Of a DNA stretch of 51,839 nt, positions 1 through 51,839 are shown in pieces (position 1 is the stretch's first letter; each line of letters starts with the position of its first letter). The position numbers were made by a program, and so were the translations under genes. This DNA comes from Bacteroides sp. (GTDB lineage Bacteria; Bacteroidota; Bacteroidia; Bacteroidales; Bacteroidaceae), in NCBI GenBank assembly GCA_017621035.1, contig JAGATY010000057.1, forward strand, positions 1 through 51,839, written 5' to 3'. Below the pieces are notes generated by a model. It searched no databases and was not told the origin of the DNA. It saw only the letters and a program-made list of their open reading frames with translations.

Positions 1-129
1 CAGGAAGTAAGGCTTTCCCTCATTAGCAATACGGTAGACCATGGCTGTCTTATCTACATAAAGATAACCATTGCTACGAATCTCCTCAAAAGTCTGAATG
101 CCTATTGGCAGCTTACGTTCCTGTAACAT
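1..129 (-). CDS. AAA-ATPase-like / PD-(D/E)XK nuclease family protein, N-terminus only
   Basis: The ATG at 129 opens a 43-codon reading frame that runs off the left edge. It begins MLQERKLPIGIQTFEEI and continues with GYLYVDKTAMVYRIANEG. The pattern 'lPiGiqtFeeiR..gylYVDKT..i..l...gk.yFL' is the hallmark N-terminus of the large Bacteroidetes family annotated as AAA-ATPase-like (PF09820), usually fused to a C-terminal PD-(D/E)XK nuclease-like domain (DUF1703). The Walker A motif would lie just beyond the edge, so neither ATPase nor nuclease residues can be checked. It follows the capsule-head genes on the same strand after a 90-bp gap. I see no TANNTTTG box in that gap, so it may be co-transcribed with them. 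The physiological role of this family is not established. The family assignment rests on the N-terminal signature alone. Confidence 0.7.
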   Translation of the reverse strand, partial: MLQERKLPIGIQTFEEIRSNGYLYVDKTAMVYRIANEGKPYFL

Positions 130-219
130 TTTTAAACCTCCGGCTGTTTCTTGTCTGCAAAGAAAACCATTCTCATCGAGAAAAACAACTGTTTGCGTTT
201 ATTTGTTGGTACCATGAAT

Positions 220-1404
220 TTATTCCTGTGATGTATCACTCACCGACCTATCTGCCAACCTTTGTGCAAGTAACCAGAAACCTTTACGCTCGCCACGAGT
301 GAGTTTGGCTATGTTACGTAGTAGAAGATATAGTCTTGACTTCTTCCGGATGGCTGCTTTTACAACCGGATAAAAGATGAATGTGACGAGGAGGCCGAGT
401 GCCAGCACCATATAGAGTTGTACATCTATCGACAATCCGTACATGAAGGCCAAGAACCAGCATAGTACTACAAAGAGGTTCATGCAGATGATGGACAAAG
501 TTGTGCCAATGTGAGAGTAGCCGAGCTCAATGAACAGGTGATGCAGGTGTGTCTTGTCGGGACTGAAAGGAGATTTACCTTTCAACAGTCTGGCACTCAT
601 TACACGTAGGGTGTCGAAAACCGGGATGCAAAGTACTGCTAATGTAAATGGTATGAGTCCCAGATTATCAGGTAGCTCAACCTCTATTTGTTCGGCTGAT
701 AGAATGGTGGTGACAAAAACAGAAAAGATGATTCCTAATGAAAGGGTACCGGCATCGCCAATAAACATTTTGGAGAGTTTACCAAATACATTATGTAAGA
801 AGAAGGGTAGCAATGATGCGGCTACAATGGCTGCCAGTGCCACCATACATATATTTCCCAGCGTGTAGAACATGGCGCCAAACAAGATGCAACTCACAAT
901 GCTATATCCTGAGGAGTATCCATCTACTCCATCAATCAGATTGACAGCATTGATAATACCTACACAGGCAAAAACCGTTAAAGGAATTGAGAACCAATTA
1001 TCTATCTGATGCACACCCCACAAACCGTGAAAATCGTTCAACTGATACCCGGTAGTGTATATCAAATAAATAACCAGTAAAATCTCTATCGCAAATCTTA
1101 CTTTGGCTGATAATGAAATCATATCGTCTATCAGCCCGATAATCAGGATGATGACAATGGAGGTGAATAAGGGAAAGAAATTATAAGGCTCCCCTATAAG
1201 ATTGAATGCCATCAGTCCGGACAGCACTCCGAATATGACGGTAAGCCCACCCAGAATGGGTACGGGAATACGCTGCAGCTTACGTGCATCCGGATTATCC
1301 ACGATGTTCTTTGTTTTGGCCACCTTTAGGATGTAGGGATGAATCCAGCAGGTGCAGAACAGAGCCATCAGAGCCGGAAGAAAAATTTGTAATAGTCCGT
1401 TCAT
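220..1404 (-). CDS. Undecaprenyl-phosphate N-acetylhexosamine-1-phosphate transferase, WecA/MraY family
   Basis: A 394-residue polytopic membrane protein with about ten or eleven hydrophobic helices. It shows the MraY/WecA/TagO superfamily motifs in order: DNPDARKLQRIPVPILGG near the N-terminus, the Asp pair in GLIDDMISLSAKVRF, NAVNLIDGVDG (Mg/nucleotide region), KMFIGDAGTLSLG, and the His-rich cytoplasmic loop DKTHLHHLF. Family members move a phospho-HexNAc from a UDP-sugar to undecaprenyl phosphate on the inner leaflet, starting a glycan repeat unit. It sits 16 bases after the second small capsule-head gene and shares orientation with upxY, so it most likely starts synthesis of the capsule encoded here. 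A C-terminal basic tail (KKSRLYLLLRNIAKLTRGER) is probably cytoplasmic. Whether the sugar is GlcNAc or another HexNAc cannot be read from sequence. Confidence 0.9.
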   Translation of the reverse strand: MNGLLQIFLPALMALFCTCWIHPYILKVAKTKNIVDNPDARKLQRIPVPILGGLTVIFGVLSGLMAFNLIGEPYNFFPLFTSIVIILIIGLIDDMISLSAKVRFAIEILLVIYLIYTTGYQLNDFHGLWGVHQIDNWFSIPLTVFACVGIINAVNLIDGVDGYSSGYSIVSCILFGAMFYTLGNICMVALAAIVAASLLPFFLHNVFGKLSKMFIGDAGTLSLGIIFSVFVTTILSAEQIEVELPDNLGLIPFTLAVLCIPVFDTLRVMSARLLKGKSPFSPDKTHLHHLFIELGYSHIGTTLSIICMNLFVVLCWFLAFMYGLSIDVQLYMVLALGLLVTFIFYPVVKAAIRKKSRLYLLLRNIAKLTRGERKGFWLLAQRLADRSVSDTSQE

Positions 1405-1420
1405 GTCTATGGTTGTTTGC

Positions 1421-1768
1421 TTATTTCAAACTTTCAGTCCAATGTTGATAACCATCAGTATCTACTCCCAATGAGGCAGTCAGGTGATAGACCCCATTCC
1501 TGCATTCCATGAGCTTTGCATGCTCAGATGCTATCTTTCGGAAATCTGCATTTGTGATACATACATAAGGCATCTGCATTTTCTCTGAATAACCGGAAAG
1601 GGTGTGCAATCCGTCTGTTTGTGAAAGCAGATAGGCAGAGTTGCCATACGTCATCCACATACCGGTAAGTTCTTCTTGATAGAAATAGATACTATGCCCA
1701 TTGTTAAGAACCTCATTCAGTGTTATTAAGTCTCGGTTCATTGTTGCTACATTGTTAGTCATACTCAA
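1421..1768 (-). CDS. Small capsule-head protein of unknown function
   Basis: A 115-residue soluble protein with no signal peptide or membrane segment. Its start overlaps the end of the preceding gene by 14 bases, which suggests translational coupling. M1, M3 and M10 are all possible starts. I recognise no catalytic motif. The sequence is mixed alpha/beta with several aromatic residues (for example YFYQEELTGMWMTYGNSAYLL). Its place as third gene of the upxY operon, ahead of the initiating transferase, suggests a regulatory role in capsule expression or a second UpxZ-like factor. That is positional inference only. Confidence 0.75.
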   Translation of the reverse strand: MSMTNNVATMNRDLITLNEVLNNGHSIYFYQEELTGMWMTYGNSAYLLSQTDGLHTLSGYSEKMQMPYVCITNADFRKIASEHAKLMECRNGVYHLTASLGVDTDGYQHWTESLK

Positions 1769-2144
1769 TCATATGCTCTTTGTACCACTTGTCGTAAATA
1801 ACTTTATCGATAGGGCGTGTTACAAGCTGGAGATATTCCATCCCCTTCTTGGTCATGATGTGGTTGTGGCACATGTCGTTTACTCTTTTGTGATGGATGC
1901 TTTGCATAACAATAGGGAAAGGATGGTTCTTGATGTATAGCACCATGGCCTCGTGTTCATCTTTTGCCAACTTCTCAAGCTGATAGGCCGACTTCTCAAA
2001 GGCTACCCAATACTCCCCGACATCATAAAGATTGATGCAGTTATTATTGTGCTTCTCCTCATTAAGAATGTTCTTCATATTAGTAAGCAATAAAGTGTTG
2101 ATACGCTCTATTGTACTACTACCTGTTCCGGAAACTGTATTCAT
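1755..2144 (-). CDS. Small protein in the UpxZ position of the capsule operon
   Basis: A 129-residue soluble protein starting 3 bases after the upxY stop. In B. fragilis capsule loci the gene after upxY is upxZ, whose product antagonises UpxY proteins of other loci so that one capsule is favoured. Here the N-terminal half (IERINTLLLTNMKNILNEE) looks helical, as in UpxZ proteins. I cannot confirm family membership from memory because UpxZ sequences diverge strongly. There is no signal peptide, membrane segment or catalytic motif. Spacing and overlap with both neighbours make co-translation with upxY likely. Function is inferred from position. Confidence 0.75.
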   Translation of the reverse strand: MNTVSGTGSSTIERINTLLLTNMKNILNEEKHNNNCINLYDVGEYWVAFEKSAYQLEKLAKDEHEAMVLYIKNHPFPIVMQSIHHKRVNDMCHNHIMTKKGMEYLQLVTRPIDKVIYDKWYKEHMIEYD

Positions 2145-2147
2145 AAT

Positions 2148-2741
2148 TTATTTGTTTAAAGCTTGAATGTATCCATCTGAGATTTCGGCAATCATTACCG
2201 CCGCTATCCCCTGTACAAGCACCACTACACGTTTTTTGCGTTTGTGCTTAACTTTCATAAAAGTGCCCTCTATACCATCAAAAGAGCCGCCAATGATTTT
2301 TACAGGAGTACCTTTGTCCAGTTTAATTTCATCGGGAGTCATGTAGACCAAGTTTTCATTCAAGGTGTTACATACGGTTATAAACTGTTCCATCTGATAT
2401 TCGGGAACAATGATGGGCACGTTTCTCCCCTCGGCCGGCATTGTGAGATACTGAAGATAATCTATGCCTGACTTTAGGGATTGGATGTTTTCTTTAGTTG
2501 TATAGGCAAAGAGAAGATTTTGAATGGCCGGTATAAGTTTTCTGACTTTGCCTTGTTGCCGGTCATGAACCATTTCGTACTTCATCGGCACAAAACATTT
2601 TACACTTTTGCTTTCGAGAAAAGTTTTTGCTTTTATGGAGCGACCGAATGTTGCACTCATGGCAAACCACAAACATTCTTCCCCACCTCTACTTACCGGT
2701 TTCTCAGTAACTGACATATGAACTGATTGGGGATAGGACAT
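2148..2741 (-). CDS. UpxY-type capsule transcription antiterminator (NusG-like)
   Basis: A 197-residue NusG paralogue. The NGN domain covers about residues 24-125 (core WFAMSATFGRSIKAKTFLE, then KCFVPMKYE and NLLFAY). The C-terminal KOW domain is at about 140-195 (GTPVKIIGGSFDGIEGTFMKV). UpxY proteins travel with RNA polymerase that has loaded at the 5' leader of their own capsule operon and prevent premature termination. The ATG at 2741 is preceded on the minus strand by AGGGAG and AAAGGA purine tracts. It is the first gene after the invertible promoter and a leader hairpin, exactly the arrangement of Bacteroides phase-variable capsule loci. Expression should depend on the orientation of the segment at 2867-3080. 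Confidence 0.92.
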   Translation of the reverse strand: MSYPQSVHMSVTEKPVSRGGEECLWFAMSATFGRSIKAKTFLESKSVKCFVPMKYEMVHDRQQGKVRKLIPAIQNLLFAYTTKENIQSLKSGIDYLQYLTMPAEGRNVPIIVPEYQMEQFITVCNTLNENLVYMTPDEIKLDKGTPVKIIGGSFDGIEGTFMKVKHKRKKRVVVLVQGIAAVMIAEISDGYIQALNK

Positions 2742-2752
2742 TCCTTTGGCTC

Positions 2753-2785
2753 CCTGAAACCTTGCTATCTATGCTCTGTTTCAGG
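2753..2785 (-). promoter_or_regulatory. Leader hairpin just upstream of upxY
   Basis: On the minus strand CCTGAAAC and GTTTCAGG form a perfect 8-bp stem with a 17-nt loop, ending 11 bases before the upxY ATG. It lies in the transcribed leader expected when the invertible promoter is ON. UpxY antitermination in B. fragilis is known to require its own leader. Whether this hairpin is the recognition element or affects ribosome binding is inference. Confidence 0.5.
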
Positions 2786-2866
2786 CTTTTATGAATGCTT
2801 TGATTGTTGCATGTGATAATATGTAGCTTGTACATTTTAGCACTGTTCATCTTACGCTGAAATGCC

Positions 2867-2885
2867 AATCTTCTCAAAGAAGATT
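2867..2885 (+). repeat. Left inverted repeat of the invertible segment
   Basis: AATCTTCT-CAA-AGAAGATT. Each copy is itself an 8-bp palindrome around a 3-base asymmetric centre (CAA here, TTG in the partner), the architecture expected of a tyrosine-recombinase core site with two inverted binding arms. Confidence 0.8.
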
Positions 2886-3041
2886 GATTATCTACATTAG
2901 CTTCTGATAGACAGCCCTCTATGATTCATTACGATAAATATTCACCAAATAGAGTGTAAAAAATAAGCTCCCAAGGAAAATTATTTAACAGTGGAATGAA
3001 AAATATGAAACAAAAAAAGGTGCCGATTGAGATATTTTGAT

Positions 3042-3049
3042 TACTTTTG
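3042..3049 (+). promoter_or_regulatory. Capsule promoter -7 box, pointing away from upxY
   Basis: TACTTTTG matches the Bacteroidetes -7 consensus TANNTTTG. At the expected -33 distance the sequence is GGTG, only a partial match to TTTG. The box lies 13 bases inside the right inverted repeat, as in known invertible capsule promoters. In the present orientation it would transcribe toward the 3' end of the recombinase gene. Confidence 0.7.
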
Positions 3050-3061
3050 CATCGAAATATA

Positions 3062-3080
3062 CATCTTCTTTGAGAAGATT
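3062..3080 (-). repeat. Right inverted repeat of the invertible segment
   Basis: CATCTTCTTTGAGAAGATT is the reverse complement of the left copy except for the first base. The asymmetric centre is TTG, the complement of the left CAA, so recombination between the two copies inverts the DNA between them. Confidence 0.8.
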
Positions 3081-3115
3081 TGCACCCTCATAAAACTTTA
3101 TTCGCCCCTCCGGAG

Positions 3116-3142
3116 AATAAAAAAGGGAGCCCGTAGGCTCCT
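3116..3142 (-). terminator. Rho-independent terminator of the recombinase gene
   Basis: On the minus strand GGAGCC-TACG-GGCTCC is a 6-bp GC-rich stem with a 4-nt loop, followed directly by six T residues. It lies 16 bases after the recombinase stop and outside the invertible segment, so it isolates the recombinase transcript from the capsule operon. Confidence 0.85.
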
Positions 3143-3157
3143 AATTGCAATCAAATT

Positions 3158-4387
3158 TTATAACAATCTTAATATTTTACGGTTGGCACTATCTATCACT
3201 CCCTTCTCAAGTGAGGTAAGATAGATTTGAGTGGTTTTCTCAGAATCGTGTCCCATGCCTTCGCTGATGACCGATAGCGGTATGCCCTCATCGTGAGCAA
3301 TGCTTGCCCAGGAGTGTCGGGCACAGTACATCGTCAGCGGTTGATTCAGTCCTAATCTCCTACCTATCTCCTTAAGGTGTCGGTTGATTAAGTATGAGGC
3401 ATTCTGATACTCTTTCCTATGATTTATAGGGTCTTGGATAATGGAGAAGAGGTAGGGAGAGGAGTCCTTAGCGCGATATGTATTCAAGATTTCTTGCATG
3501 CAACTCTCCCAATGAATAGTCAGTGGTTGGTTGGTCTTTTTCCTGCGATAGAACAAAACACCTCCTTTCAGATTACCCTTTTGCAAATAGGCAATATCTA
3601 CAAAAGACATGCCACGGGTATAGAAACTAAACAAGAACATGTCTCTGGCAAACTTATCAGAATGATTGTGACTGAGGTTTAGTTCCTTTAATTGTCTTAT
3701 CACTTTCAAGGAGAGTGCCCGTTTGGATGTTTTCTCCATAGAGGTTGATACCCTCTTGAATGGTCGGCGGTCTATAATCAACTCATTCTCCACAGCTCGG
3801 TTATAAACAGCCCGCAGATGTTTTAGGTAGAATGATATGGTATTAGTAGACAGATTGTTATGTTTCAGAAAACTTGTGTACTCCTCCAGCATCTCTGAGT
3901 TGATATCTTCCAGCATCACGTCAATGTCTCTTCTAAATTTAGTGAAGCTGCTCAGGGTAGAAGCATACGTTTCACCGGTTCGGTACTGCCCGTGCAGGCG
4001 GTACTGTGCTATCATTCGTTCCATATATATAAATAAGGAGTGGTCAGACGACTGTTTACGATACTCGGTGATAACCTCGTCTATCACAAAGTTTCTTCCG
4101 GAGGCTATAAATTTCTTGACAATGCTCCTGAGACGGGTAACATCATATTGAATGCCTCTCTTGATGGATTCCAAGTATCTGATGCGGGAAGAGTGAGGGC
4201 AGATTGCAAGCCGGCGAGCCTTTGTGTTCCACTCTTCCGGTAGTATGCTATGAGGAGAGGCAATGTGCTGAATTACACTATTATAAATCACTTGGTAGAA
4301 GAGACGACCCTCTTTCCCCTCGATAGGAGAGGGGATAAACTTTAACTTTATAGATATCATGATAGAATTTGAGTTAGATAATGTCAT
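3158..4387 (-). CDS. Tyrosine recombinase (DNA invertase/integrase family)
   Basis: A 409-residue site-specific recombinase. The N-terminal arm and SAM-like core-binding domain cover about residues 1-215 (IAQYRLHGQYRTGETYASTL is in the SAM-like region). The catalytic domain follows, with the first Arg in FSFYTRGMSFVDIAYL, the beta-hairpin Lys in FYRRKKTNQPL, the second Arg in YCARHSWAS, the conserved His in GMGHDSEKTT, and the nucleophile Tyr in QIYL. The usual HxLRH motif reads YxARH, a variant I associate with Bacteroidetes recombinases. Such genes sit directly upstream of upxY in many Bacteroides capsule loci and flip the adjacent promoter. Here the likely substrate is the pair of 19-bp repeats at 2867 and 3062. 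M10 (ATG at 4360) is an alternative start. Confidence 0.92.
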   Translation of the reverse strand: MTLSNSNSIMISIKLKFIPSPIEGKEGRLFYQVIYNSVIQHIASPHSILPEEWNTKARRLAICPHSSRIRYLESIKRGIQYDVTRLRSIVKKFIASGRNFVIDEVITEYRKQSSDHSLFIYMERMIAQYRLHGQYRTGETYASTLSSFTKFRRDIDVMLEDINSEMLEEYTSFLKHNNLSTNTISFYLKHLRAVYNRAVENELIIDRRPFKRVSTSMEKTSKRALSLKVIRQLKELNLSHNHSDKFARDMFLFSFYTRGMSFVDIAYLQKGNLKGGVLFYRRKKTNQPLTIHWESCMQEILNTYRAKDSSPYLFSIIQDPINHRKEYQNASYLINRHLKEIGRRLGLNQPLTMYCARHSWASIAHDEGIPLSVISEGMGHDSEKTTQIYLTSLEKGVIDSANRKILRLL

Positions 4388-4474
4388 GTAGTATGATTAT
4401 AGGGGTAGACACAAACCATCAGAGAGTCCATTATGGGTCACCGTCCAACTCAAACAGATGTTTAGCTGATAACG

Positions 4475-4506
4475 AAAAAAGCAGTTACGAAATGTCGTAA
4501 CTGCTT
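4475..4506 (-). terminator. Rho-independent terminator downstream of the tRNA gene
   Basis: On the minus strand AAGCAGTTACGA and TCGTAACTGCTT form a perfect 12-bp stem with a 4-nt loop, followed by a run of T. It begins 11 bases after the mature tRNA 3' end. Confidence 0.85.
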
Positions 4507-4517
4507 GATTCTAAAAG

Positions 4518-4591
4518 TGGACCAGCCTGGGCTTGAACCAGGGACCTCCAGATTATGAGTCTGTTGCTCTAACCAACTGAGCTACAAGTCC
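4518..4591 (-). tRNA. tRNA with CAT anticodon (tRNA-Met, elongator type; tRNA-Ile2 not excluded)
   Basis: The 74-nt cloverleaf on the minus strand begins GGACTTG, with D-arm AGCTCAGTTGGTTAGAGC. The anticodon loop is CTCATAA, the T-arm is CCTGG-TTCAAGC-CCAGG, and the 3' acceptor strand is CTGGTCC with discriminator A. CCA is not encoded. The acceptor stem has a T-T mismatch at pair 6-67 and a T-G at 5-68. Both elongator Met tRNA and lysidine-modified Ile2 tRNA use a CAT gene anticodon with a CTCATAA loop, so the amino acid is likely but not certainly Met. The presence of TTC/AAGC in the T-loop and lack of an initiator-type C1-A72 mismatch argue against initiator tRNA. Confidence 0.9.
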
Positions 4592-4706
4592 GGTGCACGC
4601 TTCTAGCGAATTGCGGGGGCAAAAGTAGTGGTTTCTGCCGAGAAATGCAAATGTGGGGCTAAATATTTTGAGGCTGCCCTAAGATAGCAACCTGTAACCT
4701 GTTTTT

Positions 4707-4757
4707 ATTTAGGGTTTCAGTCGGCTGTCCGATTTAGGGTTTCAGTCTGCTATCCGG
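4707..4757. repeat. Tandem duplication, two units of about 25 bp
   Basis: ATTTAGGGTTTCAGTC followed by GGCTGTCCG, then the same 16 bases followed by TGCTATCCGG. The copies abut and differ at two positions. Nothing suggests a function. Confidence 0.8.
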
Positions 4758-4945
4758 TGTTCTTTGAGTGTTACAAACCGTGGTGAAGATTTCCGGGGAT
4801 TTCCCCAAATCCCGAATATTGGCAGTTTTTCCGGGGTGGGGGAGCTTACCTTTGGAGAATGCTTTATCTTTGCCCTTGCGGTAGGTCGGGAGGGGGACGA
4901 AGTGGGAGAGATGAGGTGCCCCGTGAGGCTTGGGATATACCAACT

Positions 4946-4990
4946 CCGTATCAACGCCGTACCAAGGCCGTATCAAGTCCGTTCCTTAGG
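4946..4990. repeat. Four tandem 11-bp units
   Basis: CCGTATCAACG, CCGTACCAAGG, CCGTATCAAGT and CCGTTCCTTAG follow one another without spacer. A weaker unit ending ACCAACT precedes them. The 11-bp period is half of the 22-bp period seen in four other intergenic arrays of this window. Confidence 0.8.
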
Positions 4991-5133
4991 ATCGAAGGAG
5001 GATGGGGGCAGACAAGAGGGTGACAGGCCTCGGAAAGTGGGGTGGTAACTTTCGGGATGATGCCAGGAATCGTGACTGCCGGCTGTGTGTTAGGGGCAGG
5101 GGAAAGCCTTCTGAGGGGAATCCGGACGGTTCC

Positions 5134-7791
5134 TTACTTCCCCTTCACAATGCGCTTGATGTCGTTCAGTTTGTTGAGAGCCTCCAGCGGGGTGAGGTTG
5201 TTGACGTCCAGGTTCAGTATCTCATCCCGTACTTGGCAGAGGATGGGGTCGTCCAGCTGGAAGAAACTGAGCTGCATGCCTCCTGCTTGCGAAGCACTCT
5301 CACTGATGTTCTTGCCACTGACACTGCCGGTTTGCCGATTCTCCTCCTCCAGCTGTTGCAGAATTTCGTCGGCACGTTTCACGATGCTTTTGGGCATGCC
5401 GGCCAGCTTGGCAACGTGGATACCGAAGGAGTGTTCACTACCTCCCCGTTCCAGTTTGCGCAGGAAGATGACCTTGCCGTCTACCTCTTTCACCGATACG
5501 TTGTAGTTTTTGATGCGTTTGAAGTTTTTCTCCATCTCGTTCAGCTCGTGATAATGGGTGGCAAACAGGGTGCGTGCCTTGGCTTTGGGATGCTCGTGGA
5601 TGTGTTCCACAATGGCCCAGGCGATGGAGATGCCGTCGTAGGTGGAAGTTCCGCGTCCCAGCTCGTCAAACAGTACCAGGCTGCGGGGCGACAGATTGTT
5701 CAGAATGTCGGCTGCCTCATTCATCTCTACCATGAAGGTAGATTCTCCCATCGAGATGTTGTCGCTGGCCCCCACGCGGGTGAAGATTTTGTCTACCAGC
5801 CCGATGTGTGCACTTTCGGCCGGAACAAAGCAGCCGATTTGTGCCAGCAGTGTGATGAGAGCCGTTTGTCGCAGCAGTGCCGATTTACCGGCCATGTTGG
5901 GTCCGGTAATGATGATGATTTGCTGTTGGTCGCTGTTCAGCAGCACATCATTGGCTACATAGTGCTCGCCGATGGGCAACTGCTTCTCGATGACCGGGTG
6001 ACGTCCCTGGTGAATCTCCAGCACATCGTCGTCGGCAATAATGGGGCGTATATAGTGATTCTCGCGGGCTGCGGTGGCAAAAGAGAGCAGGCAGTCCAGG
6101 CGGGCAATCTGGTTGGCATTGATTTGGATGGCGGGAATGAACTCGGCTAGCCAGAGTACTATCTCGTTATAGAGTTGCGTTTCCAGGGAGAGTATCTTAT
6201 CCTCGGCACCCAGTATCTTCTCCTCATACTCCTTCAGTTCCTGCGTAATGTAGCGTTCTGCGTTGGCCAGTGTCTGTTTGCGTATCCACTCCTGCGGTAC
6301 TTTATCCTTGTGAGTGTTGCGCACCTCTATGTAGTAGCCGAAGACATTGTTGTAGCCAATCTTCAAACTGGGGATGCCCGTCTCCTCACTCTCTCGTTGC
6401 TGTATCTGCAACAGATAGTCCTTGCCACTATAAGCAATCTGGCGAAGCTCGTCAAGCTCGGGGTTGAAACCGCTGCGGATGACGCCTCCTTTGTTGACCA
6501 GCAGGGGAGGGTCGTTGTTGATTTCCCGCTCGATGCGGTCGCGTACCGAGGGACAGAGGTTGAGTTGCTCGCCGATGCAGTTCAGGCTGGCGTTGTCTGC
6601 CTCCAGACAGGCCTGCTTGATGGGTTCGATGGCTTTCAGTGCCACCTTCAGTGCCACCACTTCGCGGGGAGAGACACGTCCTACGGCGGCCTTAGAGATG
6701 ATGCGTTCCAGGTCTCCTATCAGATGAAGTTGTTCCTCAATCAGCTCCTTGAAGTCGGGGTGGCGGAAGAAATACTCCACCACGTCCAGACGGTTGTTGA
6801 TGGGGCGCACCTCCTTCAGAGGGAATACCACCCAGCGTTTCAGCAGGCGGGCACCCATGGGTGAGATGGTGCGGTCTATGACATTCAGCAGTGAGGTGCC
6901 GCCATCATTCATAGAGCCTATCAGCTCCAGACTGCGTACGGTGAACTTGTCCAGCCGGACATACTTCTCCTCCTCAATGCGTGAGAGGGCGGTGATGTGC
7001 CCAATCTGTGTGTGTTGCGTCATTACCAGGTACTGGAGGATGGCGCCCGAGGCGATGATACCATTCTTCAGATGTTCCACACCGAAGCCTTTCAGATTCT
7101 TCACCTCGAAGTGCTTCAGCAGTTTTTCGCGGGCTGTGGTCTCGGTAAACACCCAGTCTTCCAGCTCGAAGGTGAAGAACTTGTTCCCGAAATTTCCCTC
7201 AAACATGCCCCGTTTGCCCCGTTCAAACAGTACCTCCTTGGGGGCAAAGTTGTTCAACAGCTTGTCCACATAGTCGAAAGAGCCTTCTGCCGTGAGGAAC
7301 TCGCCCGTGGAGATGTCCAGGAAGGCGATGCCACAGCTACCCTTGCCGAAGTGTACCGAGGCCAGGAAGTTGTTCTCCTTATAGTTCAGTATGTTGTCGT
7401 TGATGGAGACACCCGGTGTTACCAGCTCGGTGATGCCTCTCTTCACCAGCTTCTTAGTCAGCTTGGGGTCTTCCAGTTGGTCGCAGATGGCCACCCGCTT
7501 GCCTGCCCGCACCAGTTTGGGTAGGTAGGTGTCGAGTGCATGGTGTGGGAAGCCGGCCATTTCAATCTGCTGGCCGCCCTTGCCGTTGTTACGCTTGGTG
7601 AGGGTGATGCCCAGTATTTCTGCTGCGGCGATGGCATCGGTAGAGTAAGTTTCATAGAAGTCTCCGCAACGAAACAGCAGTACGGCATCAGGATGTTTGG
7701 CCTTCAGGTCGAGGAACTGTTTCATCATGGGGGTCAGGACAATTTCTTCGTCGCGCATATAGGGTGTCTTTATGAGGATTGATTGGGTCAC
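5134..7791 (-). CDS. mutS: DNA mismatch repair ATPase MutS
   Basis: At 885 residues this is a full-length MutS. The mismatch-reading domain I contains the Phe-x-Glu element in [16 protein letters not shown]. Connector, lever and clamp domains follow. The C-terminal ABC-type ATPase has Walker [14 protein letters not shown], the signature region [15 protein letters not shown] and Walker [17 protein letters not shown], with the switch His in [10 protein letters not shown]. It recognises mispairs and small loops and, as a dimer with MutL, starts repair. It is preceded by a consensus -7 box (7806-7813) and a GC-rich 22-bp repeat array, so it appears to be a single-gene unit separate from sufS upstream. 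The extreme C-terminus ([18 protein letters not shown]) matches the short tail common in this family. Confidence 0.98.
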
Positions 7792-7805
7792 TTATTTTGC
7801 AGTGA

Positions 7806-7813
7806 CAAAGATA
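7806..7813 (-). promoter_or_regulatory. mutS promoter -7 box
   Basis: TATCTTTG on the minus strand, 15 bases upstream of the mutS ATG, matches TANNTTTG. The -33 element is weak (CTTG about 21 bases further upstream). The very short predicted leader of about 10 nt is unusual and could mean that translation starts at a downstream Met (M12). Confidence 0.6.
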
Positions 7814-7874
7814 GTGCTTCTCTGCGGAAAATGCCAAGGGGAGGGTGAAAAAGTTCCTAGGGAACCCTCGATAT

Positions 7875-7940
7875 GACCCTCGGCGACCTAAGGCCCGACC
7901 CTCGGCGACCTTCGGGGTCTAGGTCGCCGAGGGTCGTTTT
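7875..7940. repeat. 22-bp-period GC-rich repeat array with 16-bp hairpin, upstream of mutS
   Basis: GACCCTCGGCGACCT occurs at 7875 and 7897 (spacing 22) and in inverted form at 7921. The second and third copies form a perfect 16-bp stem (7896-7911 with 7921-7936) around a 9-nt loop, followed by TTTT on the plus strand. The same 22-bp unit recurs in opposite orientation upstream of metG (41435-41493). Confidence 0.85.
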
Positions 7941-7974
7941 AGTGGAAAGTTGAGAGTGGAAAGTAAAAAGTGAA

Positions 7975-8015
7975 GGGGCGAGAGGGAGAGCTTTTGACTC
8001 TCTTCCTCCCGCCCC
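7975..8015 (-). terminator. Probable terminator after sufS
   Basis: GGGGCG (7975-7980) pairs with CGCCCC (8010-8015), extended by an imperfect purine/pyrimidine stem (AGAGGGAGAG with CTCTCTTCCTCC). On the minus strand it is followed by TTCACTTTTTAC. It sits just after the sufS stop and would end the rimP-to-sufS run. Confidence 0.6.
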
Positions 8016-8024
8016 CTGTTTTTC

Positions 8025-9239
8025 TTAGAACATGCGGCTTACGCGCAAGATGCCGGCAACCAGTGCGTCAATCTCCTCCTTGGTGTTGTAGAGGCCGAAG
8101 GAGGCTCGGACGGTGCCTTCTATGCCGAGGCGTTGCATGAGGGGTTGTGCACAGTGGTGACCGGTGCGCACGGCAATGCCCAGACGGTCGAGCAGGGTGC
8201 CCATGTCGAAGTGATGGATGTTGCCTACCAGGAAGGAGATGACACTACCTTTCTGCTCGGCCTCGCCAAAGATGCGCATACCGGGTATCTGTTTCAGCTG
8301 CTCGGTGGCGTAGGTGGTCAGTTCATGCTCGTAGGCGGCAATCTGCTCCATGCCCAGGGCTGTTACGTAGTCCAGTGCGCGAGCCAGACCGGTGGTGCCG
8401 ATGTAGTCGGGTGTGCCGGCCTCAAACTTAAAGGGCAACTCGTTGAAGGTGGTCTTCTCGAAGGTGACGGTCTGAATCATCTCACCTCCACCCTGGTAGG
8501 GCGGCAGGCGGTCCAGCCACTCCTCCTTGCCATAGAGCACACCCACGCCGGTAGGGCCATACACCTTGTGACCGCTGAATACGTAGAAGTCGGCATCCAG
8601 CGCCTGTACATCTACTGGCATGTGCGGAATGCTCTGTGCACCATCTACCAGCACCGGTACGCCCTGGCTGTGGGCAAAGGCAATCATGCGTTCCACGGGG
8701 TTCACGGTGCCCAGCACGTTGCTCACGTGGGCCACGCTGACTAGGCGGGTACGGGGAGTGAAGAGCTTGCAGTACTCATCAAAAAGCAGTTCACCTCGGT
8801 CGTCCATGGGGATAACCTTGATGGCAATGCCCCGACGGGCTGCCATCAGCTGCCAGGGCACAATGTTGCTGTGGTGCTCCATGGTGGAGATGATGACCTC
8901 GTCGCCGGCCTGCATCTGTGACTCGCAGAAGCTGGAGGCCAGCAGGTTGATGCTTTCGGTGGTGCCCCGAGTGAAGACAATCTCATTGGTGCTGTGTGCA
9001 TGAATGAACTGGCGTACCGTTTCGCGGCTGCCCTCATGCAGCTCTGTTGCCTGCTGGGAGAGGAAGTGCACACCTCGGTGTACGTTGGCATTTACAGAGT
9101 AGTATTCGTCGGTCATGACCTCCACCACCTGACGTGGTTTCTGAGTGGTGGCACCGTTGTCCAGGTAGACCAGCGGCTTACCATACACCTGGCGGGAGAG
9201 GATGGGGAAGTCGTTACGAATGTTGCTTATATTGTACAT
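8025..9239 (-). CDS. sufS: Cysteine desulfurase SufS (class V aminotransferase fold)
   Basis: A PLP-dependent enzyme that takes sulfur from cysteine for Fe-S cluster assembly on SufB. Signature stretches are YLDNGATTQKP near the N-terminus, HRGVHFLSQQATE, the His that stacks on PLP in TMEHHSNIVPW, and the PLP lysine in FYVFSGHKVYGPTGVG. The active-site Cys loop is in VRTGHHCAQPLM, the short SufS-type loop. I choose the ATG at 9239 (404 residues, close to the usual length). A longer frame starts at 9269 but would overlap sufD by 17 bases and adds ten residues without similarity. It is the last gene of sufBCDS, 13 bases after the sufD stop. Confidence 0.96.
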   Translation of the reverse strand: MYNISNIRNDFPILSRQVYGKPLVYLDNGATTQKPRQVVEVMTDEYYSVNANVHRGVHFLSQQATELHEGSRETVRQFIHAHSTNEIVFTRGTTESINLLASSFCESQMQAGDEVIISTMEHHSNIVPWQLMAARRGIAIKVIPMDDRGELLFDEYCKLFTPRTRLVSVAHVSNVLGTVNPVERMIAFAHSQGVPVLVDGAQSIPHMPVDVQALDADFYVFSGHKVYGPTGVGVLYGKEEWLDRLPPYQGGGEMIQTVTFEKTTFNELPFKFEAGTPDYIGTTGLARALDYVTALGMEQIAAYEHELTTYATEQLKQIPGMRIFGEAEQKGSVISFLVGNIHHFDMGTLLDRLGIAVRTGHHCAQPLMQRLGIEGTVRASFGLYNTKEEIDALVAGILRVSRMF

Positions 9240-9252
9240 AGTAGTTAATTTA

Positions 9253-10632
9253 TCACTTACAGATGGCACAGCCGGAACACTTGTTCAACTCACCTCGGAA
9301 ACGTTTCTCTACCAGGAGGTGCAGGCGGTCTTTCAGGGCATCCAGGCGGATGGTGTCTACCACCTCGTTGACGAAGGCAAACATCAGCAGCAGTCGTGCC
9401 TCTTTCAGGCTGATGCCACGCTGGCGCATGTAGAAGAGGGCTGCCTCGTCCAGCTGACCTACGGTAGCTCCATGGCTACACTTCACGTCGTCGGCATATA
9501 TCTCCAGCTGAGGCTGGGTGTACATGCGTGCCTCACGGGTGGCGCAAAGGTTGCGGTTGGTCTGTTGGGAAGAGGTGTGCTGTGCATCGGGACGCACCAG
9601 TACCAGTCCGGCAAAAGCACCGGTGGCCTGTTCGTCGAGTACATATTTATATAACTCAGTGCTTTGGCAGTTGGGCACGGCATGGTCTATCATTGTATGG
9701 TTATCCACGTGCTGGTTCTTGTCGGCAATGGCCATTCCGCAGAGGTTCAGTTCGGCGTGCTCTCCGGCCAGGGTTACCTGTGTGGTGTTGCGGGTGGTGC
9801 CGTTGGTCAGCGTCATGCCGTTAATCAGTACATTGCTATTGGCAGCCTGCTTCACGTAGAGATTACTGAAGCGTACGGTGCTGGTGTGTGTCTCCTCCAG
9901 CTCGTAGAGGTCGAAGCAGGCATTCTCACCTATATAGGCCTCCACTACCTGTGTGGCCAGGAAGTTGACGTTGTCCATGGCGTGGTCGCACACCAACAGT
10001 CGGGCCTGTGCACCCTCTTCCAGGATAATCAGCACGCGACGGTTCACCAGGAAGTTGACGTCGGCACGCAGGATATTCACCAGCTGGATGGGTCTTTCCA
10101 CCACCACGTTCTTGGGTACATAGAGCAACACACCGTCTTGTGCAAAGGCTGTGTTGAAAGCTGTGATGCCATCTTTGGCTGTGTCGGCCAGCTTGGCATA
10201 GTGCTGTTTGATGAGTTCGGGGTGTTGTTCGGCTGCCTCCTTCAGGCTGCAGAAGAGTACTCCCTCGGGAAGTGAGGGGGTGGAGGAGGGGACGAGTTGG
10301 TGGGTTTGTTCCTTTGCCTGCTTGCCTGCCTTGTAGAAGCTGTCGTTCACTACAAAGTAGAGGGCGGTACTCATGTTGGGAACGTCACACTTGAACACTT
10401 CGTAGGGATTGACAGGAATCTCCAACCGATTCAGATTCAGGCCATAGTCCGGCTCAAAGAACTTACCTGCATCGGTGTATTTATACTTCTCATCCTTGCG
10501 GGTAGGGAATCCCTGCCGCTCAAAGTCAGCAAAGGCAGCTGCACGTGGAGCGTTCAACGCCTCCGCACTGTGCTTGCAAATCATCGCCTCGGTTTGTGCA
10601 AACAGGTCTATGTATTGTTGTTCTGGTTTCAT
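9253..10632 (-). CDS. sufD: Fe-S cluster assembly protein SufD
   Basis: 459 residues with the SufB/SufD core. The right-handed beta-helix region covers about residues 150-400 (NVVVERPIQLVNILRAD, ARLLVCDHAMDNVNFL). The typical C-terminal block includes CSHGATVGQLDEAALFYM, followed by RGISLKEARLLLMFAFVNEVV. The conserved His of SufD is in KCSHGATVG. SufD partners SufB and the ATPase SufC as the SufBC2D scaffold that builds [4Fe-4S]/[2Fe-2S] clusters. The extreme C-terminus, CSGCAICK, carries three extra Cys whose role is unknown. It starts 49 bases after sufC and overlaps no neighbour if sufS begins at 9239. Confidence 0.95.
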   Translation of the reverse strand: MKPEQQYIDLFAQTEAMICKHSAEALNAPRAAAFADFERQGFPTRKDEKYKYTDAGKFFEPDYGLNLNRLEIPVNPYEVFKCDVPNMSTALYFVVNDSFYKAGKQAKEQTHQLVPSSTPSLPEGVLFCSLKEAAEQHPELIKQHYAKLADTAKDGITAFNTAFAQDGVLLYVPKNVVVERPIQLVNILRADVNFLVNRRVLIILEEGAQARLLVCDHAMDNVNFLATQVVEAYIGENACFDLYELEETHTSTVRFSNLYVKQAANSNVLINGMTLTNGTTRNTTQVTLAGEHAELNLCGMAIADKNQHVDNHTMIDHAVPNCQSTELYKYVLDEQATGAFAGLVLVRPDAQHTSSQQTNRNLCATREARMYTQPQLEIYADDVKCSHGATVGQLDEAALFYMRQRGISLKEARLLLMFAFVNEVVDTIRLDALKDRLHLLVEKRFRGELNKCSGCAICK

Positions 10633-10681
10633 GTTCTTACGGTTTATCCTTCAGACATTTACATGCTGTCCGAACAATAGT

Positions 10682-11434
10682 TTATTCACTTACTTCTTTC
10701 TTGATCCAGTCGAAGCCGCGCTTTTCAATTTCTTGTGCCAAGTCGGGACCACCGGTTTTCACAATGCGACCATTCAGTAGCACGTGTACAATGTCGGGCT
10801 TCAGGTAATCAAGCAGTCGCTGATAGTGGGTAATGACCATGGCCGAGGTCTGCGGTGTGCGCAACTTGTTAAATCCTTCAGCAACAATGCGTAGGGCATC
10901 TACGTCCAGTCCGGAGTCTGTCTCGTCCAAGATAGCAAAGGTCGGTTCCAGCATGGCCATCTGGAAGATTTCGTTCCGCTTCTTCTCGCCCCCACTGAAT
11001 CCCTCATTCACACTGCGGTTGGCCAGCTTGTTGTCCAGCTCCACGATGGCACGTTTCTCACGCATCAGCTTCAGAAACTCGGAAGCAGAGAGGGCTGGCA
11101 GGTGACGGTACTTGCGTTGCTCGTTGACTGCAGCGCGCATGAAGTTGACCATGGAGACTCCCGGAATTTCTACCGGTGTTTGGAATGAAAGGAAGATGCC
11201 TTCGTGTGCCCGATCCTCAGGGCTCATGGCCAGTAGGTCTTTCCCGTTGAAGGTGACGGTGCCTTTTGTCACCTCGTAAGCCGGATGACCGACAAGCACA
11301 TTGCTCAGCGTGCTTTTACCGGCTCCATTCTGTCCCATCAGTGCATGAACCTCACCGTCGTTAATCGTCAGATTGATGCCTTTCAATATCTCTTTGCCAT
11401 TGATGCTGGCATGTAAGTCTTTAATCTCTAACAT
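10682..11434 (-). CDS. sufC: Fe-S cluster assembly ATPase SufC
   Basis: A 250-residue ABC-type ATPase without membrane domain. It has Walker A GQNGAGKSTLSNVL, the SufC-type signature NEGFSGGEKKRNEI, Walker B FAILDETDSGLDVDAL, and the switch His in MVITHYQRLL. ATP binding by the SufC dimer reshapes the SufB-SufD heterodimer during cluster assembly. It lies between sufB (77-base gap) and sufD, on the same strand. Confidence 0.97.
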   Translation of the reverse strand: MLEIKDLHASINGKEILKGINLTINDGEVHALMGQNGAGKSTLSNVLVGHPAYEVTKGTVTFNGKDLLAMSPEDRAHEGIFLSFQTPVEIPGVSMVNFMRAAVNEQRKYRHLPALSASEFLKLMREKRAIVELDNKLANRSVNEGFSGGEKKRNEIFQMAMLEPTFAILDETDSGLDVDALRIVAEGFNKLRTPQTSAMVITHYQRLLDYLKPDIVHVLLNGRIVKTGGPDLAQEIEKRGFDWIKKEVSE

Positions 11435-11511
11435 AATATTCTTTGGTTACGATTCTCGGTCTCCTTGGTTCTTACCGCCGGTTGCCGGGAATCAGCATTC
11501 ATAAATCATCA

Positions 11512-12963
11512 TTATCCCACACTGCCTTCCAAGGAGATGGTCAACAGCTTCTGTGCTTCCACGGCAAACTCCATGGGCAACTTGTTGATAACCTCTTTGG
11601 CATATCCGTTAACAATCAGACCTACAGCATCTTCGGTAGAGATGCCTCGCTGATTGCAGTAGAATATTTGGTCTTCACTAATCTTGCTGGTTGTTGCTTC
11701 ATGTTCCACAATGGCTGTCTCATTGTGGATGTCCATGTAGGGGAAGGTGTGTGCTCCGCACTTGTCGCCTAGTAGCAGAGAGTCGCATTGGCTGTAGTTG
11801 CGGGCATTGTCTGCTTTGGCAGATACACGTACCAGTCCGCGGTAGGAGTTCTCACTGCGTCCGGCAGAGATACCCTTGCTGACAATGGTGCTTCGGGTAT
11901 TCTTTCCCAAATGTATCATCTTGGTACCGGTATCAGCCTGCTGGAAGTTGTTGGTGACGGCTACACTGTAGAACTCGGCAACTGAATTATCACCACTCAG
12001 AATACATGAGGGATATTTCCAAGTGATGGCACTGCCTGTTTCCACCTGTGTCCACGATAGTTTGCTGTCTACCCCTTTACAGTGTCCGCGTTTAGTCACA
12101 AAGTTATAGACACCACCTTTGCCTTCTGCATCACCGGGGTACCAGTTCTGCACGGTGCTGTATTTAACCTCGGCACGGTCGTGAACCACAATCTCTACGA
12201 TGGCAGCATGAAGCTGGTTCTCGTCGCGCATAGGGGCAGTACACCCCTCTAGGTAGGAAACATAGGAATCGTCATCTGCCACAATCAGGGTACGCTCAAA
12301 CTGTCCTGTGTTGGCAGCGTTGATGCGAAAGTAGGTGGATAGCTCCATGGGGCAGCGTACACCTTTAGGAATGTAGACAAAAGAACCGTCGGAGAAGACT
12401 GCTGAGTTGAGTGCAGCAAAGAAATTGTCGCGGTAGCCTACTACTGAGCCTAGGTATTTCTGTACCAAATCGGGGTGTTCTTTTACTGCCTCGCTGAAGG
12501 AGCAGAAGATTATGCCTTTCTCCATCAGGGTCTCCTTAAAGGTAGTCTTTACAGATACTGAGTCCATGACTGCATCCACGGCCATTCCACTCAGTGCCAT
12601 TTGCTCTTCTAGAGGAATACCTAATTTATTAAATGTCTTCACCAGTTCCGGATCTACCTCGTCCATTGTTTTCGGTCCCTCTTTCTTCTTGGTGGGGTCT
12701 GCATAGTACGAGATGGCCTGGTAGTCAATCTCCGGAATACGTAAGTGTGCCCAGGTGGGCATCTCCAACGTTAACCAATGGCGGTAAGCCTTTAAGCGGA
12801 ACTCCAGCAGCCACTCCGGTTCACCTTTCTTTGAAGAGATGAGACGGATGACATCTTCATTTAACCCCTTTTCGATGATGTCGGTATGCACGTCGGTGGT
12901 GAAGCCATATTTGTACTTCTCCTGCGTAAGCTCCTTTACATATTTATTAGGTTCTTCTTGCAT
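11512..12963 (-). CDS. sufB: Fe-S cluster assembly scaffold SufB
   Basis: 483 residues, normal length. Recognisable blocks are [54 protein letters not shown], and the C-terminal block [20 protein letters not shown]. The active Cys used for sulfur/iron handling corresponds to the Cys in [19 protein letters not shown]. SufB receives sulfur from SufS (directly or via a SufE/SufU partner not seen here) and assembles the cluster with SufC and SufD. Its ATG overlaps the cvpA stop by one base (TAATG), which couples it to cvpA. Confidence 0.97.
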
Positions 12964-13466
12964 TACTCATTCAATATTTGTTCTGTAACATGCTTTGCTG
13001 CAGGAAAGAAGATGCCAGCAAAGCTTTCCATGGGATAGTATAACACAGATTCACTCTTGCTTGTTTGGGATATCAGGGCATTGTCTGCATCTACAAACTC
13101 AATCACGCTTATCAAGATGCTAGTCAATAGCAGATATTTCAAGGCTCCCAGTCCGGCACCCAACCATCTGTTCAGCCACCCTAAAGAGATGGCTTCCATG
13201 GCTTTGGTCAGCAGTGAAGCAATCAGGCTGAACGCCAGCGGTACTGCAATCCAGATGCCGACAAAGGCTACTACTTGTGCCAAAGTCATTGAATCATTCA
13301 GCACAGGTGAGAGCTTCTCTGCAAGGCCTTCATATAGGACTTTTGCTGCCAGCAGGCCGACTACCAGCCCCAGTAGGGTTGCCAACTGTTTGATGAACCC
13401 TTTCATGAATCCTGATATTGCGCCCAGGCCTATAATAACAAGAATAATGATATCTATAATCGCCAT
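12963..13466 (-). CDS. CvpA family inner-membrane protein
   Basis: 167 residues with four predicted membrane helices. The N-terminal pair is around [18 protein letters not shown] and [15 protein letters not shown]. The glycine-rich turn [15 protein letters not shown] is characteristic of the CvpA/colicin V production family. In this family the protein affects envelope and stress phenotypes and has no agreed molecular function. Its stop codon overlaps the sufB start, placing it in the infB-suf run. I see no promoter box in the 116-base gap to infB, so it is probably transcribed from the rimP promoter or from an unrecognised site. Confidence 0.9.
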
Positions 13467-13582
13467 ATGCTTAAACTAGAAATGGATAATTGATAATTGA
13501 CAATCCGTTATCATCAATCATCAACTATCCATTCTTTATTATATTGCGGATTGTTCTAAGAAGTGTAGTCAGTTATCCATCA

Positions 13583-16492
13583 TTAAAGAGTCTGCTTCAC
13601 TTCTATTTCCTCAAATGTTTCAATGATGTCATTCACTTTGATGTCATTGCAGTTGGTCAGGCTGATACCACACTCAAAATTGGTTCCTACCTCTTTCACG
13701 TCATCTTTGAAACGTTTCAAAGCATTGATGCTTCCGGTAAAGATAACAATACCGTCACGAATCAAGCGTGCTTTGTCGGTACGTTTCACCTTTCCGGTCT
13801 TCACCATAGCACCGGCTACCATACCCACCTTGCTGATGTTGAATACCTCGCGAACTTCGATGGTGGCAGTTACCTGTTCTTTCAGTGTCGGTGCCAACAT
13901 TCCTTCCATAGCAGCCTTAACCTCCTCGATGGCATCATAGATAACCGAATATTTACGGATGTCTACACCATCTTGCTCAGCTAACTTGGCGGCAGATCCG
14001 GAAGGACGAACTTGGAAACCTACGATGATTGCATCTGAAGCAGCTGCCAATGTAACGTCTGATTCTGAAATCTGACCAACACCTTTGTGAATAACGTTCA
14101 CCTGGATTTGTTCTGTAGAAAGCTTGATTAACGAGTCACTCAACGCTTCAACCGAACCGTCTACGTCACCCTTCACAATCACGTTCAACTCATGGAAGTC
14201 ACCCAAAGCCAAGCGACGGCCAACTTCATCCAAGGTCAACATCTTCTGTGTACGTAAGCCTTGTTCACGCTGCAACTGTTCACGCTTGTTGGCAACCTCA
14301 CGTGCTTCTTGATCAGTTTCAAATACATGGAATGTATCACCTGCAGCAGGGGCACCGTTCAAACCAAGTATCAATACAGGTTCTGCCGGACCGGCCTCCT
14401 TTACACGCTGGTTACGTTCGTTGAACATTGCCTTTACCTTACCATAATGGGTACCGGCTAAAACAATGTCTCCTACTTTCAATGTACCATTTGATACCAA
14501 CACTGTAGCCACATAGCCACGGCCTTTATCCAAAGATGATTCAATGATAGAGCCGGTTGCATTACGGTTAGGATTAGCCTTCAGTTCCAACATTTCAGCT
14601 TCCAGTAATACCTTTTCCATCAATTCGTCCACGCCTAGACCTTTCTTGGCAGAGATGTCTTGTGACTGGTATTTACCACCCCATTCTTCTACCAGGAAGT
14701 TCATGGCAGCCAGTTCTTCCTTAATTTTGTCCGGGTTGGCAGCAGGCTTATCAATTTTATTGATGGCAAACACAATGGGAACCCCTGCTGCCATAGCATG
14801 ATTGATAGCTTCTTTAGTTTGGGGCATTACATTATCATCGGCAGCAACAATGATGATAGCAATATCTGTAACCTTTGCGCCGCGGGCACGCATGGCTGTA
14901 AACGCTTCGTGACCGGGAGTATCCAAGAAAGTAATCTTACGACCGTCTTCCAAAGTTACGTGGTAAGCACCAATATGTTGTGTGATACCACCGGCCTCAC
15001 CGGCAATTACATTGGCTTTACGAATGTAGTCAAGCAGTGAAGTCTTACCGTGGTCTACGTGTCCCATAACGGTGACAATGGGGGCGCGAGGCTGCAAATC
15101 TTCTTCTGCGTCTTCTTCCTCTACAATAGCTTGTGACACTTCTGCACTGACATATTCGGTCTTGAATCCAAATTCTTCAGCTACCAGATTGATGGTTTCT
15201 GCATCCAAACGCTGGTTGATGGAAACCATGATGCCGACACTCATACAAGTAGCAATGACTTGTGTCACGCTGATGTCCATCATATTCGCAAGCTCGTTGG
15301 CTGTTACAAATTCTGTCAGTTTCAGAATCTTGCTTTCTTCCATTTCTTGGTTTGCCAACTCGTTCATACGGTCAGCAGCCAGTTCACGTTTTTCCTTGCG
15401 ATATTTGGCTCCCTTATTCTTGCCTTTAGAGGTTAAACGAGCCAGTGTTTCTTTCACTTGCTTTGCAACATCTTCTTCGCTAACCTCTTGCTTTACTACT
15501 GGTTTCTTGAAGCGGTCTTTATTTTTCTTGCTGTTGCCAGCTTGTTGCTCTTTGTTTCCTTTCGGACGCTCGTTGCTCTGTTGGAAGTTTGAAACACTAT
15601 TGATATCGACTTTCTCCTTGTTGATGCGGGCACGTTTTTTCTTGCCGCCTACCTCTCCATCTTTGAAGTCTTTTTGTTGCTTGTTATCTTCACGACGGAT
15701 TTCCTTGATGATGGCCTCCTTCATCTGCTTCCGCTGGTCTTGACGCAACTTTTCTTTCTCTTCACGCTCTTTGCGCTTTTCTTCCTTTGTCTTCTTCTTT
15801 GGACGGGTAGACTGGTTCAATGCAGCCAAGTCAATCTGACCGATAACATTGATTTTAGAGACAAATTCTGTCTGACGGATTTTGAAAACCTCTTCTTTCG
15901 GTTCCTCAACAGTTTCCTCTTTTGGTTCTTCTGTCTCTACGGGTTCTTCCACTTCAGTTACTGCCGGTTCTTCTGTCGGTTTCACCTCTTCTTTTACCTC
16001 AGTTGCTGTAGCTATCGGTTCTTCAGTCTTAGCTTCTTCTGTTTTCTCAGGTTGAGCTTCTTCTGTAATTACCGATTTCTGTACAGGCACTTCTGTCGTC
16101 TTATCTTCTTTCGGTTGTTCCTTTTCAGAAGTAGACGGCTTACGGTTGAACTTATCCAAGTCAATCTTTCCTACTTGTTTGAACTTAGGACGTGCATCTT
16201 CCGGCACCACAGTCTTAATTTCTTCTTGCTTGGGCGCTTCTTGCTCATAGCCATCAATAGCTACTGATGCTTTATTTCGTTCTTTGCTTTGACGCTCTTG
16301 ACTGAAACGCTCCGATTTCATCTTCAAATCTTTATCGGTGCTGAATTCTTTTTTGAGCAATTCAAACTGTTCGTCAGTAATCTTGGTATTCGGATTTGCC
16401 TCTACGGTAAAACCTTTCTTTTGTAAGAATTCGACAGCTGTCGTAATTCCCACATTCAAATCTCTTGTTACTTTATTTAACCTTATAGTCAT
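13583..16492 (-). CDS. infB: Translation initiation factor IF-2
   Basis: 969 residues. The N-terminus ([16 protein letters not shown]) is the small IF2_N fold. Residues about 75-380 are low-complexity: acidic Glu/Thr/Pro/Val-rich, then Lys/Arg-rich. A second IF2_N block ([18 protein letters not shown]) follows. The GTPase domain has G1 [15 protein letters not shown]2 region GGITQHIG, G3 DTPGHEAF, G4 NKIDKP and G5 SAKKGLG. Domains II-IV complete the protein and bind fMet-tRNA. IF-2 brings initiator tRNA to the 30S subunit. It is third in rimP-nusA-infB, the conserved order in many bacteria. The acidic linker is unlike the rest in composition and likely disordered. Confidence 0.98.
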
Positions 16493-16514
16493 ATTTCTCT
16501 ATTATGAATCACAA

Positions 16515-16581
16515 ATTATGAATTATAAACCGTGAACTATGAATCCATTGCACTTCCGAAAGTCCATTTATAATTCATAAT
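16515..16581. repeat. Inverted repeat between nusA and infB
   Basis: ATTATGAATTATAAA (16515-16529) and its exact reverse complement (16567-16581) could form a 15-bp AT-only stem with a 37-nt loop in the nusA-infB intercistronic region. Related ATTATGAAT words lie next to it. It has no T-run and is too AT-rich to be a classic terminator. Confidence 0.75.
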
Positions 16582-16600
16582 TCATAACCCAACTGTATTT

Positions 16601-17860
16601 TTATTCTTCTTCAAACTCCTGTTTCAAAATGCGTAATACTTCATCAACCGTTTCCTCCTCAAGGTCGGTTTTTTCGATCAGCATTTCACGTGGAGCATTC
16701 AATACAGACTTGGCGGTATCGATACCGATAGCTTTGATGGCATCAATTACCCAACCGTCTATTTCGTCACGGAATTCATCCAAGTAGATATCTTCATCTT
16801 CAGTTGCCTCATCCAATTCACGGAATACGTCAATTGTATATTCGGTCAGCATGCTGGCGAGTTTGATGTTCAAACCACCTTTACCGATGGCCAGAGAAAC
16901 TTCTTCCGGACGCAGGAAGACCTCTGCTTTACGTTCTTCTTCGTTCAGACGGATAGAAGAAATCTTCGCGGGACTCAATGCGCGTTGAATAAACAGCTGA
17001 ATGTTGGATGTGTAGTTAATGACATCAATGTTTTCATTGCGAAGCTCACGCACAATACCATGGATTCGGCTACCCTTTACGCCTACACATGCTCCTACCG
17101 GGTCAACGCGGTCATCGTAACTTTCTACGGCAATCTTTGCACGCTCACCCGGGATGCGAGCTATTTTACGAATCGTAATCAATCCGTCGTTGATTTCAGG
17201 TACTTCCATTTCAAACAAACGTTGCAAGAACATGGGTGATGTACGGCTGAGGATAATCTTCGGATTGTTGTTTTTATTGTCCACACGAGCTACTACGGCA
17301 CGAGCTGCTTCACCTTTGCGATAGAAATCACTGGGGATTTGCTCATTCTTCGGTAACAACAATTCATTACCCTCGTCATCAATGAGCAACATTTCTTTCT
17401 TCCAGATTTGATACACCTCTGCACTTATGATAGTACCTACCTTATCAATATACTTATTATATAAGCTATCTTTCTCCAGTTCCAGAATTTTGGATGCAAG
17501 TGTTTGACGCAAATTCAGAATAGCACGACGGCCAAATTTTGCAAAGTTTACTTCATCTGTTACTTCCTCACCTACTTCATAAGAAGCATCAATCTTTTGT
17601 GCTTCGCTCAATGGAATTTGCAGATTTGAGTTCTCCAAGTCTTCATCGGCAACCACTTCACGGTTGCGCCAAATTTCAAAGTCACCCTTATCCGGGTTTA
17701 CAATCACATCATAATTTTCATCGGTACCGAACATCTTTGCAATTACGCTGCGGAAAGATTCTTCCAGCACGCTAACCATTGTGGTGCGGTCGATATTCTT
17801 CAGTTCTTTAAATTCCGAAAAAGTATCTATCAAGCTAACAGTTTCTTGTTTTTTGGCCAT
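16601..17860 (-). CDS. nusA: Transcription elongation/termination factor NusA
   Basis: 419 residues. The N-terminal RNA-polymerase-binding domain covers about residues 1-125 (SVLEESFRSVIAKMFG is its core helix). An S1 domain follows at about 130-200, then two KH domains (DPVGACVGVKGSRIHGIV and EVSLAIGKGGLNIKLAS). A C-terminal helical segment with EMLIEKTDLEEETVDEVL ends the protein. It lacks the acidic repeats of E. coli NusA, as usual outside Proteobacteria. NusA stimulates pausing, termination and antitermination complexes. It could therefore interact with the NusG paralogue UpxY encoded at 2.1-2.7 kb, and it could act on its own operon leader; both are inference. It starts 4 bases after rimP. 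Confidence 0.98.
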   Translation of the reverse strand: MAKKQETVSLIDTFSEFKELKNIDRTTMVSVLEESFRSVIAKMFGTDENYDVIVNPDKGDFEIWRNREVVADEDLENSNLQIPLSEAQKIDASYEVGEEVTDEVNFAKFGRRAILNLRQTLASKILELEKDSLYNKYIDKVGTIISAEVYQIWKKEMLLIDDEGNELLLPKNEQIPSDFYRKGEAARAVVARVDNKNNNPKIILSRTSPMFLQRLFEMEVPEINDGLITIRKIARIPGERAKIAVESYDDRVDPVGACVGVKGSRIHGIVRELRNENIDVINYTSNIQLFIQRALSPAKISSIRLNEEERKAEVFLRPEEVSLAIGKGGLNIKLASMLTEYTIDVFRELDEATEDEDIYLDEFRDEIDGWVIDAIKAIGIDTAKSVLNAPREMLIEKTDLEEETVDEVLRILKQEFEEE

Positions 17861-17864
17861 AGTC

Positions 17865-18332
17865 TTATTTAAAACTGATTAAGTATTTAGTATATTTTAT
17901 TTCGTTGTATGTAAAATTCAAGTCCTCATCTACCATCTTGGGGCGTTTGGCTCCCTCTTCTTTTACTTTCTTTTGGATGGTAAGTATAATATGGGTGTCA
18001 TCTGCCTCTTTCAGGATGCCGCTTAGTTTGCGTCCGTCCTTACTCAATACCTCTACCTCTTCACCTACATGATTGAGGTATTGTTGTAGTACTTTAAATG
18101 GCTGTCCGATGCCTGCCGAACCTACTTCCAATTCAAAGTCTTCCACTTCACGGTCCAATTTTGACTCGATAAAGCGACTCAGCTCTACGCAATCTTCAAT
18201 CCACACACCCTCCTTGTGGTCTATTTCCACCAGGATTTTGTTTTCGGGACTGATGGTTACCTCTACCAAGAAGTACTCTTTACCATCCAGCCACTCTTCA
18301 ACAATTTGACAAACAGTTTTCTTTTCAATCAT
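17865..18332 (-). CDS. rimP: Ribosome maturation factor RimP
   Basis: 155 residues from the ATG at 18332 (MIEKKTVCQIVEEWL). The frame extends upstream to 18407, but that would put the start inside the promoter region and add residues without similarity, so the internal ATG is preferred. Family features are FLVEVTISPENKILVEIDH, then DCVELSRFIESKLDREVEDF and FELEVGSAGIGQPFK (the family's conserved 'evsSPG' region). The C-terminal Sm-like domain contains KLSGILKEADD. RimP assists late assembly of the 30S subunit. It is first in the operon with nusA and infB. Confidence 0.95.
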   Translation of the reverse strand: MIEKKTVCQIVEEWLDGKEYFLVEVTISPENKILVEIDHKEGVWIEDCVELSRFIESKLDREVEDFELEVGSAGIGQPFKVLQQYLNHVGEEVEVLSKDGRKLSGILKEADDTHIILTIQKKVKEEGAKRPKMVDEDLNFTYNEIKYTKYLISFK

Positions 18333-18353
18333 GATATACTTAAACCTATAGGG

Positions 18354-18386
18354 AATAAAAAAGAGGAGCTTAATCGCCCCTCCTCT
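18354..18386 (-). promoter_or_regulatory. Terminator-like hairpin (attenuator candidate) in the rimP leader
   Basis: On the minus strand AGAGGAG and CTCCTCT form a 7-bp stem with an 11-nt loop, followed immediately by TTTTTTATT. It lies between the consensus promoter (18405-18435) and the rimP ATG (18332), beginning roughly 13 nt after the predicted transcription start. This is a complete rho-independent terminator shape inside the leader of an essential operon. Regulation by attenuation or by NusA is inference. Confidence 0.65.
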
Positions 18387-18404
18387 ATTCATCCGTTTCG
18401 GTGG

Positions 18405-18435
18405 CAAAGGTATAAATAATCTATTCTCCTACAAA
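18405..18435 (-). promoter_or_regulatory. Consensus promoter for rimP-nusA-infB
   Basis: On the minus strand TTTG (18435-18432), exactly 19 bases, then TACCTTTG (18412-18405). This matches the Bacteroidetes TTTG-N19-TANNTTTG pattern. Transcription should start near 18399, giving a leader of about 65 nt. Confidence 0.85.
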
Positions 18436-18502
18436 ATATTAGATGAAAAAAAGATATATTTAGGAAGATTTACGCCTCTATTCCGGTCTGATTGGTCGTT
18501 TA

Positions 18503-19636
18503 TCACTTGATTTCTTTTGTGAAACAACGACGTTTTTTGTGTTGCTCAGTCTTGAAATACTCCCATTGAGCTTGTACTTTTCCGTTCAATTCCAGCTCCG
18601 GATTGCTTTCTGCATATTCAAAGCCCAACTGCTGATACACCGGTATCAGGTCAGAGAACAGCAAGGCATTCACACCCTTGTTTTGGTACTCCGGCTTCAC
18701 TGCCACCAGCAGCAAATCCAGCATTTTGGGATATTTTTTTAAGAAGATAGTCTTCAGCAGATAGTACCAGCCCCAAGGTAACAGACGGCCTTTGGCTTTC
18801 TGCAACGCTTTTGAAAGTGAAGGCATGGAGATGCCCACAGCCACCAGTTTGTCTTCTGTGTCGGTCACCAAAGTCACCATGCGCAAGTCCAAAATAGGGA
18901 GATAAGCTTTAATGTACTGCTCTATTTGTTTGGGTGAAAGAGCTGAATAGCCATAAAGCGGTGCATAAGCCTCATTCATCAACTCGAAGATGGCTTGTCC
19001 GTACTTAGAAGCTATTTCTTTGGCAGAAGAACACTTAACCACGTTCAGATTATACTTTCTTTGGATCAGATCTGAGATGCGTTTGTGCTTGTCGGGGATA
19101 GCTTCCGGAATGTAAATCTTGTACTCCACCCAGTCTGCATCTTTTTCAAATCCCATGCGCTCCATGTGCTGCGGATAATAGGGATAGTTGTAGATGGTGG
19201 CCATTGTGCTCAGTTGGTCGAAGCCTTCCACCAGCATGCCCTCGGCGTCGAAGTCGGTAAATCCCAAAGGACCTTGAATATGTGTCATGCCGCGCTCCTT
19301 TCCCCACTTTTCCACGGCGTTGATGAGTGCGTCTGCCACCTCTGCATCATCTACAAAGTCTATCCAGCCGAAGCGGACCTCTTTTTTGCCCCATGTCTGG
19401 TTGGCACGGTTGTTGATGATGGCAGCCACACGACCTACCAACTTACCATCCTTGTAGGCCAGGAAATAATCTGCCTCGCAAAACTCGAAGGCTGCATTTT
19501 TCTTCTTGTCAAAGGTGGAGAGCATGTCGTCAAATAGGTCGGGCACAGAATAGGGGTTATTCTTGTAAAGCTCATAGTTGAAGCGGATAAACTTCTTCAA
19601 CTCGCTATTGTTGGAAACTGTTTTAATGGTAACCAT
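18503..19636 (-). CDS. GNAT-like acyltransferase family protein of unknown substrate
   Basis: 377 residues, soluble, no signal peptide. The N-terminal half contains DYFLAYKDGKLVGRVAAIIN, a typical GNAT strand-turn with basic residues, and ALINAVEKWGKERGMTHIQG. The C-terminal half has a second GNAT-like stretch, LLLVAVKPEYQNKGVNALLF, where Q/RxxGxG-type acetyl-CoA binding would be expected (here EYQNKGVNA). The double-GNAT layout is that of a conserved Bacteroidetes family usually annotated as N-acetyltransferase or hypothetical protein. Substrate is unknown. It follows the antiporter gene after 36 bases on the same strand and is probably co-transcribed with it. Confidence 0.8.
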   Translation of the reverse strand: MVTIKTVSNNSELKKFIRFNYELYKNNPYSVPDLFDDMLSTFDKKKNAAFEFCEADYFLAYKDGKLVGRVAAIINNRANQTWGKKEVRFGWIDFVDDAEVADALINAVEKWGKERGMTHIQGPLGFTDFDAEGMLVEGFDQLSTMATIYNYPYYPQHMERMGFEKDADWVEYKIYIPEAIPDKHKRISDLIQRKYNLNVVKCSSAKEIASKYGQAIFELMNEAYAPLYGYSALSPKQIEQYIKAYLPILDLRMVTLVTDTEDKLVAVGISMPSLSKALQKAKGRLLPWGWYYLLKTIFLKKYPKMLDLLLVAVKPEYQNKGVNALLFSDLIPVYQQLGFEYAESNPELELNGKVQAQWEYFKTEQHKKRRCFTKEIK

Positions 19637-19672
19637 AAATGAGATATGATTGTTGATAATACTATAATTTCT

Positions 19673-20635
19673 TTACAGCTGGCAGATTAGGAATACTGTA
19701 TAGGCCACGTAGCAGAGAATCAGGAACGTTCCTTCCACGCGAGTAATGGTTCGCTTGCCAAAAAAGATGCCAAACAGCCAAAGTAAGATGCTGCTGGCCA
19801 CCAAAACATAGAGGTCGAAGTTTGTAATGCCTGTCATGTGCAGCGGAGTGATGCTGGCCGAGCAGCCAAGCACGAAGAATACATTGAAGATATTGCTGCC
19901 CACCACATTTCCGATGGCAATTTCCGGATTCTTCTTCAGAGCAGCCACAACCGATGTTGCAAGCTCCGGAAGTGAGGTTCCGCCGGCCACAAGTGTCAGA
20001 CCGATGATAGATTCGCTTACACCCAGGCTGCGGGCTATTCCGCTGGCACCGTCAACGAATAGCGTGCCGCCCCAAATCAGTCCGGCCAGACCGCCAACGA
20101 TGTAGAGCAGTGATTTCCACATGGGCAGTGCTTTGATGTCACCTGTCTCCTCTTCTTTCTCCTGCGGATTGTTCTTGGCGATGGCAAAAGTATATCCCAA
20201 GAAGATGGCAAAGAAGCAGAGCATCAGCAAACCGTCTGCTTTGCTCAAAATGTTCTCCGAAGTGCCATCCAGAAAGAGGTCATTGGCACAAATCAGCACC
20301 ACGAGTGAGGAGAGGATGCAAAGAGGTATCTCCTTCAGCAACGTATTTCTGTTTACAACGATGGGAGCAAACAGCGCCGTGCAGCCCACAATCATCAACG
20401 CATTGAAAATGTTACTTCCCACCACGTTACCGATGGCAATGTCTGCGTTTCCCTTTAAAGCCGACGATACACTCACCGTCAACTCCGGTGTAGAGGTTCC
20501 AAAGGCCACGATGGTCAGACCGATGACAATGTTAGGGATGTTAAAACGTTTGGCTACCGAAGCCGCGCCATCTGTCAAGCCGTTGGCACCCAAAAGAACG
20601 AGGAGAAGACCTCCTACAAGAAGAATTATATCCAT
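19673..20635 (-). CDS. Calcium/sodium antiporter, YrbG-type CaCA family
   Basis: 320 residues from the ATG at 20635. An upstream Met at 20686 lies upstream of the -7 box and is rejected. Ten hydrophobic helices are arranged as two inverted repeats. The two alpha-repeat ion-binding motifs are clear: VAFGTSTPELTVSV with GNVVGSNIFNAL in the first half, and VAGGTSLPELATSV with GNVVGSNIFNVF in the second half. The acidic residues in TPEL and LPEL are the cation ligands in this family. Likely exchanges Ca2+ for Na+ across the inner membrane. It is divergent from radA with facing promoters about 30 bp apart. Confidence 0.95.
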   Translation of the reverse strand: MDIILLVGGLLLVLLGANGLTDGAASVAKRFNIPNIVIGLTIVAFGTSTPELTVSVSSALKGNADIAIGNVVGSNIFNALMIVGCTALFAPIVVNRNTLLKEIPLCILSSLVVLICANDLFLDGTSENILSKADGLLMLCFFAIFLGYTFAIAKNNPQEKEEETGDIKALPMWKSLLYIVGGLAGLIWGGTLFVDGASGIARSLGVSESIIGLTLVAGGTSLPELATSVVAALKKNPEIAIGNVVGSNIFNVFFVLGCSASITPLHMTGITNFDLYVLVASSILLWLFGIFFGKRTITRVEGTFLILCYVAYTVFLICQL

Positions 20636-20655
20636 GATTGATTGCTTTTTGCGTG

Positions 20656-20687
20656 CAAAGATAGTGTAAGGCCGGCGAAGAACCAAA
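20656..20687 (-). promoter_or_regulatory. Promoter of the antiporter gene
   Basis: TTTG (20687-20684), 20 bases, TATCTTTG (20663-20656) on the minus strand, ending 20 bases before the ATG at 20635. Confidence 0.75.
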
Positions 20688-20691
20688 ATTA

Positions 20692-20723
20692 TTTGTTACT
20701 TCGCCTCTCTTGCACTATCTTTG
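20692..20723 (+). promoter_or_regulatory. Promoter of radA
   Basis: TTTG (20692-20695), 20 bases, TATCTTTG (20716-20723). Back to back with the antiporter promoter; the two -33 elements are only 4 bases apart. Confidence 0.75.
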
Positions 20724-20758
20724 CTTCCGATTCACGTTACCTAGAACGATTTATAACA

Positions 20759-22141
20759 ATGGCCAAAGAAAAAACCGTCTACGTCTGCAGCAACTGCGGG
20801 CAAGATTCTCCCAAATGGGTGGGAAAATGTCCCGCCTGCGGACAATGGAACACCTATGTAGAACAGCTGATACGCAAAGAGGCACCCTCCGCCCGCAATG
20901 CAGTGGTGGCAGCTGCCGGACTGACTGTAGAGAAGAAGCCACGACCGCTGACTTTAGACGAAATTGAGGCCGGCGACGAGCCACGCATCGACATGCACGA
21001 CGACGAGTTGAATCGAGTCCTGGGTGGAGGATTGGTACAAGGTTCCCTCGTCTTGCTGGGAGGCGAGCCGGGCATCGGAAAGTCAACGCTCATCCTGCAA
21101 ACCGTGTTAAGAATGCCGGAAAAGAGAATCCTCTACGTCAGCGGAGAAGAGAGTGCCCGACAGTTGAAACTTCGGGCCGACCGCATCCGGCACAACACTT
21201 CCGACTGCCTCATTGTCTGCGAAACCTCCCTGGAGCAAATCTTTGTCCACATCAAGAACACCCGCCCCGACCTGGTCATCATCGACTCCATCCAGACGAT
21301 TGCTACCGAGAGCGTAGACTCCTCCCCCGGCAGCATCACGCAAGTGCGAGAGTGTGCCGCCACCATCCTCCGCTATGCCAAAGAGAGCCATACACCCGTC
21401 ATCCTCATCGGACACATCAATAAGGAGGGCAGCATTGCAGGCCCGAAGGTGCTGGAGCACATCGTGGACACCGTCCTCCAGTTCGAGGGCGACCAGCACT
21501 ACATGTACCGCATCCTGCGAAGCATCAAAAACCGTTTCGGAAGCACGGCAGAGCTGGGAATCTACGAAATGCGGCAAGACGGCCTCCGCCAGGTGAGTAA
21601 CCCCTCCGAACTACTCCTCACGCAAGACCACGAGGGCATGAGCGGCATCTCCATAGCCTCCGCCATCGAGGGAATACGCCCCTTCCTCATCGAAGTACAA
21701 GCCCTGGTCAGCTCCGCCGTCTACGGTAACCCCCAACGCTCCGCCACAGGTTTCGACATCCGCCGCATGAACATGCTCCTGGCCGTCTTAGAGAAGCGCG
21801 TAGGCTTCAAACTGGCCCAAAAAGACGTCTTCCTCAACATTGCCGGCGGCTTGCGCGTAAGCGACCCCGCCATAGACCTCTCCGTCATCTCCGCCATCCT
21901 ATCCAGCAACATGGACACGGCCATCGAGGCCGAAGTCTGCCTCGCCGGAGAGGTCGGACTCAGTGGAGAGATACGCCCCGTCAACCGCATCGAGCAGCGA
22001 ATCTCCGAAGCCGAGAAGCTCGGCTTCCGCCGCTTCATCCTTCCCCGTTACAACCTGCAAGGCCTGGACGCCCGAAAGTTCGACATCCAGCTCGTCCCCG
22101 TCCGCAAGGTAGAAGAAGCCTTCCGGGCACTATTCGGATAG
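20759..22141 (+). CDS. radA: DNA repair protein RadA (Sms)
   Basis: 460 residues from the ATG at 20759 (MAKEKTVYVCSNCG). The open frame starts at 20642, but that is upstream of the promoter. The N-terminal C4 zinc finger is CSNCGQDSPKWVGKCPACG. The RecA-like ATPase has Walker A GGEPGIGKSTLILQ and the RadA-specific KNRFG motif in SIKNRFGSTAELGIYEM. The C-terminal domain is Lon-protease-like (FLNIAGGLRVSDPAIDLSVI, LAGEVGLSGEIRPV) without a need for proteolysis. RadA promotes branch migration during recombinational repair. The gene is noticeably GC-rich compared with the 18-20 kb neighbours. Confidence 0.97.
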   Translation: MAKEKTVYVCSNCGQDSPKWVGKCPACGQWNTYVEQLIRKEAPSARNAVVAAAGLTVEKKPRPLTLDEIEAGDEPRIDMHDDELNRVLGGGLVQGSLVLLGGEPGIGKSTLILQTVLRMPEKRILYVSGEESARQLKLRADRIRHNTSDCLIVCETSLEQIFVHIKNTRPDLVIIDSIQTIATESVDSSPGSITQVRECAATILRYAKESHTPVILIGHINKEGSIAGPKVLEHIVDTVLQFEGDQHYMYRILRSIKNRFGSTAELGIYEMRQDGLRQVSNPSELLLTQDHEGMSGISIASAIEGIRPFLIEVQALVSSAVYGNPQRSATGFDIRRMNMLLAVLEKRVGFKLAQKDVFLNIAGGLRVSDPAIDLSVISAILSSNMDTAIEAEVCLAGEVGLSGEIRPVNRIEQRISEAEKLGFRRFILPRYNLQGLDARKFDIQLVPVRKVEEAFRALFG

Positions 22142-22194
22142 GTCGGCGGAAAAAATAAAGCCTTCCAAGCTAACAGCGGCTGAAAGAATATTGT

Positions 22195-22202
22195 TATTTT
22201 TG
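22195..22202 (+). promoter_or_regulatory. -7 box upstream of the zeta-toxin pair
   Basis: TATTTTTG matches TANNTTTG and lies 39 bases upstream of the favoured ATG at 22242. No good TTTG is present at -33. Confidence 0.55.
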
Positions 22203-22241
22203 CCAACGAATGTCAGTAAAACCATCAAATCGGATATTTTT

Positions 22242-22451
22242 ATGTCGGAAAAAGAAATGAACGCATACCGATTCACCTCGGGTCAGGAGCCCAGCGACGA
22301 AATGCTGAGCCAATTGATGAAAGAAGTGGCTCTCGAAGCCCGCGAAAGCAGCAAAAAAGCCGCTGATGCCCACTTCGAGCAGATGAGAAGGAACATCGCC
22401 AACCAGAAAACGGCGTGGGAAGAACGTATAAATAGCATCATCAATGGCTAA
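22242..22451 (+). CDS. Small helical protein upstream of zeta-like kinase (candidate antitoxin)
   Basis: 69 residues from the ATG at 22242 (MSEKEMNAYRF). An ATG at 22257 is the alternative, and a frame opening at 22191 begins before the promoter. The protein is highly charged, predicted almost all helix, with no DNA-binding motif I recognise (ALEARESSKKAADAHFEQM is a typical amphipathic stretch). It overlaps the zeta-like gene by 8 bases, typical of co-translated toxin-antitoxin pairs. Zeta/PezT toxins are normally held inactive by a small helical partner (epsilon/PezA), so an antitoxin or chaperone role is plausible but inferred from position. Confidence 0.8.
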   Translation: MSEKEMNAYRFTSGQEPSDEMLSQLMKEVALEARESSKKAADAHFEQMRRNIANQKTAWEERINSIING

Positions 22452-23052
22452 AGAAGGACACAAACCTGAGTTGATTGTCATCGCCGGCCCCAATGGTTCG
22501 GGAAAAACTTCTGTCACGAAACGATTCTTGCACCACGAATGGGCAGAAGGTACTATTTACATCAATCCGGACGAGGTTGCCAACGATATGTTTGGCGATT
22601 GGAACTCTCGCGAGGCAGTCATCAGTGCTGCCAACTACTGTGCCCGCTGGCGTGAACGCTGTCTGGAAGAGCGGAAAAGCTTCGTCTTCGAGACTGTGAT
22701 GTCTGCAGCCGATAAGATTGACTTCATAGCCAAGGCCAAGAGGAACGGATTCTTCATCCGCCTGTTTTTCATCTCCACCGCCGGCCCCACCATCAATGCT
22801 GCCCGTATTGCCGACCGCGTCATGAAGGGCGGACACGACGTACCTATCACAAAAATCATCTCCAGATACTACAAATCGATTGAAAACTGCAAGGCTGTAT
22901 CCGGCATTGTCGACAGACTCTATGTCTATGACAACTCGGTGGACGGCGAGGAGGCTAAGTTGCAATTCCGACTGACAAATGGCAACATGGCCAAGCTCTA
23001 TGTGAGCGATGTGCCCGAATGGGCGCAAGCCATCCTGCCCGATGCCGACTGA
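22444..23052 (+). CDS. Zeta-toxin-family P-loop kinase
   Basis: 202 residues. Walker A IAGPNGSGKTSVTKRFL is at residues 12-28. The zeta-type segment YINPDEVANDM follows, then FETVMSAADKIDFI, equivalent to the substrate-binding 'fEt' region of zeta toxins. A later Arg-containing lid is in AARIADRVMKGGHDVP. Zeta/PezT enzymes phosphorylate UDP-N-acetylglucosamine and block peptidoglycan synthesis. Many chromosomal homologues of this compact form (about 200 residues) are annotated only as zeta toxin family or AAA ATPases, and their substrate is unknown. It follows radA and overlaps a small helical protein that may control it. Both key motifs look intact, so it is probably an active kinase. Confidence 0.88.
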   Translation: MAKEGHKPELIVIAGPNGSGKTSVTKRFLHHEWAEGTIYINPDEVANDMFGDWNSREAVISAANYCARWRERCLEERKSFVFETVMSAADKIDFIAKAKRNGFFIRLFFISTAGPTINAARIADRVMKGGHDVPITKIISRYYKSIENCKAVSGIVDRLYVYDNSVDGEEAKLQFRLTNGNMAKLYVSDVPEWAQAILPDAD

Positions 23053-23178
23053 GGTGGTTGGCTTCTTCGGCGCATCCATTTCCTTTTGTTTTTAGCTGTT
23101 TCCCGCCCGCAGATTACTCGGTAATCGGAGGTTGGGAGGGTGTGAAGAGGGGTTGGGGTTTAAAAAGTGATGATGGAA

Positions 23179-23365
23179 TTTTGAAAACGAGCGGTAGAGG
23201 TTTAGGTATTGGTGATTGTATTTTGAAAATGGATGCTAGTTTTCCTAAAATAAATGTTGGAAAATGGAGAATTAGGGGTCGTTTTCCTAAAATTGATGTT
23301 GGAAAATGGAAGATGGAGGGTCGTTTTCAAAAATCTAACGATGAAAAATGGAGGGCGGGGGTCTG
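23179..23365. repeat. Degenerate 42-bp tandem repeat
   Basis: Three adjacent 42-bp units start at 23240, 23282 and 23324, each opening TTTTC(C/A). The first two share TTTTCCTAAAAT, TGATGTTGGAAAATGGA-like and GGGTCG blocks. An older unit starts at 23179 (TTTTGAAAACGAGCGG), followed by a 19-bp partial unit. Forty-two bp is four helical turns and also 14 codons, so the open frame through it stays open by period alone. Confidence 0.8.
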
Positions 23366-23404
23366 TTTTTCATTTTCAAAGGATGGTTTTTTGAAAAAAG
23401 GGGC

Positions 23405-23412
23405 TATCTTTG
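23405..23412 (+). promoter_or_regulatory. -7 box upstream of the AraC-type gene
   Basis: TATCTTTG matches TANNTTTG, 30 bases upstream of the ATG at 23443. The -33 position has only a partial match (GATG). Confidence 0.6.
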
Positions 23413-23442
23413 CCGTTGAAATCAATCGGAAAGGAGTTTTTT

Positions 23443-23910
23443 ATGACCTGCGAACCTCAATTTACGCTCGATGAGCTGTACATTACCCCTTTTACCCTCC
23501 GCCGACTGTACGATGAGGAGGGAAATGCCCGCTATGTGGCTTTGCAACGCAACACGGCCCCGTCGGGGGTGCGCTTGTTGGACGAGTTGCTGTTGGGCAT
23601 CAGTCGCGGCACGGAGTCGTGCGTTTCTTTTCGCAAGCGGCACGGTATCACGCGCTCGAAACTGAGTGCGCTGGTGGAGTTGCTGACGGGTTTGACGTGT
23701 GATGAGTTTTTTCTCCACTTCCGGCTGCGTATGGCGGATGAGTTGCTGCGTTACACGCCGCTGAGCATCGGTGAGGTGGCCGCGCGAAGCGGTTTCGGCA
23801 CGCATACTAACTTCTGCGTGGCCTGCCAGAACCATTACAAATGTACGCCGGCGGCTCGTCGCCGCTCGCTGCGGGGGAAGAACGATGTGAACCGCTTCCG
23901 GCTGGCGTAG
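23443..23910 (+). CDS. AraC-type HTH protein without a sensor domain
   Basis: 155 residues from the ATG at 23443 (MTCEPQFTLDELY). The C-terminal half is an AraC double helix-turn-helix. The first helix set is around FFLHFRLRMADELLRYTPLS and the second is IGEVAARSGFGTHTNFCVAC, with the terminal NHYKCTPAARRRS corresponding to the family's 'F.k.fG.TP..yR'. The N-terminal 60 residues are too short for a normal AraC cupin. It lies 153 bases upstream of the redox cassette on the same strand and may regulate it. A second promoter box (24022-24029) suggests that the cassette has its own start. Confidence 0.8.
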   Translation: MTCEPQFTLDELYITPFTLRRLYDEEGNARYVALQRNTAPSGVRLLDELLLGISRGTESCVSFRKRHGITRSKLSALVELLTGLTCDEFFLHFRLRMADELLRYTPLSIGEVAARSGFGTHTNFCVACQNHYKCTPAARRRSLRGKNDVNRFRLA

Positions 23911-24021
23911 CGGGGAGTTCTGCCCCTCGGTTGCTCTCTTCCGACCCTCTTCCGGAGGGGGTTGTGGGGCGGGCAATGGATTATTTTGGGTCGGCAAGAG
24001 GCCGATGTGGTTGGAAAAGTG

Positions 24022-24029
24022 TACATTTG
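24022..24029 (+). promoter_or_regulatory. -7 box of the redox cassette
   Basis: TACATTTG matches TANNTTTG and lies 34 bases upstream of the polyferredoxin ATG. No TTTG is found at the expected -33 position, which would fit an activator-dependent promoter. Confidence 0.55.
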
Positions 24030-24063
24030 TGGCAAAATCTGCTTCATCATTTAAATCAAAGAT

Positions 24064-25542
24064 ATGTTACGTAAAATCAGACTGACGCTGGCCGTTCTTT
24101 TCTTTGCGCTGACTACGCTGCTGTTCCTGGACTTCACGGGTACGGTGCATGCGTGGTTCGGATGGATGGCTAAAATTCAATTTTTGCCGGCTCTGCTGGC
24201 ACTGAATGTGGGTGTGGTGGCGGCTTTGGTGCTGCTGACGCTGTTGTTGGGCAGGGTTTACTGCTCGGTAATCTGTCCGCTGGGCGTTTTTCAGGATGTG
24301 GTTTCGTGGCTGCACGGGCGGCGGGCGAAGAATCGTTTCCGTCACTCTCCTGCCCTCTCTTGGCTGCGCTGGAGCCTGCTGATACTGTTTGTGGTGGCTT
24401 TGCTGACGGGCGTGGGCTCTTTTGTGGCTTTGCTGGCTCCTTACAGCTCGTGGGGACGCATTGCCGGCTCGTTGCTGGCTCCTCTCTATCAGTGGGGAAA
24501 CAATCTGTTGGCCTTGTTGGCCGAGCGGATGCAGAGTTATGCCTTTTACGAGACGGAGGTGTGGCTGAAGAGCCTGCCGACGCTGCTGATTGCGCTCGTC
24601 AGCTGTGTGACGCTGGTGGTGCTGGCTTGGCGAGGCGGCCGAACCTATTGCAACACGCTCTGTCCGGTAGGTACGGTGCTTGGATTCCTCTCGCGGTATG
24701 CCTGGCTGAGGCCCGTCATCGATGTAAAGAAGTGTAACGGCTGCGGATTGTGCGAGCGAAACTGCAAAGCCTCGTGCATCGACAGTAAAAACCACGCCAT
24801 CGACTACAGCCGCTGCGTCAGCTGCATGGATTGCCTGGAAAAGTGTCGCAAAGGCGCCATCTCTTACGCGCATCCGAAAGCCCAACCGACCGAAGCCTTG
24901 GCCGAGCCCTCGGCAGACACCGGCCGACGCAGTTTTCTCACCGCCACGGCACTAGCAACCGCTACGGCTGCCTTGAAGGCGCAGGAGATGAAGGTGGATG
25001 GAGGTTTGGCCGCCATCGAGGACAAGGTGATGCCTCGCCGACACACGCCCATCGTTCCGCCGGGTGCGGGCAGCCTTCGCAACTTCAATCAGCACTGCAC
25101 GGCCTGCCAGCTGTGCGTCTCGGTCTGCCCTAACGGCGTTCTTCGCCCCGGCACAGATCTCATGACACTGATGCAGCCCGTTGCCTCCTACGAGCGGGGT
25201 CACTGCCGACCGGAGTGCACCAAGTGCAGCGATGTTTGTCCCGCCGGCGCCATACGTCCCATCAGTGTGGAAGAGAAGTCGTCCACCCAAATAGGACATG
25301 CCGTCTGGATTAAGAAGAATTGTGTGGTGCTGACCGACGATGTGGCCTGCGGAAACTGTGCCCGCCACTGTCCGACGGGAGCCATTCAGATGGTGGAGGA
25401 CAAGATGAGTGCCAAGCATCGGCTGCTGCCCGTTGTCGACACCGAGCGTTGCATCGGCTGCGGAGCTTGCGAGCATCTTTGCCCGGCGCGACCCTTCAGC
25501 GCCATCTACGTGGAAGGCCACGAGGTTCACCGAACCATCTGA
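24064..25542 (+). CDS. Membrane polyferredoxin, NapH-like/NapG-like fusion
   Basis: 492 residues in two halves. Residues 1-215 form a NapH-like membrane part: about five hydrophobic helices with two CxxxCP motifs (VYCSVICPLG and TYCNTLCPVG). Residues about 220-275 carry two ferredoxin motifs (CNGCGLCERNC, CVSCMDCLEKC). At 288-310 there is an internal twin-arginine-type segment (RRSFLTATALATATAALKA). After that come four more Fe-S motifs (CTACQLCVSVC, CRPECTKCSDVC, CGNCARHC, CIGCGACEHLC), an arrangement like the periplasmic ferredoxin NapG. NapH and NapG jointly pass quinol electrons to periplasmic acceptors. Fusion with a Tat-like segment as linker suggests a cytoplasmic cluster pair and a periplasmic cluster set in one chain. 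The electron acceptor is likely the exported aldo/keto reductase downstream. Confidence 0.88.
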   Translation: MLRKIRLTLAVLFFALTTLLFLDFTGTVHAWFGWMAKIQFLPALLALNVGVVAALVLLTLLLGRVYCSVICPLGVFQDVVSWLHGRRAKNRFRHSPALSWLRWSLLILFVVALLTGVGSFVALLAPYSSWGRIAGSLLAPLYQWGNNLLALLAERMQSYAFYETEVWLKSLPTLLIALVSCVTLVVLAWRGGRTYCNTLCPVGTVLGFLSRYAWLRPVIDVKKCNGCGLCERNCKASCIDSKNHAIDYSRCVSCMDCLEKCRKGAISYAHPKAQPTEALAEPSADTGRRSFLTATALATATAALKAQEMKVDGGLAAIEDKVMPRRHTPIVPPGAGSLRNFNQHCTACQLCVSVCPNGVLRPGTDLMTLMQPVASYERGHCRPECTKCSDVCPAGAIRPISVEEKSSTQIGHAVWIKKNCVVLTDDVACGNCARHCPTGAIQMVEDKMSAKHRLLPVVDTERCIGCGACEHLCPARPFSAIYVEGHEVHRTI

Positions 25543-25597
25543 TGCCACTTTTGCGAGACGAGAACCCTACTTTTCAATCAATTATCTGTAAGAAATC

Positions 25598-26971
25598 ATG
25601 CGTAAAAACATAAATCGTCGCGACTTTCTGAAGTTGGCCGGAGCTGCAGCCTCCGGTGCGGCTCTGGCAGCCTGCGGACAACAAGAAAAACCGGCTGCAA
25701 CCGCTCCGACCTCGGCTTCCGACCCCGAGGCGGTGGGCAAAATGACCTATCGAAGCTTTCCCTCACTGGGCGAAGACAAAGTTTCCATCCTGGGATACGG
25801 CTGCATGCGTTGGCCAACCGTGAAAAATCCCGAAGGAGGCAATGTCATCGACCAAGAGGCCGTCAACCGACTGGTGGACTATGCCCTGGAACATGGCGTA
25901 AACCTGTTCGACACCTCCCCCGTCTATGTACAAGGCCAGTCGGAGAAAGCCACGGGCATTGCACTGAAACGCCATCCGCGCAGCTCGTATTATGTGTCGA
26001 CAAAACTCTCCAACTTCACCAACTACACGCGGGAGAACTCGCTGACCATGTATTACAACTCTTTCAAGAACCTGCAGGTTGACTACATCGACTACTATCT
26101 GCTTCACAGCATCGGCGGCGGGGGCATGAAGCATTTCCGCGAGCGCTATGTTGACAACGGGATGCTCGACTTCCTGATGAAAGAGCGAGAAGCCGGTCGC
26201 ATCCGTCGCTTGGGCTGGTCTTTCCACGGTTCGAAAGAGGTTTTCGACGCCATGCTGGCACTTCACGAAGAAGTACACTGGGATTTTGTGCTCATTCAGA
26301 TGAATTATCTCGATTGGAAGATACCGAAAGGGAGCAGTATCAGTGCTGAATATCTTTACACGGAGCTGGAGAAGCGCAATATTCCTGTGCTCATCATGGA
26401 ACCGTTGTTGGGAGGCCGTCTGACCAGACTTCCGGACCATGTGGTGGCTCGTTTGAAGCAGCAAGACCCGGAAAGCAGCGTTGCCTCGTGGGCTTTCCGC
26501 TTTGCCGGCTCACATCGCAACGTGCTGAGCGTGTTGAGCGGCATGACTTACATGGAACATTTGCAAGACAACATCCGCACCTACTCGCCGCTACGACCGC
26601 TGACCGCCGAGGAAAAGAATTTTCTCTACGAAACGGCAGCAATCATCAACAGCTACCCCACCGTACCGTGTAACGACTGCAAATATTGCATGCCATGTCC
26701 TTACGGCTTGGACATTCCGGCCGTGCTGTTGCATTACAACAAGTGCGTCAACGAAGGAAACATTCCCCAAAGCCGACAAGACGAAAACTATCGCAAAGCA
26801 CGCCGTGCCTTCCTCGTGGGATACAATCGCGCGGTGGAAAAACTGCGTCAAGCCGACCATTGCGTGGGTTGCAGGCAGTGTGTAGAGCATTGCCCGCAGG
26901 ATATAGACATTCCTAAAGAGCTGCAACGCATTGACACCTTTATAGAAAAGTTGAAACAAGAAACTCTGTAA
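25598..26971 (+). CDS. Tat-exported aldo/keto reductase with C-terminal ferredoxin domain, predicted lipoprotein
   Basis: 457 residues. The N-terminus has the twin-arginine motif NRRDFLKLAG followed by a lipobox (LAAC, Cys26), so export by Tat and lipid anchoring are predicted. The aldo/keto reductase barrel has all four catalytic residues: Asp and Tyr in LFDTSPVYVQ, Lys in YVSTKLSN, His in YLLHSIGG. The C-terminus adds two Fe-S motifs (CNDCKYCMPCP and CVGCRQCVEHCP). NADPH is not expected in the periplasm, so electrons may arrive through the Fe-S clusters from the polyferredoxin encoded 55 bases upstream. Substrate is unknown. Confidence 0.9.
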   Translation: MRKNINRRDFLKLAGAAASGAALAACGQQEKPAATAPTSASDPEAVGKMTYRSFPSLGEDKVSILGYGCMRWPTVKNPEGGNVIDQEAVNRLVDYALEHGVNLFDTSPVYVQGQSEKATGIALKRHPRSSYYVSTKLSNFTNYTRENSLTMYYNSFKNLQVDYIDYYLLHSIGGGGMKHFRERYVDNGMLDFLMKEREAGRIRRLGWSFHGSKEVFDAMLALHEEVHWDFVLIQMNYLDWKIPKGSSISAEYLYTELEKRNIPVLIMEPLLGGRLTRLPDHVVARLKQQDPESSVASWAFRFAGSHRNVLSVLSGMTYMEHLQDNIRTYSPLRPLTAEEKNFLYETAAIINSYPTVPCNDCKYCMPCPYGLDIPAVLLHYNKCVNEGNIPQSRQDENYRKARRAFLVGYNRAVEKLRQADHCVGCRQCVEHCPQDIDIPKELQRIDTFIEKLKQETL

Positions 26972-26977
26972 CTTCTC

Positions 26978-28567
26978 ATGATTCAAGAATACCAACTGCG
27001 CGTCATTCCCGAGATTGCAGCCAGCGAACAGCAACTGAAAGCCTGTCTGGTGAACGAAAAAGGACTGAATCCTCGTCAGCTGACAGCCGTCCGCATTTTG
27101 AAACGAAGCATAGATGCCCGCCAGCGCACCATCTTCGTCAATCTGACAGTCCGCGCCTTTATCAACGAGATGCCCGAGCGTGAAGAATACACACCTACCA
27201 TTTATAATAACGTGGAAGGCCGTCCCGAAGTGGTGGTGGTGGGTGCCGGCCCCGGCGGACTGTTTGCCGCCCTCCGACTGATAGAATTGGGACTTCGTCC
27301 CATCATTGTAGAACGCGGTAAGGACGTGCGCGAGCGGAAGAAAGACTTGGCACAAATCGGTCGACTGCAGAGCGTGGACCCGGAATCGAATTACAGCTTC
27401 GGTGAAGGAGGGGCGGGCGCCTATAGTGACGGAAAACTCTACACTCGCAGCAAGAAGCGCGGCAATGTGGAGAAGATTCTGAATGTATTCTGTCAGCATG
27501 GCGCCTCTACTTCTATTCTGGTGGATGCGCATCCGCATATTGGCACCGACAAGCTACCTCGCGTCATTGAAAACATGCGAAATACCATCTTGCAATGCGG
27601 TGGAGAAGTTCATTTCCAGACGCGGATGGACGCGCTGTTGATTCAGGACAATCGGGTGACGGGTATTGAGACCAACACGGGAGAAACCTTTCTTGGCCCT
27701 GTGATTCTGGCCACCGGTCACTCAGCTCGCGATGTTTACCGCTGGCTGTCGGCCAATGGCGTGGAAATCGAAAGCAAGGGCATTGCTGTAGGCGTGCGGC
27801 TGGAGCACCCGGCACATCTCATAGATCAGATTCAGTATCACCGCAAAGAGGGGCGAGGAGCTTTCTTGCCCGCAGCCGAGTACAGCTTCGTCACCCAAGT
27901 GGACGGACGTGGGGTCTACAGCTTCTGCATGTGCCCCGGCGGATTTATTGTGCCTGCCGCCAGCGGTCCCGGCCAAATTGTGGTAAACGGAATGAGTCCC
28001 AGCAACCGAGGCTCGCGCTGGAGCAACAGCGGCATGGTGGTAGAGCTTCGTCCGGAGGATTTGGAGAATGAAGAATTAAGAATGAAGCATGAAGAATGCG
28101 AAGCGGTGGCTCCGGAGTTGCGGATGATGCAGTTTCAGGAACAACTGGAACGCCTCTGCTGGCAGCAGGGCAACATGAAACAAACTGCCCCGGCTCAAAG
28201 GATGTATGACTTCGTAAAAAAGAAACTTTCGTTCGACTTGCCCGACTCTTCTTACGCTCCGGGACTAGTGTCGTCACCTCTACACTTCTGGCTTCCGCCC
28301 TTCATTGCCAATCGACTGAGCCGAGGTTTTCAACACTTCGGCAAACAGAGTCGTGGCTTTCTGACCAACGAGGCGCTGATGATTGGCGTGGAGACCCGAA
28401 CGTCGGCTCCTGTCCGCATCATCCGCGACCGCGACACTTTGCAACACGTTCGTCTGCAAGGACTCTTCCCCTGTGGCGAGGGAGCAGGCTATGCCGGTGG
28501 CATCGTATCGGCCGGCGTGGATGGAGAACGGTGTGCAGAGGCAGTAAGTGCTTTTCTAAACCGTTGA
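26978..28567 (+). CDS. FAD-dependent oxidoreductase
   Basis: 529 residues, cytoplasmic, 6 bases after the aldo/keto reductase. An N-terminal domain of about 85 residues precedes the FAD-binding Rossmann motif VVVVGAGPGGLFAALRLIE. Further family landmarks are NYSFGEGGAGAYSDGKLYTR, FLGPVILATGHSARDVY, and the C-terminal FPCGEGAGYAGGIVSAGVDG. This is the 'NAD(P)/FAD-dependent oxidoreductase' family common in Bacteroidetes, with no characterised substrate that I can name. Residues about 363-378 (NEELRMKHEECEAVA) are encoded by a stretch that resembles the short GAATGAAGAATTAAG-type intergenic repeats of this group. They probably form a recent insertion in a surface loop. Its place in the cassette suggests an electron-transfer role, but that is inference. 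Confidence 0.9.
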   Translation: MIQEYQLRVIPEIAASEQQLKACLVNEKGLNPRQLTAVRILKRSIDARQRTIFVNLTVRAFINEMPEREEYTPTIYNNVEGRPEVVVVGAGPGGLFAALRLIELGLRPIIVERGKDVRERKKDLAQIGRLQSVDPESNYSFGEGGAGAYSDGKLYTRSKKRGNVEKILNVFCQHGASTSILVDAHPHIGTDKLPRVIENMRNTILQCGGEVHFQTRMDALLIQDNRVTGIETNTGETFLGPVILATGHSARDVYRWLSANGVEIESKGIAVGVRLEHPAHLIDQIQYHRKEGRGAFLPAAEYSFVTQVDGRGVYSFCMCPGGFIVPAASGPGQIVVNGMSPSNRGSRWSNSGMVVELRPEDLENEELRMKHEECEAVAPELRMMQFQEQLERLCWQQGNMKQTAPAQRMYDFVKKKLSFDLPDSSYAPGLVSSPLHFWLPPFIANRLSRGFQHFGKQSRGFLTNEALMIGVETRTSAPVRIIRDRDTLQHVRLQGLFPCGEGAGYAGGIVSAGVDGERCAEAVSAFLNR

Positions 28568-28585
28568 TAATCAGTAGCTCATTCC

Positions 28586-28673
28586 GCACTTGTGTGGAGC
28601 ACGGTGGACACAAGTGTGGAGCACGCTCCACACTTGTGCGGAATAAACTCCACACTTGTGTCCAGCATCGCTC
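28586..28673. repeat. Four tandem 22-bp units with inverted arms
   Basis: Units start at 28586, 28608, 28630 and 28652: GCACTTGTGTGGAGCACGGTGG-like, then three beginning ACAC(A/T)(A/T)GTG. Units 2 and 3 meet as a perfect palindrome (CACAAGTGTGGAGC-AC-GCTCCACACTTGTG), so the array can fold into a 14-bp stem. It lies 18 bases after the FAD oxidoreductase stop, but no T-run follows. Confidence 0.85.
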
Positions 28674-28848
28674 ATGTTTGTACCCCAAAATTGCCTTGCA
28701 AATCACCTCTTTTTTCTGCTCTAACCACCGCCTAAATCGAGTAATGGGAAGTCCTCAGCTTGCTCCCATTGTGACAATTACGGGGGTGAAAGAAGTAACC
28801 GAAAAATATTTTTAAGCTAAAAGTGTTATCTTTTCGTTGTTTTTTCTC

Positions 28849-28856
28849 TACTTTTG
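28849..28856 (+). promoter_or_regulatory. -7 box of the HTCS gene
   Basis: TACTTTTG matches TANNTTTG. It places the transcription start near 28863, which rules out a translation start at 28837 and supports 28885 or 28897. Confidence 0.65.
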
Positions 28857-28896
28857 CGAACAGTATTCAACACGTACACGTTATATGCGCGCCAGG

Positions 28897-31800
28897 ATGA
28901 AGCCTTTTATCTATATAGAACGTTTGCTACTTCTTTCTTGCTTGTTACTGTTTGCATGCACGGAAGTATCGGCGCAAACCTTTAGATACATCGGCTTGGA
29001 AAACGGATTGGGAAGCCGAAAGGTATTCAGCGTCCAAAAAGATGCTGATGGCTATATGTGGTTTCTTACCGCAGAAGGCATAGACCGCTACAATGGAAAG
29101 GAATTCAAACATTATTTGCTGCCAGAAGTAAATATCGCATTCAACCATCCTATCCAGTTGGGCTGGATTTACTTGGATCGGGATAGCAATGTGTGGGTTA
29201 TCAATCGAAAAGGAAGCGTGTTTAAATATGAGTCCACTCGTGACCGTTTTCTGAAAGTCAATATCTCTTCTGAATTTCTACAGAAAGTTACCTTTGCTTT
29301 TCTAGACCGAGACAATCGGATATGGCTCTGTGGCAAACATGCCATCATCATTTATCAGATTCATACGAGAAAGGTATTGACTGTTCCTAAAAATGATGAT
29401 GCAGACATTACGCACGTTGTCCAAGCGGATGCAGATAAGTTTTATATCGGTACCACTAACGACATCCATCTGTTCTCTCTGGCGAACGACAGACTTAAAC
29501 ATATAGAATGTTCCGTGCTGGATAGCATACAGACTCAAATCACCTCTCTTTATCTGCATCCTACTCACCAAAGGCTGTTTGTGGGTACGTATGGAAACGG
29601 AGTGCTGATGTACGACATCAAGCAGAACACCCTGACCTCTTATGACAATGAACTGAAGGAGGTGAATGTAACCAGTCTGAAACCTCTGAATCCGGAAGAA
29701 ATATTAGTAGGAACTGAAGGCATTGGACTCTATAAAGTAGATGTAGAGACCGGAGAGTCATTCCCCTATTTTACTCCTGACTATGAGCGGCATAACGGAA
29801 TGAATGGAAATAATATTCATGATGTATTTGTCGATCCGGTAGGACGTATCTGGGCGGCAAACTATCCTTTTGGTGTGACAGTTATTGACAATAGGTATGT
29901 AAACTATCATTGGATGAGGTATGCCATCGGTAATGAACAATCGCTGGTAAACGACCGAGTGCACACCGTGCTTGAAGATAGTCAGGGAGATTTGTGGTTT
30001 GGTACCAGTAATGGTATCAGCCTTTATAAACAGAGCACGGGACGCTGGTACTCATTTCTTTCCGACAAAGATACACGTTATCGGAATCAAAGACAGACTC
30101 ACATTTTCCTTACACTTTGCGAAGTGAAACCTGGAGTTGTTTGGGCCGGAGGATATACATCAGACATTTATCAGATAAATAAGGCTTCGCTCTCGGTAGA
30201 AAAATTCTCGCCAAGCCTCTTTTCCGCTAAGAATATCCGTCCTGACAAACATATTCGTTGCTTTACCAAGGATTGTGATGAAAACATTTGGATTGGTGGC
30301 TATTACAACCTGAAATACATAAATCTGAATACCAACCAAGTGCGCCTCTTCCCGGAGTTTAACCATATAACCTCTTTGGCGGAAAAAGATAAGGATAACA
30401 TGTGGGTGGGAACCGATACCGGTCTCTACCTTATCCATAAGCGGAGTGGAAGATACATTGCTATTAAGTTGGACGGAAACAATCCCTATATCAATGCTCT
30501 TTATCAGGGGAAAAATGGAGTACTTTACATTGCAACCAACGGGTCCGGTGTATATACTTATGACCATGATACACAATCCATCACTCATTACCATAAAGAC
30601 AATAGTGCATTGGTGGTAAATAACATTCATGCTATTTTGCCTGAAAAAGATGGCAACATTTTGGTAAGTACTGAAAACGGCATCACCAGTTTTAACATAG
30701 AACAGAAAGTCTTCCATAACTGGACTAAAGAACAGGGATTGTTGGCATCATGCTATACCGGCTCCATCGGTACACATCGAAAAAATGGGGGTTATGTATT
30801 CGGTAGTACTGAAGGTGCTGTGGAATTTCCTCCCGGTACCTGTTTGCCATTGTTTTCGTACACAAGACTCCGCCTGAGTGACCTTAGCATTGCATACCAC
30901 CCTATCTATCCCGGTGGTGAGCGTTCTCCTTTGACAAGAAACCTCAATAGAACCAATACTTTGAGGTTTAAACACTCTCAAAACAGCTTCTCGCTCAGAG
31001 TATCTACCGTCAACTTTGATGCACCGGATAACATCCTTTACTATTGGCGGATTGATGAGTTGATGCAGAACCAGGTGCCTGTAACTGCCAGCGGGTTGGT
31101 ACGTTTCCCTAATCTTAACTCTGGAAAGTACACGTTACACATAAAAGCAATCTCCAAGGAAGAGCCATACTTGATTTTTGAAGATAGAATGATGCATATT
31201 ATTGTTGCTCCTCCTTTCTGGCGTAGCGGTTTTTCTATTTTAGTATATACGATTTGTACTGTAGTCTTTCTTCTTATTTATAATCGTCATACTGAATTGA
31301 GCAGACGAAGAGTTATGTCGAAAGAGAAGTTGGACTTCTTTATCAATACGATACATGACTTCCGTACACCTCTTACCCTCATTAAAGCCCCCTTAGAGGA
31401 TATGGCAGAGCGTAAGGATCCGGCTTCAGATGAAGCTTACAGTTTACGAATGGCTTTACGTAATGTGGATATTCTGATTCAGATGGCAACCAATCTGATA
31501 GATGTGGAACGTGGCTCTACACAAGCCTCTATACTCTATTTAACTCCTTGCCAGCTAGGGGCATATCTGGAAGATCAATGTGAATTGTTCCGTAGTTATG
31601 CTACTGCTAAAAATGTTGAATACATCTATCCTAAAGCAAAAGATGCTCCTATAGATGTGTTGATTGACAAGGATAAGATGAGTACCATCTTGAAAAATCT
31701 TGTAAATAACTCTTTCAAATACACACCGGTAGGAGGAACAGTACGGGTTGAGGTGGTAATAAATGCCACGGATTGGGAGCTGACAGTTTCAGACTCTGGT

Positions 31801-32907
31801 ATAGGTATTCCTGCTAAGGAACAGGCAAACCTCTTCTCCAAGCAGTTCCGAGGCAGTAATGCCATTCAATCGCACATCGAAGGAAACGGTTTAGGATTGC
31901 TGATGGTGGAAAAGGCTGTAAGATTATTCCATGGTAAGATACAAGTCCAGAGCCGGTTACAGTTGGGCACAACTTTCAGGGTAACCATTCCATTTGGATT
32001 GGAGAAACTGAAACATGCTGAAATCGCTAAGCCCTCTCCGGACTTAATAAGCGACGGAAATATTCCTCCCCAACCCGCACCATCCAAGCCTGTAGTTAAG
32101 GAAGTATATGATGCCAGTCGATATACACTACTGTTGGTGGATGACAATGACGATTTACGTGCTTATGTGGCAGAGTCTCTGCGTGAGCTGTATAATGTAA
32201 AGCAATGCAGTAATGGTAGAGAGGCATGGACGCTTCTGAAGAGTTCATCAATAGACCTTGTTATTACAGATATTATGATGCCGGAGGTTCGAGGTGACGA
32301 ACTGTGTACCATGATTAAGAATGACATTGAAACTTCTCACATTCCAGTTATTATGCTTACAGCGCTGGGCGATGAAAAGAGTATTGTAGGAGGATTACGA
32401 TTGGGTGCAGACGAGTATATCCCCAAGCCCTTTAATAAATATGTTCTGTTGGCTACCATCGAAAAGGTGTTTAGGATACAGCAAAAGATTCGGGACAAAA
32501 TAGCCGCCCTGAGTATTCAGCCCGAACAACAGCCTATAAAGCCTGAGAACGATATGAGTCAGCTCGATTGGAAGTTTATCACTGATATGCAAGCCTATGT
32601 AGAGGAACATGTAGGTGATACAGCCTTGAACGTGGATTTGCTTTGCTCAGCCATGCATATGAGCCGGACTAGTCTTTATAACAAATTAAAAGCATTGACG
32701 GGCGAAGCTCCTGCTGACTTCATTCGTAACATACGTCTGAAGATAGCTGCTCAGTTACTGGAAGCAGGCGAGCTTAATATAATGGAGGTGGCTGAACATA
32801 CCGGATTTTGCGATAGCAAGTATTTCCGTGAAGTGTTCAAGAAACGTTATAATATCAGCCCCAGTCAATATGGAAAGCGCCGCAAGGGCACCGAAAAGAA
32901 TAGTTAA
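28897..32907 (+). CDS. Hybrid two-component system protein (HTCS): sensor kinase, receiver and AraC output in one chain
   Basis: 1336 residues from the ATG at 28897 (MKPFIYIERLLLL), which opens directly into a signal peptide ending near VSAQTF; 28885 is possible. Then come two seven-bladed-propeller sets of Reg_prop repeats (DADGYMWFLTAEG, DRDSNVWVIN, DSQGDLWFGTSNG) and a Y_Y_Y domain before a single membrane helix (FSILVYTICTVVFLLIYN). Cytoplasmic parts: histidine kinase with phospho-His in NTIHDFRTPLTLI (codon 31354-31356), N-box ILKNLVNNSFKYT and G-boxes SDSGIGIP and GNGLGLLM. The receiver has its Asp in VITDIMMPE (codon 32269-32271) and Lys in EYIPKPFN. A C-terminal AraC HTH ends the protein. 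HTCS proteins normally sense a glycan breakdown product and control a neighbouring utilisation locus. No SusC/SusD or glycosidase gene is present here. Confidence 0.95.
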   Translation: MKPFIYIERLLLLSCLLLFACTEVSAQTFRYIGLENGLGSRKVFSVQKDADGYMWFLTAEGIDRYNGKEFKHYLLPEVNIAFNHPIQLGWIYLDRDSNVWVINRKGSVFKYESTRDRFLKVNISSEFLQKVTFAFLDRDNRIWLCGKHAIIIYQIHTRKVLTVPKNDDADITHVVQADADKFYIGTTNDIHLFSLANDRLKHIECSVLDSIQTQITSLYLHPTHQRLFVGTYGNGVLMYDIKQNTLTSYDNELKEVNVTSLKPLNPEEILVGTEGIGLYKVDVETGESFPYFTPDYERHNGMNGNNIHDVFVDPVGRIWAANYPFGVTVIDNRYVNYHWMRYAIGNEQSLVNDRVHTVLEDSQGDLWFGTSNGISLYKQSTGRWYSFLSDKDTRYRNQRQTHIFLTLCEVKPGVVWAGGYTSDIYQINKASLSVEKFSPSLFSAKNIRPDKHIRCFTKDCDENIWIGGYYNLKYINLNTNQVRLFPEFNHITSLAEKDKDNMWVGTDTGLYLIHKRSGRYIAIKLDGNNPYINALYQGKNGVLYIATNGSGVYTYDHDTQSITHYHKDNSALVVNNIHAILPEKDGNILVSTENGITSFNIEQKVFHNWTKEQGLLASCYTGSIGTHRKNGGYVFGSTEGAVEFPPGTCLPLFSYTRLRLSDLSIAYHPIYPGGERSPLTRNLNRTNTLRFKHSQNSFSLRVSTVNFDAPDNILYYWRIDELMQNQVPVTASGLVRFPNLNSGKYTLHIKAISKEEPYLIFEDRMMHIIVAPPFWRSGFSILVYTICTVVFLLIYNRHTELSRRRVMSKEKLDFFINTIHDFRTPLTLIKAPLEDMAERKDPASDEAYSLRMALRNVDILIQMATNLIDVERGSTQASILYLTPCQLGAYLEDQCELFRSYATAKNVEYIYPKAKDAPIDVLIDKDKMSTILKNLVNNSFKYTPVGGTVRVEVVINATDWELTVSDSGIGIPAKEQANLFSKQFRGSNAIQSHIEGNGLGLLMVEKAVRLFHGKIQVQSRLQLGTTFRVTIPFGLEKLKHAEIAKPSPDLISDGNIPPQPAPSKPVVKEVYDASRYTLLLVDDNDDLRAYVAESLRELYNVKQCSNGREAWTLLKSSSIDLVITDIMMPEVRGDELCTMIKNDIETSHIPVIMLTALGDEKSIVGGLRLGADEYIPKPFNKYVLLATIEKVFRIQQKIRDKIAALSIQPEQQPIKPENDMSQLDWKFITDMQAYVEEHVGDTALNVDLLCSAMHMSRTSLYNKLKALTGEAPADFIRNIRLKIAAQLLEAGELNIMEVAEHTGFCDSKYFREVFKKRYNISPSQYGKRRKGTEKNS

Positions 32908-32926
32908 TAATCAATCAAATGCCATC

Positions 32927-34096
32927 ATGAAACGTATTGCAGCCGTAGACATATTTAGAGCCATTACCATGTTGTTGATGCTCTTTGTTAATGATTTTGC
33001 TGGGATGAAAGGTATTCCTCACTGGATGATGCACGCCGGTATGGAGGAAGATATGATGGGCTTCTCCGACCTCATCTTTCCTGCTTTTCTTTTCTGCATG
33101 GGTATGTCGGTTCCTTTGGCTCTGCAGAGTAGAGAACGGAAAGGTGACTCTCTGTCGCAACGTATCAATTATGTGGTACAGCGTTCTTTCGCATTGATTA
33201 TAATGGGACTGTTTAGCTTAAACAGTGGAGGTGTCAGTGGGGGCTTATCCCATCAATGGTTTCTGTTATTGATGGTTGTTGGTTTCTTCTTGGTGTGGGG
33301 CGTCTATCCCAAGTGCGAAAGGAATCAAAGGTTTATTATCAAAGCCTTGAAACTGTTGGGTGTATTATTGTTGCTTGGCTTGGTTGTTTACAAGGATATG
33401 CACGGTAAGCCTTTTCACATTGGCTGGTGGGGCATATTGGGACTTATCGGTTGGACTTATGCTGTGTGTGCATTTATCTATCTGTTTACACAGGGAAGGC
33501 TTAAGAGTTGTGTGGTAGCTTGGGTAGCAACATTGCTACTGTGTGTATTGAATCATGCTAGTTTGATTCCGGAGACATTCAGTAGTCGTGTTGTCTTACT
33601 TCCTTTTATTCCCGGAGGATGGACACACCATGCATTGGGTATGTCTGGAGTTGTTTGCACCTTATTGATGCAGCGTTATGCTGACCGATTACATCCGAAA
33701 CGTTTTCTCCGTTTGCTGTGTGTCTTGGGTATTACCATGTTATTGTTTGCCTTTGTAGCCCATCAGGTTTGGATTATATCTAAGATTCAGGCTACACCGT
33801 CTTGGTTGTTTTATAGCCTGGCATTATTTTTCCCTCTCTTTGCTCTCTGCTATTGGTTGACTGATGTAAAAGGGAAAGCCGGATGGTTCGTTTTCCTTAA
33901 ACCGGCGGGTGAGGCAACTTTGACATGTTACATCCTTCCTTATGTCTGGTATTCTGTGCAGCAACTTCTTGGTCTCTCTTGGCCTGTGGCTTTATGTTTT
34001 GGTTTCTTCGGGTTATTCAAGGCATTCTGTTTCGCATTATTGATTGTTTGGCTGACGGGCTGGTTGGTAAAGGGGAAAGTGAAACTGAAGGTATAG
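32927..34096 (+). CDS. DUF5009-type polytopic membrane protein (HGSNAT-like acyltransferase family)
   Basis: 389 residues from the ATG at 32927 (MKRIAAVDIFRAITM). The frame extends into the HTCS gene, but that start is not favoured. About ten to eleven hydrophobic helices. The N-terminal signature R-x-x-x-x-D-x-x-R (KRIAAVDIFRAITMLLML) followed by the short periplasmic stretch and FSDLIFPAFLFCMGMSVPLA is typical of the family related to heparan-alpha-glucosaminide N-acetyltransferase. A His-containing segment (WWGILGLIGWTYAVCAFIY) follows. Members of this family may transfer acetyl groups across the membrane to sugars; the substrate here is unknown. It begins 19 bases after the HTCS stop, so the two are probably one transcript. 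Confidence 0.85.
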   Translation: MKRIAAVDIFRAITMLLMLFVNDFAGMKGIPHWMMHAGMEEDMMGFSDLIFPAFLFCMGMSVPLALQSRERKGDSLSQRINYVVQRSFALIIMGLFSLNSGGVSGGLSHQWFLLLMVVGFFLVWGVYPKCERNQRFIIKALKLLGVLLLLGLVVYKDMHGKPFHIGWWGILGLIGWTYAVCAFIYLFTQGRLKSCVVAWVATLLLCVLNHASLIPETFSSRVVLLPFIPGGWTHHALGMSGVVCTLLMQRYADRLHPKRFLRLLCVLGITMLLFAFVAHQVWIISKIQATPSWLFYSLALFFPLFALCYWLTDVKGKAGWFVFLKPAGEATLTCYILPYVWYSVQQLLGLSWPVALCFGFFGLFKAFCFALLIVWLTGWLVKGKVKLKV

Positions 34097-34157
34097 TAGT
34101 TTGCATAAGTAGATTGGGAAGTGATAGATTGATGAATGAGATAACACCATTGGTTCA

Positions 34158-34748
34158 CTATGAGTTACGTGCCAGCATGCTGAACTCACACCCACAGTAC
34201 TGTTGGTTGTAGAAGTTATACTCCTTCAGTAGCTGGTTTCTGCGTTCTTGTAATCCTCCTTTCCGCCAATTCTGTTCCCAGAAGGTGATACCTGGGTATT
34301 GTGCAGCAGCTTGTCGTCCTGCCAGATTGATTTGTTCTAAGCTTTTCCAGCGGCTAGAAGCAAGTGTGGTAGTAAATAGAGAGAATCCATGTTCGGAAGC
34401 ATACTGTGCCGTCCGGGTCAAGCGCAATAAGAAACATTGCAGGCAACGACTGCCCCGTTCTGGTTCTTGCTCTAGTCCGTGCATGGCACAGAGCCAGTTC
34501 TCATGGTCGTAGTCTGCATCTACAAATTCTAACCCTTTCATCTCTGCAAAGCGAATAGCCTCTTGTTTCCGTATTTCATACTCTTCAAGCGGGTAGATGT
34601 TGGGGTTGCAGAAGAAGAAAGTTGGGCGAATACCGTTTTGCAACAAACATTCAATAATAGCCGAAGAACATGGGGCGCAACAGCAGTGTAGCAGTACATT
34701 CTGTTCTCCGTTGGGGGTATTTAAAGTTAGCATATCTTCATTATCCAA
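34158..34748 (-). CDS. queH: Epoxyqueuosine reductase QueH
   Basis: 196 residues with the Cys motifs of the QueH (formerly DUF208) family: LLHCCCAPCSSA near the N-terminus, SRCLQCFLLRL in the middle and YCGCEFS near the C-terminus. These bind a [4Fe-4S] cluster and a second metal. The TTTLASSRWKSLEQIN stretch is also characteristic. QueH reduces epoxyqueuosine to queuosine in tRNA, replacing QueG in many anaerobes. M1 or M6 could be the start. It is the last gene of the lepB run and converges on the DUF5009 gene. Confidence 0.93.
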   Translation of the reverse strand: MDNEDMLTLNTPNGEQNVLLHCCCAPCSSAIIECLLQNGIRPTFFFCNPNIYPLEEYEIRKQEAIRFAEMKGLEFVDADYDHENWLCAMHGLEQEPERGSRCLQCFLLRLTRTAQYASEHGFSLFTTTLASSRWKSLEQINLAGRQAAAQYPGITFWEQNWRKGGLQERRNQLLKEYNFYNQQYCGCEFSMLARNS

Positions 34749-34803
34749 TTATATAATAGGTGTATTCTCTCTTTAGCGACTTACGATGTTCTGAGTTGGT
34801 GGT

Positions 34804-35436
34804 TTAAATGCTTTTCTTCAGTACCAACAAACTTTCAGGTCCCATGTTAAATAAAAGATCCACTATGCTGAGGTTAGGCAAGAAACCTAGTCGTTCCTGA
34901 AACACCTGATAGTAGGGGAGAGGATGATAGGAGGGGTCTGTTGCCTGAAAATCTTTCTTGGGATGGATGCTTTCCCGGAGGTCATAGGCGTCTTCCGGTA
35001 GTATTACCTGATAGTTTGTAGTGTATTCAACCAGAGGTTGCATGTCGATAAGTGAGCAGACCAGTTGCCGTAAATTTTCATTGAAGTCAACAAGAAAGCG
35101 GAACTTCCTTTCATAGAAGGGGCGAAAATCATCCTTATAGTATTCAAAAAAAGGGGTATGATTGTAGGCAGATTCTATGGCATTCCAATGTAAATGGCGC
35201 CAATTTCCATGGTCGGAGATTTGGATGTCGCGTGTCGGGCATTTCACATTGTCGGGTTTCACAATGGGGATTGTCAGTGCCAACTCTCCATTCGGACCGG
35301 CAATAGTGCAACGGTTCCTGTAAGTTTGTTTCAGGTAATGGTCATATTGCTCTATGTACACCTTGTCGGCTGAAAGCATCTTGGCATAATAATGTACCGG
35401 AGCCAGATAGGCTGATGTCAGATAAACACTTCTCAT
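34804..35436 (-). CDS. WbqC family protein
   Basis: 210 residues, no signal peptide. The family signature is the N-terminal 'LpsaYlaPvqYyakl' block (here LTSAYLAPVHYYAKMLSAD), then YLKQTYRNRCTIAGPNG and GNWRHLHWNAIESAYNHTPF with the conserved His/Trp/Asn. WbqC-like proteins are found in O-antigen loci and elsewhere. In Bacteroidetes the gene commonly sits beside lepB; no biochemical function is settled. The gap to the upstream lepB-like gene is 50 bases, and it is probably co-transcribed. Confidence 0.9.
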   Translation of the reverse strand: MRSVYLTSAYLAPVHYYAKMLSADKVYIEQYDHYLKQTYRNRCTIAGPNGELALTIPIVKPDNVKCPTRDIQISDHGNWRHLHWNAIESAYNHTPFFEYYKDDFRPFYERKFRFLVDFNENLRQLVCSLIDMQPLVEYTTNYQVILPEDAYDLRESIHPKKDFQATDPSYHPLPYYQVFQERLGFLPNLSIVDLLFNMGPESLLVLKKSI

Positions 35437-35486
35437 TGTTGATTTTCTACTGGTTTACATACCGTTTTCAGTTCTTCGTGCTTTGC

Positions 35487-36389
35487 TTAGTATATCTTTT
35501 CCCCTATTCGTTTCCGGTCAGCAGAGTACCAAATGTAGGTGGCGCACCCAATGAGGTGGTCTGTTGGAATCAGCCCAAACAGACGTGAATCCTGCAGATT
35601 GCTTGCATTGTCCGACATCACCCAGTGATAGCTCTTACGGAATGTATAACTCTGGATGGGTTTCCCATTCAAAAAGAGGGTATCGTTTTTTAAGTGCGCA
35701 CGTTGCTGTTCGTGCAGTAGTAGGGTGTTGCAGAGCAGGGTGCGATTTTGGGGAGTGATGCTCACTGTTTGCCCTTTACGAGGCACCACAAAGGGGAAGG
35801 TGGAAAGATGCTTTTCTGCCTGTTGTAGCGGGAGTAGCCAGCAAGAGTCTGCCGGCAATGCTTGTTGTAAGATGTATAGTTCATAGAGGCTGATGCTGCA
35901 TATACCGGTAGTGTCTTTACCGGGCGTAGGCAACTCGGCTTGAACTTGTAACTCTTCGATGAGCTTCTTCAGATGTTGGTATTTATGAGTAGGATAGGTG
36001 TATAGCAATTTTCGGTCGGGTGACTGAACCGGAGGCAAAACCACGGTAAAGAGAGTGTCCATCCATAATGTTTCACCTGGGAGTCCTACGCAACGGCCAA
36101 TAAATACATCACGTTGGTCGATAGCTGTGGAGGAGGGGTGATGGGCGGGATTATTGAAGACAATGACATCTCCTTTTCTTACTTCCTTTTCTGCCCATCG
36201 GTGATAGCCCCACAGTCCTATGAAGGGAAGGCGCCAGCCATAGCTCCATCGGTTTACTAAGATACGCTCCCCACGGAGAAGTGTATTCTCCATACCCTCG
36301 GAAGGAATGTGGAATGAGGTTATCACGCAGAGGCGCAAAAGTACCCCTACCAACAGAGCCAATCCCACAGCCAATCCGGTCTTCTTCAT
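35487..36389 (-). CDS. Signal-peptidase-I-fold protein lacking the catalytic dyad
   Basis: 300 residues with one N-terminal membrane helix (residues about 5-25) and a clear SPase I fold. In the catalytic box the usual P-S-x-S-M reads P29-S-E-G32-M33 in FHIPSEGMENTLL, so the nucleophile Ser is Gly32. In the general-base box, usually Y-x-K-R-x-x-GLPGD, the sequence is VFIGRCVGLPGE, so the Lys is Gly98. Box E is degenerate too (MSDNASNLQDSRLFG). The fold is otherwise well kept. It follows the intact lepB by 15 bases. A non-proteolytic role, for instance as a partner or chaperone of LepB, is inference. Ser30 is retained, and an alternative nucleophile cannot be excluded. Confidence 0.85.
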   Translation of the reverse strand: MKKTGLAVGLALLVGVLLRLCVITSFHIPSEGMENTLLRGERILVNRWSYGWRLPFIGLWGYHRWAEKEVRKGDVIVFNNPAHHPSSTAIDQRDVFIGRCVGLPGETLWMDTLFTVVLPPVQSPDRKLLYTYPTHKYQHLKKLIEELQVQAELPTPGKDTTGICSISLYELYILQQALPADSCWLLPLQQAEKHLSTFPFVVPRKGQTVSITPQNRTLLCNTLLLHEQQRAHLKNDTLFLNGKPIQSYTFRKSYHWVMSDNASNLQDSRLFGLIPTDHLIGCATYIWYSADRKRIGEKIY

Positions 36390-36404
36390 GGATGTTATCA
36401 GTTG

Positions 36405-37907
36405 TTAGTTCTCATTATCAGAATGAACCCATTTAAAGAGGCGATTCCAACGTATCTTTCCATCCTGCCAACCCCGGTCTTTGTCTAATGACAGCCAAAC
36501 CACGATGGGTTTACCCACTACATGATCCTCGGGAACAAAGCCCCAATAGCGCGAGTCTGCTGAGTTGTGGCGGTTGTCTCCCATCATCCAATAGTAATCC
36601 ATCTGGAAAGTGTATTCGTTAGTTTTCTTTCCGTTGATGTAAATATCTCCTTCAGGAGTTACGTTCAGTGAGTTACCCTCGTAGGCTGTGATACAGCGCT
36701 CGTACAGAGGCAGATTGTCTTCTGTCAGCTGGATAGTGGCACCTCGCGCAGGAATCCAAATCGGGCCGTAGTTGTCACGTCCCCAATGGGTGTGGAGGTT
36801 GATGGGGTAGAGCTGACCGGAGAATTCATCGCCGGCACGAACCACTTTGGCAATGAGCTTTTTGTTGGCAGTAAGGCGATTGTACATCTGTTGCGTAAGA
36901 GGTAAATGATAGACAGGATTGATGCGTCCGTTTGCACCGCGTACATCCAGTCCTCTTTCTATCAAAGCCTTATCCCAACCAGCTTGTGCTGTCATCAGCC
37001 ATTGGTCGTCTTTACTGATGCCCAACTCGCGGAACAACTCTTCCGGGATGACGGAGCCGGTAGTCTGTACAAAGTAATTGAACTGAAGTTCTTTGGGATT
37101 CTCCTGTTTCACCCCATTGATGTATGTGTCGCCAGCAATCAGTTGGAGTGTGTCTCCGGGAAGACCTATACATCTTTTTACATAGTTCTCTCTGCGATCC
37201 ACAGGGCGGGTAACCACCTTACCGAAGTGCTCCGGTTGTGCCAAGATGCTGTTTCGTCCGGTGGTATAATAGAGGTCAAATACCTGTCGTTGCTCTTTTC
37301 GGTTCAGGCTGTCCATATTCACCTTTCCGGGACAGAGTCTGCGCCCTTCGTCCATAGCCAGGCTATAGAAGTCGGTCTGCTGATTATTCAGTGCAACAGT
37401 ATCCCCGGCAGGAAAGTTGAAGACCACAATGTCGTTACGCTGAACCTTTCCGAAACCGGGCACACGTTTGTATTTCCACTGTGGCCAGTCTAGGTACGAC
37501 TTCCCGCCGGTCAGGGGCATGGTGTGCTGCGTCAAGGGCATGGCCAAAGGAGTGTTGGGAACGCGAGGGCCGTAACTCATCTTGCTGACAAAGAGATAGT
37601 CACCTACCAGCAAACTCTTTTCAAGCGACGAGGTCGGAATCTGGTAGTTCTGGAAGATATAGATGTTTACAAAGTAGACTGCCACCAGAGCAAACAGAAT
37701 GGCATCCACCCAGCTCATGATGCTGCGTACCGTAGGATTCTTTGACCTCTTCCACCAGGTCCAAGGTATCTTTTGGGTAATAAACAGGTCAAAGATGAAG
37801 GGTAATACAATAAGCCCCAACCAACTTCTTATCCACAACAGGAAAACCAGGTAGAGTAACGTGGTGATGGCAAACTTAATCCACTGAGTACGTGTAGCTT
37901 TTTTCAT
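36405..37907 (-). CDS. lepB: Signal peptidase I
   Basis: 500 residues, larger than E. coli LepB because of insertions typical of Bacteroidetes. Two or three N-terminal membrane helices precede the catalytic Ser94 in YQIPTSSLEKSLLVGD and the general-base Lys244 in ENYVKRCIGLPGD. Box E is intact (MMGDNRHNSADSRYWG). It removes signal peptides on the periplasmic side of the inner membrane. It heads the run lepB, lepB-like, wbqC-like, queH and is divergent from the DUF2851 gene, whose promoter elements interleave with its own. Confidence 0.97.
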   Translation of the reverse strand: MKKATRTQWIKFAITTLLYLVFLLWIRSWLGLIVLPFIFDLFITQKIPWTWWKRSKNPTVRSIMSWVDAILFALVAVYFVNIYIFQNYQIPTSSLEKSLLVGDYLFVSKMSYGPRVPNTPLAMPLTQHTMPLTGGKSYLDWPQWKYKRVPGFGKVQRNDIVVFNFPAGDTVALNNQQTDFYSLAMDEGRRLCPGKVNMDSLNRKEQRQVFDLYYTTGRNSILAQPEHFGKVVTRPVDRRENYVKRCIGLPGDTLQLIAGDTYINGVKQENPKELQFNYFVQTTGSVIPEELFRELGISKDDQWLMTAQAGWDKALIERGLDVRGANGRINPVYHLPLTQQMYNRLTANKKLIAKVVRAGDEFSGQLYPINLHTHWGRDNYGPIWIPARGATIQLTEDNLPLYERCITAYEGNSLNVTPEGDIYINGKKTNEYTFQMDYYWMMGDNRHNSADSRYWGFVPEDHVVGKPIVVWLSLDKDRGWQDGKIRWNRLFKWVHSDNEN

Positions 37908-37993
37908 ATCTTGATACTTCTTGTTTATGACTGTTCCGAGCGACCATTCAGAGGAAAATCCGGCAGGCTTCTCAGTTTATCAACGGTTTATGA

Positions 37994-38023
37994 GTTGCAA
38001 AAATAATCTTTTTCCTACATTTG
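37994..38023 (+). promoter_or_regulatory. Promoter of the DUF2851 gene
   Basis: GTTG (37994-37997), 18 bases, TACATTTG (38016-38023). The -7 box is 25 bases upstream of the ATG at 38049. Confidence 0.65.
37998..38005 (-). promoter_or_regulatory. -7 box of the lepB operon
   Basis: TATTTTTG on the minus strand matches TANNTTTG. It lies between the -33 and -7 elements of the divergent DUF2851 promoter, so the two promoters should exclude each other. Confidence 0.6.
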
Positions 38024-38048
38024 TGCTCTACATTAACGTTTTGTTAAC

Positions 38049-39326
38049 ATGGAAGAGCTGTTACATTATGCCTGGAAGCACAAAATCTTTCCCTTGAAAG
38101 AGCTGTACACCACCACCGGAGCATTGGTTGAGGTGATAGACCCGGGTTTACCCAATCGCAACGCCGGCCCCGATTTCTTCAACGCCAAGCTGAAGTTAGA
38201 TGGCACTTTATGGGTAGGCAATGTGGAAATACATACGCAAGCTACCGACTGGCTGAAGCATGGACACGACCGTGACCGTGCCTATGACAGTGTGGTGCTG
38301 CATGTGGTAGGTGAGAGTAACTGTGATGTCTGCCGAAGTACCGGAGAACCCATTCCACAGTTGGTACTACCCGTTCCGCAGCAGGTGCGCGAACGCTACT
38401 CTGAGTTAAGTGCTGCCGAGATTCAGCCCCCTTGCTACACCATCCTTCCTGCTCTTCCTAAACTTATCATACACTCTTGGCTCTCAGCGTTGCAAGTAGA
38501 ACGGTTGCAGCAGAAGACGGAACTCATCACAGCCCGCCTGCAACGCCTGGGCAACCACTGGGAGGATGCTTTCTTTATTACCCTGGCACGCAATTTTGGT
38601 TTCGGACTGAATGGTGATGCTTTTGAGGCCTGGGCCGGGGGATTGCCTTTCCGTGCCATAGACAAGCACCGTGATAATCTTTTCCAGGTAGAGGCCTTCT
38701 TCTTCGGACAGGCAGGTCTGCTGGAAGATGAGGCCGGTAGTGATGACTATTATCAGAAGCTGCAGTCCGAGTACCGTTACCTGCGACATAAGTTCTCCCT
38801 GGGGCAACCACTGGATGCTTCCCGCTGGAAATTCCTCCGCCTGCGTCCTGGTAACTTTCCTCACGTCCGCCTGGCACAGTTGGCAGCTCTCTATCATCGG
38901 GAGCACTCCTTGTTTTCCCGCCTGATGGAGGCAGAATCCATTGAGGCCATCAAGAAGATACTTTCCAACATTCTCCCGTCATCCTACTGGGAAGAACATT
39001 TCACCTTCCAAAAGAGTTCACCCCGGCGTGCCAAGCAGGTGGGTGACGGAGCTTTGAATCTGATTATTATCAACACTGTAGTTCCCTTTCTCTATGCCTA
39101 TGGCCGGCACAAGGCAGAGGAGCGTCTGTGCGAACGTGCCACTCAACTCCTGGAGAACCTGAAAGCTGAGAACAATCACATAACCCGCCTATGGGAAGGT
39201 GCCGGCCTGCCTATTACCACAGCCGCCGATTCTCAGGCTCTTATCCAACTGACGAAAGAGTATTGTGACAAGCGCAACTGCCTGCGTTGCCGTTTTGGGT
39301 ATGAGTTCCTGAAGGGGAAGAAATAA
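38049..39326 (+). CDS. DUF2851 family protein
   Basis: 425 residues, soluble. The N-terminal domain has NAGPDFFNAKLKLDGTLWVG followed by NVEIHTQATDW, a conserved acidic/Glu-x-His pattern that resembles a nuclease-like core. The middle is helical, and the C-terminus has CDKRNCLRCRFGYEFLK with three Cys. The family is widespread in Bacteroidetes and I know of no assigned function; a PD-(D/E)XK-like fold is my reading of the motif, not established. It stands alone, divergent from lepB and convergent with the LPP20-like gene, separated from it by a bidirectional terminator. Confidence 0.85.
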   Translation: MEELLHYAWKHKIFPLKELYTTTGALVEVIDPGLPNRNAGPDFFNAKLKLDGTLWVGNVEIHTQATDWLKHGHDRDRAYDSVVLHVVGESNCDVCRSTGEPIPQLVLPVPQQVRERYSELSAAEIQPPCYTILPALPKLIIHSWLSALQVERLQQKTELITARLQRLGNHWEDAFFITLARNFGFGLNGDAFEAWAGGLPFRAIDKHRDNLFQVEAFFFGQAGLLEDEAGSDDYYQKLQSEYRYLRHKFSLGQPLDASRWKFLRLRPGNFPHVRLAQLAALYHREHSLFSRLMEAESIEAIKKILSNILPSSYWEEHFTFQKSSPRRAKQVGDGALNLIIINTVVPFLYAYGRHKAEERLCERATQLLENLKAENNHITRLWEGAGLPITTAADSQALIQLTKEYCDKRNCLRCRFGYEFLKGKK

Positions 39327-39359
39327 GAGGGAGGAATGCGTGTCTGCACCCCTCCCTCT
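39326..39359. terminator. Bidirectional terminator between the DUF2851 and LPP20-like genes
   Basis: AGAGGGAGG (39326-39334) and CCTCCCTCT (39351-39359) form a perfect 9-bp stem with a 16-nt loop. It lies immediately after the DUF2851 stop and 47 bases past the convergent gene's stop. T-rich tracts flank both sides, though neither is a long run. Confidence 0.65.
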
Positions 39360-39406
39360 CGTTATGGTTCTTTTCTTCAATCATTTTTTGCGGTTGTACC
39401 GACGCT

Positions 39407-41230
39407 TTAGAAATGGCTCAGGTCTATTACCCCGAAGTTGGGGTCCTTCTCAGGTTGCCAAGTACGCACGTGGATAATGGGTTCCTTGGGGTTGTTGAGA
39501 TCCACCATCAAAAAGAGGTAGCCGGTGTCACCATAGCTGGATGAGAAGTAGTCCTGCTTGATTTGGATGCCGTAAATTTCGCCCCCAACACCCGACTTGC
39601 GCACCTGATTGTCTGCAAAGCGCAGGTTGATGAACTCGCTACTGCGGAAGATGTGCTGCAAGCGTTTCATGTACTCCGACTTGGTCTGTCGGGTATAGCG
39701 TACGGCCTGTTTGCTAGGTACAATGTTCTGACCTTCAATGTTTACGCGCTGTTTCACCACAGAACCGGTAATGATGAGGGCGTCTTCCGAGAAGATGCTG
39801 TTGATGTAGTCGTAGCGTTTCAAGGCGTAGGCGGTCTTGTAGCTTTCCAGAAAGTTGATGAGTACGTTGCGTACGGTGTCGTTCCAGGCAGTATTGTTCA
39901 GAATATCATCTACGGCCGGTTTGTTCAGTCCGAAGGATACGGCATCCAGTTTACCCTCCTTGTTAAGGATGAATACCAGGTCTTCTACAAACGTACGGCT
40001 GTTGGTGCGGAACTTGAAACTCATGGGGATGCTGCGGCAAGTGATGTCACCGTTACACTCAAGGAACTGATACTCCGGGTCGCGAATGATTTTGGCCTGC
40101 CCGTACTTCACCAGGTCGTTGAACATCTTAAGCCCGCTTTCGGTACAGAGAGCTTCCAGTCCGGTGAAGTTGCGGCTGCGGATAGCCTGCTCCAGCTTCT
40201 TCACTGTCTCCAGGTAGGGCGAAGCCTGTTCTCCTACCAAGAAGTGCATACCGTTCTCGGTAGTCTGTGCGCTGTCTCCCTGTGCGGTAAGTACCTCCTC
40301 TGCAGGTTCTTCACCCGGTTTGGGCTCTTCCCCTTCCAGCTTCAGGTTGCAGTTGCGCATGGGAATGGCGTCTATATTCTCCATCACTTCTGCCAACTCG
40401 TTGTCGATGTTTGCCTCACCCTCAAACATGTATTCAGTCTTCAGCTGCATGTTCTTGGCACTGGCAATGGCAGGCAGTTCAATGATGCCGCGGCCGTCTT
40501 TGGCAGAGAAGATGTTGCTCCAGTCGCGACCGTCGAAATAGGTGTAGTCATAGTTGCGTGCCGGTTGTCCTTTGTAAAGCACTTTTATGTTGATGGTCTT
40601 CAGGTCTCCATCCAGGTTGGTACTGACCATGCTTACTGCCAGGTTGGCAAAGATGTCGTTCATCTGTTTGTGAATCCAGGTGGAGAGTACCTGCTCATTT
40701 CCGTTCTCGTCCTTATGTGTCAGGTAGTTGCCGTCGGGGAAACTCTGCAGAAGAATGAGCGACCAGTAGTAGTAGCGCAGAGCGTCAGATACCTGTGCAC
40801 GCTTCTCTGCCTTTTCTGCCTCGGTAGCAAAATCAAGAATCTTCAGCTTCCTTCCTTCAAATATTTTCTCTATCTCGGCCACTTTGATGTAACGCATAAC
40901 GGAGGCTTCCGGCTCATTCTGGATGATGATGCGGCGTGTGTTGTTCAGTGTAGCTCGTGAGTAGGTGTTGATTACTGACTTGAATGACTCGTTCAGCGTG
41001 ATGTCCTCACCCTGTTGACCACTTTCGGTCAGCTGTTCAAACTTGCTGGAGACGTTGGTGGAGATTTGGCTGATGAGGGCTGCCAATGCCTCTTGGTCAG
41101 CCTTTTTCACGGTAGTAGCATTGCCTGTGCCCCAGATGTACTCCTTACTGTTTTGAATCTCTTCAATGGACTGCCCCTTTACCAGGGCAACAATTAAGCA
41201 TAAGATTACGGTTAATGCACCTCTTTTCAT
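39407..41230 (-). CDS. LPP20-family-like secreted protein
   Basis: 607 residues with a signal peptide (KRGALTVILCLIVALVKGQ) lacking a lipobox Cys, so it is probably a soluble periplasmic or processed protein. The N-terminal domain (about 20-150) has EYIWGTGNATTVKKADQEAL, typical of the LPP20 fold, where 'G.G.A......A...A' recurs. The middle and C-terminal parts carry repeated beta-rich segments and a conserved NTF2-like pattern around LINFLESYKTAYALKRYDY. Function is unknown. It has its own -7 box (41264-41271) and is convergent with the DUF2851 gene. Confidence 0.8.
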   Translation of the reverse strand: MKRGALTVILCLIVALVKGQSIEEIQNSKEYIWGTGNATTVKKADQEALAALISQISTNVSSKFEQLTESGQQGEDITLNESFKSVINTYSRATLNNTRRIIIQNEPEASVMRYIKVAEIEKIFEGRKLKILDFATEAEKAEKRAQVSDALRYYYWSLILLQSFPDGNYLTHKDENGNEQVLSTWIHKQMNDIFANLAVSMVSTNLDGDLKTINIKVLYKGQPARNYDYTYFDGRDWSNIFSAKDGRGIIELPAIASAKNMQLKTEYMFEGEANIDNELAEVMENIDAIPMRNCNLKLEGEEPKPGEEPAEEVLTAQGDSAQTTENGMHFLVGEQASPYLETVKKLEQAIRSRNFTGLEALCTESGLKMFNDLVKYGQAKIIRDPEYQFLECNGDITCRSIPMSFKFRTNSRTFVEDLVFILNKEGKLDAVSFGLNKPAVDDILNNTAWNDTVRNVLINFLESYKTAYALKRYDYINSIFSEDALIITGSVVKQRVNIEGQNIVPSKQAVRYTRQTKSEYMKRLQHIFRSSEFINLRFADNQVRKSGVGGEIYGIQIKQDYFSSSYGDTGYLFLMVDLNNPKEPIIHVRTWQPEKDPNFGVIDLSHF

Positions 41231-41263
41231 GTTCTTCGATTCCCTTGTTTATAAAAATTGGCG

Positions 41264-41271
41264 CAAATATA
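41264..41271 (-). promoter_or_regulatory. -7 box of the LPP20-like gene
   Basis: TATATTTG on the minus strand matches TANNTTTG, 33 bases upstream of the ATG. No TTTG at -33. Confidence 0.55.
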
Positions 41272-41434
41272 GGAATAATTTTCTAATAATGAGTTATTTT
41301 CTAGGATTATCGGGTTGCATGCGCTGCTGTCGAAAGAAAAGTCGGAAGGGGGTGCCGATTCAGTCTGTGTCGGTGCTGCCGAAAGGGGGAGGGCGAGGAG
41401 CCTTCCGAGGGAGGGTTCCCAAGGGTCGCCTTGA

Positions 41435-41493
41435 AGGTCGCCGAGGGTCAGGGCCTAGGTCGCCGAGGGTCGGGCCTTAGGTCGCCGAGGGTC
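41435..41493. repeat. 22-bp-period GC-rich repeat array upstream of metG
   Basis: AGGTCGCCGAGGGTC begins at 41435, 41457 and 41479, exactly 22 bp apart; the spacers are AGGGCCT, GGGCCTT and then unique sequence. The reverse complement of the same unit makes up the array upstream of mutS (7875-7936). A GGGTTCCC element sits on the left side, with GGGAACCC on the matching side at mutS. Confidence 0.88.
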
Positions 41494-41564
41494 AAAAGCA
41501 GGGTTCCGAAGCTGCTGTTTGCCCCCATGCCTCCGGAGGGTGTCGGGATTTTACCCCGCCATTC

Positions 41565-41595
41565 TTTGCAGTCCATATAAATTGCACTATCTTTG
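41565..41595 (+). promoter_or_regulatory. Consensus promoter of metG and the glycan cluster
   Basis: TTTG (41565-41568), exactly 19 bases, TATCTTTG (41588-41595). The predicted leader to the metG ATG is about 57 nt. Confidence 0.85.
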
Positions 41596-41659
41596 CACGT
41601 TCTAATATATAAGTTCTCGCGTGCGAGGACAATGGTTGCTAATATTTACACGCATATAA

Positions 41660-43702
41660 ATGGAAAAGAACTTTAAACGTACCACAGTGACATCGGCCTT
41701 GCCTTATGCCAACGGCCCTGTACACATAGGACACCTGGCCGGCGTTTACGTACCGGCCGACATCTATGTCCGTTACCTGAGACTGAAGAAAGAGGATGTA
41801 TTGTTTATTGGCGGTAGCGACGAGCACGGTGTACCCATCACCATCCGTGCCAAGAAGGAGGGTATCACCCCGCAAGATGTAGTAGACCGCTACCATACAC
41901 TGATTAAGGACTCTTTCAAGGAGTTCGGCATTTCGTTCGACATCTACAGCCGCACCAGCTCTAATACACACCACGGCCTGGCCAGCGACTTCTTCCGCAA
42001 GTTGTATGACAAGGGTGAGTTTGTGGAAAAGACCTCCATGCAATATTACGATGAAGAGGCCAAGCAGTTTCTGGCCGACCGCTACATTACCGGCGAGTGC
42101 CCCCACTGCCACGCCGAGGGTGCCTATGGCGACCAGTGTGAGAAGTGCGGTACTTCACTCAGCCCTACCGACCTAATCAATCCGAAGAGTGCCATCAGCG
42201 GCAGCCAGCCGGTGATGAAGGAGACCAAGCACTGGTACCTCCCCTTGGACAAGCACGAAGGCTGGTTGCGTCAGTGGATATTGGAGGAACACAAAGAGTG
42301 GCGCCCCAACGTTTACGGACAGTGCAAGAGCTGGCTGGACATGGGTCTGCAACCGCGTGCCGTGAGCCGTGACCTGGATTGGGGTATTCCCGTACCTGTG
42401 GAAGGTGCTGAAGGCAAGGTGCTCTACGTCTGGTTTGATGCCCCCATCGGCTACATCAGCAACACCAAGGAACTGTTGCCCGACACGTGGGAAACCTGGT
42501 GGAAAGACCCTGAGACACGTCTCATCCACTTCATCGGTAAGGACAACATTGTGTTCCACTGCATCGTCTTCCCTGCCATGCTGAAGGCAGAAGGCAGCTA
42601 CATCTTGCCCGACAACGTTCCCAGCAACGAGTTCCTGAACTTGGAGGGTGACAAGATTTCTACCTCACGCAACTGGGCTGTGTGGCTGCACGAGTATCTG
42701 GTGGACTTCCCCGGCAAGCAAGACGTGTTGCGCTATGTGCTGACGGCCAATGCTCCGGAAACCAAAGATAATGACTTCACCTGGAAAGACTTTCAGGCTC
42801 GCAACAACAATGAGCTGGTAGCCGTGTATGGTAACTTTGTGAACCGTGCATTGCAGCTCACCAAGAAGTACTATGACGGTGTGGTACCGGCTTGTGGCGA
42901 ACTGACCGACTACGACAAGGAGACCCTGAAAGAGTTTGCCGACGTGAAACAGGAGGTGGAGAAACTGCTGGACGTATTCAAGTTCCGCGATGCACAGAAG
43001 GAGGCCATGAACCTGGCCCGCATTGGTAACAAGTATCTGGCCGATTGCGAACCCTGGAAGGTTGTGAAGAGTGACCCGGAACGGGTGAAAACCATCCTCC
43101 ACATCTCCCTCCAGCTGGTGGCCAACCTGGCGATTGCTTTTGAACCATTCTTGCCTTTCAGCAGTGAAAAGCTGCGTAAGATGCTGAACATGGAGAGCTT
43201 CGACTGGAACCAATTGGGCAATACCGACTTGCTGAAGGCCGGTCATCAACTGAATGAACCTGAACTACTCTTCCAAAAGATAGAGGATGAGACCATTCAG
43301 GCCCAGGTGGACAAACTGCTGGCTACCAAGAAGGCCAATGAAGCAGCTGCCTACAAGGCTAACCCCATAAAACCGACCATTGCATTTGAGGAGTTCGAGA
43401 AGTTGGATATCCGCGTAGGCACGGTACTGGAGTGCACTGCTGTACCCAAGATGAAGAAGTTGCTTCAGTTCAAGATTGCCGACGGCCTGGAGAATCGTAC
43501 CATTGTCAGCGGTATCGCTCAACACTACCAGCCGGAAGAACTGGTAGGCAAGCAGGTTCTCTTCATAGCCAACCTGGCTCCTCGTCAGTTCAAGAATGGC
43601 CTGGTAAGCGAGGGCATGATTCTTTCTGCCGAAAACTATGATGGCTCGCTGGCCGTAACCTCGGTACTGAAAGAGGTGAAGCCGGGTAGTGAGGTGAAGT
43701 AA
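41660..43702 (+). CDS. metG: Methionyl-tRNA synthetase
   Basis: 680 residues. The class I HIGH motif is in [13 protein letters not shown] and the KMSKS-equivalent is KISTS in [14 protein letters not shown]. The zinc-binding insert has four Cys and a His ([14 protein letters not shown]). The C-terminal EMAPII/Trbp111-type tRNA-binding domain begins near [15 protein letters not shown] and ends with [19 protein letters not shown]. It charges tRNA-Met for initiation and elongation. It is followed after 51 bases by a glycan-assembly cluster on the same strand and may share its transcript. Confidence 0.98.
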
Positions 43703-43753
43703 TCCGGCCATTGCGACTGCGAAGCTGGAATCGGCAACATAGATAACTATACA

Positions 43754-45199
43754 ATGGCTGAACAGACTCTTAAGGAGAAGACTGCCAAAGGATTATTCTG
43801 GGGCGGGTTAAGCAACGGTTTGCAGCAGTTGCTTAACCTGCTTTTTGGTATATTCCTGGCCCGCTTGCTCACACCGGATGACTACGGTATGGTGGGCATG
43901 TTGAGCATCTTCTCCCTGATTGCGGCATCGTTGCAGGAGAGTGGATTCACGGCAGCTCTGGTCAATCGGAAGGAGGCCGGGCACGAGGACTTCAATGCCG
44001 TGTTCTGGTTCAATGTGCTGTGTAGTGCCTGCCTGTACACGCTGTTGTTCTTCTGCGCTCCTCTCATTGCAGCCTTTTATGGGGTACCGGAGCTGACAGC
44101 CTTGGCACGTTACACCTTTTTGGGGTTCTTCATTTCCAGTCTGGGCATTGCTCATAGTGCCTATCTGTTCCGCAACCTGATGGTGAAGCAGCGCGCCATG
44201 GCCTCGGTGGTTGCGCTGACAGTTTCGGGTATCACCGGTATTGTGCTGGCTTGGAACGGTTTGGCTTATTGGGGTATTGCCACTCAATCGCTGGTCTACA
44301 TCACTACCAACACAGCCTTCTACTGGTACTTCTCACCGTGGCGACCCACTTTCCGGTGGCATTTTGCTCCTGTGCGTGAGATGTTTGGTTTCAGTAGTCG
44401 TTTGCTGATAACCAATATATTCAACCACATCAATCACAACCTCTTCTCCATCCTACTGGGTAAACTCTATACCGAGAAGGAGGTGGGCTACTACAACCAA
44501 GCCAACAAGTGGTGCGGTATGGGGCAGATGACCATCTTGGGCATGGTAAACGGGGTGGTGCAACCTGTATTTGCCCGCACGGCGGAGGAGCAGGAACGTC
44601 AGCGTCAAATCTTCCGTAAGATGTTACGCTTTGTGTCGTTTGTGTCGTTTCCGGCCATGCTGGGGTTGGGTCTTGTGGCAGAAGAGCTGATAACCATAGC
44701 TGTTACAGATAAGTGGCTACCCAGTGCAGACATGATGCACATCCTTTGCGTGGGAGGTGCTTTTGTGCCGCTGACCCATCTGTATCAGCAGTTCATCATC
44801 AGCAGGGGTAAGTCGCAACTCTTTATGTGGAACACTATTTGTGTATGCGTCTGCCTCCTGATGGTATCGCTGGCAACATACGGTTATGGCATTAAAACCA
44901 TGCTGACGGCTTATGTCGCCCTCAACATTGGTTGGCTGCTGGTGTGGCACTATTTCGTCTGGAAGGAGATAGGCATCCGGCTGATTCATGCCCTGAAAGA
45001 TGTCCTACCGTTTGCTTTGATAGCATCCGGTGTGCTGTTGCTTACTTATTTTCTTACTCTTCCCATCAGTAACATCTATCTGCGATTGGCTGGCAAAGTC
45101 CTGTTGGCCGCCGCTCTTTATATAGGTACCATGTGGCTGTGCCGTTCGGTCACGTTTATGGAAAGCATGGAGTATCTCTTTAAAAGGAAGAAAGCATGA
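43754..45199 (+). CDS. MOP-superfamily polysaccharide flippase (Wzx-like)
   Basis: 481 residues with 12-14 hydrophobic helices and the family start TAKGLFWGGLSNGLQQLLNL. LARLLTPDDYGMVGMLSIFS follows, as in lipopolysaccharide biosynthesis proteins of the MATE/MOP exporter class. It probably moves undecaprenyl-linked sugar units to the periplasmic face. It is the first glycan gene after metG. Its stop overlaps the next start (ATGA). Confidence 0.92.
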   Translation: MAEQTLKEKTAKGLFWGGLSNGLQQLLNLLFGIFLARLLTPDDYGMVGMLSIFSLIAASLQESGFTAALVNRKEAGHEDFNAVFWFNVLCSACLYTLLFFCAPLIAAFYGVPELTALARYTFLGFFISSLGIAHSAYLFRNLMVKQRAMASVVALTVSGITGIVLAWNGLAYWGIATQSLVYITTNTAFYWYFSPWRPTFRWHFAPVREMFGFSSRLLITNIFNHINHNLFSILLGKLYTEKEVGYYNQANKWCGMGQMTILGMVNGVVQPVFARTAEEQERQRQIFRKMLRFVSFVSFPAMLGLGLVAEELITIAVTDKWLPSADMMHILCVGGAFVPLTHLYQQFIISRGKSQLFMWNTICVCVCLLMVSLATYGYGIKTMLTAYVALNIGWLLVWHYFVWKEIGIRLIHALKDVLPFALIASGVLLLTYFLTLPISNIYLRLAGKVLLAAALYIGTMWLCRSVTFMESMEYLFKRKKA

Positions 45200-46050
45200 G
45201 ACTGTTAGGCATCGTTACCCTGTATCATCCGCAACGATTTGTGGAGAACCTCTCTTCCTATGTAGAGGGACTGGATGGTTTATACATCTGGGATAATACT
45301 CCCGAGGGCGATACCTCCTTCTCCCTCCCCGCTGCCATGGAAAGTAAAGTGGTACATGTCCGCAAGGGAGCAAATGTGGGTATCGGTCAGGCACTGAATG
45401 CTGCTGCTACCTATGCCTTGCATCACGGATATACCCACCTGCTGACGATGGATCAGGACAGTTGTTTCCGGGGGAACTCTTTCTTGGATTACATCCACCG
45501 GATAGAAGAAGATGTTGACCCCACCCATATGGCTTATGTCCCCCTCATCAATCGTTCTTCAGAAGAGGAGGAGATGAAAGAGGTATCAGGCATGATAGTT
45601 TCCGGTACCATCTTCCCCACAACAACCTTTCGGGACGCCGGTCTCTTTAATGAAGCCTTTGTGATAGATGCCATCGACACAGAGTACGCCTTACGCATCC
45701 ATCGGCAAGGGGGCAAGATTATGCAGGTTGCTGTCGGGAGATTGCAACATGAGCTGGGGCAACCGCTCCGCAAACGATTCTTGTGTTGGCATCCCGTCTC
45801 ACTGAACTACTCTCCGTTGCGTACTTACTATATTGCCCGTAACTTCTTGTATCTGAGTAAGAAGTATCCGGAGTTTCACCGCCCTGAGTTATTGTGGAAG
45901 CTGGTTTGGGAACGTCCTTTCTATATCCTTTGCTTGGAAACTGGGAAGTGGAAGAAGTTAAAAGCCCTGCTCATCGGTATCTGGCAAGGTTTGCGGGGAG
46001 ACTTGGCACACGACCGTTATTTCCATCAACTAAATGCTTTGAAACGATGA
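45196..46050 (+). CDS. Family 2 glycosyltransferase, rhamnosyltransferase-like
   Basis: 284 residues. A GT-A fold starts with LLGIVTLYHPQRFVENL, then the aspartate DNTPEGDTS. The nucleotide-sugar/metal motif is in HLLTMDQDSCF, and the acceptor-side acidic motif is in DAIDTEYALRIHRQGG, as in dTDP-rhamnosyltransferases of the RfbF/WbbL type. The four-base ATGA overlaps at both ends place it in a tightly coupled cluster. The sugar donor is not certain. Confidence 0.88.
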   Translation: MRLLGIVTLYHPQRFVENLSSYVEGLDGLYIWDNTPEGDTSFSLPAAMESKVVHVRKGANVGIGQALNAAATYALHHGYTHLLTMDQDSCFRGNSFLDYIHRIEEDVDPTHMAYVPLINRSSEEEEMKEVSGMIVSGTIFPTTTFRDAGLFNEAFVIDAIDTEYALRIHRQGGKIMQVAVGRLQHELGQPLRKRFLCWHPVSLNYSPLRTYYIARNFLYLSKKYPEFHRPELLWKLVWERPFYILCLETGKWKKLKALLIGIWQGLRGDLAHDRYFHQLNALKR

Positions 46051-47093
46051 CCTCGCACGAACTCATACAACGCTATAAAAGCTTGAATGAATCCTTCAAG
46101 CCGATACTGATTTACCACTTGGGTATAGATGCCGGCTTCTTTGCCGAGTACACCTATATGTTGCATGCCATGCTCTATTGCCTGCAACAGAAGATACAGT
46201 TCCGCCTCTACTCAGCCGATGCCAATTTCCGGTGTAACAGAGGTTGGAGCGACTACTTCCTGTCCTTCTGTCCGGAGGTTTGTGACGAGTTTCACCATAC
46301 TTATAATATGCACCGTCTTCCTTCCTGGAGAAAACTGTTGCAAGATAGGAATGGTAAGTTGCTGAGGTGGAAACTGAAATGCACTTACCTTAATTGGATA
46401 GGCGACTACCTGGCCTGGAGGAGGTATGGCAAGCGGGTGCGGTTGAACCATCATGTACGCTTTGACATCAATGCCCACTTCTCTATTCCCGAGCTGGAGA
46501 TAGATGGAGACTACCTGCATGCCTTTCGGAAGATGGCAGACATTACTTGGCAGCTTAATCCGGATACTCGGCAGGCAGGCGATTGTCTGTGTCAGACGTT
46601 GAGGCTTCCCGAACAATATGTTGGCTGCCAGGTACGGGGAGGTGACAAGATAACCGAGACAGAGTTGCTCTCACCGGAATATTACCTTCACCTCATTCGG
46701 GAGAAGAGTACAGTGCAACATGTGTTTGTGCTGACCGATGACATCCGCCTCTTTCACTCCTTGCAAACGCTGGCTCCCGAGCTGCATTGGTACACCCTTT
46801 GTTCTCCTCAAGAGCAGGGATATGTCAATAGTTCCTTTTCTCAAGAGCAGGGAGAGAAGAAGAAACAGCAGATGGTGCGCTTCCTCACCTCTATGCAACT
46901 GCTGATGCAATCCTCACTCTTTGTGGGCAGCGTCACTACCGGTCCCAGCCTCTTCCTGCTGAAGTGGTTCCATCCACATCACTGTCCGGCCGACTGCTTG
47001 CCTGAACAATTCCCGCAGATAGCACGTTTGCCGGTGGCAGGACGTAGTGAGGCGGCAGGAAAATATTTGCAGAATAGGAACTTCCCGATTTAA
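46047..47093 (+). CDS. Fucosyltransferase-superfamily-like protein, cytoplasmic
   Basis: 348 residues from the ATG at 46047 (MTSHELIQRY), which overlaps the previous stop by four bases. The open frame extends to 45894 inside the upstream gene and is rejected. There is no signal peptide. The segment CQVRGGDKITETELLSPEYY resembles the basic 'VRrGDK' motif I of GT-B fucosyltransferases (NodZ/FUT8/POFUT-type), and LFVGSVTTGPSLFLLKW resembles the later 'S.fS..s..a' block. Donor and acceptor are unknown, and the assignment is tentative; it could be a distant GT of another family. Confidence 0.6.
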   Translation: MTSHELIQRYKSLNESFKPILIYHLGIDAGFFAEYTYMLHAMLYCLQQKIQFRLYSADANFRCNRGWSDYFLSFCPEVCDEFHHTYNMHRLPSWRKLLQDRNGKLLRWKLKCTYLNWIGDYLAWRRYGKRVRLNHHVRFDINAHFSIPELEIDGDYLHAFRKMADITWQLNPDTRQAGDCLCQTLRLPEQYVGCQVRGGDKITETELLSPEYYLHLIREKSTVQHVFVLTDDIRLFHSLQTLAPELHWYTLCSPQEQGYVNSSFSQEQGEKKKQQMVRFLTSMQLLMQSSLFVGSVTTGPSLFLLKWFHPHHCPADCLPEQFPQIARLPVAGRSEAAGKYLQNRNFPI

Positions 47094-47119
47094 TTCATAC
47101 TTTTGTGGCACACATTCAC

Positions 47120-47992
47120 ATGGAGGCAATGAAGAAGAGATACACACCGGAGGAACTGACGCAGCTGCACACCGAGCTTTATGACATACTGCAAGAAACC
47201 ATCCGCATCTGCAAGAAGCATGACATTCCCTACTTCCTGATAGGTGGGACAGCCATTGGTGCTTTGTATGACCGTGCCATTCTCCCGTGGGATGATGACA
47301 TCGACATCGGTATGACCCGCCCTCATTATAACCGATTTCTGGAGATTGCCCCTCAGGAACTGGGGGAAGAGTACTTCTTGTCGTGGATAGGAAGTGACCC
47401 GCGCACACCTTATTATTATGCTAAAGTCAAGAAGCATCATACACTCTTTGTGGAGCCACTCTTTGCCGACGTACCCATGCATCAGGGAATTTTCATCGAC
47501 GTGTTTCCTTTCGACCGCATTCCCGACAATCGTTTCCTGCAGCGCTGTCAGTATAATCTGGTCAACTTCTTGAAGTGTTGCCTCATGGGGAAAGAGAAGT
47601 GGCTGTGGAAGTATTTCGGTACTTGTGAGGTGGAGAACCCTTCCAATCGCGGACGAATCCCCTGCCTGCTGAACAAGATAGTCGACGTGACTCTCTCCAA
47701 GAAGAGCATCTACCGCCTGATGGTCGGTGTGCAAAGCCTCTTTAATAAGTGCCGGACCCGCTATTATAATAATGTGATTACCAAGACGGATCACGTGTTA
47801 GAGACAAGCCTGCAACAGTTGCAGCCTGTTCCATTCGGACCGTTGGAAGCTACGGTTCCCTATGATCTGGAAGGTTTCTTACGCTACAACTATCCCTCTT
47901 TGCACCGTTTCACGGAAGAGGAGCAAGATAAAATCAACGACCACTACCCGGCCGTTCTCTCATTCAACACACTAAAACCCCAAAAGTCATGA
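47120..47992 (+). CDS. LicD-family phosphotransferase (phosphocholine transferase-like)
   Basis: 290 residues from the ATG at 47120; a GTG at 47105 is possible. The LicD core is present: HDIPYFLIGGTAIGALYD, then LPWDDDIDIGMTRPHY with the paired Asp residues of the nucleotidyl-transfer fold, and HQGIFIDVFPFDRIPD. LicD proteins attach phosphocholine, or in some cases ribitol-phosphate or related groups, to surface glycans. In this cluster it would decorate the polysaccharide with a phospho-substituent. It overlaps the next gene by four bases. Confidence 0.92.
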   Translation: MEAMKKRYTPEELTQLHTELYDILQETIRICKKHDIPYFLIGGTAIGALYDRAILPWDDDIDIGMTRPHYNRFLEIAPQELGEEYFLSWIGSDPRTPYYYAKVKKHHTLFVEPLFADVPMHQGIFIDVFPFDRIPDNRFLQRCQYNLVNFLKCCLMGKEKWLWKYFGTCEVENPSNRGRIPCLLNKIVDVTLSKKSIYRLMVGVQSLFNKCRTRYYNNVITKTDHVLETSLQQLQPVPFGPLEATVPYDLEGFLRYNYPSLHRFTEEEQDKINDHYPAVLSFNTLKPQKS

Positions 47993-49005
47993 AGCCAGCC
48001 CTTGTTGATATCGCTGTACTGATTCTTTTCTTCAATCGTCCCAAGCAGTTGGAAGCTGTGTTCCGGCAGGTATGTCAGGCACGTCCTTCCCGCTTGTTTC
48101 TGTATCAAGACGGGCCACGCAACGAGAACGATCTGCCCGGTATTCAAGCTTGTCGCGAAGTGGTTGCACAAATTGACTGGGAGTGTGAGGTTCATCAGCT
48201 GTACCAAGAGAAGAATTACGGCTGCGACCCGTCAGAGTTCATCTCCCAAAAGTGGGCTTTCTCTTTGGCCGACAAGTGCATCGTGCTGGAAGATGACGAT
48301 GTTCCCGCCCTCTCCTTCTTCCCTTTCTGTAAAGAGATGTTAGACAAGTATGAGCATGACACTCGCATCAGCATGATTGCAGGTTTCAATCCGGAGGAGG
48401 TTTCTCCTGATGTTCCTTACGATTACTTCTTTGCCTCCACCTTCTCCATCTGGGGATGGGCCAGTTGGAAGCGGGTAGTAGACCAATGGGATGAACACTA
48501 CTCCTTCCTGGATGACAGCTTCAACATGCGTCAATTGCAGCAACTCATCAAGGAGCGGAAGTATCGCGACGACTTCATTTACATGTGTCAACGCCATCGC
48601 GAGAACGGGAAAGCCTATTATGAGACAATCTTCCACGCCTCCATGCTCTTCAACTCCGGCCTGGCCATTGTGCCAACGCACAACATGATAAACAACTTGG
48701 GCGTCACGTCCGACTCCACCCACTTTGCCGGTTCAGTGCATACACTGCCCCGTGCCTATCGACGCATCTTCACCATGCAACGCCACGAACTGACGTTCCC
48801 ACTGAAACATCCGCGCTATGTGATAGAGAACGTTGCCTATAAGCAGAGCGTTTACCGCATCATGTGTTGGGGACATCCCTGGCGAAAGGTGGCACGTTCG
48901 CTGGAAGAGCTCTTCCTGAACCTGCGTTACGGTAACTTCCGGCTGATAGGCCAAGCCGTCAGAAAGCGCTGGGCTAAGTGGATGAAACAAGACAAACACC
49001 TATAA
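47989..49005 (+). CDS. Glycosyltransferase, GT-A type
   Basis: 338 residues. ILFFNRPKQLEAVFRQV at the N-terminus and the DQDGPR-like YQDGPRNEND segment, followed by KCIVLEDDDVPALSFF with the DxD-like acidic cluster. AYKQSVYRIMCWGHPWRK is near the C-terminus. This is the glycosyltransferase family seen in Bacteroides surface-glycan loci that is often annotated only as glycosyltransferase. It overlaps licD by four bases. Confidence 0.83.
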   Translation: MKPALVDIAVLILFFNRPKQLEAVFRQVCQARPSRLFLYQDGPRNENDLPGIQACREVVAQIDWECEVHQLYQEKNYGCDPSEFISQKWAFSLADKCIVLEDDDVPALSFFPFCKEMLDKYEHDTRISMIAGFNPEEVSPDVPYDYFFASTFSIWGWASWKRVVDQWDEHYSFLDDSFNMRQLQQLIKERKYRDDFIYMCQRHRENGKAYYETIFHASMLFNSGLAIVPTHNMINNLGVTSDSTHFAGSVHTLPRAYRRIFTMQRHELTFPLKHPRYVIENVAYKQSVYRIMCWGHPWRKVARSLEELFLNLRYGNFRLIGQAVRKRWAKWMKQDKHL

Positions 49006-49015
49006 CCCATTCCCT

Positions 49016-50278
49016 ATGAGAGTACTGCTAATCAATACTTCTGAGCGCATCGGCGGGGCAGCTGTAGCCTGCAGCCGATTGTTAGAAGCGCTTACTAACT
49101 GTGGCGTGAAGGCCAAGATGCTGGTGCGCGACAAACAGAGCGACTCCCTTTCTGTGGTTACTGTCGGCAGCAAGTGGCACATGAAGCTCTGTTTTCTGTG
49201 GGAACGCTTCACCATTTGGGCGGCCAACCGCTTCAGTCGTAAGAATCTGTTTGCCGTGGACATTGCCAATGCCGGCACAGATGTAACCCGCCTGCCGGAA
49301 TTTCGTGAGGCAGATGTCATCCACCTGCATTGGGTAAACCAGGGATTCCTCTCCCTGAAACAGCTGGAAAAGATACTTGCTTCCGGCAAAAGAGTTGTGT
49401 GGACCATGCACGACATGTGGCCCTCTACCGCCATTTGTCACCACGCGCGGCAGTGTACCCGTTACCGAGAGTTGTGCCACCACTGCCCCTATCTGCAGGG
49501 AGGAGGCAGTGCCACCGACCTCTCCTATCACACCTTTCTTCGCAAGCAACAGATGTTCCGTGGCCATCGGGTTAGTCTGGTGGCCTGCAGTCACTGGTTG
49601 GAGGGGCTGGCCAAGCAGAGTGCACTGCTGAAGGAGCAACACATCACCTCCATCCCCAACCCTCTGAACACCCGCCTCTTCAAGCCAAACAATCCGGATG
49701 AGGCACGCACCCGTCTGCAGCTTCCGTTAGAGAAGAGGCTGATTCTGTTTGGTTCAGTGAAGATTACCGATAAGAGAAAAGGCATCGACTACCTGATAGA
49801 AGCCTGCCGCCTGTTGGCCGAAAACCATCCGCAACTGAGAGAGCAACTGGGTGTGGTAGTGTTTGGAAACGGCTCTGAGCAACTGGCTGCCCTGCTTCCT
49901 TTCCCGGTCTACGCTGTGGGCTATCTCTCAGAAGAGGCACGTTTGGTAGATGTCTATAACGCAGTGGACCTCTTTGTAACTCCTTCACTGGAAGAGAATC
50001 TGCCCAACACCATTATGGAAGCCATGGCTTGTGGTACACCTTGTGTGGGCTTTCAGATAGGCGGAATACCGGAAATGATAGACCACGGAGAGAATGGCTA
50101 TGTGGCTGAATACAAGTCTTCCGAAGACTTTGCCCGAGGCATTCACACCCTTCTTTCCGCTCCCAATTATAGTGAACTCTGTCGCCAAGCTGTCCGCAAG
50201 GTGGTTACACACTACTCTGAGGACGCAGTGGCCAGACGTTACATCCAACTTTATGCCCAAGGCTCCTTACAAACATAA
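49016..50278 (+). CDS. Family 4 glycosyltransferase
   Basis: 420 residues with a GT-B fold. The N-terminal LINTSERIGGAAVACSRLLE is the GGA motif of GT4. The C-terminal donor domain has LFGSVKITDKRKGIDYLIEA and the EX7E element SLEENLPNTIMEAMACGTP. An unusual Cys/His-rich patch (CHHARQCTRYRELCHHCPYL) at about residues 142-161 is a feature of one GT4 subgroup. It follows the previous gene by 10 bases. Donor sugar unknown. Confidence 0.93.
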   Translation: MRVLLINTSERIGGAAVACSRLLEALTNCGVKAKMLVRDKQSDSLSVVTVGSKWHMKLCFLWERFTIWAANRFSRKNLFAVDIANAGTDVTRLPEFREADVIHLHWVNQGFLSLKQLEKILASGKRVVWTMHDMWPSTAICHHARQCTRYRELCHHCPYLQGGGSATDLSYHTFLRKQQMFRGHRVSLVACSHWLEGLAKQSALLKEQHITSIPNPLNTRLFKPNNPDEARTRLQLPLEKRLILFGSVKITDKRKGIDYLIEACRLLAENHPQLREQLGVVVFGNGSEQLAALLPFPVYAVGYLSEEARLVDVYNAVDLFVTPSLEENLPNTIMEAMACGTPCVGFQIGGIPEMIDHGENGYVAEYKSSEDFARGIHTLLSAPNYSELCRQAVRKVVTHYSEDAVARRYIQLYAQGSLQT

Positions 50279-50348
50279 GGAGTAGCTGCCCGGCTAATTA
50301 AACGAAACTCAGGAACCCAAAGTTACAATCGCTCAAAAACTAACCTTC

Positions 50349-51101
50349 ATGCACACTCACCTGACACCCACCTTCAGCGTAATAACCGTTTGCTACAACG
50401 CTGAGCAAACGCTGGAAGAGACCATCCTTAGTGTAATCACCCAGACGTACCACCACCACGTGGAGTACATTATAGTGGATGGTGCCTCGAAAGACAGTAC
50501 ACCGGTGCTAATAGAAAAGTACCGCGACCGCATTGCCAAAGTGATTAGTGAACCGGACAAGGGACTGTACGACGCCATGAATAAAGGCATCGCACTGGCC
50601 ACAGGTGACTATCTTTGCTTCTTGAATGCAGGCGATCACTTCCACGAAGACGATACCCTGCAACGCATGGTACACACACTGGCGGGGAAGAAGGAACTGC
50701 CCGACGTGCTCTATGGTGAGACGGAACTGGTGGACGAGCACGGACATTTCCTCCGCATGCGCCGTCTGGCGGCTCCGGAGGTGCTTACCTGGAAGAGCTT
50801 TCGTCAGGGAATGTTGGTCTGCCATCAAGCCTTCTTTGCCAAGAGAGAGCTTGTCGAACCTTACAACCTTGCTTACCGTTTCTCTGCCGACTTCGACTGG
50901 TGCATCCGCATCATGCGAAAAGCACACGAGTTGCATAACACTCACCTGACCCTTATCGATTACCTCTCTGAGGGCATGACAACTCGCAACCACAAGGCCT
51001 CGTTGAAGGAACGCTTCCGCATCATGGTTCACTACTATGGTTGGCTAAGTACGCTGCTCCACCACGCTTGGTTTGTTGTGCGGGCAGTTATAAAGAAGTG
51101 A
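50349..51101 (+). CDS. Family 2 glycosyltransferase
   Basis: 250 residues with a classic GT2 fold: TFSVITVCYNAEQTLEETI, then EYIIVDGASKDST, EPDKGLYDAMNKGIALATGDY and CFLNAGDHF with the DxD-like motif. This subtype (WcaA/WcaE-like) is common at the ends of surface-glycan clusters. The gap to the GT4 gene is 70 bases, without a promoter box that I can see. It is the last complete gene of the cluster before an intergenic repeat and an IS element. Confidence 0.93.
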   Translation: MHTHLTPTFSVITVCYNAEQTLEETILSVITQTYHHHVEYIIVDGASKDSTPVLIEKYRDRIAKVISEPDKGLYDAMNKGIALATGDYLCFLNAGDHFHEDDTLQRMVHTLAGKKELPDVLYGETELVDEHGHFLRMRRLAAPEVLTWKSFRQGMLVCHQAFFAKRELVEPYNLAYRFSADFDWCIRIMRKAHELHNTHLTLIDYLSEGMTTRNHKASLKERFRIMVHYYGWLSTLLHHAWFVVRAVIKK

Positions 51102-51146
51102 CCCTCCACTTACGGACAAACCATCCTCCACACTAGTACCTGATAT

Positions 51147-51212
51147 GCACAAGATGCCAACTTGTGTTGCACAAGATGCCATCTTGTGCTGCATAAGATG
51201 CCATCTTGTGCA
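51147..51212. repeat. Three tandem 22-bp palindromic units
   Basis: GCACAAGATGCCAACTTGTGTT, GCACAAGATGCCATCTTGTGCT-like and GCATAAGATGCCATCTTGTGCA-like units start at 51147, 51169 and 51191. The central unit is a perfect palindrome (10-bp arms around one C). Period 22 is the same as at 7875, 28586 and 41435, but the sequence is unrelated. Confidence 0.88.
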
Positions 51213-51311
51213 TCTCTTCTTTTAATGTGTCGCTCGGGAAAGTCTATTGTGCCGCTCGGGCAGATTAAGTGCGGCGGGCGGAAAGTGTGAGTGCGGAGCA
51301 CCTTTTCTATA

Positions 51312-51839
51312 ACGTGAGTTCGGTATAAGGCTTATCCAATCCACCTGCTTTTGTCAATGATTTCAATGTTCATAGATGGCTTCTTAGGCAAGAGGTTATA
51401 TGCGATAAGACCAGCAAACAGGTTGGTAGCAAAATTGTCAACAGAGCGATGTCTGGTATGTTCGATATGGCAGATGTTTTTTAATTCATCATTGACGGTT
51501 TCAATGACAGCTCTCTTTCTAAGCAGAATCTTGTCGTATAAGTTCATCAGGGAATTCTTCATATTCTTCTTAATCTTTGTAACAAGATGTATATCATTCA
51601 CGAAAAGTAATTCAAACAGATCCTGACTGATATATCCTCTGTCTGCAAAGAGTTTTCCGAAGAGTCGTTCTGTGAAAGTACTGTCTTTCAGCGGTTCTCG
51701 GTCATCCACATTGCCGGGAGTAAGTCTCCATTGGATGATTTCTCCCTTGTCGTTGATGACCAGATGAAGCTTGAATCCATAGAACCAGCCCATAGTGCAT
51801 TTGCCCTTTGCCGCCCATCCTTTCATGGTCTTGTGGCTA
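51312..51839 (-). mobile_element. IS982-family insertion sequence, right part beyond window
   Basis: The region from about 51312 contains the transposase gene and, outside its stop, ACGTGAGTTCGGTATAAGG at 51312-51330, which is the probable terminal inverted repeat. The other end and target duplication lie beyond the window. Confidence 0.75.
51332..51838 (-). CDS. IS982-family transposase, C-terminal part
   Basis: At least 168 residues, open to the right edge and so missing the N-terminus. Reading upstream of the Met at 51826 continues as SHKT without a stop, so that Met is internal. DDE-type elements: GWFYGFKLHLVINDKGE, GNVDDREPL, the Asp in FGKLFADRGYI, and the terminal Glu in RAVIETVNDELKNI. 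C-terminus: NLFAGLIAYNLLPKKPSMN. IS982-type sequence, close to Bacteroidetes members. It adjoins the end of the glycan cluster. Confidence 0.88.
   Translation of the reverse strand, partial: SHKTMKGWAAKGKCTMGWFYGFKLHLVINDKGEIIQWRLTPGNVDDREPLKDSTFTERLFGKLFADRGYISQDLFELLFVNDIHLVTKIKKNMKNSLMNLYDKILLRKRAVIETVNDELKNICHIEHTRHRSVDNFATNLFAGLIAYNLLPKKPSMNIEIIDKSRWIG

Follow-up and report, generated by a model that had tools for sequence, protein, structure and literature searches.

Phase variation of capsules in gut Bacteroidales shapes phage sensitivity and interaction with the host (PMC8375218, PMC12118408). In the Mpi regulon of Bacteroides fragilis, promoter inversion in front of upxY sets the capsule ON or OFF, as we propose for the locus described here; however, that regulon is served by one global serine invertase acting on a shared repeat, whereas our locus combines a tyrosine enzyme with a private site (PMC12632263, PMC8375218). 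The B. fragilis switch IVp-I/IVp-II resembles our proposal in that a tyrosine recombinase, Tsr19/BF2766, flips a polysaccharide-operon promoter. Tsr19/BF2766 also flips a distant promoter (PMC4747536), whereas a second site pair was not found in the assembly studied here.

It is described as frequent in gut Bacteroidaceae for a recombinase gene to lie upstream of an invertible promoter (PMC13114119), and UpxY genes near invertons have been depicted as open to regulation by a flip (PMC11892184). In B. thetaiotaomicron, B. xylanisolvens, and P. distasonis, invertible CPS promoters are accompanied by palindromic repeats and adjacent tyrosine invertase/integrase genes, and they precede an UpxY/NusG-type first gene of the CPS operon, as in our locus (PMC12118408). 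The repeats described there have GTTAC/GTAAC-type arms and recur at several loci per genome; in contrast, ours has TCTTCT/AGAAGA arms (ATCTT/AAGAT instead of GTTAC/GTAAC) and forms one pair in the assembly. The upxY switch of P. vulgatus has the same order of recombinase, inverted repeats with a promoter, upxY, and polysaccharide operon, but its adjacent recombinase is broken and its inversion was demonstrated by PCR (PMC13114119), whereas our recombinase frame is open and inversion is predicted from sequence. Invertible upxY promoters that have a linked recombinase and palindromic repeats have thus been published already, and our locus is a probable further case. Among the papers listed by a literature search with the letters of the repeat, none was relevant, the one candidate by title containing primers and an unrelated repeat. 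The arm sequence was not found in the article passages searched, and we do not claim that it is absent from print.

The window, that is, the whole stretch of 51,839 nucleotides analysed, corresponds to contig C86; the assembly comprises 93 contigs with 2,635,508 bases in total and is 91% complete. The tyrosine recombinase gene is followed, on the minus strand throughout, by a 416-bp intergenic region with the repeat pair and then by upxY:

220-1404, minus strand: glycosyltransferase of family 4 (WecA/MraY type; PF00953, 3.3e-30), in the same operon as upxY
1755-2144, minus strand: open reading frame of 129 aa where upxZ usually sits, without a family match
2148-2741, minus strand: upxY, transcription antiterminator and first gene of the capsule operon (NF033644, 2.2e-41, over the cut-off; PF02357)
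2753-2785, minus strand: leader hairpin of upxY with GAGCC after it, covarying among orthologs
2863-2884, plus strand: upxY-side repeat, with the core site ATCTTCT-CAA-AGAAGAT at 2868-2884
2885-3062, no strand: interior of the putative invertible segment; flipped interiors are known from relatives
3042-3049, plus strand: candidate promoter -7 box TACTTTTG, directed away from upxY (OFF), at a position conserved in relatives
3063-3084, minus strand: recombinase-side repeat, with the identical site in inverted orientation
3126-3141, minus strand: terminator-like hairpin 3' of the recombinase gene, with a T-rich tail towards 3116
3158-4387, minus strand: tyrosine recombinase P0001 of 409 aa, the likely invertase (PF00589, 1.4e-11; PF13102, 4.4e-20; motifs)

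The reading frames at 1755-2144 and 1421-1768 had no match to any Pfam family relevant to UpxZ. The recombinase gene is immediately preceded by a tRNA-Met gene (4517-4591, minus strand), and mutS lies on the far side of that tRNA gene. Elsewhere in the genome, a second UpxY-like reading frame (C78:101574-102038) scores 61 bits, below the family cut-off.

The first-pass annotation described 19-bp inverted repeats matching at 18 of 19 positions, each a palindrome around an asymmetric CAA centre. Our analysis confirmed both features and showed that the match continues outward to arms of 22 nt (21/22 matching, 95% complementary) with 178 nt between them, each copy containing the palindrome around its 3-bp centre. 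The repeat score of 19 in the intergenic region was reached by none of 1000 dinucleotide shuffles (largest 16) and, among 116 other tiles of 416 bp from the window, by one. The exact 18-mer site occurs in the assembly solely as this one pair, which supports the earlier suggestion of a locus-specific switch. The exact 15-mer core occurs once each in 11 other genomes of 158, and twice in our genome only. We rejected the idea of one site common to several loci of this genome, since the total of nine site matches, including seven with 2-3 mismatches (one of them the upxY-side site on the opposite strand), equals the nine obtained with a reversed-pattern control.

Between 2861 and 3090, the sole TANNTTTG box is TACTTTTG at 3042-3049, for which a clear -33 TTTG element was not found, and it faces away from upxY, as had been noticed before. 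No TANNTTTG box directed towards upxY was present between the recombinase gene and upxY; the assembled state contains no recognised box driving upxY. A terminator-like hairpin separates the recombinase gene from the segment (one found; mean of shuffles 0.2). These three observations bear out the OFF assignment made in the first pass, and the capsule of this bacterium is probably switched off in the assembled orientation, to judge from the sequence. Mirroring the box about the segment would place a transcription start near 2891, about 150 nt from the upxY start at 2741; this earlier prediction holds arithmetically. In B. intestinalis, RNA-seq places a start inside the proximal repeat, close to the geometry predicted here (PMC8375218).

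We compared the locus with 100 further stretches and with 56 loci from the genome collection, giving 157 loci including the window; they were clustered at 85% identity (118 clusters), since the two genome collections overlap in part, the contigs of L059 and L202 being equal in length. Within the genus, 83 of 149 genomes, our own included, contain relatives of P0001 at an E-value of 1e-60 or better. Many share the anatomy 3' of the recombinase gene, namely palindromic arms, a 3-bp centre, and an outward box inside one repeat. A repeat pair scoring at least 15 was found within 600 bp 3' of the recombinase in 66 of 91 usable loci, compared with 5 of 97 in the upstream control and 0 of 80 in a control placed further downstream, these numbers being drawn from 101 loci with short or masked flanks omitted. 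Of the 157 loci, 79 had a TCTCTT/AAGAGA or TCTTCT/AGAAGA site matching at 11 or more of 12 arm bases within 900 bp, and 78 had none, the latter weighing against the proposed switch. A box that faces outward and lies 10-20 nt in from a repeat was present in 83 of the 101 segments, against a mean of 1.6 and a maximum of 5 in shuffles; with a range of 10-26 nt, 17 loci were ON, 69 were OFF, and 15 lacked such a box. The distance was 12-17 nt for 82 of 87 boxes in the 101 of 157 loci used, with a possible error of a few bases because the automatically assigned centre was misplaced in part. Three recombinase relatives at 46-50% were found on viral contigs, where a paired site was absent.

Flipped segments were observed among relatives. 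Loci L122 and L123 have recombinases identical across the aligned 1194 nt and segments in opposite orientations; the segments of L136 and L137 are likewise flipped, with recombinases at 93%, and that of L182 is flipped relative to L180 between flanks about 96% identical. A plasmid common to Bacteroides and Parabacteroides strains carries a recombinase, two tandem segments, UpxY, and an MraY-family glycosyltransferase. Its distal segment, but not the proximal one, is flipped in 1 of the 18 records listing recombinase and distal segment (NZ_CP072238; 17 not), and its proximal segment has a single orientation in 17 of 17 records. In the plasmid record L217, the tandem segments (5363-5576 and 5736-5951) have different sites and precede a single upxY, and the boxes of both face away from it. 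Ten loci from several Bacteroidales genera (L178-L180, L182-L184, L187, L188, L195, and L210) are near-copies of one recombinase-plus-segment unit, as if this unit moved between genera; its box is OFF in nine and ON in L182. Both orientations are seen in relatives, and the window's locus is known in one. The shared anatomy and the near-identical relatives in opposite orientation support the original proposal of an invertible promoter.

The reading that we favour, with a probability of roughly 0.82, is a phase-variable capsule switch, OFF as assembled, in which some 200 bp of DNA, holding a single outward promoter between two palindromic sites, is likely flipped by the adjacent recombinase. The enzyme encoded at 3158-4387 would most likely use the 3-bp centre that both sites share to pair them and invert the segment. 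As assembled, the promoter would fire away from upxY, leaving the capsule operon OFF. Once the segment is flipped, transcripts would begin near 2891, traverse the leader hairpin, and yield UpxY, which would help RNA polymerase traverse the capsule operon.

The orthologous loci suggest how such sites and enzymes correspond. Six recombinases (L161, L164, L168-L171) are 64-72% identical to P0001, five of them over residues 109-409 or so only; the upxY genes that come after them share 57-67% identity with that of the window. The TCTTCT/AGAAGA arms occur at these six loci and at L162, L165, L166, and L194; the L165 recombinase is followed by an upxY only 25% identical to ours. An arm-matched site was absent within 900 bp in the clade members L163, L172, and L191 and in the near relative L042; this and the divergent upxY at L165 speak against such a correspondence. 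When 81 recombinases were placed on a tree, the 11 rows carrying TCTTCT/AGAAGA arms formed one side of one branch (SH-aLRT 100), with a single change of arm type (shuffled mean 10.4; 0 of 500 shuffles as low). In contrast to the arms, the centres vary within the clade: read from the recombinase side, they are CAA in the window and L171, TTG in L161 (the CAA site reversed), CGG in L164, L169, and L170, and otherwise TGT, ATG, TTT, TAT, or CGC.

Sites were sought by their arms alone, and the centres were read afterwards from this search rather than from the automatic centre. The two centres were reverse-complementary in all 43 two-site loci (42 of 42 by cluster), which were taken from the 45 loci where arm-matched sites numbered exactly two; the centres of the two loci dropped for wide spacing were also reverse-complementary. 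Between different loci, centres agree in 35 of 903 pairs. Tyrosine recombinases require identity between crossover regions, and the centre rule is expected from this requirement. The reverse-complementary centres favour inversion over deletion as the predicted outcome. A centre that serves as an exclusive address within a genome was unsupported, as 2 of 12 same-genome locus pairs, drawn from 56 hand-listed loci, share arms and centre. We lean towards a two-part address, in which the enzyme would read the clade-bound six-base arms and the 3-bp centre would drift but have to match between partners. The window's clade would then be a separate specificity class tied mostly to one orthologous upxY capsule locus.

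This arm-to-clade fit bears on which enzyme flips the segment. That the promoter inverts through another tyrosine recombinase of the genome is unlikely among the matches to P0001 at an E-value of 1e-60 or better, although inversion has been published for an upxY promoter whose adjacent recombinase is broken (PMC13114119) and one B. fragilis enzyme serves both a local and a distant promoter (PMC4747536). The only other such match in the genome (C21:175-1395, 48% identity) has a different site, TCTCTT-TAT-AAGAGA, just 3' of its own gene (C21:127-141), and arms track the clade of the adjacent recombinase. Contig C55 terminates exactly on a copy of this C21 site, as expected if the C21 segment were present in both states, and the assembly break suggests a switch of that kind. 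Action of P0001 on the window's sites is the likeliest reading, as an inference from the arm and clade fit, although the published inversion beside a broken gene speaks against it (PMC13114119).

A second alternative, a once functional switch that has become locked OFF in this strain, is improbable. It accords with the contig having been assembled through the segment without a break, from which one state may dominate, and with flipped copies coming from relatives only. However, the 17-bp core is still perfect at both sites, and the open frame of the recombinase encodes the motif-assigned residues R258, K283/K284, Y354xxR357, H380, and Y389. The His of the HxxR motif is replaced by Tyr (Y354) in P0001 and in all 108 of 157 loci that matched the search pattern, 49 being unmatched by it. 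Furthermore, orthologs occur in both states: among the 10 clade loci with a readable box beside the repeat, five are OFF (the window, L161, L162, L165, and L168) and five ON (L164, L166, L169, L170, and L171). These states were read by eye, since segment interiors align poorly with orthologs either way (best 32, L169 inverted); L171, which has overlapping boxes in both directions, was scored ON, and L162 was scored OFF from its recombinase-side site alone because the contig ends there.

The palindromes could instead be RNA hairpins or repressor sites, and the transcribed site does fold into a 7-bp stem with a 3-nt loop; we regard this as very unlikely, since it predicts neither the reverse-complementary centres in 43 of 43 loci nor the flipped segments of relatives. 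Control by an Mpi-type serine master invertase that flips the segment along with other capsule promoters, as in B. fragilis (PMC12632263), is rejected as extremely improbable, because the exact site forms a single pair, it is unlike the Mpi repeat ARACGTTCGTN as given in PMC8375218 (a difference that the first pass had noted), and a PF00239 search for serine resolvases gave 0 matches in the 91%-complete assembly versus matches in 10 of 14 control genomes.

A hairpin at 2785-2753 (minus strand) lies in the upxY leader, before GAGCC. In eight orthologous leaders, cut out after the hairpin had been noticed, 95.3% of hairpin cells pair (0 of 500 shuffles as high), both sides change in 4 of 8 pairs (11 of 500 shuffles), and the covariation score was reached by 0 of 500 shuffles. 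When the 157 loci were scanned for GGAGCC/GGACCC preceded by an 8-bp stem, six of the eight leaders were recovered, together with one other locus, L103, where the match lies outside the leader contexts checked. Rfam gave no family at the hairpin, its single match (E 4.7, far below the gathering score) being taken as chance. Saba and colleagues reportedly described UpxY pausing and hairpins in upxY leaders, and a role as an UpxY loading site is plausible for this hairpin.

The arm and centre pattern, together with the covarying upxY-leader hairpin, is the interesting part of our finding. Recombinase-promoter assignments are usually made from proximity, and the relatives show how sites and enzymes stay matched. 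If true, a rule by which the arms depend on the enzyme and the centres agree only between the partners of a pair would help to assign enzymes to switches.
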